NCBI GenBank assembly: GCA_039566865.1
Contig: CM076944.1
Location: forward strand, 16,886,501-16,950,500
DNA length: 64,000 nt
Source of the DNA: Aurelia coerulea
Taxonomy: Eukaryota > Cnidaria > Scyphozoa > Semaeostomeae > Ulmaridae
Reading direction: 5' to 3'
The position numbers were made by a program, and so were the translations under genes. This document shows, one piece after another, positions 1 through 64,000 of the stretch (the first letter of the stretch is position 1; each line of letters begins with the position of its first letter). Under the pieces are notes generated by a model. The model was not told where the DNA came from and made no database searches. It was given only the letters and a program-made list of their open reading frames with translations.

Positions 1-430
1 ACTCATCACATTACAAGCTTGTTCTTGTTTTTCATCCTCCTCTTTTAGGACTCTCATTTGATGATGGAAGATGTCTCTTTCAATTTCTACCCTGGCCATC
101 CCCCACTGGGATACCCCTAGATATTTGCTCAAAATATATTCCCCACCATGCCCTTTGTATTTGAAGTAAATTTTTCGTGGTTCTGGGGTATTTGACAACA
201 TCAGGATCTAATTATGCAGTTCAAGGTTAAACTGTAACTGAGAATATGGCATGTTAGAGCATTGGGCATTCACCAAAAAATGTCCTGCCTACCTCTGGTA
301 TTTGTTCAAACAGTTCTGTTAACGCCCAGGATGTATGGGGGAGGTCTCAGGCAGGAATTGAAGGAGACATTAGAAACACTTTTAAAGTAAATTTATTTTT
401 GGAACAATCAGGTCTACACACATTTTTTTG
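1..430. other. No gene recognised
   Basis: Non-repetitive AT-rich sequence at the window start. I see no convincing ORF, RNA gene or transposon end. The 961-1808 interval is similar: short ORFs at 1026-1265 (plus) and 1374-1604 (minus) show no recognisable domain. Confidence 0.5.
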
Positions 431-800
431 TTAGAAACTCAACTCTCAGATCACCAAAAAGTAAGGAACTCCAGTACTGGGAAAATATAACTTGAGAAAC
501 TATTCATTTTGTTAAAGGAAATCCTTAACATTGTTTTACTTTTCGTTCCCTTGTTTCCTGTACTATATTACTTGGGAAGTACTTGAGTAATGTCTAAACA
601 TTGGAAAGGCTTTAAACAATTTTAATTTTGAGATGTTTGTTGATAGGGGCACAACAGGAAGTAAACATGAAGACTTGTGGAAACTATAAGAAACTCTTGA
701 GGGGCTCTTGAGTCCTCAAAACCTGATAATGTTAAGAAACCTTCAGTACTGACCCAAATTCTTTGTTTGTTAGAAAAGAATATGTGTATGGTCTATAGGT
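431..800 (+). repeat. Dispersed repeat, copy 1 (partner 20331-20910)
   Basis: This interval aligns in the same orientation with 20331-20910. Shared landmarks in order are a run reading 'gagaaactcaactctcag', a stretch about a polymorphic 'tactatattacttggaag', and 'gcattcagt...gaccca'. The downstream partner carries an extra block rich in CGCCCGCC (about 20400-20640). Weaker similarity continues to 890-960 versus 21150-21215. No coding capacity is visible, so it is probably a non-autonomous element or the remains of one. The family is not identified. Confidence 0.6.
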
Positions 801-1808
801 TGTCAGCCTCAAAAAACTCAAATGGGCATATGAAAGGCCGTAAATGATTCAACATGACCAATTTTTTTTCAGCAAAAATTAGCCCATTTCCAGGCCAGGC
901 CTGGGCATGAAACTTTTAGCAGGGGAGCAGTAAATTGTTCCTCCTGGTAATTTTCAAGTGAACTTTTCCTAATTGAATCGATAGAAGCTAAAGAACAATG
1001 ATATCAAACAGAGCAATTTTTCTCTTTGAACAGTTCAGAAGAGCGACTTTACAGCTCCCCTCTTGCATTTGAGGGGAGCCTCTGGAGGGAAGCAAGAGCT
1101 ATGGCTCCCCTTGAATGGCCAGACCTGAAGTTCTCCAGAAGATTTCCCTGTAAAACAGGCACAGGCAAAAGGTCTGCCTCCCAGATCAAACTTTCAACAA
1201 TACTTGATGCTCCCTCCTTGCCGTGCACCCTGAGAGAGCCTGAGAGACGTAATTTAGGCCCATAACTTTATCCCAAATTCTGCAAACGGCTCTACGGAAA
1301 ACGAAGCGTCGTTCTCATCTTCTGTTTCACTTGAATCAAGTTTTTTATCTTCGTCAAGACCAACGACATCGTACTAAATATCATCCATGACAAATAAGAA
1401 ACCGCAAAATCCAATAACCACTCTAATTGAAATCTGCTTCGAGCTTCGAAGCTGCATGACAACAGTCCGCCATTGATCATTGGTGTCATTTGATACGAAG
1501 CGCGCATTGTCCCGCAAACTTGGTTTGTTTACAAAAATATGGCACAGCCCCTTTAATTTGAAGGGCCCAAAACAATTGGAATTTACGTCATCGATGACTT
1601 CCAAGATAAAGAATTTGCTGTATCCGTTATTAGAAACGAGAAAGTAATAACGTGATGAATGCTTACGACATGGTTTGAAAGATATAAAGGATTCTAGTCG
1701 TTAAGGATTAGCAGTTAATTATCGCTGTCTCGAAATGAATAGAGGGCAGACACCATATTATTTATTACATCATTCTAAGAAAGCCGCTCCTTCGTTGCAA
1801 AAACTTCC

Positions 1809-3235
1809 TTGGCGCAGCGACCTGATTTAGAAACATTACTTGAAAAAAGTGTTCTTATTAAGAAACTTTACTTGAAAAAAAAGTGTTATTACAGTAATAA
1901 CGCTAATACCACTGCCCGCCGCCCCTGTATCAACTTGATTAGAAACTTTTTAAGAGACCGAAAACAGCGTGTTCTGCTAAATGGAAAGAGTTCACAATGG
2001 GCAACTATATGCGCAGGAGTACCCCAAGGATCAGTACTCGGTCCTTTATTTTTCCTAGTTTACATCAATGACCTAGTTGAAAATGTTGATAGCGATGTAA
2101 AAATGTTTGCTGATGATACATCACTCTTTTCTGTCGTTGGTGATGAGGTCAGAACAGCTCAACAAATGAATAGGGATTTGGAAAGGGTACGTTTATGGGC
2201 ATGGCAATGGAAAATGGAATTCAATGCCAACAAAACTGAAGAAGTATTTTTTTCTGCTAAGAGGATAAAACCCCATCACCCCGACCTGTTCCTTGGTAAC
2301 ACTGAAGTTGAGAGAAAATCGGAACACAAACACTTAGGTCTGATTTTGGATTCTAAACTTAATTTCCAAAGCCATATTCGTGAAGCAATTATGAAGGCAA
2401 GACGGGGTATTGGCATCATAAGGTATCTTTCAACATATGTATCAAGGGACATTCTTGACCAAGTTTACAAATTGTATGTAAGGCCCCATTTAGATTATGG
2501 GGACATAATCTATCATAGATTTGATCCAAATATGTCTTTGGACCTGACAAGGAAAATTGAACAAACGCAGTACTCTGCAGCACTTGCAGTAACTGGTGCT
2601 GGGAGAGGCACCAACAGGCAAAGACTTTACGAGGAATTGGGTTGGGAAAACCTTTATGACAGAAGGTGGTATAGACGATTGTGTCATTTTTACACCCTCA
2701 AAATGACGTCCTCTCCCATGTATCTATTTGAAGAAATTCCTCCTGAGCGCGATATCTCATACAATCTTAGACATGCACGGGCTTATAATCCAAGCATTCC
2801 AAAAACTGTTCGCTTCTCCAATACCTACTTTCACAACGTCCTTTGTGAATGGAGTATGCTCGATAATGAGATAAAAAACGCGGCTTCCCTTAGTGAATTT
2901 AAAAGGAAACTGTTGGCAAAAATAAGACCATCAAGGAATCCGATATTTCATGTCCATGATATTATTGGCATTCGACGATTGACAAACTTCGTGTTAAATT
3001 TAGTGACTTAAACGAGGATAAATTCCGGTACAATTTTCACTGTTTAAGCCCTATTTGTGATTGCGGCGAGGCAAATGAAGATAATGAACATTTTCTCCTG
3101 CACTGCCCTATGTATGACACATTACGGCAAGGTCTTTTTGGTCATCTCGAAAACATTTCTGATTTAAACGTTTCGAGTATGGACTCCAAATCGCTTTGTA
3201 ATCTACTCCTTTTTGAAGTTCCGATTTATGCGTGA
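1809..3235 (+). pseudogene. LINE A: 5'-truncated reverse transcriptase with C-terminal zinc knuckle
   Basis: This is the 3' half of a non-LTR retrotransposon ORF2. It keeps the RT motif GVPQGSVLGPLFF and the catalytic FADDTSLF, followed by the thumb region (KHLGLILDSKL). The endonuclease and N-terminal palm are missing, and the first recognisable RT residues begin near 1925. The frame stops at 3011, but a -1 shift near 2960-2980 continues the protein to a stop at 3233-3235. That tail contains a CxC...H...C knuckle (CDCGEANEDNEHFLLHCP). There is no ATG start. The same family recurs in antisense orientation at 39390-42900. The copy is dead; product identity is secure, clade (jockey/CR1-like) less so. 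Confidence 0.9.
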
Positions 3236-3433
3236 ATACGAATAAAATGATTATGGAGGAAACGATTTGCTTTATCGAAAACACGAAACGAATGTAGGTT
3301 AATAATCATTTGTTGGAAGGCAGCAGCTTATGTATTATTTATGTCCGTTATGTCTTGTATTTTGTATTTCCTTAACCGTTTTCATTTTTGTTTTTTGTTA
3401 TTACATTTAATTCTAGGAAATATTGTAAGTGCC
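3236..3433 (+). mobile_element. LINE A 3' UTR, proximal half
   Basis: AT-rich 3' UTR of LINE A, ending in gtgcc at 3429-3433. This pentamer is the outer end of the left arm of a hairpin whose remainder lies at 6415-6463, on the other side of the inserted LINE B. The comparison is with the uninterrupted hairpin at 18099-18155. Confidence 0.7.
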
Positions 3434-6216
3434 GAAATATTGTAACGAAAATTGATGATACATTATCAGATAACCTTTTCCAAATTGAAGGGTATGAATT
3501 TCGACGACTTGACAGAAATCGCCATGGCGGAGGGATTGCATTTTTTTGTCGGAATACTTTCAAATGCGATATTAGGGACGATATTCCTAAGTCAAATATG
3601 GAAATCCTATGTGCACAGATCAGTCCACAACGAGCTAGTCCATTCGTAATACTCTCATGGTATAGGCCTCCCAACGAGCCATTTGAAACTTTCGATAAGC
3701 TTGAACAAGTCCTACGTTTCTTTGAAGCAGATGGAAAGGAGATAATTCTTTTAGGGGATACCAATTGTGATTTCAGTACAGAAACTGAAGGCTCAAATCG
3801 ATCAAAATCCCCGGTTCCCGGGCACATTAAACGCCTCAAAGATTTATACCAATCTTTCGGACTAACACAACTGATATCTGAACCCACTCGGGAGACCGAA
3901 ACTACCTCCACGCTCATAGATCATATTGCTGTCAATAATACAAGCAATATTGTGGAGTCTGGTGTTGTCAAAACCGCCATTAGTGATCATTATGTTGTTT
4001 ACTCTGTAAGAAAGTATCAGGGTGGAATCAAGCATAATCATAAGCATATCCATACAAGACAGCTGAAAAACTTCAATAAAGAAGCTTTCTTAGCTGATCT
4101 TGATGCCGTTAACTGGTCAGCTATCTTAGTTTGTTCAGACGATATTAATGTGATAGTAGATAAATTTATGAAGACGCTATCTTTCGTAATTGAAAAGCAT
4201 GCTCCCTCAATAGAGAGGCGAGTGTCAGAGAGGTACAGCCCTTGGCTATCTTCTGATTTAAAGGCTTTGTTTCGTACTAGAGACAGAATTAAAAGTGCAG
4301 CGGTCAAGGCAAAATCTGAAATATTAATGAATGCTTATAGACAAGTTAGGAATCAGGCTAATGATATGAATTCTCGGTTAAAGAGAGAATACTTCACAAA
4401 TAAACTTAACGAGTGTGAAGGCGACCTAAAGCAGACCTGGTCGACGGTCAACAAACTCATCAACAAGCGATCAAAGTCAACTCAAATCCAATCCCTAAAG
4501 GTGGATGACACAGTAATAAAGGATTCGGAAAGCATAGCTAATTCAATGAATGACTACTTCTGTTCTGTTGGTGACAAGTTAAGTAAACAAATTCCTGACA
4601 AGGTGAATTCTCTTTTGAAAGGAGACATTGACATAAATCCAACGGCTGCTCGTTTCACATTCTCACCAATGCAGCCTCGAGAGTTAATGAAAGCAATGAA
4701 TAAATTTAAGACTTCACATGGGTCTGGCCTAGATCAAATTTCCAGCTTTTTCCTCAAGGCAGGAATGCCAATCTTAGCTCAGCCCCTGAGTCAACTATTT
4801 AACTTGTCTTTATCTTCAGGCCTGTTCCCTGACAGTTGGAAGATAGCAAGGGTTGCACCAGTCTTTAAGAATGGTCCTACCGATGAAAGCTCTAATTATC
4901 GCCCAATTTCTGTCCTACCGGTTGTCTCTCGCCTCTTTGAGAAACTAATTTATGACCAGCTGTACAATTACCTTGATTCCAACAAACTTGTTTTTGGAAA
5001 ACAATCAGCATACAGACGGTTGCATTCTGTTCTGTCATGTTTGCTTAAATGCACAAATGATTGGTACTTGAATTTAGAGGGTGGCAAATATACAGCAGTT
5101 ACCTTTGTAGATCTCAAAAAGGCTTTCGACACCGTAAATCATGAAATATTATTGCAAAAACTAGAGCTATATGGTATTCATAATAAAGAACTGAAATGGT
5201 TCCGCTCTTATTTAACTAATAGAAAACAGTGCTGTAAGGTTAATGGGAAGCTTTCAAATATCGAATCTATAACCTGTGGAGTACCGCAAGGGTCCTGTCT
5301 AGGGCCTCTGCTATTTATCATATATATCAATGACCTTCATCTACATATGAAACATTGTGACGTTAATATGTATGCTGACGACACAAGCCTTATGTTTGCG
5401 TCGGATTCAGTTACACATATTAACGATTGCGTCAACGATGACTTGGGTAACTTGAAATCTTGGCTACAAGGTAATAAATTATCCCTTAATGTTGCTAAAA
5501 CACAAAGTCTTGTTGTTGGCAGCAGAAAGCGACTGAAAGATATAAGTGATGATAGAGTAGCAAAGCCCACTTTCATGGTGGGTGAGGAGAATGTTGCCCT
5601 CGTAGAAAATATAAAATACCTTGGGGTAATTGTTGATAAACATTTGAGCTGGGACGAGCAAATTTCAGCAGTGACGAAAAAGGTTTCACGAGGATTAGGG
5701 ATGCTACGTTTCTCCAAAAAGTATTTACCCATTGTTACTGTACAGAAAATGTACAGAAGTTTAGTGGAACCCTACCTCAGATATAGCTGCCCGGTGTGGG
5801 GAGTTTCTGGCATCAATGCTATAAATAGGTTGCAAAAACTCCAAAATAGGGCGGCAAGAATAGTCACAAACAGTGCTTATGATGCTTCAGCTCTACCCAT
5901 CATTAGAAAACTTGGTTGGCCCACCATCAACGAGCTTATCAATTCAGAAACTTTAAAAATGGTGTACAAGTCGGTAAATGACCTACCTCCCACTTACCTA
6001 ACAGAAATGTTCGTCAGGCTATCCGATTCATGCAAGAGAGAACTGCGCAATACCAAAACAGATTTGGCCGTTCCTCTTCGCAAATCGGCCTTCGGACAAA
6101 AGAGCTTCTCGTATAAGGGTGCTAAATTGTGGAACGATCTTTCCATTGAAATCAAATCATCAAAAACTTATGAAACATTCAAAAAAAGAATCAGCAATAC
6201 CAACAGCGAATGCTGA
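3388..6216 (+). CDS. LINE B ORF2: partial APE endonuclease plus reverse transcriptase
   Basis: A 942-codon open frame. Codons before about 3450 are read-through from the flanking LINE A UTR and the first codon is TTG, so there is no genuine start. The endonuclease (about residues 20-210) keeps the GDTNCD, IDH and SDH motifs but has lost the N-terminal metal-binding Asn and Glu segments. The RT follows: NYRPISVLP, FVDLKKAFDTV, CGVPQGSCLGPLLF and catalytic YADDTSLM, with a thumb and C-terminal domain ending in KKRISN. It has no internal stop, so the copy is young although 5' truncation makes it non-autonomous. It is a CR1/L2-like LINE by overall organisation. Confidence 0.92.
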   Translation: MFFVITFNSRKYCKCRNIVTKIDDTLSDNLFQIEGYEFRRLDRNRHGGGIAFFCRNTFKCDIRDDIPKSNMEILCAQISPQRASPFVILSWYRPPNEPFETFDKLEQVLRFFEADGKEIILLGDTNCDFSTETEGSNRSKSPVPGHIKRLKDLYQSFGLTQLISEPTRETETTSTLIDHIAVNNTSNIVESGVVKTAISDHYVVYSVRKYQGGIKHNHKHIHTRQLKNFNKEAFLADLDAVNWSAILVCSDDINVIVDKFMKTLSFVIEKHAPSIERRVSERYSPWLSSDLKALFRTRDRIKSAAVKAKSEILMNAYRQVRNQANDMNSRLKREYFTNKLNECEGDLKQTWSTVNKLINKRSKSTQIQSLKVDDTVIKDSESIANSMNDYFCSVGDKLSKQIPDKVNSLLKGDIDINPTAARFTFSPMQPRELMKAMNKFKTSHGSGLDQISSFFLKAGMPILAQPLSQLFNLSLSSGLFPDSWKIARVAPVFKNGPTDESSNYRPISVLPVVSRLFEKLIYDQLYNYLDSNKLVFGKQSAYRRLHSVLSCLLKCTNDWYLNLEGGKYTAVTFVDLKKAFDTVNHEILLQKLELYGIHNKELKWFRSYLTNRKQCCKVNGKLSNIESITCGVPQGSCLGPLLFIIYINDLHLHMKHCDVNMYADDTSLMFASDSVTHINDCVNDDLGNLKSWLQGNKLSLNVAKTQSLVVGSRKRLKDISDDRVAKPTFMVGEENVALVENIKYLGVIVDKHLSWDEQISAVTKKVSRGLGMLRFSKKYLPIVTVQKMYRSLVEPYLRYSCPVWGVSGINAINRLQKLQNRAARIVTNSAYDASALPIIRKLGWPTINELINSETLKMVYKSVNDLPPTYLTEMFVRLSDSCKRELRNTKTDLAVPLRKSAFGQKSFSYKGAKLWNDLSIEIKSSKTYETFKKRISNTNSEC

Positions 6217-6410
6217 TTCTCTCCTTCATGCATTACTTTTAATTTGCTTATTAGATTGTTTTGTAAATAAGATTATTTAATTTTGTATGCTTTTCTTTTA
6301 ATTTAGTTATTGTATGTATTTGCACGGCCCACTGTAAATCAGTCCTTTGACTGACGTGGCTACCGTGCCTAAAGAAGTTAAAATCAAATCAAATCAAATC
6401 AAATCAAAAT
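3434..6410 (+). mobile_element. LINE B: 5'-truncated CR1/L2-like element inserted in LINE A
   Basis: The element begins part-way through the endonuclease domain and ends in a short (aaatc)n tail at 6381-6411. Its 3' UTR contains a perfect 6-bp stem with a 4-nt loop (tcagtc, cttt, gactga at 6339-6354). 5' truncation and a short-repeat tail are typical of CR1/L2-type target-primed insertion. No clear target-site duplication is visible. It splits the 3' UTR of LINE A. Confidence 0.85.
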
Positions 6411-6510
6411 CAGTCATAGTGGAAACTCGATGACCTTGTGTCTTTTTCCGCTATGATTGGCACAGTTGAATTGTAGTTGTAGTTTGTTTAGCTTTTTAAG
6501 ATTTAACAGA
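6411..6510 (+). mobile_element. LINE A 3' end, distal half with hairpin
   Basis: The 3' terminal part of LINE A. catagtggaaa (6415-6425) pairs with tttccgctatg in 6445-6455, and the right arm extends through attggcac (6456-6463). The matching outer left-arm bases gtgcc lie at 3429-3433. The 19-nt loop (6426-6444) matches the loop at 18118-18136 at 15 of 19 positions. Confidence 0.7.
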
Positions 6511-7305
6511 AAATTTGCTTCATCTCCAAACAAGAGGTTTCTGGTTTTGGCCTAACTGGAAACATGCTTGGAGAATCTCCTCAGTCACAAGCATAGCGTA
6601 GTAGTGTGAGCAAGCTTAGGCACAAATGTTTCGGCAAACAGTTCAATAGAAATTTGAAAGTAAAAAATTGACAAATAAAACATAACAATGCCGAAGGGAA
6701 AATTAGCAAAGGAATATAGTTCTTCAATCATAGTGCACCTGCAAAAAACTGAGCACGAATGAGCATTTTTAAGGATCTTATCCATTGATAATTTACCTTG
6801 GGTATATCTGATTGCTTGTTTTGCAATGATTCCAAGAAAGACTATACAAAATGCATTTTATGAAGGTCATGAAGATTGCAAGAACTAATTCATTTTTCAC
6901 GCCCAAGCAAACTACCCAAAAAAACATCTGTCTTTCATGAGACAGATGCAATTCTAACTTTTCCAAACTTTTGAAGCATTAAGAAAGGTGTCTCTTCATG
7001 ACAAATTTATGAATCTCGTTGTATTTCTATTCAAATACTTTCCTCAACACGAGGCTTTATTCTCTTATTTCACGGTAATTCAGAAAATCCCCCAAAATAG
7101 CGCGTTTGCAGTTTAGGCCAAAACCCAAAAGCTCTGGTTTGGAAGTTCATGCAAATTTGGACCTTCAAGAATAATATTCACACTATCAGTGCGTCAATAT
7201 ACAAAAATAAGGTGTGTATCTTCAAGTTAACTATCAAGGATTACTTGACACTCATTAGGGACCGATTAGACCTAAATTCTTGTTGCTAGCTCCGATCAAA
7301 TCTGT
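6511..7305. other. No gene recognised
   Basis: AT-rich sequence with no ORF of interest. A short 9-bp palindrome (catctgtct/agacagatg) lies near 6928. Nothing else is supported. Confidence 0.5.
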
Positions 7306-7375
7306 TGCGTTTTTTCTGGGACACCCGGTACGAGCGTGACGTACCGGGTGACCCAGAAAAAAGTGACCCAACGCA
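7306..7375. repeat. Short hairpin element ending in the CACCCGGTA motif
   Basis: The two halves (TTTTTTCTGGG-CACCCGGTACG and CGTACCGGGTG-CCCAGAAAAAA) are near-perfect inverted repeats with outer ends TGCGT and ACGCA. The TACCGGGTGAGTCAG-like end recurs at 37563 (plus) and 39387 (minus), so this is one member of a small dispersed family. Confidence 0.65.
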
Positions 7376-7399
7376 ATCCGTTATAGGAGAAAAAGTAAG

Positions 7400-8092
7400 A
7401 GGCCGATTGAAATGCTTCAATCGTTGTCCTGTCGCTAAAAGGCTTGCCAATGTTATGAGTATTTTTCACAACTTTTTTCGACACGGTAAATTTCCCGAAT
7501 TAAGGATTATGAGAAAAAGGGCATGCTTGAAACCTTCAAAAAGTCGTCAAAAACAGGGGATCGATTTGCAGCCTTTTCAGATCTTCAAAACAATGAGGAG
7601 CGTGTTTCATTTCAGCCTGGGAATAGGCAACTCAGTCGAATGTTGTCAGAGCAAGTTTATAGTCCCTAGATACCTAAAATATTCTTGTCTCAAAAGACAA
7701 GGATACTCCTGCCTTCCTGTAAGCAATTCTTAAACATTTCGATTTGCGTGCAAAATTGAATTACTTTGAAATTCCACAAGTTTACAAAGAACATTTATTT
7801 TCAGCTCCAAATGATTTTGTACCTAGGGACCATAAACTTTCTCTGGAAACTTTCAACTGAGTTGCCTATTCCCAGCCTGAAATGAAACACCCTCCTCATT
7901 GTTTTGAAGATCTGAAATGGCTTTAAATCGATCCGCTGTTTTTTATGACTTTTTGTGGATTTCAAGATTGCACGTTTTCTCAAAATCATTGATTCCGGAA
8001 ATTTACAGCACCGAAAAAAATTCCAAAAAATACTCATAATGTAGGCTAGTTTTTTAGCGACAGAACAGCATTTGAAGCGTTTCCACCAGCCA
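7400..8092. repeat. Foldback element with ~280-bp arms
   Basis: The left arm (7400-7675) and right arm (7812-8092) are inverted copies separated by about 135 bp. Shared landmarks include 'ctgtcgctaaaa', 'cagatcttcaaaacaatgagg', 'gggaataggcaactcagt' and 'gtccctag'. ORFs in both arms are mirror translations of the same sequence, not genes. It is likely a MITE or foldback transposon. The family and target duplication are undetermined. Confidence 0.8.
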
Positions 8093-8499
8093 CGTACTTC
8101 TTCTTCTAGATAAACGGAGTGCGTGGTGAGAATAATCGGGGGGTTGGAAATGGTACGATATAATGATAATCAGGGGGCTGGAACAATCAGTGGGGGGAGG
8201 GAGGTTGGAAAAATTGAAAATTGTCTTTTTCTTAGTTAAACAAGTATATCTATTCAGAAATTATGTCACTATCATTTCCATTTTCAAGAATTAATAAAAG
8301 GGAGGGGTAGGAATAAAGGTGGGGGGGCTGCAAAATTGCTCAAAGATTGATAAGGGAAGGGGCTGATTATTTGGTACTCGAGATTAAACTGCAGGTCTGT
8401 ATCGTTACGTGGCAAGCTTCATTACCATTGTAATATTCGTTGCCCTTTTCCGCCTTTTATAATTAGAGTGACATAAATCAAGTGACATAAATCAAGTGG

Positions 8500-8562
8500 C
8501 TAAGCCATATTAAATTAGAACGTTTCGAACCTTCCTAGGTCCATCCTCAGCAAGTTGACTGG
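8500..8562 (-). ncRNA. Hammerhead-like motif downstream of PLE G
   Basis: On the minus strand: CUGAGGA (8544-8550), one extra U, stem II GGACC/GGUUC with a 6-nt loop, then GAAA (8523-8526), followed by the palindrome ACGU. This is the hammerhead core order CUGANGA, stem II, GAAA. Stem I pairing is weak. It lies 3' of the GIY-YIG ORF in the same orientation, as expected for a PLE terminal repeat. A one-nucleotide insertion follows the CUGANGA box. Confidence 0.5.
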
Positions 8563-8735
8563 GTGGAGTAACGATTAAATACTGAAAGAGATACACGCTA
8601 GTGAGAATTGGGAATAGTCCAAAAAAGGGCAAAATAGCCATATAAAGATAAAGCTGTGTGCAAAAGGGGAGAAAAACGACTTGGAGAAACCGGTAAAAAA
8701 CCAGTAATACTGGTAGAAAAACGGAGACAAACAAC

Positions 8736-9296
8736 TCAGAACAGTACCAGGGGGATTGAGGATTGCTGAGAATTAAGGAAAGGGTGGTCCCGAAGGATTA
8801 AGAGACTTTCGTGAATAAGAAGGTCAAAAGAATTCTCAGTTTTGCTGAGAATATCAAAATCTTCAAGGGATCCATTATGGCCGGACTTAGAAATGTGGTC
8901 CCCAATGGCAGAACAGTTACTTTTTATCTTTTGACCTGCTTTGTTGATTCCCAAGTGCTCTCTACAGCGGGTAACTAAATTACGGGTTGTTTTCCCATAG
9001 TACAAGGCATGGCAGCCAGGACACTTATATGAGTAAACTACAGAAGAGCACATGAGAATAGGGAAGCGGTCCTTAAACCTAAAATATGATGCTAAACGCT
9101 TAGGAGAATTGAAAATAACCTTAAGCCTGAGATTAGGGTAACATTGTTTAAAGAGCCTAGTAAGCTTAGTTTTAACTTGCAAACTATAACTTCCTAGAAA
9201 GGGGAGGCAGAACATAAGAAACTGCTTTTCTTCGCGAGTAGGTGGAGGCCTTTTACTAAACTGCTGATCCAAGAAGGTTTTAATGACACGTTCCAT
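8736..9296 (-). pseudogene. PLE G: GIY-YIG endonuclease fragment
   Basis: The conserved portion starts at an ATG at 9296. The upstream part of the open frame is out-of-frame LINE sequence. The core reads VVYSYKCPGCHALYYGKTTRN followed by RCREHLG, a GIY-YIG nuclease module with the CxxC pair found in the C-terminal endonuclease of Penelope-like elements. No RT is attached. Downstream on the same strand is a hammerhead-like motif, which supports PLE origin. This is a 5'-truncated, non-functional copy. Confidence 0.7.
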
Positions 9297-9299
9297 TGT

Positions 9300-9455
9300 T
9301 TGTAAACCATTCGAGCAATCTACTGAGATCACATTCCAAATTGGTAACAATTTGTTGTAGGTCTAGCCCACATGAGTATAGGGTATTATCATCTGCGAAG
9401 TTACAGATCTCAGAGTCTAGTCTCATGAGATATAGATCATTGATGAATATGTTAA
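9300..9455 (-). pseudogene. LINE J: RT fragment with FADD motif
   Basis: The minus strand reads NIFINDLYLMRL...ICNFADDNTLY, the RT motif that follows the GVPQGS box. The preceding segment is found at 10457-10740 on the same strand, so this is one LINE split by the insertion at 9456-10456. The end near 9300 abuts PLE G. Confidence 0.75.
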
Positions 9456-10456
9456 CCCTATCCAGACTGGGCTTTTTGAGCTACTAGAAGACTGGGGGGG
9501 GGGGCTCATTCAGCCCCCTCTCTAAAATCGCCATTCCTTCACTTACGAAGACGAAACTCACCACGCAGGTAGCCGTGTTTATGATCTATCATTTTTCACA
9601 AAAAGAATTCTAAAAATAGATATGACGTCATAATTATTCAAGACCAACTGGCACGTGTTCACGAAAAAAATGAAAAAAAACAACTTTTTTTAAATCTTTA
9701 TTATTTTCTAAGATTGATTCATGAAACCAAATTATGCCAATCAAAGCACTGTTAGAACGTGAAAATATACTTATAAAGTGAAAAATGTGATTTTCGCAAA
9801 TCCAAGATGGCGGACAGAGAGATTAAAAATCTTGTTTTTCTGAAAAATGACAAATGCCGCCATAATAGAGAATTTCTCCATACATTACAATGCAAACTAC
9901 TTCAATGATAATTGATCGTTTCATACTTGATTTTTCCTTTTGAAACTTTTGTTTTAATTATTGCAAAAAATGCTGACATCAGCATTTTTCCCAGTAGTAA
10001 GCAAATGAGTTGGAAGGAAGAAGGAAGGGGGAAATGGGTGGTTGAGGATAGTAATTTGGTGAAATTTTGATAATATCTTGACAAAATAAACACTTTTACG
10101 TCAAAAATTCTCACTGTAAAATAGATTCTCAGGATATGCATGAAAACTGATCGTTAGTAGTACTATATGAGGATACCCCCGGGGAATCTTATACCGTTTG
10201 CGACCAATGGTGCACAAAATTCAAACAAAATTACATAGCTTAGGTGGAAACAACCCTGTAAACAGCTTACCTAAAAGTTGGCCCCGACCACTCTGAAAAA
10301 ACAGCCACCCCCCAGCCCCCTGAAATATTTTTTCAAAATTTCACACAAAATCACACTTCAAAAGGATAGAAACTAAAAGTCAAAAAACCATTCCCTGGTT
10401 CGTTGAACCAATTTGGAGCAGTGCTCAGTTAAGTATTTGGGGGGGGGGCTGAATGA
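9456..10456. mobile_element. ~1-kb insertion with C-rich inverted ends splitting LINE J
   Basis: The LINE reading frame breaks between ...GSLLF and NIFINDL and resumes exactly across this block. The left end lies at a TTAA (9452-9455) followed by CCCTATCC. CATTCAGCCCCC-like sequence sits near both ends in inverted orientation, with G/C homopolymers. No ORF is supported. The left end resembles the TTAA-CCCTA start of the element at 30173-31062. The right boundary lacks an intact TTAA, so piggyBac affinity is tentative. Confidence 0.55.
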
Positions 10457-10740
10457 AAAGAGCAAAGAACCCAGGACAGATCCCTGTGGTACTCCAATTT
10501 TTATTCTCCTTGCAGTACTTCTATTCGAACCAATCTTTACCCTTTGATGGCGGCAATCCAGATAGCTATACATTAAGCAAAGGCTATTGAAATCGAAATT
10601 ATAAGCCCCCAGTTTTGCGATAAGGAGGTCATGAGGCAGACAGTCCTAGGCCTTGGATAAATCCATTAGAATTGTTCCTACTATACCTGATGCGTCCAGA
10701 CATTTTCTCCATTTTTCTATCAACCTCAAACATAGATATA
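10457..10740 (-). pseudogene. LINE J: RT palm with GVPQGSVLGS motif
   Basis: On the minus strand: LIEKWRKCLDASG, ILMDLSKA (RT motif A) and IKIGVPQGSVLGSLLF, with frameshifts between. It continues at 9455 beyond the inserted block. The copy is 5'-truncated near 10740. The +strand candidate exon begins about 50 bp beyond that truncation. Confidence 0.75.
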
Positions 10741-10792
10741 AAATGCAAAACGAGGCTGACCGGAAACGCTCTTCCTTCCCTTCTTGCGCAAG

Positions 10793-10940
10793 ATGGCGTC
10801 TGCGCCTGCAAGCTACGGCTGCGCAGTTGATGCCCCGATCTCGTGGGCGGCCGCCATTGAACGTCATGAAAACATTTGGAGCGACAAGGCAGCAGTATAT
10901 CTGAGGTTTGCCTGTAAATATGAGGTCGGCAAGATCAAAG
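10793..10940 (+). CDS. Possible first coding exon of an unidentified host gene
   Basis: An ATG in a good context (gcaagATGGcg, a YY1-like start context) opens an alanine-rich frame ending at a consensus splice donor (ATCAAAG/gtattc). A TATAAA sits at 10737-10742 and a pyrimidine-rich leader (ctcttccttccc) precedes the ATG. The 49-residue peptide (starts MASAPASYGC, includes AVYLRFACKYE) has no family I recognise, and no second exon was found. It could equally be part of an unrecognised transposon. Confidence 0.3.
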
Positions 10941-11314
10941 GTATTCTTCTTAGGCGACAAGTAGTCATAATCTATTGTGAATTAGGCAAAGGTGAGACAC
11001 AAGGTCTGGTTTCAAAGGAAACAATAGGTTTTTCCAGGGGTCGGGTCAACGGTCTGAGGATTTCTGAGGCATATAATTACACATCTTTTCTTTCTGACAG
11101 CATTCAGGAAAGCAAAAGCTAGGATTTAACTTTGAAGGGTAGGGGTTAGCATTTTTTACTGCGCAAGGAAATGCGCGAGAAGAATCCAATTTTATTTGGT
11201 TTCTTTTAGTATGGATTTGGTACATTTAGAAGTTATCAATCGTAAGAAAAATTATTGCTCAAATACTTCGTTCCATTGCGATACCGTTTTGTATCTGGGT
11301 TGATGAAGATTATG

Positions 11315-11468
11315 ATACATACATACATACATACATACATACATAAATACATACATACATACATACATACATACATACATACATACATACATACATACAT
11401 ACATACATACATACATACATACATACATACATACATACATACATACATACATACATACATACATACAT
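11315..11468. repeat. (ACAT)n microsatellite, tail of LINE C
   Basis: About 150 bp of nearly perfect ACAT tetranucleotide repeat. It lies exactly at the 3' end of LINE C (minus strand), so it reads (ATGT)n as the element's 3' tail. The several overlapping YVCM and THIH ORFs here are translations of the repeat. Confidence 0.95.
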
Positions 11469-11578
11469 CTTTTATTTGTTCTGCAGGTTAAAAGTTCGGC
11501 AGCTCTGAGGAGCTGATGTGGACCTGCAATTAAAAGCTATACTTAATAACAATGGACTAAAGAAATCTAAAATTTGAC
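11469..11578 (-). mobile_element. LINE C 3' UTR with terminal stem-loop
   Basis: Between the ORF stop and the tail. It contains the perfect hairpin CAGCTC, CTCA, GAGCTG (11500-11515), a 6-bp stem with a 4-nt loop. LINE B has a hairpin of the same geometry just before its tail (6339-6354), which suggests a shared 3'-end recognition structure for the RT. Confidence 0.7.
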
Positions 11579-14500
11579 TTAAAAGTAAAAGTAATCATCC
11601 TTTTTATTAGATATAGTAATGTTTCCCTTAGTAAAGTTAAAATCATTTATGAGCTTGTTGTAACTTTTCAGTTTGTTCTTGAAGACATTTTTATCTTTTG
11701 TTGGTTTGAGTTCATATGGTAAAGCGTTCCATAAAACGGATCCTCTGTATCTAAAACTGTTTCTGCCAACTTCCGTCTTGAATCTATCTACTTTTAGCTG
11801 CATCAAATTTCGCGAATTTTCGCTTCTTGGAGACAACTTTTCAAACTCTACCAAATCCGTCTTAGATTGATTGTAAATTGTGTGCATTAAGACTGCTATA
11901 CGTCGTTTGTAGATATAGCCAAGTGGCTGCCACTTTGCTATTGAGAGGCCTTCTTCCTTAGATGTACTTCTTGTAAGGTTGTAAATCATTCTTGCTGCTC
12001 TTCCATGGATGATTTCAAGCTTTTCGAATTGGGCTGTAGAGCAGTTCCCCCAGACCGACATACAATATGTAATTTTTGAGATGACAGTGGAGAAGTAAAT
12101 TTTCTCCAAGACTGGCCGTGGTAGAAATTTCATGCGTTTCAATGCACTTAATTTCTGTGAGAATGCCTTGCATAAACTGTTTATTTGTGGCTCCCAAGTC
12201 AGCCTATTATCAATCTTCACACCAAGGCAAACAGCCTCATTCACTACGTTAATCACATTTGTCCCAATCATTATTGGTCTGATTGGTCCAACAAAGGGCC
12301 TTTTCATCATTATCATAGCCTCGCTCTTGCCAGGATGGATTGTTAACTTATGTTTTTGGCACCACAGATACACTTCATTCATTGCTATGTTCATCTTATC
12401 TATTAATCGCTCAATGTTAGTATCTGTGCAGAAAAAAGTTGTGTCGTCAGCGAACATTTGAATTTCTCCTTCAGATATAGCACTTGGCAGATCATTGACA
12501 TAAACACTAAAGAGTCTAGGGCCAATGAGAGATCCTTGCGGAACTCCACATCGAATGCACTTTGTCTCTGAGGTCACCCCATTTACTTCTACATATTGTT
12601 GTCTTCCACTTGAGTAGTTCATTATCCATGAAAGAAAATCCCCTGAAATGCCCACTGCAAGTAGTTTCTGGGGTAAAATGTCATGAGGCACCGTGTCAAA
12701 AGCCTTTTGCAAGTCTATGAATACAATCCCAACAATGAGTCCCTGGTCCACTGATTGTTTCCACTTTTCTGTCAACCTCAATAGAAGACCCTCTGTTGAT
12801 CTTCCCTCACTGAAGCCCCACTGATTCTTACTTTTCAGTTGGTTGCTATTCAAGTGTTTGTCCATGGAATCACATACTTGATCTTCAAGCAGTTTGCTTG
12901 GTTGACTAAGCATTGACAGTGGTCTGTAGTTGGTTCTTTCCGTCTTTGACCTTTTCTTAGGGGCAGACTTAACTCTGGCATTTTTCCATATCCTTGGGTA
13001 TGTACTCTGGTTTAAACTGGACCTGAAAACTATGTCAAGGCCATCCAATAAACTGTCTTGCAGAAGACTCAGCTCTTTGCTGGTGACATTGTCCGGACCA
13101 GATGCCTTTTTAGGATTTATTTTCATAAGCTTAGTTCTAAGCCTAGCTTCATTCAATATCAGCATATCTGTGCTTGGTGTTACTTTAGAGATATAGGAAC
13201 ATTTGTCCTCAGTTTCTTGTGTGAACTTCTCTGACAATTCCTGTCCAATGCTAACAAAGAAGTCATTTAACACATCAGCCTTGGCTTTATCATTGGTAAC
13301 AAGACATCCATTTTGATCATTTATTGGTGCAATTTTAGAGGTAATATTTTTCCTTGTCACTCTTTTGTAGGTCTTCCAGAAGTCTTGACTGCATGAAGCG
13401 TCTTGAAATTCTTTTCTCCAGTAGTTTGACTCAGCCTTTCTCATCATCTTTGTTATATAGTTCTTTAACCTCTTGTAATCTTGCCATTCCCTAGATGTTT
13501 TTGGTGTTCCTTTGCATTTCTGTAGTAATTGGTACCTCTGGTTCATCATTTTTCTTATTTCACTATTGACCCAGGGTAGGGAATCAGTTCTTATTTTTGC
13601 TTTTCTCCTTGTTATGTGAGAATCTTTAATTTCATTATACATCCTTTGCCAGCACCATGTTATGTCATCAACATCATCAAATATAGAACATATCCACCAT
13701 GGAGCAGCCTCTACATCCTCCTTATATGCTTTTACATCTAGTTTTCTGTAGTCTGTGACTGTTGCCACCATGGGTTTAGACTTCTTCCTTTGCAATAAAA
13801 GTTTCAAGTAGATGAGCTTGTGGTCTGCTATGCAGATATCATGCACTCCACTTGCCTTCACCTTAGTTATATCGCTGACAATCATGAGATCAATAACTGA
13901 TTTTGTATTTTCAGTTACTCTTGTTGCTTCTTTTATCATGTTTTTTAGATTAAAGCTATTGAGGAGCCGTGCCAGCCTTTTCCCTTTGTCATTCATCTTG
14001 TTTGGAGTCATATCAGAGTTAAGGTCACCTGTTATAAAGATATTTCTTCTCTCTTGCCATATTTGCTCAAGCACTGTCTCAAATTTGTTGTAAAAGCTTT
14101 CTTGCTGAGGAGGTCTATACACTGTACCAAAGAGCATTTTCTGTGAGGACACTTCAACTTGTATCCAAAGTGCTTCTATATCCTCAGTCTTGTACTTTTC
14201 AATTTCAACAACCTCTATACTACTTTTGTGATACACTGCACAACCCCCTCCATTTCTATCTTTGCGATCATTTCTTTTGATCTCGTATCCCTCAATGGCT
14301 ATATCAGAACACGGTATTTCTTTGTGAAGGTGGGTCTCTGTAAGTGCAAGTAAGTCTATGTTGGTGTTTTGCAGCAGTAGCCTAACTTCATTGAAATTTC
14401 TCAACAAACTCCTTATGTTCAGGTGAGCTATTGTAATTCCATACCCCTGGGTTTTTACATTCAGATCATTGTAAACATCTAAATTTTCTTCCAATCGTAA

Positions 14501-15118
14501 AGCAACATCCTGATGAATTGGGAAAAGCGGCCTATTTTCAATACTGGCTTCATCCTTGGCACATATTGGACATTGCCACTCGATGTTATCTGTATTCTTC
14601 ATTTGTAAATACAACGAAGGATTGATATTACCACATTTACTCCCGATATGACACAGTTTCTTGCATGACTTGCATGGTAATGCTCTGTGATTTCTTGCTA
14701 CAGCACGACTGCAAATAGCACAAGGGTTTTTGACCGGACCTGGGTTTTCCTGAACATCTCCAGATAATATCACTCGATAAACCACAACATTCGATAACTG
14801 GAAGGTAGCTTGGCACGAATTTGCAGTATTTTGCCGTATTCTTGCTTTGAAAAACTTCCTTTTGATTCGAAGTTTACTATGGGGGCCTGGGCCTAGTTTG
14901 GCTAGGCCTTCCACCTGCAATCCAAAGATGTCATGCTTCCTTTCCGACCAAAATCCATCTCCATCGTCGTTTCTGTTCGTGCTAACTGAACATGGACATT
15001 TTCTAGTGTGCCTATTTGTTGCTAAGACTCTTTTGCAATGATCATTTAAAAAGAAACTGGTTAAAATCCAAACCAGCAAGGTCAACTTTGAAGAGCTGTG
15101 AAAAACATGTCTCGCCAT
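11579..15118 (-). CDS. LINE C polyprotein: 2A-like, PHD-like finger, APE endonuclease, RT
   Basis: The open frame extends upstream to a TTG at 15136, but the natural start is the ATG at 15118. Numbered from the TTG, the domains are: a basic, Cys-containing N-terminal region with a hydrophobic segment at 17-30; a 2A-like GDVQENPGP at 126-134; a PHD-like zinc finger about 139-192 (CxxC...HxxxxxC...CPIC); an APE endonuclease about 235-450 with LNIRS, TETH, GDLNSD and ADHK; and an RT about 660-930 with FIDLQKAFD, CGVPQGSLIGP and catalytic FADDTTFF (about 895). No stop or frameshift is present. This is an apparently intact CR1/L2-type ORF2 encoding the enzymes for target-primed reverse transcription. 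The 3' tail and hairpin are intact as well, so this could be a recently active copy. Confidence 0.94.
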   Translation of the reverse strand: MARHVFHSSSKLTLLVWILTSFFLNDHCKRVLATNRHTRKCPCSVSTNRNDDGDGFWSERKHDIFGLQVEGLAKLGPGPHSKLRIKRKFFKARIRQNTANSCQATFQLSNVVVYRVILSGDVQENPGPVKNPCAICSRAVARNHRALPCKSCKKLCHIGSKCGNINPSLYLQMKNTDNIEWQCPICAKDEASIENRPLFPIHQDVALRLEENLDVYNDLNVKTQGYGITIAHLNIRSLLRNFNEVRLLLQNTNIDLLALTETHLHKEIPCSDIAIEGYEIKRNDRKDRNGGGCAVYHKSSIEVVEIEKYKTEDIEALWIQVEVSSQKMLFGTVYRPPQQESFYNKFETVLEQIWQERRNIFITGDLNSDMTPNKMNDKGKRLARLLNSFNLKNMIKEATRVTENTKSVIDLMIVSDITKVKASGVHDICIADHKLIYLKLLLQRKKSKPMVATVTDYRKLDVKAYKEDVEAAPWWICSIFDDVDDITWCWQRMYNEIKDSHITRRKAKIRTDSLPWVNSEIRKMMNQRYQLLQKCKGTPKTSREWQDYKRLKNYITKMMRKAESNYWRKEFQDASCSQDFWKTYKRVTRKNITSKIAPINDQNGCLVTNDKAKADVLNDFFVSIGQELSEKFTQETEDKCSYISKVTPSTDMLILNEARLRTKLMKINPKKASGPDNVTSKELSLLQDSLLDGLDIVFRSSLNQSTYPRIWKNARVKSAPKKRSKTERTNYRPLSMLSQPSKLLEDQVCDSMDKHLNSNQLKSKNQWGFSEGRSTEGLLLRLTEKWKQSVDQGLIVGIVFIDLQKAFDTVPHDILPQKLLAVGISGDFLSWIMNYSSGRQQYVEVNGVTSETKCIRCGVPQGSLIGPRLFSVYVNDLPSAISEGEIQMFADDTTFFCTDTNIERLIDKMNIAMNEVYLWCQKHKLTIHPGKSEAMIMMKRPFVGPIRPIMIGTNVINVVNEAVCLGVKIDNRLTWEPQINSLCKAFSQKLSALKRMKFLPRPVLEKIYFSTVISKITYCMSVWGNCSTAQFEKLEIIHGRAARMIYNLTRSTSKEEGLSIAKWQPLGYIYKRRIAVLMHTIYNQSKTDLVEFEKLSPRSENSRNLMQLKVDRFKTEVGRNSFRYRGSVLWNALPYELKPTKDKNVFKNKLKSYNKLINDFNFTKGNITISNKKDDYFYF
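14735..14761 (-). other. 2A-like ribosome-skipping motif in LINE C
   Basis: Encodes G-D-V-Q-E-N-P-G-P. The viral and LINE 2A consensus is D-V/I-E-x-N-P-G-P; here the consensus Glu is Gln, while NPGP is intact. Upstream residues VVVYRVILS are hydrophobic, as in known 2A sequences. Skipping between the final Gly and Pro would release an N-terminal peptide of about 127 residues (from the ATG) from the PHD-EN-RT protein. 2A sequences in APE-type LINEs are known; whether this variant works is inference. Confidence 0.7.
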
Positions 15119-15136
15119 GACAAACAACAACAACAA

Positions 15137-16313
15137 CCAGCGCTGTTTTTTCTTCGTTTCGTGTTGCTTTTTCCGCGGTATTTTCAGTGTGATTCTCCTG
15201 AGAATTTTTTAAGAATTGGGGAAAATACTGAAATTTTACTAAGATTATCGGATGTTAGATACTTAGTTCCTAAGGTTCTTACAGATTCTTAGGAGTTTCC
15301 AGAATTTCTTACAGGTTTCATGATAATCTTCTCGTGCACTTTCCTGTGCCTTCCTGAACCTTTCAAAACGAAGTTTTTGAGGCCTTTCCAACGTTTCTCA
15401 ACTCTCATTTTAAATATGAAGATTATGAAAACAGAATGCAAATTATACTGCTGATTGCCTTGAATAAAAGGGAAAGTTTTCTAAAATAGTTGTCCCAGCA
15501 GTACACAAGTTTTTTCCGCTTTTTAGTGATGGGAGCTGAGCGCTCATAAGAGTTTCTTATGAAAAACTTGTATGCTTCCAGCCAAGTAACGCAGATTCTT
15601 GGATTTATATAAATTCGGCTATAAATTGGAGAGAGCCTTTTAAATTGGCTTCTAAATTGAAAGAAACAAATTAGGAATCTTGTTTGGCTACAATTGCTAA
15701 ACGTTCTTTGAAGAATAAATATTCCAAGGACCAAGGTATTGCGGAAATCTGTTACCAACCTTGCCCCCCCCCCCCCCCCGACAAAAAGCGGTCAACAGCG
15801 GTGACCACTGAAGAGTAATGTGTCTTGTACAATGAGCGACTTCTATACAGCATTGTTTGATTTGAATAGCTTCTTAAACAATAACCCAGGTGTTTGAGTA
15901 GTCTCACGACCCCGGGCCTGGCAGCACCCAAGAATGGGGGCGGGGACGTTAGGAGGTGACGCCTAGCTTTATACCCAAAAATGGGGGTGCTGTTTCAAAA
16001 TTTGCCCCCAAGAATGGGGAAGAACCGGCAAGTTGGCAAAAATTTGACCCCAAGACTGGGAATGCTGATTAGACACATTAGGCCACCATAAAAGTGGCTT
16101 GAGCCACATTTATTTGTTGTCTAACACATTTTACTGATTATAAACTATCTAATCATGCAAGGAAGCATGCAAGGAAACATGTACGCAGCTTATGTGCTTT
16201 TCATTTAAAAGCAACTTGATGCAGATATTTCCCTCCTTGAGGCTGCACTGGATCCTCTGGACTTACAATAAAACCCGGTTGGTGCATATGATATAAATTT
16301 GTATCTGGCATGC
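15137..16313. other. No gene; LINE C 5' flank and degenerate repeats
   Basis: The CAACAACAAC run at 15124-15135 lies just upstream of the LINE C ATG. The 5' border of the element is not identifiable. 15900-16060 has four or five degenerate copies of an 'AAGAATGGGG'-type motif. No coding capacity is recognised. Confidence 0.4.
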
Positions 16314-16403
16314 ATGTCCATGGATTCTCTGCGAAAGGGGTTTGTTTTCAATAAATATACATTTATTGAAACTTAACCCCTTTCTCAGAGAAACCATGGA
16401 CAT
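16314..16403. repeat. Near-perfect hairpin, ~42-bp arms
   Basis: The left arm (16314-16355) starts atgtccatgg and includes cgaaaggggttt; the right arm (16362-16403) ends ccatggacat. Only about 6 bases separate the arms. It could be a small MITE or a recent inverted duplication. Overlapping ORFs on both strands (16263-16527) are products of the symmetry. Confidence 0.75.
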
Positions 16404-17920
16404 ATATCTAGGACCTAGATTGAGAAAAAGGGGTCTTTTATATAGATTGTCAGAGAAAACTAAAAAGGGTATGTACAGTATTCCCCTGTCTAATTTTGCA
16501 ACATTATTCATAATGTTTTCTAATTAAAATATCTGCCATCGTAATCATTTTGTCCAGAAAATTCCACACAAACAAGATATACATTTAATAATACATTTAG
16601 TAATATATATCATCTTATTTGCATGAAATTTCCTTGAAACTGATTATGTAGACTATATAAAATCATAATGGATATAATCTATATCTTCAAAAACTACACA
16701 TTAAATATCATATTTAAACAAAAAGCATCATTAAATAATTTTACTGTAGCATTTTCCTTCTTTGGTAATATTAATGAGATTGATCGTTATCCTTTGATTT
16801 ATGAAGCACCAATGGAGCAAGATAGAATACTTGTTGGTGAGAATTGCATGAACAAGTGGATCAAAAAACATCTTCTCATTTCTCATAGATTGTTATTTGT
16901 TGCCAAAAGTTGCTTGCTTTGCTTGTCGTTACTTTTAAGGACTTAAACTTAAAGTACACTACTTACTCAGCTTTGTTGGATGACCTTCCTCAATTCGTTC
17001 TGATGCTATATTGGAAATCCAATCCCCTCGCGCTCATAAAAATTCACCCGATTCTTAAATTCCACAACATACATTGCCAGACAGAGTTGTCTGGCCATGG
17101 CCTAATAAACTTGTCCTTTGCTCCACAACAACAGCAACGGTTGGTGAAAACAAGGGCGGGAAAACATTCAGAAGAGGCTGAATTCTTTTCTGCATGCAAG
17201 ATAAGATTATGGAAAATGGTATACACAATATCACATACAGAAACAAATATACTTGTAGAGGACGTCTTATTACTTGTTAGTAATAACTAATATTGTTACA
17301 TTTGTCAGTTGTTAATAACAGAAACTAATACAACTTTGGTTCAGAATGGTAGCACCTACTGTCATGAAAGAAAGGCTTACAAATTGGCCTAAAATGAGAA
17401 GAAGGGCCACATTATGGCGGTCCAAATGGTAAGATCATTGATGCAAATTTATCTCATCTCCTGACCTATGCTGGGCAATAATAGTTTTATAACAAGTTGG
17501 CTACAGACAGAGAGGGCCTTGCCTACTATAAGCAGTTTTAATTGATTGCACACTGAAGGTGTGGAACATTTATGATCTAACTATGAGAAAAGGGTCATTT
17601 TTTAAATCTTTGGACACACATGCCAGTACTTTTGTTATCCAATTGCACCTGCCTGACAATACAACTGCCAAACCATATTTTTCATGTAAGAAGATGGAGC
17701 TGAATGAAGGGTTCACAAAAAGATACTCATATCTATCATATCTATCTACCACCAACTATTTAATCTATGTAACAGTCAGTATCAATATATGCATATGTAA
17801 CAGCCTATTTTCATAAAGGTACTGGAAGATGAAATCTGGGGGCGGCCTGATACAAAGTTAATTGTTAAACTTAACATTGATTTTTACCCAAATATGGTCA
17901 ATTTTTGTAAAGTTGTCCAA
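16404..17920. other. No gene recognised
   Basis: AT-rich sequence. ORFs at 16668-16946, 16910-17290 and 17559-17816 have no domain, motif or splice context I recognise. The last 12 bases (aaagttgtccaa, ending 17920) are the left target-site duplication of the next element. Confidence 0.45.
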
Positions 17921-18195
17921 TGGTGCGCTCGTGGTTGTGGTTTGGTGGGTGGTGGGCTGTTTGTGCGGGTTTTGGGGGTACTTCAGTTTTACCTTGGCTT
18001 TTACTTTGTCCTGATTTAGTGTGCATATGTATCTTATTTTTTTTGTTTTTTTGTGTTCTATTATTAATTTATTGTTGATAGTACTTAGAAAATTGTAAGT
18101 GGCATTTGTAGTGAGGACCCGGTGACCATGCGTCTTTCCTCGCTGCAAATGCCACAGTAATTTGCATTAACTTGTTGTTTTTAAGTTTTAGATTG

Positions 18196-18228
<33 letters not shown>
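17921..18228 (+). mobile_element. 5'-truncated LINE (or SINE) insertion with poly(A) and TSD
   Basis: The insert is flanked by the direct repeat aaagttgtccaa (ending 17920 and again ending 18238). It ends in about 33 A's. Near its 3' end is a 19-bp hairpin (18099-18117 with 18137-18155) closely related to the 3' hairpin of LINE A, so it is likely a 5'-truncated 3' UTR of an A-related LINE or a SINE that borrowed that tail. The ORF on the opposite strand is incidental. Confidence 0.85.
18099..18155 (+). ncRNA. Conserved LINE 3'-end hairpin
   Basis: Arms gtggcatttgtagtgagga and tcctcgctgcaaatgccac pair over 19 bp with two G-U wobbles. The loop is 19 nt. The equivalent LINE A hairpin has a different arm sequence but keeps pairing, which points to selection on the RNA structure. 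Confidence 0.65.
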
Positions 18229-18232
<4 letters not shown>

Positions 18233-18238
18233 GTCCAA

Positions 18239-20330
18239 CATTGCTGGCACCTCCTATGCCTATGCCTTTAAATAATAGATATTATAACTGGATCACTGCC
18301 ACATTTGCACATTTGACCACAGTTATTTCTGTCATTTTTATTTATTATAGGGTTACTCGTAAGGTCAGTTATCTTCTACACAAGCAAGCTTTGTTTAAAC
18401 GTTGAATGAAACTACATCAATCTTTGTTGCACACATAAATGATGCATAGAGATGAGAGATGAGCATTTATACTGTACTTCGTAAAGCAATAAAGGGTAGG
18501 ACTAATGTTTAATGAATCCTCATATCAGACCTTGTGCATATTAACATGTTCTTCTTAGATCTTACCAAAGAATTGTCAGGAATTCATAAGATGTCTAGAA
18601 AATTGTTAGTTTCTTCAGAATTCTTTATCAAAAAGTTTAAAGTTATCCATATGAGTCAAGAATTCTTATCAGCAATTGAAGATTCTTGAAAATGCTTAAG
18701 AATTCTTGTCATATGAATGTGCATAAGGTATGTACTGTACCAGTATATGTAGCGTAGAAATGCTCAGGAAATGGGCATTTCTCACAAGATAATGCTGCCA
18801 AGCCATGATTATGATAATTAAGAAAATTACTTTTTCACTGCAAAATAAATACCCAAAAATGGGGAAATTTTGGAGAGGAACTATTGACAAGGCAGGCCCC
18901 GAACGACAGCAAAGCTGTCTTGGAGCGCCGAAATTCGTCCGAGAAGATGCTTTTTTACGTCAAGGAAAAACCCAAGAAATGACGGGAATTTGACACAAAA
19001 AATCGTATCAGAAAAAACTCTTTTGCAGAAAAACTGGCCCCTGCCCCAAAAAAAGTCTTGGTGGAGTGAAATTACAGAATGCAATGAACATGGCGCACCA
19101 GGTGAGTTTCCCAGGAAAATTTGCAAAGTTTGCCAAAAATCGTCTTAGTTTGTGCAAGTGACGACCGGGAGAAATTTCTACAGAATGGCTAATTTGACGT
19201 CAAACACACATGATTTAATCTGTTGTGATTTTAAAGTCGAGGGCAGACGTCCAGAGAGTGGGGAAATATGTTAGATGTCGATTTCCATTTCGTCATTGCC
19301 CCTCGTCATCTCGTACAAACATGCCATACAAAAATTTTTTGTCTACTATTTTAATGCTTTGACACCATGCCCAGAACATATCTGCCTTTCTGTTGTAAAG
19401 GAAAAAAATTCCTACCCTGCCCCAAAAGCAGACTGGTAAATTTGCAAAATGAATATATCAGTGATTGGTGGTCTGCACTTCGATTCTTTGGGAAAATTTG
19501 CAAAGTACCGTTTTTTTGCAATTCAAAAATCGACTCTTTGAGCCATTGCTTAGGCCCATTTGACCATAGGCCCATTTGATGGAATCACATGAAGATAGGC
19601 CTTTACTATAGGCTCATCCGATCTGAAGACAGAACGCAGCAAATAAGACATGATTGCAAGGTAGGATAGCCTGTATTGTGCAGCAGTTTGAACAAATAGT
19701 GGTATTTGACAAGAATGGGTGGTTATTAGATAAATATTTACAGCATGCAAAAGGAGATCTTTTACATATTTTTACCTTACTGCAGGCCTGGCCGTTTAAG
19801 GCGGGCGATCGCCCGCGCCCGCCTCCACGCTCGCCTCGAGTTGGTGAGGGGAGCTATTCATCGCCCGCCTCCACGACAGTTCACCTGGGAACCGCCCGCC
19901 TTAGGTTTTCGTTCATTGCTCACCACACCTCATTACCTCTTGAAGTAAAACTAAAATATTGAGAGGAAGTTAATCCTGTATATTTTGACCTCAAAATATA
20001 ACTCCATACCTTTAATTTCTCAGGAAGTCATCTACTCCCGTAAATCGCAAGTCACGCGAAAAAAAAACGAAACATTTGAAAAGCAACAGCCAAACAGATT
20101 CTTTCAAATCCTTTACAACTGACTATTATTTCAAGACCATTAAAAAGTCATTTGGTATCCATAGGTTTCGACATATTAAAACCGATTCATTTCAACATGG
20201 CGAATAATCAGAAACAATCGGCTTTCGAGCCTGGGACTTTGAGAAATATGACAACAGGGCCGTACGATACATTTTACATTAACTTTCTTTGACGTCTTGC
20301 CCGTATTTTCTTACATACGGTAAGCCTTTT
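18239..20330. other. No gene recognised
   Basis: Repeat-derived, non-coding. 19790-19900 is a GC-rich patch with several CGCCCGCC octamers, echoed at about 20585. The ORFs listed by frame (18881-19126, 19351-19579, 19654-19962) have no recognisable features. Confidence 0.4.
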
Positions 20331-20910
20331 TGAGAAACTAAACTCTCAGGTCGGCAAAAAATTAAGAAACTCAAGCACCGGAAAAATATCATAGGAGACC
20401 GCCATGACACCCTCATTGATATGTGGTTCATTTGCGACTAATAAAACTATAAAGTTTCGTTTCTGTCAGAGTCGAAGAGTCAAGATTTTCTGTGTTGTTT
20501 GAAAGGTTAGCTGTTTATGAAAGACAAATATTGGATTGCTCGTTTATTCATACACCTTTCATAACAATTTCTATAGAATGAAAATCGCCCGCCTGACTTC
20601 AACCAGGAGAGCGATGTACCGCTCGCCTGCTCAAATGCTTACTGTCAGTGTCACTGTTTTCTGTATCATATTACTTGGAAGTTTCAGCACTTGAGTAGTA
20701 ATGGTTAGGCATTGGAAATGCTTCAAAAAGCTTTATTTTGAAATGTTCGCAAGGGCATACTAGTACAGGTAATGAACATGAAGTTTGCTACATGGAACCT
20801 TTAAGAATTTCATAAGAAACTCTGAGTACTCAAATTTAGAATTAGTTTTAAGAAGCATTCAGTTCTGGCCCAACTTTTTAGTTTCTTATACAAAATATGC
20901 ATATTTGACA
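20331..20910 (+). repeat. Dispersed repeat, copy 2 (partner 431-800)
   Basis: Same family and orientation as 431-800, with an added internal block (about 20400-20640) that contains CGCCCGCC motifs and is absent from copy 1. That block may be a later insertion or may have been deleted from copy 1. Confidence 0.6.
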
Positions 20911-21875
20911 GTTACCAAATTTCTCATCATGAACATGATTACTGCACATATCCATTATCCATACAGCTAACTTCTCTATATATGGATGTGTTTTTTCTTA
21001 AAAAATGGAAGAGCAAGGTATAATACATGTCTTCACACTAGCAAAAATTTGTATCAAGTCAGTCTATGATACTGAATCTTTTTTCAAAACCTTACATCAA
21101 ATTGATTGACTCCAATTAACACATCTAAATGAATATGCACCTCGGGACTTCAGGTAAAAGGGAGCAGAAATTTATTCCTCTAGAGCCACGTGATGGTTGC
21201 CCTGGAAAATTGCAAAATATGTGTGAAAAAGTCTTGTCATAATATTTCAATTTTCTGACAAAAAGATCCTACCTTTATCAAATTAGCATTGATGTGGCAG
21301 TTCATAGAAATTGAGGCTAGCAAACATCAGAGAGACAGCGCAACACTCTGCTTTTGAGTTTTGAACTTCCACTCCTCTGTGGGACATTTCTTAATACTTT
21401 CAATGTCAGAGGACTTTGAAATATCATCAAATACTATCAAGTACTGTAATTCTGAAGGAAGGTTATGATTTCCAAACTGTGCCAGGTGCAAAATTGATTT
21501 TTCCTCAATTCTTTGCAGGTTTATCATCATCAGGACAATGGACCCCATGGACTTTGGCAACCAAATAGATTTGACAAGAAAGTAAAACATATGTTTTTTA
21601 ACATTTTTGACATTGTTCAGTTGTGATTGATGGTTGTAAGTTGAACTCTAGACTTCTCCAAAGAAGACGTAAAAAGGGAAATGTATGATTCAACGGTATA
21701 TTTTTATAAGAAACAGCTTATAAGAAACAAAAGGCTCAATTTTTTTAAAGTTAAGGAACAACCCTACCAGAATTTAAAAAGCAAAGAAGCTTTTGTAATT
21801 TGCAGTGTTTTAAGTTTCCTATCACACTCAAAAATATTTTGACACTGTACAGTTAAAGCAACTGTGTGGACATTA

Positions 21876-22214
21876 CCCATACTAAAAAAACTGGGAAATA
21901 CCCAGGAATTCCTAGAATTTTTCTTGGTAATTTCTGGACAAAATTCCCTAGCTTTCAAGGATTCCTAGGATGAAAATAGGTGGGGAAAAGAGCCAAATTC
22001 CTAGGAAAGCTGGGAAATAGTGGAATATAATGGAATTTTTGGGAACATTTCCCAGCTTTCCTAGCTCTTTGGGTACTGATTCCCAGCTTCCCCAGCTTCC
22101 TGGGAAACAGAATTCCCAGCTTGAAATTTGTTTTGATGAAAAAGCTAGGGAAACTGGGGAAATCCTAGGAAATCCTAGCTTTCCCAGTTATCTCCCCAGC
22201 CTTTTTGGTATGGG
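21876..22214. mobile_element. TA-flanked MITE, 339 bp
   Basis: The terminal inverted repeats read CCCATAC-AAAAA-CTGGG. TA sits on each side (21874-21875, 22215-22216). The interior is built of GGGAAA, TTTCCC and CCTAGGA motifs with no coding capacity. The flanks are homologous to 27384-27450, which lacks the insert. Removing the insert with one TA gives exact length agreement. The TA duplication suggests Tc1/mariner-type mobilisation. Confidence 0.8.
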
Positions 22215-22216
22215 TA

Positions 22217-22400
22217 TTTTGAGTGCAAATTATGTTATTTGCTTATATTTGGAGATCTTACTAAGTAGCTTGGGACCCTTAAGACAAAACAAAATTAACT
22301 CTGAACTTCCCGCATTAAAAATATAAGAAATACCTAAGAAACTTTGGAAGCAAAATGGCCCAAAAATTTACGAAACTGCCTACCAACCCTGGATCTTAGT
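22217..22400 (+). repeat. Dispersed repeat (partner 27405-27600)
   Basis: Aligns with 27405-27600: 'gagatcttactaagta', 'acttcccgcattaaaaatata', 'aagaaactgcctacca' and 'cttagtttctta' occur in the same order. The family is non-coding and unidentified. The pair also extends left of the MITE (21850-21875 versus 27384-27404). Confidence 0.7.
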
Positions 22401-24350
22401 TTCTTATATAAAATGCGTGTATATCTGTTGGGTTATTATTATCAAATGATTAGAGGAAGTAAAATGCCTGTTGGTAAAAATTTCATTTTGCTTTTTTTCG
22501 TTGCATTGAAGTTTACAGTGTGTGATATCAATGAATTCAGTTACTTTGATAAAGTGTTTTTATTTTATGAAACTTATGCTTGTGTATTGAAAAACAAGAA
22601 TAAAAATAGCACTTCTTTGTGTGTGTTCTTCACAAAAGATCAACAGTTCAGAATGGTTACAAAAGCTGCTTCACAGGTTACTATAATACTACTATAATAC
22701 AGTAGCTGATTGATGCAACAATTTGTGGTGCGTTCATAAGAAAAAGATATCTTGTCCCTACTTTTTATTTTGTTTACTTTGAACCTGAAACTATACTTGA
22801 GATAAGTGGTTACAAAGTTATTAAATCAACCAAAAAATGATACCTTTTTAACTGTGTTTTTATTTTAATGGAGATCTGGTGGCAAGACTAAGAACAACAA
22901 GAAATTCCACTGTTATCTTTCATTGTTCTTTTTAAATGTTATTCTCACATATTAAAGTGAATGACCTAAGCTATATGGCATCCATCTATTATTGGACAAA
23001 GAGAAACTGAAACACTCTATTGTTTTCTTCGGCTTTGCTTTCTCTAACCACGTTGGATTATAGAATACAATAGGCTGTTTATAACCTGTGAGATCTCATC
23101 TTTTAACTTAGGTTATTCCCTTCAATTACTAATTTTGCCTTTTGTAAAATGTACCCAAATTCAAATATATTGTCTTGCTTTCAAGGTTGAATTTCTTGAT
23201 ATGAAATCCTTGTTCCATCAACAGTTACCAACTGCAAACTTTGCAAATTGCACAGAGAAGTTTTCCTTTTCAAGTGATTCACATATGCATAATGAGCTTC
23301 AAAAGTTAATTGGTTAAAAGTTTGCTAAACACTTGATTTTTTGCTAATTTTCAAATCTTCTTGAAAAACGCATGCATGCCTTATATTATCTTGATGAAAT
23401 TTGCTTTTGATTGTTGGTTCTCTTCAAGATTGAAAGTGTGCTTGGGATCTCTTCTTTGCACAAGACAAAGCTTGCCGTTTGAAAACAAATTGGAGCCAAT
23501 GTTCTCTGAAATCCTGGAGGTGCTGGACTTTCATGGAAGTTCTTTCTTGACACAACTAGCTGGACACATAGATAGATAGGATGATCCCCTTGAAGGCCTG
23601 TTTCAACATCATGTCAACAGTTCAGCTTTATTGGTGGTTTTAAGCTTGACTCATAGGCCATTGTTACACTAAGCTGCTGAAAGAATTTAGTCATTTCGGA
23701 AAATAAAATGTCTCCTCTGTCTGCAAAAATATCTTCATATGATACGGCGAAAGGATTTTGTTCTTGTTGTGGAGAAACATCACATCATCAGCTATAATAT
23801 GCCTAAATGCATATAGATTGCTCTGCTTGTAAATATCCTCGTTGTCAGGGCAAAGGAAAGAAGTGCCAGTATAATTTTAAACAGATTCTCCAACTTAAAA
23901 TAGTTTCCACGATTTGCAAAAGGGCTTTAGAAAAGCTCCAGAATGGTTATCCGTTTCTCGCAGCTTTTTAGGCCACGTTTGAAGCAGAAACTTGACCGGA
24001 TTGCAAATATGGCCTTGTTTTCGTTTTGCATTTTATATCTATGTTTCAACCTCATCAAAGCATGTTGCATACCCCTCTCTGAAACCACACAAGATTTTTG
24101 AGAGTTTATCTTGAAAGTATGGGCATATTTGGTGGGAGAGATCCATCAGTAAAGGAAAGTCTTACAAGAGCACATTGAGCACTGTAACGTTGTCGAAAAC
24201 CGCAGAGGAGTGAGGCTAAAAAGGTGTAATATACTCAACTATCTGTTTATCAATTATTCTTTCAACAGCGATATCTGCCGAGATTAACAAACCTCCGTAA
24301 CAAACTAACAAACCTCTTCAACAACCTCAAGAAAGGTTACTGCATAATTC
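22401..24350. other. No gene recognised
   Basis: AT-rich. Open frames at 22344-22697 and 23361-23579 look mildly coding-like but have no recognised motif or convincing splice sites. Confidence 0.4.
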
Positions 24351-24357
24351 GTTTGTT

Positions 24358-24825
24358 ATGTCAAACTTTAAATACTGCCCCTTAATTTGGATGTTCTGTG
24401 GAAAAGGTGCCAATAATAAGATCAATAAGATCCACAAACGAGCATTAATTGTCTTGTTAGATGACTATGATGCACCTTTTGCTGATCTTCTTGTCAGAAG
24501 CAATGAAAAAACTGTCCATGTTCAGAATTTACAAAGACTGATGATAGAGATTTACAAAACACTACATCATGAGAACCCTCTATTTTTGTCGGAACTATTC
24601 CAGAGAAGAAAGGTCAGGTATAATCTCAGAATAAATGGCACAGTTTTACTGCCAAGCATATCCACCGTGGCCTTCGGCATGAAGTCCAAATGTTTTAGGG
24701 GTAGCATACTCTGGAACAACATGCCAGATGTGATAAAGAGCAGCGAAACGGTCGCTTCCTTTTGCAAGAAAATCAAAACATGGGCTGGGGAAGGATGCAA
24801 TTGTAAGTTATGCCGTTTATTGTAA
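24358..24825 (+). pseudogene. LINE C-terminal fragment 1
   Basis: The protein begins at the thumb motif SNFKYCPLIWMFCGKG and ends with the Trp-Ala-Gly / CxCxxC tail (WAGEGCNCKLCR) typical of one cnidarian L2-like LINE group. It is 5'-truncated. It is followed by a (TTA)n tract at about 24938-24956, which looks like its 3' tail. Confidence 0.85.
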
Positions 24826-25039
24826 ATATTATGGTTTGCTGTATTTAAGTTATGTATATAAGTTGGTTTTTATTAGCTTACTCTTTTAAAGAGCATGATG
24901 TATTAGTACCCATACCAACTGTAAATAAGAAGTATATTATTATTATTATTATTATCCGTTCTATGATTCAGAAGGACTCTACTCCTACTCTTCACAAGAA
25001 GTACCTGTATGAAACAATGGAATGGTTGCAAACCCAAAA

Positions 25040-25750
25040 AAAATTCCAGCTAATGTTCCTTGGCTTAATAGGGCAGAGGGGACTGCGACTTAACATCAAT
25101 GAGAACAAATTATCTGCAACAGATCATGTTAAATTGCTAGGGATTGAAATTGACAACAAATTAAAGTTTAACAAACACGTTAAAACGCTATGTTCTAAAG
25201 TTAACAAGAAAATCAATGCCTTTTCTAGACTTAATGCATATCTTTCTAGAGAGCAGGCATTAACAATTTGCAACGCGGTTATCTTATCGAATTTCAATTA
25301 TTGCCCTTTGATATGGCTATTCTGCAACAAAGGTGCATACAAAGAGATTGACCGCACACACAAACGTGCTCTTCGGTTCGGATCCTCTACAAAGAATACG
25401 AATGTCCCTTTGAAACATTGCTCACTCGAAGTGGCAGCTTTTGTATACATGTTAGAAACTCTCAAAAGTTGATGACAGAAATCTACCAGTCCATGAATCA
25501 TCTTAACCCATCGCTTGTATGGGAGTTTCATGAAAAGAAGCATGTAGCTTATGATCTAAGGATACAAAATCTTTGCAAACTGCCACAAATAAAGACACAG
25601 GGCTATGGGCAAGAATCACTGTCCTTTAGAGGGAGTTTCCTCTGGAACACCCTTGATGATAGTGTTAAAAATGAGCCAACACTTTCTGCTTTTAAAAAGA
25701 GGATCAAAGACTGGGCTGGCGATAAATGCACCTGCAAAATATGCCGATAA
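25040..25750 (+). pseudogene. LINE C-terminal fragment 2, frameshifted
   Basis: Same family as fragment 1. It starts at the RT thumb (VKLLGIEIDNKLKF), runs through NFNYCPLIWLFC and shifts frame near 25420-25440. It ends with WAGDKCTCKICR and a stop at 25748-25750. An (AATGA)n tract follows at about 25843-25870. Confidence 0.85.
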
Positions 25751-25869
25751 TTTTTTGTAAAAAGTATATTTTTTTGTAAATAGTTGGTTTGAATTAGTAT
25801 GTTCTTAGTTACTATTGTAAATACCAACTTTAAATATGGATTAAATGAAATGAAAAATGAAATGAAATC

Positions 25870-26240
25870 CCAGGCATTTGATTGTATTAGACATAATCTC
25901 TTGATTGTAAAATTGCATGCGTATGGTTTTTCTCGCGAAACATTACCAATCATTAACAACTACGTCTCAAACAAATAACAGAGAGTTGAGGTAAACGGTT
26001 CATTCAGTTCTTCCAAAGACTTAACACCTGGTGTTCCTCAGGGGCGAGTCCTAGGTCTTTGTTGCTTCATATATACATTAATTATCTGTTACTTTTATTC
26101 AAAAGTCAGATACCTGCGATTATGCAGATGATATTACAATTCATTCTTATCCATGCTTGGCGATACGAACCAGGATTCATAAAGTTGAAAATCACTGTAA
26201 AGTAGCATTAGAATTATTTGCCACCAACTTCATGAAATTA
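25870..26240 (+). pseudogene. LINE RT core fragment
   Basis: Plus-strand frames read QAFDCIRHNL, LTPGVPQGRVLG and a degraded D-D motif (CRYADD equivalent interrupted by a stop). This is the RT palm of the same LINE type as the two fragments upstream, but it lies downstream of the thumb fragments, so it is either a separate copy or a rearranged piece. Confidence 0.7.
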
Positions 26241-26760
26241 AATTCATTCATTCATTCACACTCACTCACTCATTCATTCATTCATTCATTCATTCATTAA
26301 TTCATTTATTCATATCTTTATTCAAAGTTGCTATTCACATAGTTTTAAAAGGATAAAGCTAATTCACACCAACTATTTAGAATAAACCTGAAGTAATACA
26401 TGCTACAATTTACAATCAAAGGAATTCAGTGTCTATTTACAAATTGTACAAAGGTAACTGGTTCCATCCCAAGTTTCAATTTCCTTTTTAAAAGCTGCAA
26501 CAGACGCTATATTCTTTACATCATCGTTCAGGGTATTCCACAGCATACCCCCCCCCCTAAATCTTAGGGAGTTTATCCCATATTCCATTGTGTGAGACCT
26601 CTGAGGAAGTTCGCATAAAACTTGTTTTCGTAAGTTGTAATTTATAGATTTTGATTGGAAATTCTCCCGGAGGTATGACGGAATTAAGTGGTGGAGTGTT
26701 TTGTAAACTTCTAAGAGCAGTTTCTGTAGGTTTCTGTACGTTTCTGTAGATAAATGTCAT
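26241..26760 (-). pseudogene. LINE C-terminal fragment on minus strand with (GAAT)n tail
   Basis: On the minus strand, IYKLQLTKTSFMR and then, after a frameshift at the poly-C tract (26550-26557), MLWNTLNDDVKN and a WDGTSYLCTIC tail. The tandem ATTC repeat at 26241-26315 is its 3' tail read in antisense. It shares the LWN...CxxC C-terminus with the plus-strand fragments. Confidence 0.75.
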
Positions 26761-26837
26761 CTTTTGGTCATTGGGCAGAGATGTGTTGATCCGGTTACTG
26801 TGAATATGACGCGAAAATGCATCATAATTATTTCAAT

Positions 26838-27352
26838 TATTCGAATAAATGGAAAAGTACATGTTTCTTTCATAGTTTTAAGGTTTAGATTGAAGGAGAA
26901 TCATCGAAAGACCACTACTATGAGGAAAAGCTAGAACTTTGAAGCAAGAGGGCAAAATACTTCAACATTTCGCTGATTATCACTTTTTATGGGCCTAAAT
27001 TCAAATTATTCGAATAAATGAAAAAGTACAAGTTTCTTTCAAAGTTTTAAGGTTTAGATTGAAGGAGAATCATCGAAAGACCACTACTATGAGGAAAAAC
27101 AAGAACTTTAAAGCAAGAAGGCAAAGATATTACATCATTTCGCAGATTATCACTTTTTATTGTAGGCCATAAAGAGAGTTAATCAAGTGAAATGTTGAAA
27201 TATTTTTGCCTTTTTGCTTCAAAGTTCTTGCTTTTCCTCATAGTAGAGGTCTTTCGATGATTCTCCTTCAATCTAAACCTTAAAACTGCGAAAGAAATAT
27301 GTACATTTTCATTCACTCGAATTATTTGATTTTAGGCCAATAAAATGTGATA
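26838..27352. repeat. Three-copy repeat: two direct, one inverted
   Basis: A unit of about 160 bp occurs at about 26838-26995 and 27001-27175 in direct orientation and about 27195-27352 inverted. Landmarks are 'ttattcgaataaatg', 'gattgaaggagaatcatcgaa' and 'gattatcactttttat'. The second and third copies can fold into a long hairpin. Confidence 0.8.
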
Positions 27353-27404
27353 ATCAGCAAAATAATGAAATATTTTTTTCGTACAGTTATAGCAACTGTT
27401 TGGA

Positions 27405-27600
27405 TATTGTTTTGAGTGCGAGTTATGTTATTTACTTCTTGAGATCTTACTAAGTAATTTGGGAGCCGTTTAGACACAACAAAATTAACTCTTCACTTCC
27501 CGCATTAAAAATATATGAAACACTTTAGAAACTTTTGGCAGCAGAGTGACCCAAAAATGTAAGAAACTGCCTACCAGACGCGGACCTTAGTTTCTTACTA
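27405..27600 (+). repeat. Dispersed repeat (partner 22217-22400), empty-site copy
   Basis: Homologous to the sequence flanking the MITE at 21876-22214 but without it, so it preserves the uninterrupted target. Non-coding. Confidence 0.7.
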
Positions 27601-28084
27601 GGCTTGCCGCGCTGGCCCGCCGTCGTAATTGGCATTCAAGTGTATGGAAAGTTAAGCTTTCAAGCGCCAGTTACTGAGGGAAATTTATATATGTATAGTA
27701 TATATTCTAGCTATCTTCCCAAAGGGGGCTGGGAATTCTGATATTGTTAGGATATGGAAGCCCTGGGCACTCTTTTGGGTTTTCCATAGCGGGAAAGGAC
27801 ATATTGTCAGTGAGTTCCCACTATGAATGACATTTACAATTTCAAATATATGAAATTAATTTGACTAATACACACATACACATAGGGACTTACACGCAAA
27901 CATACACACAGATACATTGACACATAGTTTTTTGTTTTTTGCTTACATCATATGCACTACCGAATACAAGGCATGGTGATACTAAACTAACCTAAGATAA
28001 CAGTAACCAGAACAATAACAGTAAATTAACATTAACATTAAAAGGATGCTGGTTGTGGAAAATCTATTTCGCTTGGAATGCTTC

Positions 28085-28288
28085 TTTTAAATATTTTCCT
28101 AAAACTCCTGTATTTTCTGCACTGTCATCGGCAAATACTTGCTTAAAAAGTTCACTTCTATGAATCAGGGGTTTCTAATATCAAAGTTGAAATACAGCTT
28201 TCTTATATCGTCATACGCGGGCCATTCACAGAGAAAGAGAATCTCATCTTCGACAGCATCATTCTTACATTTCTTACAAACTCTTTCA
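28085..28288 (-). pseudogene. LINE C-terminal zinc-knuckle fragment
   Basis: The minus strand reads ERVCKKCKNDAVEDEILFLC followed by EWPAYDDIRK, the CxxC...E-x-L-C-E...Y pattern at the C-terminus of several LINE ORF2 proteins, then a stop. It is a short relic truncated by the inverted repeat at 28288. Confidence 0.6.
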
Positions 28289-28659
28289 AATCCTAATCCT
28301 TATTTGAATCATAAATAAAAAAGACAAGATGAAATCAAATCATAGATTGAAAGCCGAGACGAAAGCTTAAACAAAATGACAAACGGAAATCCTAATTCGA
28401 AATGGGAATGTGACACCCAACACCAAATCTAAAGCAAGATGAAATCCAAATGTAAACAGAAATCCCAATACGAAATAAATAAAAAATTAAAATGTGCAAG
28501 ACGAAATCAAAATCTAAAATGAAATGAAAAGTTAAATCATAAATGTAAGGCGAAAACTGTCTGCTTCAAATCTTGGTGGATGATATGTTGGGAGTCCCTC
28601 GTGCGCACAGTACATATTTGAAAGAAAAGTCTCGTTTCCATGTTCAAATGGCCATTTGC

Positions 28660-28755
28660 AGAGCGAAATCAGTCATGCCCTAAGTGAAATCGCTCATGCG
28701 CTAAGTGAAATCGCTCATGCGCTAAGTGAAATCGCTCATGCGCTAAGTGAAAAAC
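28660..28755 (+). repeat. 21-bp tandem repeat within the left arm
   Basis: The unit gctaagtgaaatcgctcatgc occurs about three full times plus diverged edges. The opposite arm (about 29810-29870) has one unit fewer, so the copy number changed after the arms formed. Confidence 0.85.
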
Positions 28756-30172
28756 AAATCGAGCGCGCATTGTAGCGCGCTTATAAGAATAGCAGTAGGC
28801 CCAGAGTCGCGCTAAGCGTTCGGCTCAGTTCCCAACGACAGCAGGCGTGCTTTTGTCACAAGCACGTGTCAAGAGGGAAGTTTTGAAGTTTGCACCTTTG
28901 ACTTCCCTCAAGAAATGTTTAGACTCTGTCTTTAAGGGAAGAAACTTTCGCAGGAAGAAACTTTCAGGAGTTATGGGAAGTTTATAGGGAATAAACGTGC
29001 GGGGATAAGGTTCTTATCAAATTTTTGAATGTCTCAAATTCAGTTCGGTTCAGTATTAGAAACGCTACAAAACAAGTACCCAAATAATGTCAAAACAGTT
29101 GCTCTTTGAACAATTTTCAACTTAGGAAGTGTAGTTTCTGAAGGTTTGAAAAGTTGGGGCAACTATTCCTTGTAAGATTTTTCTTATAAAACATTGGGTG
29201 CACTCTACCTCCTCTTTATTCCTCTCAAAGCTTTTTGAAAAAAATCAGGTCCGGGCTGGCAGATAGTTTCTTGAAATTTGGGGCAAGTTTGATACCAAAA
29301 GTTTCTTATGTGTTAATGCAAAAAGACCAATTCTTTTATGTCCCGAAGGTGCCTATATTTAGAACATGTATCGACAAAATGTGTAGTAAAAAAATAAGTG
29401 GATTTGAAGTTCATGACCATATCCTTCTTTCCTTCTTTCTGAAGTTGAAGTCAAATTTGTCAATGGAAACTTTTTGGAGTTTGCTGAAATGAATGCAATC
29501 TTTACTTTAGTTTTCAAGTTGTGAGCCAGGAAAAATAAAAACTGCAAATTACAAAAATTTCTCAACTTTTCAAATTCAGGTTGAGCTTTTTCCGAAATTT
29601 AACAAAATTGAATCTACCATCATCATAGTAATAATGAAATCATGATCATGAACATCATTATCAAAGCAATGCCCGATCCCGATGCGATGCTCTCCTTGAA
29701 TTAGCCACCAACCTAGCCTGCGCGCAGACTCTAACACCAACTGAGCTGAAGACTCAGCAGTGCGACTGTGGGCCTACTGCTATTCTTATAAGCGCGCTCG
29801 ATTTGTTTTTCACTTAGCGCATGAGCGATTTCACTTAGCGCATGAGCGATTTCACTTAGGGCATGACTGATTTCGCTCTGCAAATGGCCATTTGAACATG
29901 GAAACGAGACTTTTCTTTCAAACATGTACTGTGCGCACGAGGGACTCCCAACATATCATCCACCAAGATTTGAAGCAGACAGTTTTCGCCTTACATTTAT
30001 GATTTAACTTTTCATTTCATTTTAGATTTTGATTTCGTCTTGCACATTTTAATTTTTTATTTATTTCGTATTGGGATTTCTGATTACATTTGGATTTCAT
30101 CTTGCTTTAGATTTGGTGTTGGGTGTCACATTCCCATTTCGAATTAGGATTTCCGTTTGTCATTTTGTTTAA

Positions 30173-31062
30173 CCCTATTTTAACCGGGTAAAAAAAAGTG
30201 ATTTTCTACCGGGGGGGGGGCGTTTTTCGCCCCCCCTGTTTTTCTCCGAAAGTATAACAGCTATGACAATGAAACTTGCACTGTGTCATAATTGAACAAA
30301 GGAGAATCTAAAAATAGCATCAATCAATTAATAGTCACGTGACTGGTTGCTAGGCAACCAAAAACAAAGCAAATTTTGAGAAAATCGAGCTATTCGCAGA
30401 AAAGGGCCCATTATTAGCAAATAGCTAGATAAAATTGGCAAAAAACCATCCAAATACCTGCTTGACACCATTACTTTGTAGTTTTATATGGTTTCCTACG
30501 GATATTTGTGGTTTCTAATAAATTAACTAATTAAATAATGAAAATTTGATTCAATGCAAAATTGTTAGCTCAATAATTATGATTTAAAATCATTAATTTC
30601 GCATATTATTGGTGAAATCAAGTACCTTCATCGATATTTGAAGTCATTCCATCAGTTTTACATGAAAAAATTACTTATTTATTAGGAATATGACGTCATA
30701 AAGATTGATGACGTCATAGAAATAATAAACTGCTGATGTCAGCAAATATGAATAAATTATATATCAAATGAAAGTACTCATTGAGACAAATCGAATGGTA
30801 TATATATTGTTGAGATTTAGTTACAAAGGAAGAAATTAGAGCCGTTTTAAAGAATTTCTTTGCGACCACTCTCCAAATATGGGCATGTGCTGGTCACGTG
30901 GTCAAACAATAGGTATTGAAATTTCTATTTTCTGATTGCCAACTAAATTTCAGGAAAAGTCAAGGAGTTTCAGAACTGTAGGTAGCATCGTTTGGGAGCT
31001 ATTAAACAAATTCCGATAGGGGGGGGCGAAAAACGCCCCCCCCCCCCCCGGTTAAAATAGGG
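30173..31062. mobile_element. piggyBac-like non-autonomous element, 890 bp
   Basis: The element is flanked on both sides by TTAA (30169-30172 and 31063-31066). Its ends are exact inverted repeats starting CCCTATTTTAACCGG, followed by a shared CGTTTTTCG with C/G homopolymers. TTAA targeting and CCC-starting termini are hallmarks of piggyBac. The uninterrupted target survives in the left arm of the large inverted repeat (near 28368-28380, gcttaaacaaaatgac). No ORF of interest is inside, so it depends on a transposase elsewhere. Confidence 0.85.
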
Positions 31063-31648
31063 TTAAGCTTTCGTCTCGGCTTCCAATCTATGATTTGATT
31101 TCATCTTGTCTTTTTTATTTATGATTCAAATAAGGATTAGGATTTCGTTTCATATTTCGATTTAGTCTTGCATATTTCCTTGTGGATTGGATTTTGTGTT
31201 TGCATTTTGATTTCGTCTTGTAAATTCATTTAAGATTATGCTTTTTATTTTGATTTCGATTTCATTTTGGGTTTTTTTCTGCATTTAATATTGTCTCGCG
31301 ATTTCGAAATGCATTTTTTTTTCGAAATGAGTATTTGTAGGAGATTATTATTTCATTTTGTCGGATTTAATTTCCAAATGTGGGTTTTATTTGACGATTT
31401 AGTTTTGGCCTTAATCACGCTCCATACTTTTTCAAGGAGATAGCTTACATATTTTGAAAATTCACTCATACATGATACGTTCTAAGCAAAAATATCATCA
31501 TTATTATCACATTTTTTTTTTCAAATATATACAAAAACATCAAAGATAAGGAATAAAGAAAAAGAAGAAAAAGAAAAAAAAGATAACAATGGTAGAAACA
31601 GTATTTTGTGGGCTGGTGATGCATAACATTTGCAGACATGTAATGAAA

Positions 31649-34600
31649 TTAGTAATTTTTTCGCAGGTGTTCAGAAAAAGTTTTGCTAAACATTGTTTTT
31701 GTTTTTAAATTCTTTATCTCGCTTGGAATTTTATTCCAGGTGATGGCACCAGTGTATGTTATGGTGCGTTTAACGACATTTAGTTTTGTTTTTGGAAGAA
31801 TGAAATAATTTCTGGTAGCCTGTCGCGTACCATCGTGTGTCGTTCATTTGTTTTTTTAAACATTTCTAAGAAAGTTTGATCCAAGAGTCTATTTTCAATA
31901 GAGAACATAAATTTTCTTATTTCTAGCTCAATTATGTCGTCGAAGCATAAAAGATTTTGTTTCTTGAAAAGTGGCAGACTGTGATCACGAGTTTTTGCAA
32001 AGTTTATAGCTCGAACTGCCTTTTTTAAGCAACGCTTTATGGGGGTTAGATTGGTCTTTGTCGCTGAGCTCCAATTAATTAAGCCGTAGTTAATATGAGG
32101 CATGATGAATGCATTGTAAAGAGATGATAAGGTACTTTTTGGCACAAAGTGTCTTAGTTTATAAAGTAGTCCTGTGTATTTTTAAAGTTTTGTAGACACA
32201 TGGCTAATATGTTTTTTCCAGTTTAACTTTTGGTCTAAGATTACACCTAAATATTTTGTGGAATCTAACTCTTCAATTTGATCACCATTAATTTCTAGTT
32301 TAATCTTACGAGGAGGTTTTTTTCTTGCTGGCCTGAAGATGACGCAATTTGATTTTTCAACGTTAAGAGATAATTTATTAGACAGGAGCCATTGAAAAAC
32401 GTTTTTTAATTCGTCGTTTAGAGATTTTTCAATTTTGTCTATGCTTTTATCCGATATAAATATGCTTGTGTCATCTGCAAAGAGATGGAACTTAAGCAAT
32501 TTAGACGAGTTTGGTATGTCGTTAATGTAAATTAGAAATAATAGGGGTCCAAGAACGCTACCTTGTGGAACCCCAGACCGAATGTAGAGCTCTTCTGACT
32601 TTGTGTTACCAATTTTAACGGTTTGAGGCCTATTATGAAGATAAGATTTAAACCATTTATTTGTTACGCCTCTGATTCCATAATGCTCTAGTTTTGAGTG
32701 TAAGATATCATGATTAACGGTATCAAAAGCTTTCGCAAAATCTAGGAAGACACAGCACGAAAAATAGTTATTTTCCATAGATTTGGTTAGATTGGTATAG
32801 ATATCGAGTATAGCGAGTGACGTAGATTTATTTTTTTGAAAACCAAATTGGTGTTGAAATAAAGATTTATTTTTATCTAGGAAATTGATGAGTCTCTTGT
32901 ACATTAATTTCTCCAGGATTTTATCAAAAGTTGGTAAAATTGATATTGGACGATAATTTGTCGTATTTAGTTTAGAGTTGCCCTTGTGAATCGGGGTTAC
33001 ACATGCAAATTTAAGCTTGTCTGGAAAGATTCCATGTTCAAATGATTGGTTAAAGATTTTTGATAATTGAGCAGAGATTAACGTTTTACTCATTTTAACT
33101 ATTTTTATGGGAATTCCATATGATCCAGGGGCTTTACTTTCATTTAGGACAGAGATTTGATCTTCTACTTCAGCTGGGATAATAGGTGTCAAGAACAGAC
33201 TATTTATTGAAGCATTAGACAGGTAGTCATTGAAATGTGTTGATGATTTTTTCATTTTATTCACAAGATTTGAGGCGACGTTAGAATAAAAGGTATTGAA
33301 GCTATCTGCAACTTGTTTTTGGCAAGTAACGAAATTATCTTCTATTTCAAGGCAAATATTTGAAGATGATGATTTGTTGTTTTTGTTTATAATTTCCTTT
33401 ATTCCAGACCATATTTTCTTAGAATCGTTTTTGAAATTTTGGAAGTAATTCGAGTAGTATTTTCGCTTACTAATTCTTATTAGATGGTTTATTTTATTTC
33501 TGTGTGACTTATACTTTACCTCCCATTCTGGATTCTTGGTTTTGATGAATTTTTTGTAAAATTTATCTCTCATCCGAATGGACTTGAGGATTTCTTTGTT
33601 GATCCAGGGTTTCTTTTTCATTTTTTCTTTCCTTTTTGAGAGCTTTTTGAGAGGAGCGTATTTATCTAGGCACTTTATGAAATGGTCCTGGAATGTGTCA
33701 TAGTTGTGATTTACGTCCTTGGAATCATCAAAGCTTTTCATTGTCTGGAGATCTAACATGAAATTATCCTTTTCAAAATTTTTAAAGTCCCTAACTATGA
33801 TGTTAGTTGTTTTTATTGGATTTTGGTTCCTGCTTTTTATGAAAGTAAAATTTGGCAAATGATCACTTATTTTGGAGATTGTATTACCGCTATATGTATC
33901 CTTCTCGATCGAATTGATAAATATGTTGTCGACAAGTGAGGGCCTGCTTTCATTTGAAAATCTGGTTGGTTGCGTAATCATAGGTTGGCAATGATTTGAG
34001 AGCATTAAATTGAGAAAATCTTTTATTCTGTCATCTGTGTCATGTTTCAAAAGGTTTAAGTTAAAATCCCCTATAATCACGAGAAGTTTATTTTCTTTTT
34101 TGATTTTTTCAAAAATTTTTTGCATGTAAACGATGAATTGGCTGTCTGTTTTTCTAGGATGTCGATAAATGCATCCAAGGAGTATGTTTTTTTGCTTTTC
34201 GTTTACAATTTCGATCCAACTTGCCTCAAATTCTGAGTTGATGTTTTCTACTTGTGTATCAAATTCTGTTCTGGGCTTGAATTTGAGACTTTCGGTAACG
34301 AAAAAGCCACAGCCTCCTTTTAGTGTACTGCCTTGCGTGCCATGGTATGGTTGATACCCATCGAGGACAATGTCTTTGATCGCTTTGTCGTTCTTAGAAG
34401 AGTGCCAAGTTTCTGTTAGGGCTATGACGTTAAATCTATGATCTAAGCTAACCAGTAGTTGATCAATATCCTCAGAATGTTTAAGTAGAGAGCAAATATT
34501 AGTATGAATGATGCTAAAGTCATTTTTTATGTTTAAGGTTTTATTATTCAATAATTTATGAAATTTATGCGTGTCGTAGTAATCAAAATCATTTTTCGAT

Positions 34601-34944
34601 GGTAGTTGGTTATCGATATCATCGCTAGAATCTCTTGAATTTTTGTTATGAAGTGATTTATTTAACTTTAATTTCTCGATTATTGGGAAATAAGGCTCTT
34701 CTACGCAATTTGACTTGCATTTGCAATCGAATAGAGAGTTAAAGCTAAGTGTTCTTAAGTCATGATCATCTAGCCTATTGAAAGGGAAAATGTTACTCAT
34801 GCAAGAAAGGCACCGCCAATTTAACGGAGCGCCTCTGGTTAAGAGTTGATGACGTGAGAGTAGAGTGCATTTGGTGTGAACCAATGATTCGCAATGCGAA
34901 CAGGAAATTGCACTTGTCGGTGATTTGCAAATCTTGTCACACAC
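31649..34944 (-). pseudogene. LINE D ORF2: zinc finger, endonuclease, reverse transcriptase
   Basis: After the MITE junction, the frame carries the second PHD-like finger (CDKICK...CSHC...HTKC...WRCLSC), an APE endonuclease (HTNICSL, TETWH, GDFNLN, VDNIFIN, ISDH) and an RT (NYRPISILP, FLDFAKAFD, SGVPQGSVLGPLLF, catalytic FADDTSIF). A single TAA at 32182-32184 falls in the thumb. The frame continues in phase to about 31835, where a frameshift moves the C-terminal domain (GAITWNKIPSEIK) to another frame ending at 31649. The open frame at 34944 begins with GTG right at the MITE target duplication, so it is not a true start. Confidence 0.93.
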
Positions 34945-35447
34945 AGCATAGGGCTCAAATCTTTCAAATCTTTAAAAAGGTCGGTGTAAAATTCTATTGC
35001 AGTTTTCTTTGAATTGGATGACTTGAAAGGAACTTATGGTACTTTTGTGTAAATCTGCCGTGGAAATTTTTTGATATCTTGATTTTTTTCAAAATGGTGG
35101 CAATTTCGATATTTTTGAAAAAATTCATGGAAAATTTTGAAAAATTTTAAACAGTCGTAAATCCTAAACCGATCGAGGAAAAATGATATAACCTTCAAGA
35201 CAAACATAGTTTATGAAGGTCTACAATATGGTGGCAAGCAGAAATCTGTACCTTTTCTAGTTTAGGATTTAGAAATTTGATGACGTCATAGCATCAAATT
35301 TAATAAATGCCGCCATATTGAAACTAATCAAGATATCTATGAATTGCCACGGCAGATTTACAGCAAAAAACCCAAAGTTCCTTCAAAGCAATTTATTTCA
35401 AAGAAAACTGCAATAGAATTTTACACCGACCTTTTTAAAGATTTGAG
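34945..35447. mobile_element. MITE with ~110-bp inverted ends inside LINE D
   Basis: Flanked by the 9-bp direct repeat GTCACACAC (34936-34944 and 35448-35456). The arms share aaatctttaaaaaggtcgg and gtaaaattctattgcag. The left end has nine extra bases (agcataggg) before the repeat. The 8-9 bp duplication suggests hAT-type mobilisation, but the terminal bases are not symmetrical, so the class is uncertain. No coding capacity. Confidence 0.8.
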
Positions 35448-35770
35448 GTCACACACGGAACAAATATTTGACTTAGGGATATATTTACTGGATACTTTTT
35501 GAACATTTTGAGTGGCAAGGTTTGTGTTAATCTCGTCACTTTCCTTAAAAAGTTTGCCGAACTTTTTGTTATCTAAGGCTTGAAATGGTAGAATCGCTTG
35601 AAGGCAATTTCTACACAACCAATGTGATCTTTCTTTTTGAAGGTTTTTGAAATCAACTAACGAAACGCCACAGCATTTTAGATGAAATGTATTTTTACAG
35701 ATTTGACAATTTAGTTTCGAATTTTTTTTTTGCTTTTTTCAGGCATGTGCTACAAGTTTCGTTCAATGGG
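35448..35770 (-). pseudogene. LINE D ORF2 N-terminus: first PHD-like finger
   Basis: The minus strand encodes CSTC, then, after a one-base shift in a run of ten A's, CQICKNTFHLKCC and HWLCRNCLQ, a complete C4HC3-like finger. The frame then runs through KSNICSVC, which is continued at 34944 across the MITE. The finger precedes the second finger, so the protein had tandem PHD-like domains. Confidence 0.75.
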
Positions 35771-35874
35771 ATTGGATTCGAGTATTATTAAGAGTATGGA
35801 CCCCTAACATAAAATTTAAACGTTCATAAAGTTTCGAAAGGAAGAGTGTCTTCTTAATGATATAAAAGAAAGTT

Positions 35875-36285
35875 TTACTTAATTTTTTCAAGGTCTGCCT
35901 CACTCTTTATTGCCAGGATGGTGGATTCAGCATCTTTCCTTGCAAAAACGTTGCCATTGTTTGACCAGGCGTATCTATATCCCTTCTCTTTCTTCTTGGC
36001 TCTTGTCAGTCGAAGTAGATTCTTGTTTTGTTGTGTCAGGCTTTCGTTAATGTAGAAGTTACTTTGTGGGTATCCAAAATCGGTTGCCGTTTTTCCCGAT
36101 AGTTTCTTTTTGTTTGCCATGATTCCTTGTTTGGTTTTGCGCGATTTGAATTTGACAATGATCGGCAAGTTGGTCTTCGTTCGAGATTTTACTCGATGGG
36201 CTGCTTCGCTATCATTTGGCGTGACTGTGAGTTCGCATGCTGCTGCAACTTTGATGACCAGTTCTTCGAGGTTTTCATTGGCTTT
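35875..36285 (-). pseudogene. LINE D ORF1 C-terminal part
   Basis: On the minus strand: ANENLEELVIKVA, EAAHRVKSR, LPIIVKFKSRKTKQ, then FYINESLTQQNKNLLRLTR and an aromatic tail (YAWSNNGNVFARK). This is the conserved C-terminal domain of LINE ORF1 nucleic-acid-binding proteins of this group (the 'P-I/L-I-V-K-F ... NE-L' pattern). The N-terminus is cut off at the junction with the RTE-like fragment at 36290. The stop is at 35875. Confidence 0.75.
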
Positions 36286-36299
36286 GGCTCATGATCGCT

Positions 36300-36797
36300 A
36301 CATCTAAATTTTGCTATTCGTTGTCTTGTAGCAAAGTCATTTCAATCAAAAGTATCTACAACACTTCTGTCCTCCCAGTGGTTTTATATAGTCTAGAATG
36401 TGTCAACTGGACTCGTGCTGCACTACAAAAACTGGAAGTCTTCCAAAACCACGTAATGCGATTTATGACTTGCACCAAACTTGCGGACCATGTCAGAATT
36501 GAAAACCTAAGGCAAATAACCCATTTACCACCAATCACTTCTGTCGTCAAAAGTAAATTACTCAACATGTTTGGCCACATCAAAAGGATGGATCGTGGCG
36601 TCAGCAAAATCTGTATGGAAGGCATGATTACTGGAAAGAGAAATAGGAGAATGCAATATAAAAGATGGAGAGATAACATCAAAACACGGACCGAACGTAA
36701 TACAATTTCCCTGAACACCCTTGTTAAAGATCGAGAACTATGGAAGCACATATCACATGTTAGTGCGCATTCTGCCGCAGGCAGAGATGGCGATTAA
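36300..36797 (+). pseudogene. RTE-like LINE C-terminal fragment
   Basis: The frame contains KSIYNTSVLPVVLYSLECVNW, the post-RT segment of RTE-type elements, then VEVFQNHVMR, LLNMFGHIKRMDRG and RMQYKRWRDNIK. The N-terminal RT is absent. The fragment is in plus orientation and abuts LINE D head to head. The family is recognised from the 'LPV-LYG-E-W ... FGH-RM' pattern. Confidence 0.75.
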
Positions 36798-36879
36798 TGA
36801 TGAGCAAAGTCATTTATCTGTTACAAGTACTTGGAGGGTTCAAAATTAGTTTTATGCAACTTGAAACAACGGAGTTTCC

Positions 36880-37350
36880 TGTGTTTTAAGCCTCGTAAAT
36901 ATTCTGCTAGCGTTGATTTTAATCACGCCTTAATTTGCGATGTGCTCATTTGCGCTGGATTATGAAATAGAAAATCTAATCCGACCATCTTTAAAATGGT
37001 TCTAACTGTCGAGATCCAGTCAGATTTCTCATCTGTCAATGAAATTGTCAAATTGTAAGCTTTTTTAGTTAGGTTGTCCTCGTTCATTGTAGCTACTCTG
37101 TGCACACAGGTTATCATACGAATCATCATGGCTATTGTAACCGGTAATTCTCCAAGTTCACGTAACACTGCTAACGTGGAGCAGTTTCATTTTACCCCAA
37201 GAATCAGCTTGCAGAATTTCAAGTGCACCTTTTCCATCTCATTTTCGGTACTACATTCTAATAGTAGACCACTTCTTTCGGAGAGTCCTTTAATGTGATG
37301 CTTACTGAGCGTTGCCCATACTTCACATCCGTAGTACACATAAACAGTAC
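36880..37350 (-). pseudogene. LINE C-terminal fragment
   Basis: The minus strand reads VYYGCEVWATLS, then VHLKFCKLILGVK, a stop, and LAVLRELGELPVTIAMM. This is a LINE post-RT domain of another family. The rest of the element is not seen. Confidence 0.65.
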
Positions 37351-37562
37351 ACATAAACAGATACAGTCACTAACATGTCGAGCACGGATTCCTTGTTTCC
37401 AGAGGATGCTAAGTTTCGCAATCTACAAGATCAAAACACTTGTATGATTTAATGTACTTTATTGTAGATTCAAGAATCATTCTGTTGATGATATATGGAA
37501 ATTCAGCACTTCCATACAATAGCAGTGAACAAAAGAAATTATCATCGCGGTTGGAAATATCT

Positions 37563-37640
37563 ACCGGGTGAGTCAGCAAAAAAGAATCCCCTCTTGGAAG
37601 CCACTGCTCCGTGAATATCAGAACAACAATATTTAAAACA
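37563..37640 (+). repeat. Short dispersed repeat (partner 39305-39387, inverted)
   Basis: Begins taccgggtgagtcag and is about 75 bp similar to the minus strand of 39305-39387. The 7306-7375 hairpin carries the same end motif. Probably the terminus of a DNA transposon. Confidence 0.55.
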
Positions 37641-37968
37641 GTCTCGTTTCATTGCCGATATGTTCAATTAGGTTGAGTAATTTACCCAGCTTTAATCGGC
37701 CATTCCTTCCCATGGATATGGGTGATTTTCTGCAGTAAGCCCCATCCAAAAACCTGCAGAAACGAATGAAAACAGTGAGCAAATTTTCCTTCTTAAAATT
37801 GATGAAACTCACATAAATTCATGCATTTTGTCCTGTTGGGAGAATGGAATCCCCTTGAATAGGTCATAATACCAGGGGGAGGACTTGTTCATCCTCCCAA
37901 GAGGATAGCATGTACTAAAGCGTCCATAAGTCATTGCTGTGGGGCTATTGTAAGGCCATTGTACGGTA

Positions 37969-39140
37969 GACTTGCCCCAAGTCCTTCATGCTCTTAACCG
38001 AATATCCTGTTACATGGACACAGAAAATTGCAGCAACTAATGCGTGCTTTCATATTATCCCATTTTAGCTATTGTCCACTTGTTTGGATGTTCTGCGATA
38101 GAACCTTGAATCAAAGAATAAATCACGTTCACGAAAGGGCTTTGCGCATTGCACAGAAAGATTACGAACATGATTTTGGTTTTCTCCTGGAGCAAACAAA
38201 TTCAGTGCCCATCCATATAAGAAACCTACAGTTGCTTATGACTGAGATTTTTAAAACAAAATTAGATCTAAGTCCAACTTTTATGAAGGATATTTTCACG
38301 CAGCGGAACACTGGCTACGACTTGAGGCATGGGACCGACGCGCTGCTTCCAAAAGTACGCACTACGTCCTTTGGAATCGAGCCTGTAGCTTTCCTTGGAA
38401 ATAGGATGTGGCAGCTGCTACCACACGAGATAAAAGACTCCAGCACCCTTCAAATTTTCAAAAAGCAAATAAGGTGCTGGAATGGTGATAAATACAACTG
38501 TAGGCTTTGCAAAACATATGTCCAACAGGTTGGGTTCATAACAGGATAGTTAGTGAAATTACTGTAATTATACAAATACATATTATTTTTAGATTAGATT
38601 GTAAATTTTGTAAATAAGTAGGCCTTAATAAGCTGTAATTTTAGCTATGGTTTTGTTTCAGCCTACTTTGTAAATAAATTAATGATGATGATGATGATGA
38701 AGTCCCGCTCGTGTCAGAGCCGGAGGAACGAGTTTCGAGCGAAGCAAGAAACGGAGCGAGCGGGACTTGACTTCTGACTCCTCATGAATAATTAATGAGG
38801 TAGCCCATTGAAACATCCAAGGTCTGCGGATGGATTCGATCCGCAAAAAGACAATGGGATTTCAGACAATAATCAATCACATCTGGTGATAAAAAACACC
38901 CCGGTTTTCATATGTAGTGAATCAATTCGCAGAGCAACGTGATTGGTTATTGTCTGAAATCCCATTGTCTTTTTGCGGATCGAATCCATCCGCAGACCTT
39001 GGATGTTTCAATGGGCTGCCTCATTAATTATTCATGAGGAGGCAGAAGTCACAAGTCCCGTTCGCTCCGCTCGCTTCGTTTCTCGCTTCGCTCGAAACTC
39101 GTTCCTCGGCTCTCGACACGAGCGGGACTTGGGGCAAGTC
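37969..39140. mobile_element. Foldback MITE interrupted by a LINE fragment
   Basis: The terminal motif GACTTGCCCCAAGTCC occurs at 37969-37984 and inverted at 39125-39140, each with TA outside. The left arm resumes at 38700 and pairs through 38880 with the right arm (38939-39140), leaving a 58-nt loop. Without the LINE (37985-38699) the element is about 457 bp, almost all stem. TA flanks suggest Tc1/mariner-type mobilisation. Confidence 0.8.
37985..38699 (+). mobile_element. 5'-truncated LINE inside the MITE
   Basis: The ORF at 38028-38549 starts in the RT thumb/C-terminal domain (SHFSYCPLVWMFCDR) and ends with IRCWNGDKYNCRLCK, the same L2-like C-terminus as 24358-26760. The 3' UTR ends in a (GAT)n tail at about 38681-38699. 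The MITE sequence aagtcc is repeated on both sides (37979-37984 and 38700-38705), consistent with a short target-site duplication. Confidence 0.82.
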
Positions 39141-40974
39141 TATTGTAAGGCAGAAATGTTAGGGAAATTTGTTATGATTTTAGGCACGTTTTGAAGGTTT
39201 CTGAAGAGGCTTTCTCGAGAAAATCCCTCATAATTTGAGAATGGAGTGGCCGATTTCAGTCAGGTAAATTTCAAAATGGATTTGAACATATCTACCATTA
39301 AACTATATATTTGCCGATATCATTGCCTTGATATCCAGGGAGCTGTGACCTTTCAAACGGGGCTCTTTTTCCTGACTCACCCGGTACGTTCAGAAATTCC
39401 GAGAGTTCACCATGGAGATTCACACGAACGTTGTTAAACAAAGGGCAGTACAGGAGGAAATGTTTGTTATCCCCATTTGCTGTACCGCAATTGCAAAGTG
39501 GACTTACGACGTTAAATCTGTGCCTAAACTTATGCTCGTTTGGTGCACTGAACTGCAAGCGCAATTTGGTTCCTCAATACCATATATGTTGTAAACACAG
39601 TTTTCAGTTGGACGTATCTTAGAGAGCAGCTTTCGCTTGAATTCGGCGATAGACTTGGAGCACCTGGTATCGCTATCGAGTAAATTCCATTCAAAAGGCA
39701 CATTACTAAAATATGTATTTGAAAAACGTACAGTCTTGTCAATAGAGGGAGAATACATCCTCTGATTTCTAAGATTATAGCTGGTTTGTCGTTCAGCAGG
39801 GACTTCATTGAAGAGATATTCTGGGACCTGTTTATTTTTCAGATTGAAAAAATAACATAAACGACGCTACCATCTTCAACTGTAAAGGGTTTCCCATCTC
39901 AACTCATTGTAAAGCATTTACCTATTTGTACCTCTCCACGCACCAGAGACAGCCAAATCTGCAGAATACTGGGTTTGTTCCAATTTTGTGCAAAACCTAA
40001 CCGCATTTCTGGGTCATATCTATGATACAATAAATCATCATAGTCAAGGGGAGGCCTCACGTATAATTCATAAGATAGATTAAGAACATTTCTGGAGACA
40101 CACTTTGAAAGATATCGTATCAGACAAATACCTCTTCTAGCCTTTAGGATGGCTGCTCTGATATGACTTTGAAAATTTAACTTTGAATCCAATATCATTC
40201 CTAGATGCTTGTGTTCATTTCCCCGTTTGATTTCGTCATTGTCTAATGTTAAAGGCGGGTGGACAATTTTAGCTCTTTTGGTGGAAAGTATGACTTCCTC
40301 TGTTTTATCCGCATTAATTTACATTTTCAAATGCCAAGCCCAAATCCGTATTTTTTAGAGATCTCGATTCAATTCTTTCGCGTCAACGATTGCGTTTTCA
40401 ATTACTGAAAACAAGGAAGTATCATCTGCTAAGAGTTTTACCTCGCAATTCAATTTGTCAAGGAGATCATATATATACACCAGAGAGAATAAAGGACCCA
40501 GCATAGACCCATGGGGTACACCTGCGAGAACGTCTTACCATTCAAAACAACCCTTTGTTTCCGATCTGTTAAAAAACTGCTAATAAGTGCGAGCATATTA
40601 CCAGATACTCCATTACATCTGAGTTTATGAATGAGTCCCTCATGCCACATCCTATCAAATACTTTAGATTAGTCAAGGAATACTGCACGTGTTTCTTTAC
40701 TTGACACATCATCAAAAGCACAATAGATCTTGTGTGTCATGAATAGCAACTGATTTATGCTTGAGTCTCCAGGCCGAAAACCCAATCGGTTAGACGTTAA
40801 TAACTGACTTGCACACAAATTATCATAGATTACATCAAAAAGCTGTTTCTCAAACAATTTTGAAAAATAGGAAGCAAAGAGATTGGACGATATTTCTTTT
40901 GCATTGCCGACTCCTCTTTTTATGAATTGGAACAAATTTGCTTTCTTTCAAGAAGAAGGGTAATATAATAATAA

Positions 40975-41105
40975 TAAATGATTTATTTACAGTTGGCAGC
41001 AGGAAAAAGTAGCTAACTACAGCTAATTAAAGCCAACTAATAGATTCCAGTCTCTATGCACCTCTCAAAAATCATACATAAAAGTTCAATGATTGCATTA
41101 ATTAT
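40975..41105 (-). mobile_element. Short LINE 3'-end insertion in LINE A2
   Basis: The interval interrupts the A2 RT between ...IIKL and the HKK box. On the minus strand it ends in an (ATT)n tract next to an A-rich sequence, which looks like a very short 5'-truncated LINE tail. Boundaries are approximate. Confidence 0.45.
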
Positions 41106-41821
41106 AGCTTAATTATAGCAACAGAAACGTCATCACACCCATGGGATTTGCTGGAATCCAGGGCTCGAATGTGGTTTGGAACCCTTTCCCTATTGACATT
41201 GAAATGCTGTAGAGCTGGGAGAGAACTTGCTGCGAAACTGGGTAGCCTACTCGATGTTCCTACTGAGCAACACTGTGCGACGAAGTAGTCATTCAACACA
41301 TTCACTTTTGTTTCAAAGTTCATCTGCCCTTGTTCCACGAAAAGCCTATTTTCGAGTAACGGAGGATTATTGGCATGTCTTTGTTACCAGGTAGCCTTTT
41401 TAGTGAGGATCAAAATGTATTAGAACCTGTCTTAGGGTCCGAGAGTTTTCTGCCTAATTTTCGGGAGTAATTTTCTTTGGCATCAGCAACCAATTTTGAC
41501 CTTGACTTACGAACTGCTTTTACGTTTTCGCAGTCGTCTACTCTTCTACCTTTTTGCAACAAACATCTTATAAACTCTGTTTTTTCGCTTTACTGCACTT
41601 TTCACTTCGTGAGATATAAAAGGTGGGTCTTTATCATTACACTGGATCACCTTATTGGGTATGTTTTCTTTGAACGTGTTTTCTTTGAATGCCATAAAAT
41701 ATTTCCACCATTTCGTTACATCCCAAATTATGGAAGCAATTTCGCTAATCAATACTTCGTACTATGTTGCTGATATTCGAAACATCAGCTTTGGGGTATT
41801 CCCAAACTGTCCTTCTGTATG

Positions 41822-42072
41822 GGGTAGGTAGGTAGGTAATCATATTTAACGTGGCTAGCCTGCGAAAATCTGAGAGACTTATTTCCAGCAGGGGCCACGG
41901 ATGTTTTACCATCAGCCCGCCGCAGCTACCAGATTTCCCTCACATGGCTCTGGTCGACCCGGGCTAGAGTTACGGACAGCGACCAAACTGTCCAGCGCGG
42001 GATTCGAACCTCGGCCGTTCTGACCTTTGGTTTACGAGTCAGTCGCCTTAACCACTCGGCCACGCGCTCTCT
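41822..42072 (-). mobile_element. tRNA-derived SINE in LINE A2
   Basis: The minus strand begins with a tRNA-like head. The acceptor-type ends AGCGCG and CGCGCT pair. The A box is TGGCCGAGTGG (42052-42062) and the B box is GGTTCGAATCC (42000-42010), giving an internal polymerase III promoter. A unique body follows and a (TACC)n tail lies at 41822-41840. The anticodon arm is degenerate. It interrupts the endonuclease-RT linker of LINE A2. Confidence 0.85.
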
Positions 42073-42416
42073 TGAAAGGGACTGGCGATATTTAGTTTCC
42101 TAAAAATAATTTGGTGCAGGCAGAAGTCATCTAAGGATGGGCTTACACCAGTCTCTACGAAAAAAGCACGTTGGTCTGTTTTTATAAGTTCAATGCAGGA
42201 CATCCTGTCTCCCATATTCGTGGGTTCATCAATCAATTGGTACAGATTATCTGTTTCAATTAGTTCATCTAAGTCATTCCCCTCAAGTTGTTCAGTGTCC
42301 CCATGCCACCATTGGGACGATCTAGAATTGAAATCTCCAGTTAATATCAAGGCATGAGGTTTTTCTGTCTTGAATTTATTGATAACGACTGTAACTATCT
42401 ATACACATTGCAATGG

Positions 42417-42448
<32 letters not shown>

Positions 42449-42795
42449 GGATAGGGCAACGATACACAGTAACTCTTGCCACCAAGTTTAACTTCAGTTG
42501 AGAGATCATTTCTTGTAACACCTCAAATTCTTTTCTGCTTTTAATTGGCAACCCGTTCCGAAAATATATGCAGACACCGCCAATGTTGGCGTTGCTTGGA
42601 TGGTCATTGCGGTATATTTCATTATATAATAATTTCATCATTAGTATTTGTGCTATTCAACATGGTCTCTGAGAGGGCTGTGATATCCAAGTGATGAACT
42701 GAATTTTAAGCTTCAAGCAAAGAGATCTTAATCTTATCTCTTGTGCAATTACTGTTCAGATTCTAGTGCAGGAATTTGAAAATCATATTATGATC

Positions 42796-42822
42796 GGCTC
42801 CCGGATTTGTTTCAATATCCCC
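42796..42822 (-). other. Mutated 2A-like motif in LINE A2
   Basis: Encodes G-D-I-E-T-N-P-G-A. This matches the 2A consensus D-I-E-x-N-P-G-P except that the last Pro is Ala (GCC). An ATG at 42897 gives a short leader of about 34 residues before it, and the endonuclease follows. The change would be expected to abolish skipping. Confidence 0.65.
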
Positions 42823-42989
42823 TGGTTTGCTTTGGCTGGTGTGCTCTGGTTTGGCTCTGGTTTGGAAAGTGGATGGATTACGTCTCAAAATTACCATAAC
42901 AGTACTTGATTAAATACTGATATCGAAACAAAGAATAAATGCTGTCTCATGGTGAACTGATGGATATACATAGGAATGTGCTTCATCGC

Positions 42990-43156
42990 TTATATATATA
43001 TATATATATAAGATGTACACAAAAATAGAGACGATTTGAAGTTCTTTAATTCTTTTATTTCATTCTTCTACTCTCGACGCGTTTCGACTCTGTGGTCATC
43101 GTCAGGAGAATCTTACAAAGATTCTTAATAAGAGATTCTTATATATATATATATAA
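42990..43156. repeat. (TA)n tracts and duplicated PLE terminal repeat
   Basis: Pure TA tracts lie at about 42992-43010 and 43138-43154, bracketing one copy of the E1 terminal repeat (43007-43110). They mark the joints of PLE insertions. Confidence 0.8.
43060..43112 (-). ncRNA. Hammerhead-like motif, E1 outer terminal repeat
   Basis: On the minus strand: CUGACGA, extra U, stem II GAC/GUC with loop CACAGA, GAAA, then the palindrome ACGCGU followed by C (GUC being a canonical cleavage triplet). GAGA after the predicted site pairs with UCUC before the core, giving a short stem I. A palindromic stem III is the hallmark of hammerheads that work as dimers. Confidence 0.6.
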
Positions 43157-43205
43157 GATGTACACAAAAATAGAGACGATTTGAAGTTCTTTAATTCTTT
43201 TATTT

Positions 43206-43258
43206 CATTCTTCTACTCTCGACGCGTTTCGACTCTGTGGTCATCGTCAGGAGAATGA
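43206..43258 (-). ncRNA. Hammerhead-like motif, E1 inner terminal repeat
   Basis: Same core as the copy at 43060-43112. Here stem I is longer because CAUUC upstream also pairs with GAAUG downstream of GAGA, with an internal loop between the helices. Confidence 0.65.
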
Positions 43259-43482
43259 ATTTTTACAAGTGTGTATGCCTTTTTATAGCCGTTTTAGTGG
43301 CCACGTGACATAAATGAGGTCACGTGGCCTTAAAAGGGTCACGTGACGCCAAAATAAGGCGTCATATGAATGTTAAATGTTACGTTGTATTTGTAGAAAT
43401 TGATAGGCCACAGGGGAACAAAGTATTGCATAATTTTGTGAACGGAAAAAAGTGGCCTAACCATGGATTATTTAGGGGATTT

Positions 43483-45752
43483 TTATGATTTATAGTTGTC
43501 GGGGTGGTTAAGTTTATTGTTCAGTCCTTTAGGGGAAAGAGTCTGCAGTCGTTTAATCCAGCTGTCTTCGTGTGTTTCTAATAAATGTGTCATATTTTGG
43601 ACGTTTTCTTTTTCGATCTTCTCGATTATTATGAATCTTGCGTCTCTTTCGAAGACGTGATTTTGCTCTTTGAAATGTTTTTCTACCGGAAGGAGCTTGT
43701 CGTATTGCGCTGATTTTACACGAGAACGGTAATTATTAAGTCTGTAGTTGAAAGGCCATTCTGATTTGCCGACATATTGTTTCTTACAGCGGGTGCATTC
43801 AAGGAGATATATTACGTTCATGCTTTTGCAGTTAGATTCGTGAAAGATTTTATAGGTTTTGTGGGTATTTACGCTAGTAAATGAATTAGTTTTAATGACA
43901 TGGTTGCAGCATAGGCTTCTTTTGGTATTACATGGTGAGCAGTATTTAATTGTTCTTTTGTTGGCTTTTTTTCTTTTAACTTTGTTATTGATGATAGTGT
44001 TGCTGCCAATTATTTCTCTCAGGTTCTTGCATCGACGAAATGCAATTATCGGAGGTTCCGAGTAGAGTTTCTTGAGTTTGGGCTTTATGTTTAAAATATC
44101 CCATCTTTCTTTCAAGATTTTACCAATTTGGGGCAGTGTAGAATTAAAGGTAGTGACTAGGGGGATTCTTGTGGATCGCTTCTTTGAAACTTTCCTTAAT
44201 GTCGTGTCTCTTGGGGTTATGATGGCTTTACCGATTTGTTCTTGGAGATTCTCTTTATGATATCCTCGTCGGAGAAAATTTTCTTCCATTTTTTTGCAGT
44301 TGCTACCTAGTTGGTCATCTTTTGTGCATATCCTTCTAAGTCTAAGAGCTTGTGAATAGGGTAAACTGTTCTTAAGATGTCTGGGGTGGGCTGATTTATA
44401 GTGTAGGTAGTTGTGTGTGTCAGTTGGTTTGGTGAATAGAGTTGTTTGTAGTTGTCTGTTGTCGTCTATATAGATACAGGTGTCTAGGAAAGGGATTGAT
44501 GTTTTTGAAATTTCATAGTCGAACTTTATTGATGGGTGTTTTGTGTTGAGTTGCTCAGCGAACGTCTTGAATTCTCTTTCGCTGCCTTTGTAGATTAAAA
44601 GGATGTCGTCTATGTACCTGCCATAGTATAGGCAGTCTTTACCTATTGTGGGGTAGATGTGTTTTTCTTCAAATTCACCCATGTATATAACAGCGTAAGA
44701 GGGTGCTGCAACGGTGCCCATGGCACACCCTCTTGTCTGTAGGTAGCTATTTCCGTTGAATGTGAAGCAATTGAGCGTGAGGACATGTCTCATCATTGTT
44801 AATAAAGCATCAGTTGCTGGTTCTTTATTGGCTCTCTTGTTTAAAGCATTTTTAAGGGCTAGTAGGCCATCCTCGTGGCGTATGTTTGTGTAGAGGGATC
44901 TTACATCTAAGGTTACGAGCAATGCATTCATGGGTATTTTACCAATAGTTTTTATTTTGTTTAACAAATCTGTAGTGTCGCGGATGTATGATCGCACTTT
45001 TTGTGCAAGGGGTTGGATATAATGATCGACGTATTTAGATATTTTGGTTGTGTGGCAGTTTGTCGACGCCACAACTGGGCGGCCTGGATTGTTCTTTTTA
45101 TGAATTTTCGGTAGTAGATAAAATCTAGCCGGTTTAACTTCTTTAGGAACCTTTAAAATCTCCAATGCTTCTGCATCAATTTTATCTTGAGTGTACATTT
45201 CATCTAACGAGTTGTTTATTATTCTTATGTACCCATGAAATGGGTCAAATGCCAATTTTTTATAGAATGCTGTATTATTTAGTTGGTTGTTGGCTTCCGT
45301 GAGGTATTCTTCAATACCCCAGATAACGGTTGCCCCTCCTTTGTCGGCTCGCGTTATTACGATGTCCTCTCTTTCCGATAGATTCCTTAGCGCATTAATT
45401 TCACCTTTCGTAAGGTTGTTTGATCGCAGCGCCTGTTTATCGTGGTTTTTAATGTCTTCAATGACTGCAGACTCAAATGTCTGAATGGTAGTGTCTACGT
45501 TTTGCGGTGTAAATGAACTATTTCTTTCTTTCAGTTGTTGTAAAATTGTAGGATTGTATTCAGAAATTCCGAAGTGTGCTCTTAGTCTTATTCGTCTAAA
45601 GAAGGCCTTAAGGTCCTTATCAAATTCGGTAGTGTTATATCTAGGGGGTCGGGGGCAGAAATTCAAACTTTTATCTAATAAACTAAATACGTGTGTAGAA
45701 AAAGTGTGTTTACTTAAGTTTAAGATTCGTCCATTTGGGTCATTTTTAAATC
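43483..45752 (-). CDS. PLE E1 ORF2: reverse transcriptase with C-terminal GIY-YIG nuclease
   Basis: A 727-codon frame from 45666 (TTG) that is open upstream in the same phase to the end of ORF1. The first ATG is about 155 codons into the recognisable protein, past conserved sequence (LNFCPRPP, ITRADKGGATVIW), so initiation at an ATG is unlikely. The RT has LDVRSLYTNI, CAMGTVAAPSYA and catalytic YIDDILLIY. A Cys-rich CxxC...CC linker precedes the GIY-YIG domain (VIYLLECTRC, QYVGKSEWPFNYR), with the late Glu (THEDSW) and Asn (GLNNKLN) present. PLEs use this nuclease for target-primed insertion. The start given includes the -1 frame extension into ORF1. Confidence 0.9.
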
Positions 45753-46982
45753 TACAAGTCTCTCGAAGTTTCTTTGCAGTAGAGCGAAAGCTTCTTGCGT
45801 GTTTGTTAGCAGATCTTGAAGGCCCCCGTCCATGTCTGTCCGGGGGCTGGAACGGTTTTTTTGAAATGTCTTCGTTCTTTCTTGATCGGTGGTGTTCCTG
45901 CTTGGTATGTGAGGTGGTCTTCGGGTGTTCTTCGGTTGGAGGATTTCAGCATAGGTGCGGGTCTGCGTGTCATGTTGTCTGCGTGGTTGTTCTTTAGGAG
46001 TCGCCGACTCATCGCCGTCTGTGGGTCGTTGCTGTTGTCCGCTAAACCTTAACGGGGGGGTAGCGTGTTTGCGGTTTCCTGCAGTTTGTTGTCTGTATGT
46101 AGGTGGTGGTGGTTGGTGTTGTTGTTGTTGTCGTTGTTGTTGTTGTCGTGGTGGTTGCAGTGATGGTTGTTGTTGTTGTTGCTGTTGTGGTTGATGTGGT
46201 TGTTGATGTTGTTGTTTTCTCTGTCCGTTGCTGATGTTCCACCGGAGTTTGCGGTGTTTCGCTCTTTTGGTCTTTTGTAGTTCCTGTTTCTTTTCTTGAC
46301 TGTAGTTGTTTATAACTAACTTTATTTCATTGTATTCATCAGCTGGTGTTGTTGCTTTTAGCGCTCGGTCTAGTGACTTGGCTTCTGTCTCGGCCTTCGC
46401 CATCGTTTCATTGCAGAAGTTGACTGTGTCAGTCATGAGTTCAAGTGAGAACTTCTCGACCTTTGCATACCACGAAGACAGGAATTGGTCGTCATGGTTA
46501 CCAATGGATGGTTCAATTTCAATCCTGAAGTTCCAGGGGATGATCCTGTCTCGAATGCAGGTGGTTAGGAAATCACGGTGTGATTCAAAGCGGGCAAACT
46601 TCTCGGTCTGGCGGCTGAGCTTGATTGCCTGCAGTTCCTTATCATCATTAAGTATATCGATAGTGGTTAAGATACTGGAGTTGCTTACCGATGAATCACC
46701 GTCCGGTGTGTCAGTGGTGCGGGCATTAGCCCCTCTAGGTACTGTGTCCAGTGTGCCAGTGTTGCGGGTGCTAGCCAATCTTGGGTCGGTATCCAGTCTG
46801 TCAGTGTTGAGGGCATTGGCCCCTCTTGGCTCGGTGTCAAGTGTGTCTGTGCTACGGGCGTCAGCCCCTCTTGGTTCGGTGTCCATTGTGCCAGTGTTGC
46901 GGCCGTTTGACCCTATGGCTTCGACTTCCGGTGTGTCAGTGTTGCGGGCGCCAGCCCCTCTTGCTCCACGTCTTCCAGTCAT
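45720..46982 (-). CDS. PLE E1 ORF1: putative structural/nucleic-acid-binding protein
   Basis: ATG at 46982 lies at the edge of the terminal repeat. About 420 residues. N-terminal: near-perfect 20-residue repeats (pattern GADARSTDTLDTEPR) spanning about 90 residues. Middle: a helical conserved-looking domain (RFESHRDFLTTCIRDRIIPW to RAKHRKLRW). Then a Gln/His/Pro-rich stretch. The C-terminus LQRNFERLVDLKMTQMDES has heptad spacing. I know no enzymatic motif. The C-terminal segment is conserved in E2 (48018-48126), so it belongs to the element. ORF1 ends 54 bp before the first listed codon of ORF2 but overlaps its open frame. Confidence 0.8.
   Translation of the reverse strand: MTGRRGARGAGARNTDTPEVEAIGSNGRNTGTMDTEPRGADARSTDTLDTEPRGANALNTDRLDTDPRLASTRNTGTLDTVPRGANARTTDTPDGDSSVSNSSILTTIDILNDDKELQAIKLSRQTEKFARFESHRDFLTTCIRDRIIPWNFRIEIEPSIGNHDDQFLSSWYAKVEKFSLELMTDTVNFCNETMAKAETEAKSLDRALKATTPADEYNEIKLVINNYSQEKKQELQKTKRAKHRKLRWNISNGQRKQQHQQPHQPQQQQQQQPSLQPPRQQQQRQQQQHQPPPPTYRQQTAGNRKHATPPLRFSGQQQRPTDGDESATPKEQPRRQHDTQTRTYAEILQPKNTRRPPHIPSRNTTDQERTKTFQKNRSSPRTDMDGGLQDLLTNTQEAFALLQRNFERLVDLKMTQMDES
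46703..46966 (-). repeat. 60-bp coding minisatellite in PLE ORF1
   Basis: Four to five tandem units of 60 bp, each encoding about 20 residues. The unit length is a multiple of three, so copy-number change keeps the frame. Confidence 0.8.
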
Positions 46983-46986
46983 AATA

Positions 46987-47080
46987 TAAGATGTACACAA
47001 AAATAGAGACGATTTGAAGTTCTTTAATTCTTTTATTTCATTCTTCTACTCTCGACGCGTTTCGACTCTGTGGTCGATAT
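46987..47080 (-). repeat. PLE E1 upstream terminal repeat, truncated
   Basis: Matches 43156-43258 from gatgtacacaaaaatagag to gactctgtggtc, then breaks into a TA tract before the CUGACGA half, so its hammerhead is incomplete. Confidence 0.8.
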
Positions 47081-47095
47081 ATATATATATATATA

Positions 47096-48005
47096 GTGTA
47101 TCACTGTAATATATATCACTATATATATATAGTGAACGATGAAGAAGAGGGACAACATCCTCAGAGAGCAGGCATCGAGTTGATTTTGCGCTTTTTTTCA
47201 TTTATTCAGCTATCTACTAACTAGTTTCGTCCACTAGGGCATCTTCAGAGCAACTGATTAAGTTAAAGTATTGACCTCTATTTATAGTAAAATGTATGTC
47301 CATATAAGGTTAATCAATTTACAAGTGTCATTTTGTCCTTATAAGGTAAAATGTTCTTGTCATATGCTGTTTCTGTTGTTAGCCTCGTTCTCATTGTTTT
47401 TCAGTTGAGTCGTTGTCGTTGTAGGGGTCGGATCTCGTGTCCTGGTGTTGTATTTTCGTGCTTTGTCTTTTGACGTCAGATCTTCTTTCATCGTTCTTCG
47501 AGCGTCACTTTTCCAATTTTGTTTACGGTGCTTCTTTGCCAGTGGCTGATTCCCTGAATCTTAACCCACCTCGGGTGTACTTTTACCCTGTTCATTCAGT
47601 TCGGTTCGGTTCTTTTCTTTGGCGTTGTTCGCAGTGCGATGTTGTCTTTTCGATGTGCTGTTGTTACGGGGTTCTGTTTCCTTCGACGTCAGTGTGTAGT
47701 TCGTAGTCAGATATTTTCCCTGTGTTATATTGTTGTTGTTGTTGTTGTTGTTGTTGTTATTGTTGCTTGACGTATGTAGTTATGTAGTTTGATTTCGCGT
47801 CAGGTTGATTTCGTTGTTTTCTGTATTGTTGCTGTTGCTGTTGCTATTGTTGTTGCTGTTGTTGTTGTTGTTGCTTGACGTATGTCGTTTGATTCCACGT
47901 CAGATTGTTGAGTTGCTGCTCGCGGTCGCGAGTTTGTTTGTGTTGTTGTCTTCGATCTGTTTCGTAGATTCTTTTATATATATATATCTTTTATATATAA
48001 TATAA
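47096..48005 (-). mobile_element. Fragment of a second PLE type: terminal repeat plus CAA-rich region
   Basis: 47130-47256 contains a terminal-repeat-like sequence with a hammerhead motif on the minus strand. 47700-47960 has duplicated (TTG)n tracts that read as poly-Gln on the minus strand with a shared flank (ttgcttgacgtatgt), resembling the Q-rich part of a PLE ORF1. The frame is broken. Plus-strand ORFs here are incidental. Confidence 0.5.
47207..47256 (-). ncRNA. Hammerhead-like motif, second PLE type
   Basis: On the minus strand: CUGAAGA, extra U, stem II GCCC/GGAC (one mismatch), GAAA, palindrome ACUAGU. Stem I pairs GCU with AGU next to the core, and CAGUU with AGCUG beyond a 4-nt bulge. 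The sequence just 3' of this repeat recurs, without the hammerhead, at 51349-51430. Confidence 0.55.
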
Positions 48006-48017
48006 TATCTAGATCTG

Positions 48018-48126
48018 TAGTAGATCAAGATCTGCTTACCACCACAATGCAAGCTTTCGAACTTTTGAAAAACAACTTCGAAAGACTCATAGACTTAAAG
48101 ATGACCCAGATGGACGAATAATTAAT
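48018..48126 (+). pseudogene. PLE E2 ORF1 remnant
   Basis: Encodes QDLL, then AFELLKNNFERLIDLKMTQMDE and a TAA. It aligns with the E1 ORF1 C-terminus. The rest of ORF1 is absent. The -1 frame is open from here into ORF2, as in E1. Confidence 0.75.
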
Positions 48127-48162
48127 TTAAGCAAAAATAAATTTACTGTAGATGTATTTAAA

Positions 48163-50370
48163 TTGTTAAGTAAAGGCCTCAACTTCTGCCCCCGCCCACC
48201 ACATTTTGATAAACACACATTAGAAAACGACTTAAAATCATTTTTTAGAAGAATAAGATTAAGAGCCTATTTTGGAATATCCAAGTATGAACCAACCATT
48301 TTACAATCACTCAAAGAAAGAAACACTTCATTTACGCCAAAAAACATAGATACAACTATCCAAACGTTTGAAATTGCAGTCAAAGAGGACATTAAAAACC
48401 ACGAAAAACGAAACTTACCACATGATAACCTGACAAAAAAGCAACGTGAAGCCCTCAAGACACTCACAGAAAGAGATGACTTAGTCATAACTAGAGCCGA
48501 TAAAGGTGGAGCAATAGTTATCTGGGGTATCGAAGAGTACCTCCTAGAGGCCAATAGCCAACTAAACAACACAGAATTTTACCAAGAACTCACAGTTGAC
48601 CCCTTTGAAGATTACCAGAAAATAATAATAAACTCACTTAACGAAATGCTTTCAAATAATATCATTGACAAAGAAACATCGGATATGCTAAAACCAACAA
48701 ATGTCAAACCTGCTCGCTTCTATTTACTTCCAAAAATACACAAAAAGAACAACCCTGGACGGCCAGTAATTTCCTCAGTTAACTGCCACACCACTAAATT
48801 ATCAAAATACGTTGATAATTTCATACAGCCCCTTGCTAAGAAAGTTAATTCCTATATACGAGATACAACAGACCTCATAAACAAAATAAAGCACATCAAA
48901 AGAATACCACATAACGCAATGCTAGTTACAATGGACGTCAGGTCCTTATACTCAAACATAAAGCACAACGACGGAATATCAGCCCTAAAAGAATGCCTTG
49001 ATAACAGAGTATCAAAAGAACCACCTACAGAAGTAATAGCAACTCTAATGAACCACATATTAACACTAAACAACTTCAACTTTAATGGAAGACATTTTCT
49101 CCAAATAAAAGGTTGTGCCATGGGCACTGTAGCAGCTCCATCATATGCCACCATTTATATGGGACATTTTGAAGAAACCCACATCTATCCAGAAATTAAC
49201 AATGATTGCCTCTTTTACGCCAGATACATTGACGACATTTTCCTTATATACACAGGTGGTGAAACAAAACTCGATGAATTTCTGACAAACCTTAATACGA
49301 AACATGATTCCATTAAATTTGACCACGAAAAATCAACACAATCAGTCGCATTTTTGGACACCTTAATATACATTGATGAAAACAGACAATTACAAACAAC
49401 GCTTTACACAAAACCTACAGATACCCACAACTATCTACATTTTAAATCTTCCCACCCTAAACATCTTAAAGAAAGCCTACCCTACTCCCAAGCCCTAAGA
49501 CTACGAAGGATCTGCTCTGATAATAACGAATTGAATAAACACAGTGACAAATTAAAACAACAATTCATAGCACGTGGCTACTCTCCAACTTTAGTTGATA
49601 ACCAGATAAAAAAAGCTATTGATATCCTAAGAAAAGATACCCTAAAATTAACAAATAACGAGAAATCTAATCGTATCCCCCTTGTAACAACATTCAACAA
49701 TACCCTACCCCCAATGGCCCAAATAATCCAGAAACGCTGGGACATTTTAAAACTAAAACCAAATTTAAAAGAAATTTTCCAAGAACCTGGTATGATAGCC
49801 TATCGTCGACCAAGGAACCTTAAAGAAATGATAGGAAGCAACAATATTTCGAATAACAAGGTTACCCGTACGAAACCAATTACAAAAACTGTTAAATTTT
49901 GCCAACCATGTAATATTAAAAACAGCCTATGCTGCAATCATCTCAAATCTACTAACTCATTCACGAGCTGAGTTTCAACTAATGTAACTAAAACAACCTA
50001 TAAAATCTACCACGAATCTAACTGCAAAAGCAGAAACGTCATATACCTATTAGAATGCACACTTTGCTCTAAACAATATGTCGGAAAATCTGAATGGCCC
50101 TTCAACTTTAGACTCAACAACTATAGGCACAGAATCAAATCAACAGACTATGATAAACTACTCCCTGTCGAACAACACTTTCGCTTATCAAACCACGACT
50201 TTGCCAGAGATGCTAAATTTACAATCATAGAAAAAATTGAAAAGAACGTATCGGATGAAATTACGTCGATACTAGAATCACATGAAGACAACTGGATATT
50301 ACGTCTTAGAACTCTCGCCCCAAATAGCCTAAACGGCAAGCTTAACCACCCAGAAAATATAAGACTATAG
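48163..50370 (+). pseudogene. PLE E2 ORF2: RT plus GIY-YIG with one nonsense codon
   Basis: RT motifs match E1: LNFCPRPP, ITRADKGGA, MDVRSLYSNI, CAMGTVAAPSYA and catalytic YIDDIFLIY. A TGA at 49969-49971 falls at the Cys-rich linker just before the nuclease, and the same frame continues with NVIYLLECTLCSKQYVGKSE through to a TAG at 50368-50370. The recognisable frame begins with TTG and has no ATG for over 150 codons. A single inactivating change makes it a young pseudogene. Confidence 0.9.
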
Positions 50371-50533
50371 ATCTTTAAACAGATGGACAGGCAACAGAAT
50401 TACGTTCATTTTTTTGTTATTACATTGTTCCCCTGTGACCTGTCACTTTCTTAATCATACATAATTTGAAACAACTAATTTAACGTCACATTTATAAAAA
50501 GAATTTATAAAACTGTTGTATTAGAAAGTATAA

Positions 50534-50582
50534 CTCATTCTCCTGATGATGACCACACGGTCGAAACTAGTTGGGAATTGAG
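50534..50582 (+). ncRNA. Hammerhead-like motif, PLE E2 3' region
   Basis: Best-formed example. Stem I CUCAUUCUC (50534-50542) pairs with GGGAA (50573-50577) and UGAG (50579-50582) across a one-base bulge. The core is CUGAUGA (50543-50549), then one extra U, stem II GACC/GGUC with loop ACAC, and GAAA (50563-50566). Stem III is the palindrome ACUAGU followed by U, so cleavage is predicted after 50572. Same orientation as E2. Confidence 0.7.
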
Positions 50583-50857
50583 AAAGAATTTATATATATT
50601 TATTCCTGCTCGTCTTTATTTTTGTTCATCTTTAATATAATATCTATATATATATATATAGAATCATTCGGCATAAGCTGACACGGTGAAATATATTTAT
50701 CATGAGTGGGCTACCACAATTCGAGAATTAAAATGTGCCCCTGCCTGGGATCGAAATGTGCCCCTGCCTGGTCTTCGTGTCAAAAGTTTCTCCAACATTC
50801 CACAGCGCCACTCAAGCGCAATGAAATGTTGGAGAAATCTGAAGACATTCAGATCCC

Positions 50858-50930
50858 TGGGTCTTACACCACGACAGAAGCCATTTTTTGTTTTTTCGTG
50901 TTTCGGCATTAAGCCTTCATCAGAGCCATG
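50858..50930 (-). ncRNA. Hammerhead-like motif, tandem unit 1
   Basis: On the minus strand: stem I GGCU pairs with AG(A)CC; core CUGAUGA (50917-50923), extra A, stem II GGC/GCC with loop UUAAU, GAAA (50901-50904). Stem III is ACAC with GUGU closing a ~28-nt loop. The triplet GUA precedes the predicted cut at 50865/50864. Confidence 0.6.
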
Positions 50931-51142
50931 CATACGTATATAGAATCATTCGGCATAAGCTGACACGGTGAAATATATTCATCATGAGTGGGCTACCACA
51001 ATTTGAGAATTAAAATGTGCCCCTATCTGGGATCGAAATGTGCCCCTGCCTGGTCTTTGTGTCAAAAGTTTCTCCAACATTCCACAGCGCCACTCAAGCG
51101 CAATGAAATGTTGGAGAAATCTGAAGACATTCAGATCCCTGG

Positions 51143-51220
51143 GTCTTACACCACGACAGAAGCCATTTTTTGTTTTTTGTTTTTGCGTGTTTCGGCATTA
51201 AGCCTTCATCAGAGCCATGC
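51143..51220 (-). ncRNA. Hammerhead-like motif, tandem unit 2
   Basis: Same elements as unit 1: CUGAUGA at 51206-51212 and GAAA at 51190-51193. The stem III loop is longer owing to an expanded T-rich run. The predicted cut is after the GUA at 51147-51149. Confidence 0.6.
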
Positions 51221-51342
51221 ATACGTATATAGAATCATTCGGCATAAGCTGACACGGTGAAATATATTTATCATGAGTGGGCTACCACAATTCGAGAATT
51301 AAAATGTGCCCCTATCTGGGATCGAACCCGGGGTCTTCATAT

Positions 51343-51440
51343 ATATATATAAAGCGAATGATGAGAAGAAGAGGGACAACATCCACAGAGAGCAGGCATC
51401 GAGTTGATCTTTTCCCTTTTTTATTCAGTTATATATATAT
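51343..51440 (-). repeat. Terminal-repeat fragment of the second PLE type, between TA tracts
   Basis: 51355-51430 is close to 47130-47200 (agaagagggacaacatcc, agagagcaggcatcgagttg). It lacks the hammerhead half. (TA)n tracts lie on both sides. Confidence 0.7.
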
Positions 51441-51456
51441 ATGTAGTCAAGAAAAA

Positions 51457-51505
51457 CACATTCGAGTAAACGTTTCGGCGTAAGCCTTCATCAGTAATAA
51501 CTTTC
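51457..51505 (-). ncRNA. Hammerhead-like motif, PLE F 3' region
   Basis: On the minus strand: CUGAUGA, extra A, stem II GGC/GCC with loop UUAC, GAAA, then the palindrome AACGUU. Stem I is weak. It lies 3' of the PLE F ORF in the same orientation. Confidence 0.5.
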
Positions 51506-51857
51506 CAAATTAGACGGAGAATACATATAGATCCTGAAATAACAATACAAAACAATAGCCTAAGCGGGATCCTGATTAATACAATAAGTCATAAAAGGTG
51601 TAAAATAGGGGTGTAGCCAAAGGCAGCAACAGGAAGATCAAAGAAAGCGCAGATTAAAGAGCTGCTAAAGTCGGCGGCGGTGTCTGTCTCGCGGAAGCCA
51701 GAAAAAGAAAACGTGTGTACTAACAAAACAAGCTATAGAAAGATCCAAGAGCGGATTGGCAGAAAAGAGATCCCTACAAAACAGCGTGTGTCCCTTATGA
51801 AAAGCTTAACGCAAAAATCAAAACAAAAAAACAACCAAAATGTAAACAAAAATCAAA

Positions 51858-52460
51858 TTATGTATCAACCTGCCTAGTTTTTAATCCCTTAGGGGCAAAG
51901 CAATCCAGCCGATATTGCCAGAAGCTTTCCCACATCCTATTTCCCCCCGTTAGCCTATCGATTATCTTTATACTAATATCCTTCAGAAACCCGTGGTGGC
52001 CTTCTCCAGTAAAATGCCTGAAGAATTCCGCTTGGGGTACTGAGGCCCCCGAATTAATCTTATGACTGCACGCCTTGTAATTGTTAAACCCAAGCCTAAA
52101 AGGCGTGCAGGTGCTACCAACATATTGCACACCACAAACAGTACATTCCAACAAATACACAACATTCGACGAGTGACAATTAAACGAATAGTTTATCCTA
52201 TATTCCCGGCTATCTATGTTTAAATGAAAATGTCCACTATTACTCATGACATTACACACTTGACAACGAGATTTACCACAACGAGAACATCCCTTCTTAT
52301 CAGTCCCCCCATTTCCCTCACTACTGAGCCTAGCCCTACCAAGTATATCCTTAAGGTTCTTACATCTCCTAAATGCTATTAAAGGTGGCTCAGGAAACAC
52401 CGCCCTATGCTCCTCCGAGTTTGTGAGCATAGAATTGAGTCTCCTGGCAACCTTCCCCAA
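51858..52460 (-). pseudogene. PLE F: Cys-rich linker and GIY-YIG nuclease, 5'-truncated
   Basis: A 200-residue frame starting past the RT: PPLIAFRRCKNLKDIL, a CxxC...CxxC linker (CSRCGKSRCQVC), and GIY-YIG motifs VVYLLECTVC and QYVGSTCTPFR, with WESFWQYR near the end. It resembles E1/E2 but is a different family. No RT catalytic core. The fragment is embedded between 282-bp repeat units. Confidence 0.8.
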
Positions 52461-52517
52461 ACTAATGAGTGCTGGATGGTACGTGGCAACAAGTGGAACC
52501 GCATCCTAATATATATA

Positions 52518-52843
52518 GAATCATTCGGCATCAGCTGACACGGTGAAATATATTTATCATGAGTGGGCCACCACAATTCGAGAATTAAAATGTGCCCCTG
52601 CCTGGGATCGAATGCTTCCCAGTCTTCGTGTCAAAAGTTTCTCCAACATTCCACTGCGCCACTCAAGCGCAATGAAATGTTGGAGAAATCTGAAGTCATT
52701 CAGATTCCTGGGTCTTACACCACGACAGAAGCCATTTTTTGTTTTTTCGTGTTTCGGCATTAAGCCTTCATCAGAGCCATGCATACGTATATAGAATCAT
52801 TCGGCATCAGCTGACACGGTGAAATATATTTATCATGAGTGGT
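52518..52843 (-). repeat. Second locus of the 282-bp hammerhead/tRNA-like repeat
   Basis: One full unit (52518-52793) and the start of another (52794-52843), same orientation as the array at 50661. The hammerhead lies at about 52710-52790. PLE F and a terminal-repeat fragment lie between the two loci, so the array may have been split by insertion. Confidence 0.7.
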
Positions 52844-52859
52844 TATATATATATATTAA

Positions 52860-53535
52860 ATATAGATATAGATATAGATAAATATAGATATATGTTAAAA
52901 CGAAAAAGATACAGTGCGCAAGTGTGATATATGTTAAAACGAAGGAGAAGGCGTAAACAAAAGACAACTCGTTTCTTTTGCGACTAGTTTCATCTGTTCA
53001 TGCAGACTCTTCGGGCTAAATGATTACTTTTACTGCAGCTCTTAATTTGTACAAAGTCCGTCTATTCATATGACGTAAGATTATTTCATTCCCCTTGATG
53101 TCAAATGTTAGTTTGTATCTAACTTTGCTTTTCTTTTTAATTGGTACATGAATTTGTGATTTGAGTTTAGTATTAATAGTCTCCTCATTAGGTTTGTTTG
53201 TTCTAGTTGCATTGCTGCTAATTCTAGAATTAGGTACATAATTACAAGAGAATTGTTCAGCCCTAAAATTGCTATTGCGAAGTTTAAGCTCGATTTTATA
53301 TATTTCTGTTCCGACTTTCTTCAATCTTGATTTCGTCCTGTCATGCAGGACTTCTTCAGGGCTGTGAAGAAGTCCTGCATGGCAGGACGAAATATTGGCA
53401 AAAAATAAATTAATCATATTTGCTGTTGTTTTTGGTCGTATTGCGGTGTTTCTGCCTTTAAATTTATATGTGTATTTTTCTCGCTTCTTTGCCTTTGAAA
53501 GTATTTTGAGTGGAATCCTCGTGTTCTTTTTCATA
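52860..53535 (-). mobile_element. Degraded element with two hammerhead-like motifs
   Basis: An ORF at 53016-53534 is probably not a gene: it runs through the inverted repeat at 53330-53393. On the minus strand 53331-53359 reads CUGAAGA, extra A, a perfect 6-bp stem II GUCCUG/CAGGAC, GAAA. At about 52978-53012 a mutated version (CCGAAGA, stem GUCUG/CAGAU, GAAA, palindrome ACUAGU, C) is seen. Flanked by TA-rich sequence. Likely another PLE-type terminal repeat. Confidence 0.5.
53331..53393. repeat. Hairpin formed by inverted copies of the hammerhead half-site
   Basis: The sequence atttcgtcctg...aggacttcttca is followed immediately by its inverted copy (tgaagaagtcct...caggacgaaat), so both strands carry CUGA...GAAA-like halves. 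Possibly a head-to-head duplication of a PLE terminal repeat. Confidence 0.6.
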
Positions 53536-53725
53536 TATATATAGATTTGTACTTTAAAGCTTTAAAGTTGGAATTTATGAGCTAACTACTTTTAGCTATC
53601 TTTTTATTGCAATCCAACGATAAAGAAATTGATGATGACTTTTATAATCGAAAGTATTTAAGTTAGCTCGTATACTTTTGGAGCTGACGCCGCATAGATA
53701 TATCAAAAGCAATAACAACGAAATA

Positions 53726-54026
53726 CCACAGGGACCCCAGGAAATTGAATAATGCCCTTCCCCAATGATAAATCCCCGTAGCCTCCTTTGTGATTGCGAA
53801 GCTATGACGTAATGCCTTTCATCAGAAATCGAAAGTGAGGCGAAAGGAGGGGCCACATGGCATTGTTTTTCAGTGCAGAATTGAAAAGAACTGACGTAAT
53901 GCAGCTGGATGCGCCTCGCTTTCGATTTCTGGGTAAAGGCATCACGTCATAGCTTCGCAATCGCAAATGAGTCTACGGGGCTTTATCATTTGGGGGGCGT
54001 TATTCAATTTCCTGGGGTCCCTGTGG
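53726..54026. mobile_element. ~300-bp MITE with ~110-bp inverted ends
   Basis: Ends read ccacagggaccccagg and its inverse. The arms share attgcgaagctatgacgt and cagaaatcgaaag. Non-coding. The target duplication is unclear. It lies in the presumed intron downstream of the MnSOD exon. Confidence 0.75.
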
Positions 54027-54121
54027 AGATACTTCACATAACTCTCGCGATGATCAGACTAGGGCGATACCACTCTGCCATTAATAAATTCACATTCATC
54101 ATACTTTGTTGGATTTACTAC

Positions 54122-54238
54122 CTTTAGGTTCTCCTCCTCCATTTGGACTAAGATTTGTCCAGAATATAGAGTGGTTGATGTGTCCACCACCATTGAATTT
54201 CAAAGCAGGCTGCAGCGATATAGCACCAGACACATTTC
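54122..54238 (-). CDS. SOD2: Exon of mitochondrial Mn superoxide dismutase
   Basis: The 117-bp exon encodes [20 protein letters not shown] and continues [13 protein letters not shown], an essentially invariant segment of eukaryotic mitochondrial MnSOD. MnSOD converts superoxide to hydrogen peroxide and oxygen in the mitochondrial matrix. The His of INHS is one of the metal ligands. The acceptor (ttttgccttgcag) and donor (AAAG/gtagta) are intact, and both boundaries are phase 1, as expected for an internal exon. No other SOD exon was found in the window: the remaining exons must lie beyond large TE-rich introns, or this is an isolated duplicate. Identity is firm; function of this locus is not proven. 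Confidence 0.88.
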
Positions 54239-54329
54239 CTGCAAGGCAAAACAAATTCACAGTTAACAGACAAGCATTATCCTTCATGAAACAACTTTCA
54301 TCTTGCACTGAGATTGAAGGGTTCTTTTT

Positions 54330-54701
54330 TAGACCAGGCTGTACTGGCGCTAGGTACCACTTTTCGGCGGACAAATCGGGACTATGATTTTTGGATAGCC
54401 ATATGCATTGGTATAACGAAATCAATGGTAAACGGGAAGTTTGTAATGATCTTGCGTGAAATGCGTCAATTACCATTCGGTACTAATGCCCAATGCGCGG
54501 TTTTTTTAAATGTTTACTTCTTTCTTAGACAGCGCAAGTATGTGGCACCTTTTATGCCATTTCTTGACTGGATAATCGTCTTTCGCATAAAATTAACGTT
54601 ATTAATTCAGAAAATATCAAAATTTACTGAATCAATATAGTAATTTGAGCATATGACGCCATTTTTATATGACGTAATCATTGCAAAACGAAAAATTTCG
54701 A
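54330..54701 (+). repeat. Dispersed repeat, ~370 bp (inverted partner 59072-59442)
   Basis: Starts tagaccaggctgtactggcg and is similar over its length to the minus strand of 59072-59442, including 'ggtaccacttttcggcgga' and 'gaaaatatcaaaatttac'. It lies about 90 bp upstream of the SOD2 exon in the presumed intron. Family unknown. Confidence 0.8.
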
Positions 54702-55685
54702 AACGTATGTTCAGCATGCTCACTCGCATAAGAGTTTGTAGGAACCTTGTTTATTGATTAAACTAAGCAACATTTTTGTTTACCTGCTCTGCATCCCATA
54801 TATTTAGCTCCTGTTCAAAGGCTAGAGCGTTCATGCGTGTCTAAGTGGCTACATCTAATGTTTTGCTTTGATCCTGAATGTAGCCATGAAGCTACAACAG
54901 ATTTGATTGGTTCGCAGAAGTTCTTATTGTCTTTGATAGGGTGAAATAACAATAGAAAATTGTAGCCTACACATTACGGATTCAATTTATGAAGTTTGAT
55001 TATGCAATGCAGTGAGGCATGCAGAAGTATCTTTGCATTCCTTTGCCAATCAAAACAATGGCGAGTCTGTCGTTCAAGATTCGAGCATTGTTTAATGGCA
55101 ATTACAACCACCTGATTGAATTTGATTGTAGAGTCATAATTGTTTTGATTGCCAAAACGATGCTGCAGGTATAAATACCTTTCCAATGACGCACTGCAAT
55201 TGTTGTGTTTTATCCCAGCACAAACAGCTCCTCGGAAAGTCTCTGGAGTCTTATTTGAGAACGAATACATTTGCAATTAAACACGTAGGCCTACCAGTAT
55301 ATGAAATCCCTTTCTTCCTGTCAATTCCTGTCAACCTGTAGAGGGGTATCGCCCTTGTGGAGCGCCATCAAATTTTGACAATTCTGATCGCACTGCAAAA
55401 GTTGCTGAATAAAAGAGTCTCGGGCTAGTTTTTCACAAAAAGCGCGCGAAAACAGTTTGCTGATGCCACCTCCAACATCGTGACTTGTCCTCGCTGTGTA
55501 ATATCATTTTGTTCCTTCACGAAATGAAAATAAAGTTGAACTAACCTGAAGGAGAATCGAAGGTATGTTCTTTTACAATCTGTTTTTTCATGGTCATTTC
55601 TCTTGTCGCTGCTTGAGTTCAAATATTGCAACCCTGATCTAAATTGGATGGCCTAACGTCGAGCTTCAACCTTTGAGATGACGAA
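54702..55685. other. No gene recognised
   Basis: Probably intronic or intergenic. ORFs at 54974-55276 and 55425-55631 have no recognised features. Confidence 0.4.
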
Positions 55686-55949
55686 TTAACAGGAATCCTT
55701 GAAATCACGCAAGCGATCTTGCCACCGCATGCCTCGATTATCAGAGCATTCTCTCGGGCCTAAATTAGTTTCAGCCAGCCTTCCTACCGAAAGCGAAAGT
55801 GCAGACGTGTCGTCATTGTTGTTATCAATCACAAAAAGCTCCTCCGTCACAGTCGCAATGGAAGCTAGGTTGACAAAAGATGCCACATAGTCCGTCCGCC
55901 CGCCCATCCACATTTTGTAATTTGACTGATCTATATGACAGCTACGCAT
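55686..55949 (-). CDS. Unidentified ORF, possible exon
   Basis: An 87-codon frame with an ATG at 55949 and stop at 55686. Composition looks coding-like but no domain is recognised. The ATG falls inside TACGCATGCGCTA (55944-55956), an NRF-1-type palindrome that often marks promoters, so transcription may start here in either direction. A divergent small ORF begins at 56150. Confidence 0.25.
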   Translation of the reverse strand: MRSCHIDQSNYKMWMGGRTDYVASFVNLASIATVTEELFVIDNNNDDTSALSLSVGRLAETNLGPRECSDNRGMRWQDRLRDFKDSC

Positions 55950-56149
55950 GCGCTATCGCGACTGCTGTGCTGCAATGAGTCAGCAAGCAACGTAAGAACC
56001 TGTTGTTGTAGTTGCTCTGTCAAATCCATCTTTGTTGTTCCATCCAATCACAAGCACCAATGAGTCTACATATTGTCTACGATTGTCTGCTTGTTCTTTT
56101 GTTTGAATCTGCCACACATCGCCCAAATTCCAGATTCAAACTCGTCTAA

Positions 56150-56293
56150 ATGGCTGCTAATCGCAGCAAAAAAACGGATCAAGTTGAAAATCCCCGTGCC
56201 TGCAGACACCTGGAAATGCCGCAGGATTGGAAACAACAGAGAATGGAAAAGATTGATATGGAAGATCAACCTGGGAGACAATACCTTCCATGA
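56150..56293 (+). CDS. Small ORF, 47 codons, unidentified
   Basis: Frame beginning MAANRSKKTDQVENPRACRH with a stop at 56291-56293. It is very polar, with charged helix-forming residues. It lies 200 bp from the divergent minus-strand ORF. It may be a real short protein or first exon, or chance. Confidence 0.3.
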   Translation: MAANRSKKTDQVENPRACRHLEMPQDWKQQRMEKIDMEDQPGRQYLP

Positions 56294-57185
56294 TAAATTT
56301 TAGCACAATACTATCATTAATAGGTCCTTGGAGCTTTCTTGTTTCTTGAACTAAACAGGTTTCTATATCATAGCTTTCTCGGATTCCTTGTTAGTCTTTG
56401 CGCTGGATGAATAGTTCTAAATATTCTATTTCTACGGGATGAACTTTGTCTCTCGAGTTTGAGGACGCAAAAATTGTTTCAATAAAAATCTCGCAAAGCT
56501 GTTATACTATGGTATGACGCTATTTATTGAGTTCATTATCACATGAGTTTAGAACACGGAAGCTCAGTTGTTCCCTTTCTATGTACAACGTGGCTAAAAT
56601 TTTTCGGCTATTTACATATACAGGTTGGGTTTGGATGAATGCTCTTGTCAATCACATCAACTTCTTTGTCCGTCTCAAAAAAATGGATTGTTCAAATCTC
56701 TCGTTCATCCAATGAGTTCCATGTTTTTCATTTCAAACAAACAGAGTGAATTCGGGTACTTTCAGCATTAGTTTGTGCAATAAACTCAAAATTCTAGCGA
56801 CAGCATTTGTGCTCTGTGAATGCAATGATAATATTGACTGGCAATGTGATATATTGATCTCCTTTATTGATGTGTTTGTGTTCGAAAATTTGGTATTACT
56901 GCCGTACAGAAACCAATCATATTCCTCAAGAATATCAGCTAATTCTTCCAGTTAAGTCCCAAGATAAACCAAGTGATCTAAATCTATAAGTTAGCTTGTT
57001 AAAACTTTGGATTATTTGCAGCAATTTTCTAGCAAGCTGCTTTTCCTGTTCTGAAAAATGACCATATATAGTCATTACCTGTGAAAGTGTTCAAACCTAG
57101 CATGCATCTCTTCAATAGATCAGACAGGTCGATATTAATAAGCTAAAGTAATTTGCGGTGCATCTATTCCATATTCAAGATCAAC
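56294..57185. other. No gene recognised
   Basis: AT-rich sequence without recognisable features. Confidence 0.4.
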
Positions 57186-57715
57186 TCAGTCTTGCTGATC
57201 AAGCAACTTATTTAGTATATCTATATTATATTTGCAATACCATCTTATAATAACGTTCTTGAGAGGATGGATGCTCAACACGTGGTAGCAGTGCAGTAGA
57301 AGCTTTGGATCAGCCTGTTCCTGTTTGCTAGCTAGCTCCGCTTTAATTTCGCACAAGGCAAGTGTCACTTTGCAGCAGTCGTTACCTTTTCCGCGGAAAC
57401 CTTTCACTTGTTTGATGAAATAACAACTTTGCTAGGAATTCAACTTGACTTTCTTTCGGCTGATGTTAGGGAGACTTCTTGGTATCACGTGGTAGCAGTG
57501 CAGTAGAAGCTTTGGATCAGCCTGTTCCTGATTGCTAGCTAGCTCCGCTTTAATTTCGCACAAGGCAAGTGTCACTTTGCAGCAGTCGTTACCTTTGAGG
57601 AGCAGATCTTCTAGCAGTGTAGCAAATTAAATGCCTTTGCCTGCGATGGTATCCCTCATACTAAACATCAATTGCCGTTCGATGTCACCACAAGTGGAAA
57701 AGTCACGGAAAGTCC
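57186..57715 (-). pseudogene. Coding-like, duplicated segment of an unidentified gene
   Basis: The minus strand contains two near-identical copies of a frame including DCCKVTLALCEIKAELAS and DPKLLLHCYHV. The upstream copy continues back through IERQLMFSMRDTIAGKG, with a stop in between. It looks like decayed coding sequence of a host gene, but I do not recognise the family. Further coding-like minus-strand frames lie at 58317-58729. Confidence 0.3.
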
Positions 57716-57808
57716 GCGGAAACCTTTGACTTGTTTGATGAAATAACAACTTTGCTAGGAATTCAACTTGAGTTTCTTTCGGCTGATGTTAGGGAGACTT
57801 CTTGGTAT
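57279..57808. repeat. Tandem duplication with an internal deletion in one copy
   Basis: Block X (57279-57391) recurs at 57485-57595, and block Y (57391-57483) recurs at 57715-57808. The second copy has an extra ~120 bp (57596-57714) between X and Y. The order X-Y-X-Z-Y implies duplication of X-Z-Y followed by loss of Z from the first copy, or gain in the second. Identity is high. Confidence 0.85.
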
Positions 57809-59071
57809 GTAGTTGCAACAATGTCAGTTCGACTATTTCCAGACAGCAGCTGCTTCAACAACTTTTACATGGAATCTTTGTATGTTTGTGCTTCTTGTGT
57901 TATGCAAACAATGCCGACAAGGGACACAGATGCGATTTGCTTTTACGACTGACTTCCCTTTGGTGTATTACAGGGCTCATCATTTTCTTGAGAATGACTT
58001 GGATCAACTTGCTTTTGGGATAGCTCTTCTTGAATCGTGCAGGTTTGCTAAGTGAACGGAATTGAGCATAAAGTGTATTCAAGTTCTCTATCTAAGTTCT
58101 CTCTCTAAGTCGATAAGTTCTCTTTGCTAAAAGGAGGTCATGCTCCAAGGATATTTTGATCGGATTGCGAAGCTTGACTTGACTGGACTCAAGGGATTCT
58201 TGGCGGAAATTTTGGCTCTCATCCTCCCCAAGACATCTCCTTAAAAAAGTAGTTCGGCAGCAATATGGTCTCCAAGAGCAATGCCAACAGAACTCAAAAC
58301 GACAGTCTTGTCTTTCTCAAGATTTGGATAAAAAACGTTCGTTAAGATGCTCCTGTTTCAATACCTCTACCTTATGATAATACGCTTGACGAATTTGTCT
58401 GTCCGCTAGATATGTGATAGTCAAAGAGGTTTGTAAGTGCTGGCTGACCTGTTCACTTCTGCAAGTGTTTTTGAATTTTCCACTTGCTCTGAACGATTCA
58501 ACGTTCACTTCAAAACAACTCAACTATCGCCAGCAAAGCACTTGCTCAATCCTAATGTTATGGCATCTCTGCTGAGCATTTGTTCTCCTTTCTGATCGAT
58601 AGGAGCTATCCCGAAACGACTCTTGGACTTGCAGTAACACACGATATTGGTTGAGCAGGTTTTCAGTTCCGGATAGAAATCAAACCATGGTCCGCCTAGT
58701 TCATTTTCTGGTGCAAAACATAATGACAAATAGAACTTCTAGCAATGAAGTCTCATCTCAAAATAGTTATGTTGAACCGCCAACTGAATGAAACGCTGAG
58801 TTTGCATAAGATCCAAGTAAAACAGTGGCCAGAAACGTGACGTTCCACCTAACTTTTCTCTTGCAAATACTTTAATCAAGATCCTGATACTTTGCTACAA
58901 TATACTGAAGATGTTAGCATGAATAAAGGAAATAGCCTGTCCATTGTTTGCAACCGTCCGGGATTTGCAGGTGTCCACAGAAATGAAGTATTCAATTTCA
59001 GGCGTCTTTATAATCAATAAAAGACGTTCCTGCCCAAAGTTTTCCAGAATAGAACGTCATGATCGTCAGTT
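57809..59071. other. No gene confidently recognised
   Basis: Minus-strand frames at 58317-58523 and 58520-58729 look weakly coding-like and are broken. Nothing on the plus strand is supported. Confidence 0.35.
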
Positions 59072-59442
59072 GCGAAATATTTCGTTTGCAGTGATGACGT
59101 CACATAAGAATGACATCATATGGTCAAATTATCATGTAGATTCTGTAAATTTTGATATTTTCTCGGTTAATAACAATAATCTTATGCGATAGACGCCTCT
59201 ACAGTAAAGTAAGTGCATACAAGGCGTCACATGCATTCGCTTTTCAAGAAAGGGTTGAAAATTTAAAAAACCGCGCGTTGGGCCTAAGTACCCAACGGTA
59301 ATTGACGCGTTTCGCGCAAGATCATTACAAACTTCCCGTTTACCATCGATTTTCGTTATACCAATGTATAGAGCTATCCAAAAATCATAGTCCCGATTTC
59401 TCCGCCGAAAAGTGGTACCTAGCGCCAGTACAGCCTGGTCTA
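59072..59442 (-). repeat. Dispersed repeat, inverted partner of 54330-54701
   Basis: Minus-strand copy of the same ~370-bp family. Together the pair could fold across about 4.4 kb or recombine to invert the interval. Confidence 0.8.
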
Positions 59443-59585
59443 TTTGTGTGAAGGTGAAGTTGCAGTTTTTATTGCCAAGCATTGGCATTGCACGAGTATA
59501 CTGGGTTTCATTCCACGCAAAATACATTGGATCAAACTGTTAACATAAAAATTGGCAAAGAACATGTCAAGCAGGCTTGATATGT

Positions 59586-60160
59586 CAGGTTTCTTGGTAC
59601 TCTGTTGGATGAGAACCTCAACTGGAGGTATCACTTGAGTGAACTATCAAAAAAGTTAGCAAGAAATTGTGGAATGTTCTTCAAAATAAGACATTTATTG
59701 CCTACTAGTGTCTTAGTTTCTTTCTATAACTCCTTACTTGCCTCTTTTCTTCAAAATGGAAATCATTGTTTGGGGTCTTACCTATGACATCCATACTAAA
59801 CCAATATATCTTCTGCAAAAGAAAATTGTAAAACTATCGCTTTCAAGAGTTTTTCTTCTCCATCTAAACCAATTTTCTCTGACTTGAAAATTCTTAAGTT
59901 GCATGATCTACTCGATTTAAAGCTGCTTATAATTGTCTATGAATCTGTAAATAGGATATCTCCTTCTTGCTTTCATACTTTTTTTGAAATTTTAGAAGAT
60001 GTTCATCAATATGCTATCAGACAGGCTCGTAGGGGGGGGGGGGGGGATCTTTTCATTACACAACAGAAAATCCTGGAACAAAATCCCCTTCAATATCAAA
60101 CAAGCTCCTTCCGCAATGAGTGTTCGTCGTCAATTAAAAATGCATCTGTTCTCTAGTAAA
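59586..60160 (+). pseudogene. LINE C-terminal fragment
   Basis: Frames read MDENLNWRYHLSELSKKLAR, then SFYNSLLASFLQ and, after shifts, ILKLHDLLDLKLLIIVYESVN. It is an RT thumb and C-terminal domain, with a poly-G run (60030-60046) and frameshifts. The catalytic core is absent. Confidence 0.75.
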
Positions 60161-60957
60161 TATAAATCCTAGTTCTTTTGATAAGACAATTTTCACACAT
60201 CAATCAATCTCTTAATAACTTGTTGCCAACTTATTTACTATCGGTTTTGAAAATAGGGCATGCTCTCTCCTCGATTAGTTTATCTACGGAGAGAGCTCCT
60301 CCCTTAAGAAATTCATCTACATGCATACCCCAATTGTATCTGTTATCGCATATCGCATATCCTTGGAAATGATGAGAATCACCTATTACTGAGGCCTTGC
60401 CATGCAAATGTTTGCTATTGGGTATGCCAAAAACATGTCAATTTGTAATGATGACAAAACAGCATGAAATTTAGGGTTGGAATCACGTATGTCCAAATGA
60501 ACGACTCACATTTGATTCCCATCATCCAACATAATTTCAAATTTTGCAGAGACTAGTTTAAAACATGTTTTTGGTTCTTACAACAATGAGAACTTCAAGG
60601 AATGACAACCTTTCAAAATGCAAGGTTTTGCCTCCTGCAGTTTTCAAATGAAAGTTTCTTGCTGATCATTACTTTTGAAAGTTCAATATATATACTAAAT
60701 AGTCACTGTGGTTAATTATAAACTAAACCCCACCGGTGAGCCACCTACAATGGAAAGGAATAACCAATTAATGTTAGTGGTGGAATGTTCACAGATTCCC
60801 TTCTCTTCTTTTGACTAAACAATATAGTGCTCCCGGTGGACAACTACTGTAATCAGAATTACATGCCAATGGCCAAACAAAACTTGTAGAATATAATGAA
60901 CATAACAAAAATAAAGTTGGTCTTGCGACATTTGTCATTATTTGTCCAAGGCTGTGT
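60161..60957. other. No gene recognised
   Basis: AT-rich; contains a small ORF at 60178-60372 without features. Confidence 0.4.
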
Positions 60958-61650
60958 CTAGTATAACTTTGTCAAATTTCCGCTTTGTACTCCACGTAGA
61001 AGTCTTTCGTTTGAAGCTCCTCTTTTTGTCAAGCCTTCCGCAATCTGTAGTTCTGCGCTTATCCATTTCACATATGCAACTTCACCTCTATCAATCATTT
61101 GCTTGATGCTTGCTATATCGACATGTAGAAGCTTTTCATCAACCAGTTTTGTTGAGTGTATGTTTTCAAACAAAGACTTGTTGTCTATATAACAGCATAC
61201 AGGAATTTTCTCCTTTTCTAATATCCCTGAAAGCACCGAACCAATATATATAGCCATATCCAAGCCATCAACGAGTGCCAAGGTCTCCGCAGCAATAGTA
61301 CTTTTCACCACTCGTTTTACTTTTCTTGATGACCATGATATTGGGCAACATCGTCCCTCTTTACCCACAAGGAAAATCACGTATCCTTCTGCACTGGAAA
61401 CGCCGTCACTCAAATTGGCATATGATGCGTCAGAATACAGTGCGATGTGTAAATCTTTTGGATCTCCAAGACTGGGAAACCTAATCTTTGGCAGCTCTCC
61501 TTTAACTTTCTTTATGATCTTGTTCGCTTGGTTCAAATGAGAAACTTTTGCATTCTTTATTGATATGCTCAAATCTAAAACATCGTAGCTTATGTCTGGT
61601 CTGGACTGGCCACATATCCAGTTGAGTTGGCCAGTTGTCTCCCTTAAAGT
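60958..61650 (-). pseudogene. Ty1/copia-type retrotransposon fragment: RT end and RNase H
   Basis: The minus strand reads GQLNWICGQSRPDISYDV (end of the copia RT region), then LHIALYSDASYANLSDG, WSSRKVKRVVKSTIAAETLA and YIDNKSLFENIHSTK with VKWISAELQIAEGLTKRGA. This is the RNase H domain of copia-type polyproteins, with active-site Asp and Glu positions visible. It is 5'-truncated and no LTR or integrase is seen. Confidence 0.85.
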
Positions 61651-61784
61651 TGTCTTTTCACTTTCGTTCAGTCATCATGAATTCTCATCTTTCGAATGGG
61701 GGACATTGGTATCATCTGCATGCCCATAGTGTATTCGTGTTGTTGCAAAAGAATGCCATGTTGTCAACCGTACCATTGACAACA

Positions 61785-62131
61785 AAAAAAGATATTCGCA
61801 ATATCGCAACATTTTGATTTCTTGCATCAGACACTCCAAAAAGATGTACTTTCAAGAATTGCTTGATAAGAAATCTACAAGAATTACAAAAATGTGGACC
61901 GTTCTTGCTAAAATGCTAAACCCAAACAAGAAATCCCAATGCTCTTCTATTAAAGAAATAATTTCTGATGGAATTTCGTACAAAGATGATTCAAAAATAG
62001 CAAATGCATTAAACTCCCATTTCTGTAACATTGGAAGTAAAATTTCTTCAAAAGTACAAAACACAAAGTTTCACTTTTCCTCCTTTCAAAAAGCACCACG
62101 AGACAAAAGCTTCTTCTTAGAAATGACAAAT
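61785..62131 (+). pseudogene. LINE H: RT N-terminal region, first part
   Basis: Reads QYRNILISCIRHSKKMYFQE, then ISDGISYKDDSKIANALNSH and FFLEMTN, the linker and start of a LINE RT. Here LINE I begins. The frame continues at 63031 with INEVISEINKLKTKKA. Upstream it is broken by frameshifts. Confidence 0.8.
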
Positions 62132-63030
62132 TTTTATATATTTTTTTTTTATTAATTCATATTTTTACACGATATCCCATCAGTACAAAATTAAACTACA
62201 AAAGTTACAAGTTTGTTTTAAATGAAAAATGAAAAACAAAATTTAAAATTTGGTATTAGCTAGGATTGGATCCAGGCTGAGATCTGATCTTCCTGGGAGT
62301 CGTGTTTTAGTTAGGGTTTACTGAGCTCTTTAAATGCGTTTTCAATTTTCTTTTAAACTGATAGAGCGAGGGGATTTCCCTTATTTCGATTGGTATTTCA
62401 TTCCAAGCTTTAAGCCCGGAAAGGTGGAAACTTTTTTTTGTACACTCAAGTTTAAACTTGGGGATGTCCAGATTTCTATTGTTTCTTGTGTTATACCTAG
62501 AAATTTCATTCCTCTGACTATACTTGTTCCAGAGGCTCTCAGGGCACTGCTTGTGGACTATTTTGTGTGTCATGATAGATCTGTCAAAATAGATGATTTG
62601 ATCAACGTTCAGCCCATTATTGATCCAGGGGTCCTTTATTCTAGCATTTTGAATAATTGAGAAGGCCCTGTTCTGTAGACGCTGAAGAGTTTGCAGCTTC
62701 GAGTTGGGCAGGCTACCCCAGATAACATTCCCATATCGGAGGTGACTTTCAACCAGCGCATGGTAAACCTCACATAGCTTAGATTGCGGACGAACGTTTT
62801 TAAGTTTTTTCAGTGCAGACAAACCACTTGCTACTTTACCTTTCAAGGATTTGAAGTGTTCCTTCCAACTTAGATTCTCGTCCACAATAACCCCTAGTGG
62901 TTTAGTTTTTGTCACTCGTTTTATTTCTGTGCCATTAAGTTTCAATGGAGCCAGAGGTTCAATTTTGTTAATTCTACGTGGATGGCCGATAAGCATAAAC
63001 TCAGTCTTTTTTGGATTGGCACTTAATTTA
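62132..63030 (-). mobile_element. LINE I: 5'-truncated insertion in LINE H with TSD
   Basis: Flanked by acaaat (62126-62131 and 63031-63036). The sequence starts inside an RT thumb and ends in an AT-rich tail. Removing it with one acaaat restores the LINE H frame. Confidence 0.9.
62307..63028 (-). CDS. LINE I RT thumb and C-terminal domain
   Basis: The native part starts at LSANPKKTEFMLIGHPRR and continues KPLGVIVDENLSWKEH, RYGNVIWGSLPN, LKAWNEIPIEIREI and a stop at 62307. The open frame extends further (to 63218), but that part is antisense LINE H sequence. No start codon. No internal stop, so the insertion is young. Confidence 0.88.
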
Positions 63031-63036
63031 ACAAAT

Positions 63037-64000
63037 ATAAACGAAGTAATCAGTGAGATAAATAAATTGAAGACAAAAAAAGCTGCTGGCCATGATGGTG
63101 TAAAACCTGTGATAATAAAAAAATCTTGTCTTGGCCAAACCCTTGACACACATTTACAATGCCTCTTTTGAGACTGGAATAATGCCAGACATTTGGAAAA
63201 TCGCAAAGGTAATCCCAATTTTCAAAAAGGGTGAAAGGCATAACCCAAATAACTACAGGCCCATTTCCTTGCTATCATGTTTTGAAAAAATATTAGAACG
63301 CCTATTAGCAAAACGCATGATTTCATTCTTAAAGAAAAACAAAATCCTCTATGAACTACAGTTTGGCTTCAGAGAGCATCATTCAACCGTTCATGCCCTT
63401 TTGGAACTCCTTGACAACATATATCAAAATCTGGATGATAACAACTCTTGCATCGGTGTCTTCCTGGATCTCTCAAAAGCTTTCGATACCATAGATCATG
63501 ATATACTTCTTAAAAAACTATTTCATTATGGCTTCAGAGGGAAAATTCACGATTGGTTTGTCAGCTATCTCCAGAACAGGAAACAATATACTTGTGTGAA
63601 CGGAACAAAGTCTACCCATCAGCAAATCCATAAAGGGGTGCCTCAAGGATCAGTATTAGGGCCCATACTTTTCTCTCTATATGTTAATGATACGCCAAAT
63701 GCAACTTCTGCCAAACCAAGACTATTTGCCGATGACACTTGCATCTTTACTTTTCATGTAAATATTGCAAAATTATCCTCATCAACAAATCAAGAACTTA
63801 AGATGCTCAATGAATGGCTAAAAGCAAACAAACTATTAGTAAATACTGACAAAACAAATTTTTCCATTTTCTTACCTTCCAAAAACAGTCCAACAGCAAC
63901 TAGCACCATATCAATGGGGGATGAACTTAGTAGAGCCGAGGAGATTAAATACCTTGGCGTTAGGATAGACGAAAAGCTATCTTGGAGTTCACATATCAAT
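63037..64000 (+). pseudogene. LINE H: reverse transcriptase, runs off window end
   Basis: After KAAGHDGVKPVIIKK, a frameshift near 63115, then IMPDIWKIAKVIPIFKKGE, NYRPISLL, FGFREHHST, FLDLSKAFDTIDHDIL, GVPQGSVLGPILFSLYVND and catalytic FADDTCIF, still open at 64000 (YLGVRIDEKLSW). It has the CR1/L2-like RT pattern. From the frameshift to the window end no stop occurs. Confidence 0.9.

What the first reader, a model, noticed from the sequence alone, without database searches (positions are those of the whole stretch)
50661..52843. Tandem 282-bp repeat combining a hammerhead-like ribozyme with tRNA-like promoter boxes
Three full units at two loci share CUGAUGA, stem II and GAAA, a GUA cleavage triplet with stem III ACAC/GUGU, and stem I pairing. 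The A-box-like TGGCGCTGTGG and a B box (canonical in one partial unit, GGGTT CGATCCC) are on the same strand. Predicted cuts in adjacent units are 282 nt apart, so a transcript across the array would be cut to unit-length RNA. Schistosome SMalpha and metazoan retrozymes are known cases of similar logic. The link to PLE-type motifs here looks unusual.
Basis: partly seen in the sequence, partly recalled or inferred. Interest (0 to 1): 0.87.

Follow-up and report, generated by a model that had tools for sequence, protein, structure and literature searches.

The report
Ribozyme-carrying SINE that parasitises Penelope elements
A short non-coding jumping element, present in hundreds of copies in this probably animal genome, carries a tRNA-like head and a predicted self-cutting RNA, and a clear excess of its copies begin exactly at the predicted cut point, which suggests that the RNA really cuts itself in the living organism.

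Summary
The tandem repeat is real and is a dispersed mobile family, not a local satellite. The genome (574 Mb) holds 439 copies of the ribozyme core with at most 1 mismatch (reversed control 0). The usual unit is 273 bp, not 282. Both a canonical A box and B box occur in 56 of 68 distinct units. The better reading is a type III hammerhead, GUGUC^AGCUGAUGC...GCAUGGCU-CUGAUGA-A-GGC..GCC-GAA-ACACG, noted before 5' ends were tabulated. Eight of 56 array 5' ends fall exactly on that cut (0.2 expected, P=3.9e-11); 7 of 47 without arrays already printed by then. The type I cut gets 1 of 56. Array 3' ends cluster at two AT tracts beside the ribozyme. Arrays lie mostly in AT-rich sites, sometimes head to head, and one is fused to a Penelope tail, as expected if Penelope-like elements move them. 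Against: no Rfam hammerhead hit at E<=10, TTTT runs argue against long Pol III transcripts, no RNA data. Closest kind: metazoan non-LTR retrozymes and SMalpha. New here: type III topology, tRNA boxes and a Penelope-like core in one element.

The parts
50657..51338 (-). Retrozyme/SINE array 1: 5'-truncated unit plus two full units (2.5 units)
52514..52842 (-). Retrozyme/SINE array 2: 5'-truncated unit plus one full unit (1.2 units)
51186..51256 (-). Type III hammerhead 1 (stem III CGUGU/ACACG, stem I AGC/GCU + AUGC/GCAU, stem II GGC/GCC); predicted cut between 51251 and 51250
   Evidence: 37 C minimum-energy fold of the isolated motif, not kept in longer context; positions
50897..50967 (-). Type III hammerhead 2; predicted cut between 50962 and 50961
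   Evidence: not the minimum-energy fold in longer context
52748..52818 (-). Type III hammerhead 3; predicted cut between 52813 and 52812
   Evidence: also the minimum-energy fold in longer context
50676..50684 (-). Orphan cut site GTGTC^AGCT at the 3' end of array 1 (no core downstream)
52533..52541 (-). Orphan cut site GTGTC^AGCT at the 3' end of array 2
50800..50810 (-). A-box-like TGGCGCTGTGG
51082..51092 (-). A-box-like TGGCGCTGTGG
52651..52661 (-). A box TGGCGCAGTGG (the common genome form)
51318..51328 (-). Canonical B box GGTTCGATCCC in the truncated unit
50747..50755 (-). Degenerate B box TTCGATCCC beside a locally duplicated segment
51029..51037 (-). Degenerate B box TTCGATCCC beside a locally duplicated segment
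52604..52612 (-). Degenerate B box TTCGATCCC
51437..52505 (-). 5'-truncated Penelope-like element: C-terminal ORF (51858-52505) and 3' UTR, a high-copy family; candidate helper family
51473..51494 (-). Minimal PLE hammerhead core CTGATGAAGGCTTACGCCGAAA; 24-column match of 91.7% to the unit core

Best explanation
The repeat is a non-autonomous retrotransposon of the metazoan retrozyme kind: a tRNA-derived SINE body joined to a PLE-type hammerhead core arranged as a type III hammerhead. Model: (1) transcripts spanning two or more units are made, promoter uncertain; (2) each unit's hammerhead folds and cuts after GUC, giving RNAs that begin AGCUGAUGCC (structure predicted by folding, activity inferred); (3) the reverse transcriptase and GIY-YIG endonuclease of a resident PLE bind the hammerhead region, open AT-rich DNA, and prime cDNA at one of two AU tracts, one 11 nt before the cut and one in the apical loop of stem I (3' ends shown, enzyme inferred); (4) cDNA stops at the ribozyme-made 5' end or earlier, giving copies that start exactly at the cut or are 5'-truncated (5' ends shown, cause inferred); (5) multi-unit inserts arise from uncut multimers, end-to-end jumps or circular RNA, and later unequal exchange (inferred); (6) priming from both DNA strands leaves head-to-head inverted pairs (pairs shown, cause inferred; PMC3846280 explains such pairs in Penelope by self-priming instead).
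For: Type III site written in the notebook, before 5' ends were tabulated; one search had already printed six stretches with arrays, one holding one of the eight ends below. Refined 5' ends: 8 of 56 exactly at +1 (P=3.9e-11) and 12 of 56 within 2 nt (expected 1.0). The eight upstream flanks are all different. Positions only, partly overlapping loci, duplicates not removed: 24 of 42 array-first cores lack the exact GTGTC-AGCTG junction, against 6 of 46 inner cores (Fisher P=1.5e-5). Fold: the three window motifs are type III hammerheads at minimum energy at 37 C; chance 0.00025 by shuffling, 0.0024 in windows drawn from the fetched segments. 3' ends: 19 of 57 arrays at unit position 262 and 23 of 57 at 23-26. 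TSD-like repeats of 8-18 bp in 7 of 30 solitary arrays after setting a nested case aside (control 8 of 193 at >=8). Twelve head-to-head array pairs with gap or overlap of 5 nt or less and no tail-to-tail pair that close (my reading); among 69 PLE pieces 6 head-to-head and 1 tail-to-tail. An array at C6:11466474 is fused to a PLE tail ending in an AT tract. Published PLE behaviour matches: AT-rich cutting, both strands extended, internal RT initiation (PMC11167929); mostly head-to-head inverted copies and 8-10 bp TSDs (PMC3846280, passages).
Against: No Rfam hammerhead hit at E<=10 on a typical copy or a window copy, though Rfam also misses the PLE cores of the same stretch. One extra nucleotide sits between A9 and stem II. 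The 68 distinct units are too alike for covariation: one compensatory change, CG to TA at 268-65. In longer context the two window copies with AGCTT have another minimum-energy fold, and the other common AT variant does not give the full hammerhead as minimum energy at 25 C even alone. The loci were chosen by similarity to the window sequence, and 7 ends were dropped before the count. Some loci share flanks (C11:12058984 and C14:19280830), so not every insertion is surely independent. No RNA data. Only one chimeric PLE junction was seen, and many arrays sit in (TA)n tracts next to old PLE copies, so nested insertion could mimic a link. PLE hammerhead mutants still insert in vitro (PMC11167929).
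Confidence: 0.7

Rival explanations
1. One reading: a type I hammerhead with stem III ACAC/GUGU over a 26-33 nt A-rich loop, cutting after GUA^AGACC.
For: Drawable in all three window units. Its pairs are kept in 64-68 of 68 distinct units. Type I is the usual topology in animal retrozymes (PMC7229834). Its +1 position does have one array end.
Against: Chance completion 1.5-3.6%. Stem III pairing probability <=0.08 and stem I about 0. 1 of 56 array ends at its +1, P=0.19.
Confidence: 0.05
2. The 5'-end hotspot is a transcription start (initiator-like TC|AGCT), not a ribozyme cut; the hammerhead core is then only a PLE recognition tag or a relic.
For: TCAGCT resembles an initiator with A at +1 (recalled). 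A PLE pLTR with TATA and Inr-like motifs is described in PMC3846280. PLE hammerhead mutants still insert in vitro (PMC11167929).
Against: The site was predicted from structure. None of the eight exact junctions is preceded by a G that a cap might leave (sequences). The AT tract lies only 12-17 nt upstream of +1, short for a TATA box.
Confidence: 0.15
3. Inert satellite: arrays spread by unequal exchange and by slippage or exchange in (TA)n tracts, with no active ribozyme or retrotransposition.
For: Some arrays are homogeneous and long, e.g. 12-13 units. Many sit in (TA)n.
Against: Arrays seen on 17 contigs, TSD-like repeats, fixed 3' ends, a 5' hotspot, and one-unit inserts outside (TA)n such as C6:14921836.
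Confidence: 0.06
4. A conventional Pol III SINE moved by an ordinary LINE, which picked up a PLE tail by chance.
For: Canonical A and B boxes 44 nt apart start to start. LINE ORFs occur in the window.
Against: AT-tract 3' ends, head-to-head pairs and the hammerhead core match PLEs. TTTT runs lie between the boxes and right after the B box. Shared 3' tails with a LINE were not searched for.
Confidence: 0.04

Closest known systems
Metazoan non-LTR retrozymes (Cervera and de la Pena 2020, PMC7229834)
   Same: Tandem units of 150-450 bp from dimers to long multimers, low GC, hammerhead in each unit, non-coding, strongly self-paired predicted RNA, longer TSDs, coexistence with PLEs.
   Different: [quoted passage not shown] later abstracts do report a promoter in a plant retrozyme LTR). 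Here the hammerhead reads as type III with a PLE-like core, and the unit has A and B boxes.
SMalpha SINE-like family of schistosomes
   Same: Hammerhead plus SINE-like unit (PMC8490949, passages); Pol III boxes there are recalled, not read in a call.
   Different: SMalpha has a type I hammerhead; no sequence relation tested.
Minimal hammerheads of Penelope-like elements
   Same: Core CTGATGAAGGCTTA.GCCGAAAC nearly identical to the local PLE, with the same extra nucleotide before stem II.
   Different: PLE motifs have almost no stem III and are reported to work as dimers (as cited in PMC7761336). Here a 5-bp stem III closes from the 5' side.
Plant LTR retrozymes (PMC4918200, passages; PMC7229834)
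   Same: Type III hammerhead in a non-autonomous retroelement.
   Different: Plant elements have LTRs, PBS and PPT, circles of 600-800 nt, and are linked to Gypsy elements.

Membership tests
Metazoan non-LTR retrozyme | Tandem non-coding units of about 150-450 bp, dimers to multimers | tested here: met
   273-bp median unit; arrays from fragments to 13 units
Metazoan non-LTR retrozyme | GC below about 45-50% | tested here: met
   44.2% over 108 units
Metazoan non-LTR retrozyme | Canonical type I hammerhead | tested here: not met
   Type III reading favoured
Metazoan non-LTR retrozyme | No LTR, PBS or PPT; TSDs longer than 4 bp when present | tested here: inconclusive
   TSD-like 8-18 bp in 7 of 30 solitary arrays; LTR, PBS and PPT not searched for formally
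Metazoan non-LTR retrozyme | Abundant circular RNA and self-cleavage in vitro | not testable with these tools
   No RNA data
Metazoan non-LTR retrozyme | Host is an animal | not tested
   Genome unnamed; an animal-only family search (Wnt) did not complete; animal host is inferred from the retroelement set
Hammerhead ribozyme (any type) | Core CUGANGA...GAA(A) with three helices and NUH cleavage triplet | tested here: met
   one extra nucleotide before stem II
Hammerhead ribozyme (any type) | Match to curated Rfam hammerhead models | tested here: not met
   No hit at E<=10; PLE cores in the same stretch are missed too
tRNA-derived SINE | A box and B box at tRNA spacing | tested here: met
   56 of 68 distinct units; no tRNA called by ARAGORN
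tRNA-derived SINE | Pol III transcription of the whole unit | not testable with these tools
   TTTT between boxes in 57 of 68 and after the B box in 62 of 68 argue against it
Penelope-like element | RT and GIY-YIG ORF | tested here: not met
   Every frame of the unit is stopped at least once per unit
Penelope-like element | AT-rich targets, tandem or head-to-head copies | tested here: met
   behaviour per PMC11167929, PMC3846280

The most novel reading that the evidence does not exclude
A class of SINE that lives off Penelope-like elements by copying their hammerhead and re-permuting it into a self-sufficient type III ribozyme. The ribozyme has two jobs: its cut makes the 5' end of the mobile RNA, and its stem I loop displays the AU tract on which the Penelope reverse transcriptase starts.
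Probability: 0.4. Interest if true: 0.75.

Novelty: new variant of a known kind. Interest (0 to 1): 0.62.

Why it matters
[quoted passage not shown] Here one family shows 5' ends that fit ribozyme cleavage in the genome record, two fixed priming tracts beside the ribozyme, and PLE-like insertion geometry. That makes both questions testable with one short RNA and one purified PLE protein.

Tried and rejected
Type I hammerhead: rejected. Rfam: no hammerhead at the settings used; the snoRNA and miRNA matches are below gathering scores and were treated as chance. ARAGORN: no tRNA in the window or in a doubled unit. Covariation across units: too little divergence. Pattern of the core in viral contigs: 0. 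Genome-wide count of AGCTGATGCCGAATGATT, to separate true 5' ends from mutated junctions, did not complete. The count of PLE pieces ending at one position (58 of 64) is set by the end of my query and is not used; only 25 of those 64 had TATATATA at or after the 3' end, which is weaker than the AT preference of the arrays might suggest.

Papers: PMC7229834 parts 1-4 of 6 and PMC11167929 parts 1-2 of 4 read; PMC7761336, PMC4918200, PMC3846280, PMC8490949, PMC6155905 only passages found by terms; others only search listings. Cervera 2014 and Lunse 2017 are not held and are known only as cited or recalled. Searches (open-licence PMC only) listed no paper that I recognised as describing an animal retrozyme with a type III hammerhead and A/B boxes; I did not read all listed papers.

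Full report
What is there. The window lies in a 574-Mb genome of 294 contigs, not named by the tools. The neighbourhood holds LINE ORFs with RVT_1 and endonuclease domains and PLE-like ORFs with RVT_1; that the host is an animal is my inference, and a Wnt search meant to test it did not complete. The finding covers two insertions on the minus strand: 50657-51338 (2.5 units) and 52514-52842 (1.2 units), either side of a 5'-truncated PLE (51437-52505) that is itself high-copy. The GIY-YIG match of the PLE ORF 43483-45945 is weak (PF01541 E=0.0098, below cut-off); ORF 48013-49971 and the 215-aa fragment have none. Their identity as PLEs rests on RVT_1 in the two long ORFs, on my reading of the sequence, and on the pLTR-like repeats of the copy at 47075-42995.

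Copies elsewhere. Searching the genome with one unit gave 522 candidate stretches, of which 39 were scored, with 214 matches. The ribozyme core occurs 439 times with at most one mismatch and the reversed control 0 times; GTGTCAGCTGATGCCGAATGATT occurs 432 times exactly, control 0. From 44 fetched segments (212 kb) I extracted 108 full units, 68 distinct, median 273 bp, 44.2% GC. A box TGGCGCAGTGG is in 62 of 68, B box GGTTCGATCCC in 58, both in order in 56. The window copies are an odd branch: 282-289 bp spacing in array 1 and a damaged B box in each full unit.

Which ribozyme. The core is almost the same as that of the neighbouring PLE (91.7% over 24 columns). Shuffling gives a type III completion this good in 0.025% of cases (0.24% in windows from the fetched segments), against 1.5-3.6% for the type I completion. 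The three window motifs fold to the type III hammerhead at 37 C when folded alone. With about 40 more nucleotides downstream only the AGCTG copy (52774) keeps it; the two AGCTT copies prefer another fold. The other common AT variant (U2) does not give the full hammerhead as minimum energy at 25 C. Type I stems have low to zero probability. The full type III motif in exact form is in 52 of 68 distinct units.

A test in the genome. If the cut is real, copies of cleaved RNA should begin at AGCTGATGCC. Ends were refined by local alignment to a tripled unit, so the chosen phase cannot create them. The first set has 57 arrays. I dropped 7 (three overlapping or hairpin calls at C2:11.78M, two diverged fragments at C20:8.70M, one at a locus end, one in a TA run) and added 6 ends from later loci (L071, L072, L073, two in L074, L076); of the two arrays in L075, one shares its flank with C1:17103297 and one is cut by the locus end, so neither was added. 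That makes 56. Eight are exactly at +1, 11 within 1 nt, 12 within 2 nt. Of the six later ends 2 are at +1. Independently of letters, 24 of 42 array-first cores lack the exact GTGTC junction against 6 of 46 inner cores; some of these loci overlap the first set, some look like duplicates of each other, and absence can also mean mutation.

3' ends and targets. Of 57 arrays 19 end at unit position 262 and 23 at positions 23-26. Both are AU tracts: 11 nt before the cut, and in the apical loop of stem I. Because the targets are mostly TA-rich, the exact joint is ambiguous by a few nucleotides. Seven of 30 solitary arrays have TSD-like repeats of 8-18 bp (an eighth, at C1:17103297, is a nested case); the control has 8 of 193. 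By my reading, twelve pairs of arrays meet head to head with at most 5 nt gap or overlap, none tail to tail. Among 69 PLE pieces in the same segments there are 6 head-to-head and 1 tail-to-tail junctions. One array is fused to a PLE hammerhead tail that ends in an AT tract (C6:11466474). These are marks reported for Penelope elements: AT-rich cutting with both strands extended and internal initiation (PMC11167929), and mostly head-to-head inverted copies with 8-10 bp TSDs, which that paper explains by self-priming (PMC3846280).

How it probably works, and what is not shown. Cleavage, 5' ends and priming tracts fit one cycle run by PLE proteins. Not shown: catalysis, the RNA species, the promoter, the helper enzyme. 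Pol III would meet TTTT between the boxes and again after the B box, so the tRNA part may be ancestry, a short transcript, or a protein-binding fold rather than the promoter of long RNA. Whether multi-unit inserts come from uncut RNA, circles, or template jumps is open; long homogeneous arrays such as C4:17779720 suggest later expansion.

Place among known things. It works like a metazoan non-LTR retrozyme, but two stated features differ: topology (type III instead of type I) and the presence of tRNA boxes, where a review says retrozymes seem to lack promoters. It resembles SMalpha in combining a SINE with a hammerhead. I file it as a new variant of a known kind.

Noticed in passing
window 47075-42995 (-): A PLE with RT ORF 43483-45945, a second ORF 45720-47045, a 5' partial repeat (47075-46981) and two 3' tandem repeats (43256-43140, 43111-42995) each holding a minimal hammerhead CTGACGATGACCACAGAGTCGAAACGCGTC: pLTR architecture.
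   Followed up: partly
window 48013-50566 (+): Another PLE with RVT_1 ORF and a downstream minimal hammerhead CTGATGATGACCACACGGTCGAAACTAGTT at 50543.
   Followed up: partly
window 50543, 51494, 43250, 43105, 53359: These five PLE-type hammerhead cores all have one extra nucleotide between A9 and stem II (my reading); Rfam models did not report them (at gathering scores; at E<=10 for the three inside 49500-54000).
   Followed up: partly
G000 C4:11649232-11650627: Ribozyme cores alternate in orientation with a 685-bp period, suggesting a tandem of head-to-head inverted units (positions).
   Followed up: no
window 28439-30100: Inverted repeats of 293 nt, 99% complementary, 1076 nt apart, with 21-bp subrepeats: looks like a DNA transposon.
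   Followed up: no
window 53322-53397: Strong hairpin with a decayed hammerhead-like core; weak match to mir-2513 (39.8 bits, gathering score 89).
   Followed up: no
window 53760-53994: Inverted repeat, arms 113 nt, 79% complementary, 9 nt apart.
   Followed up: no
window 51341-51436 and 47120-47197: A short segment beside the array recurs upstream of the other PLE (88.9% over 81 nt) and at several genome loci.
   Followed up: no
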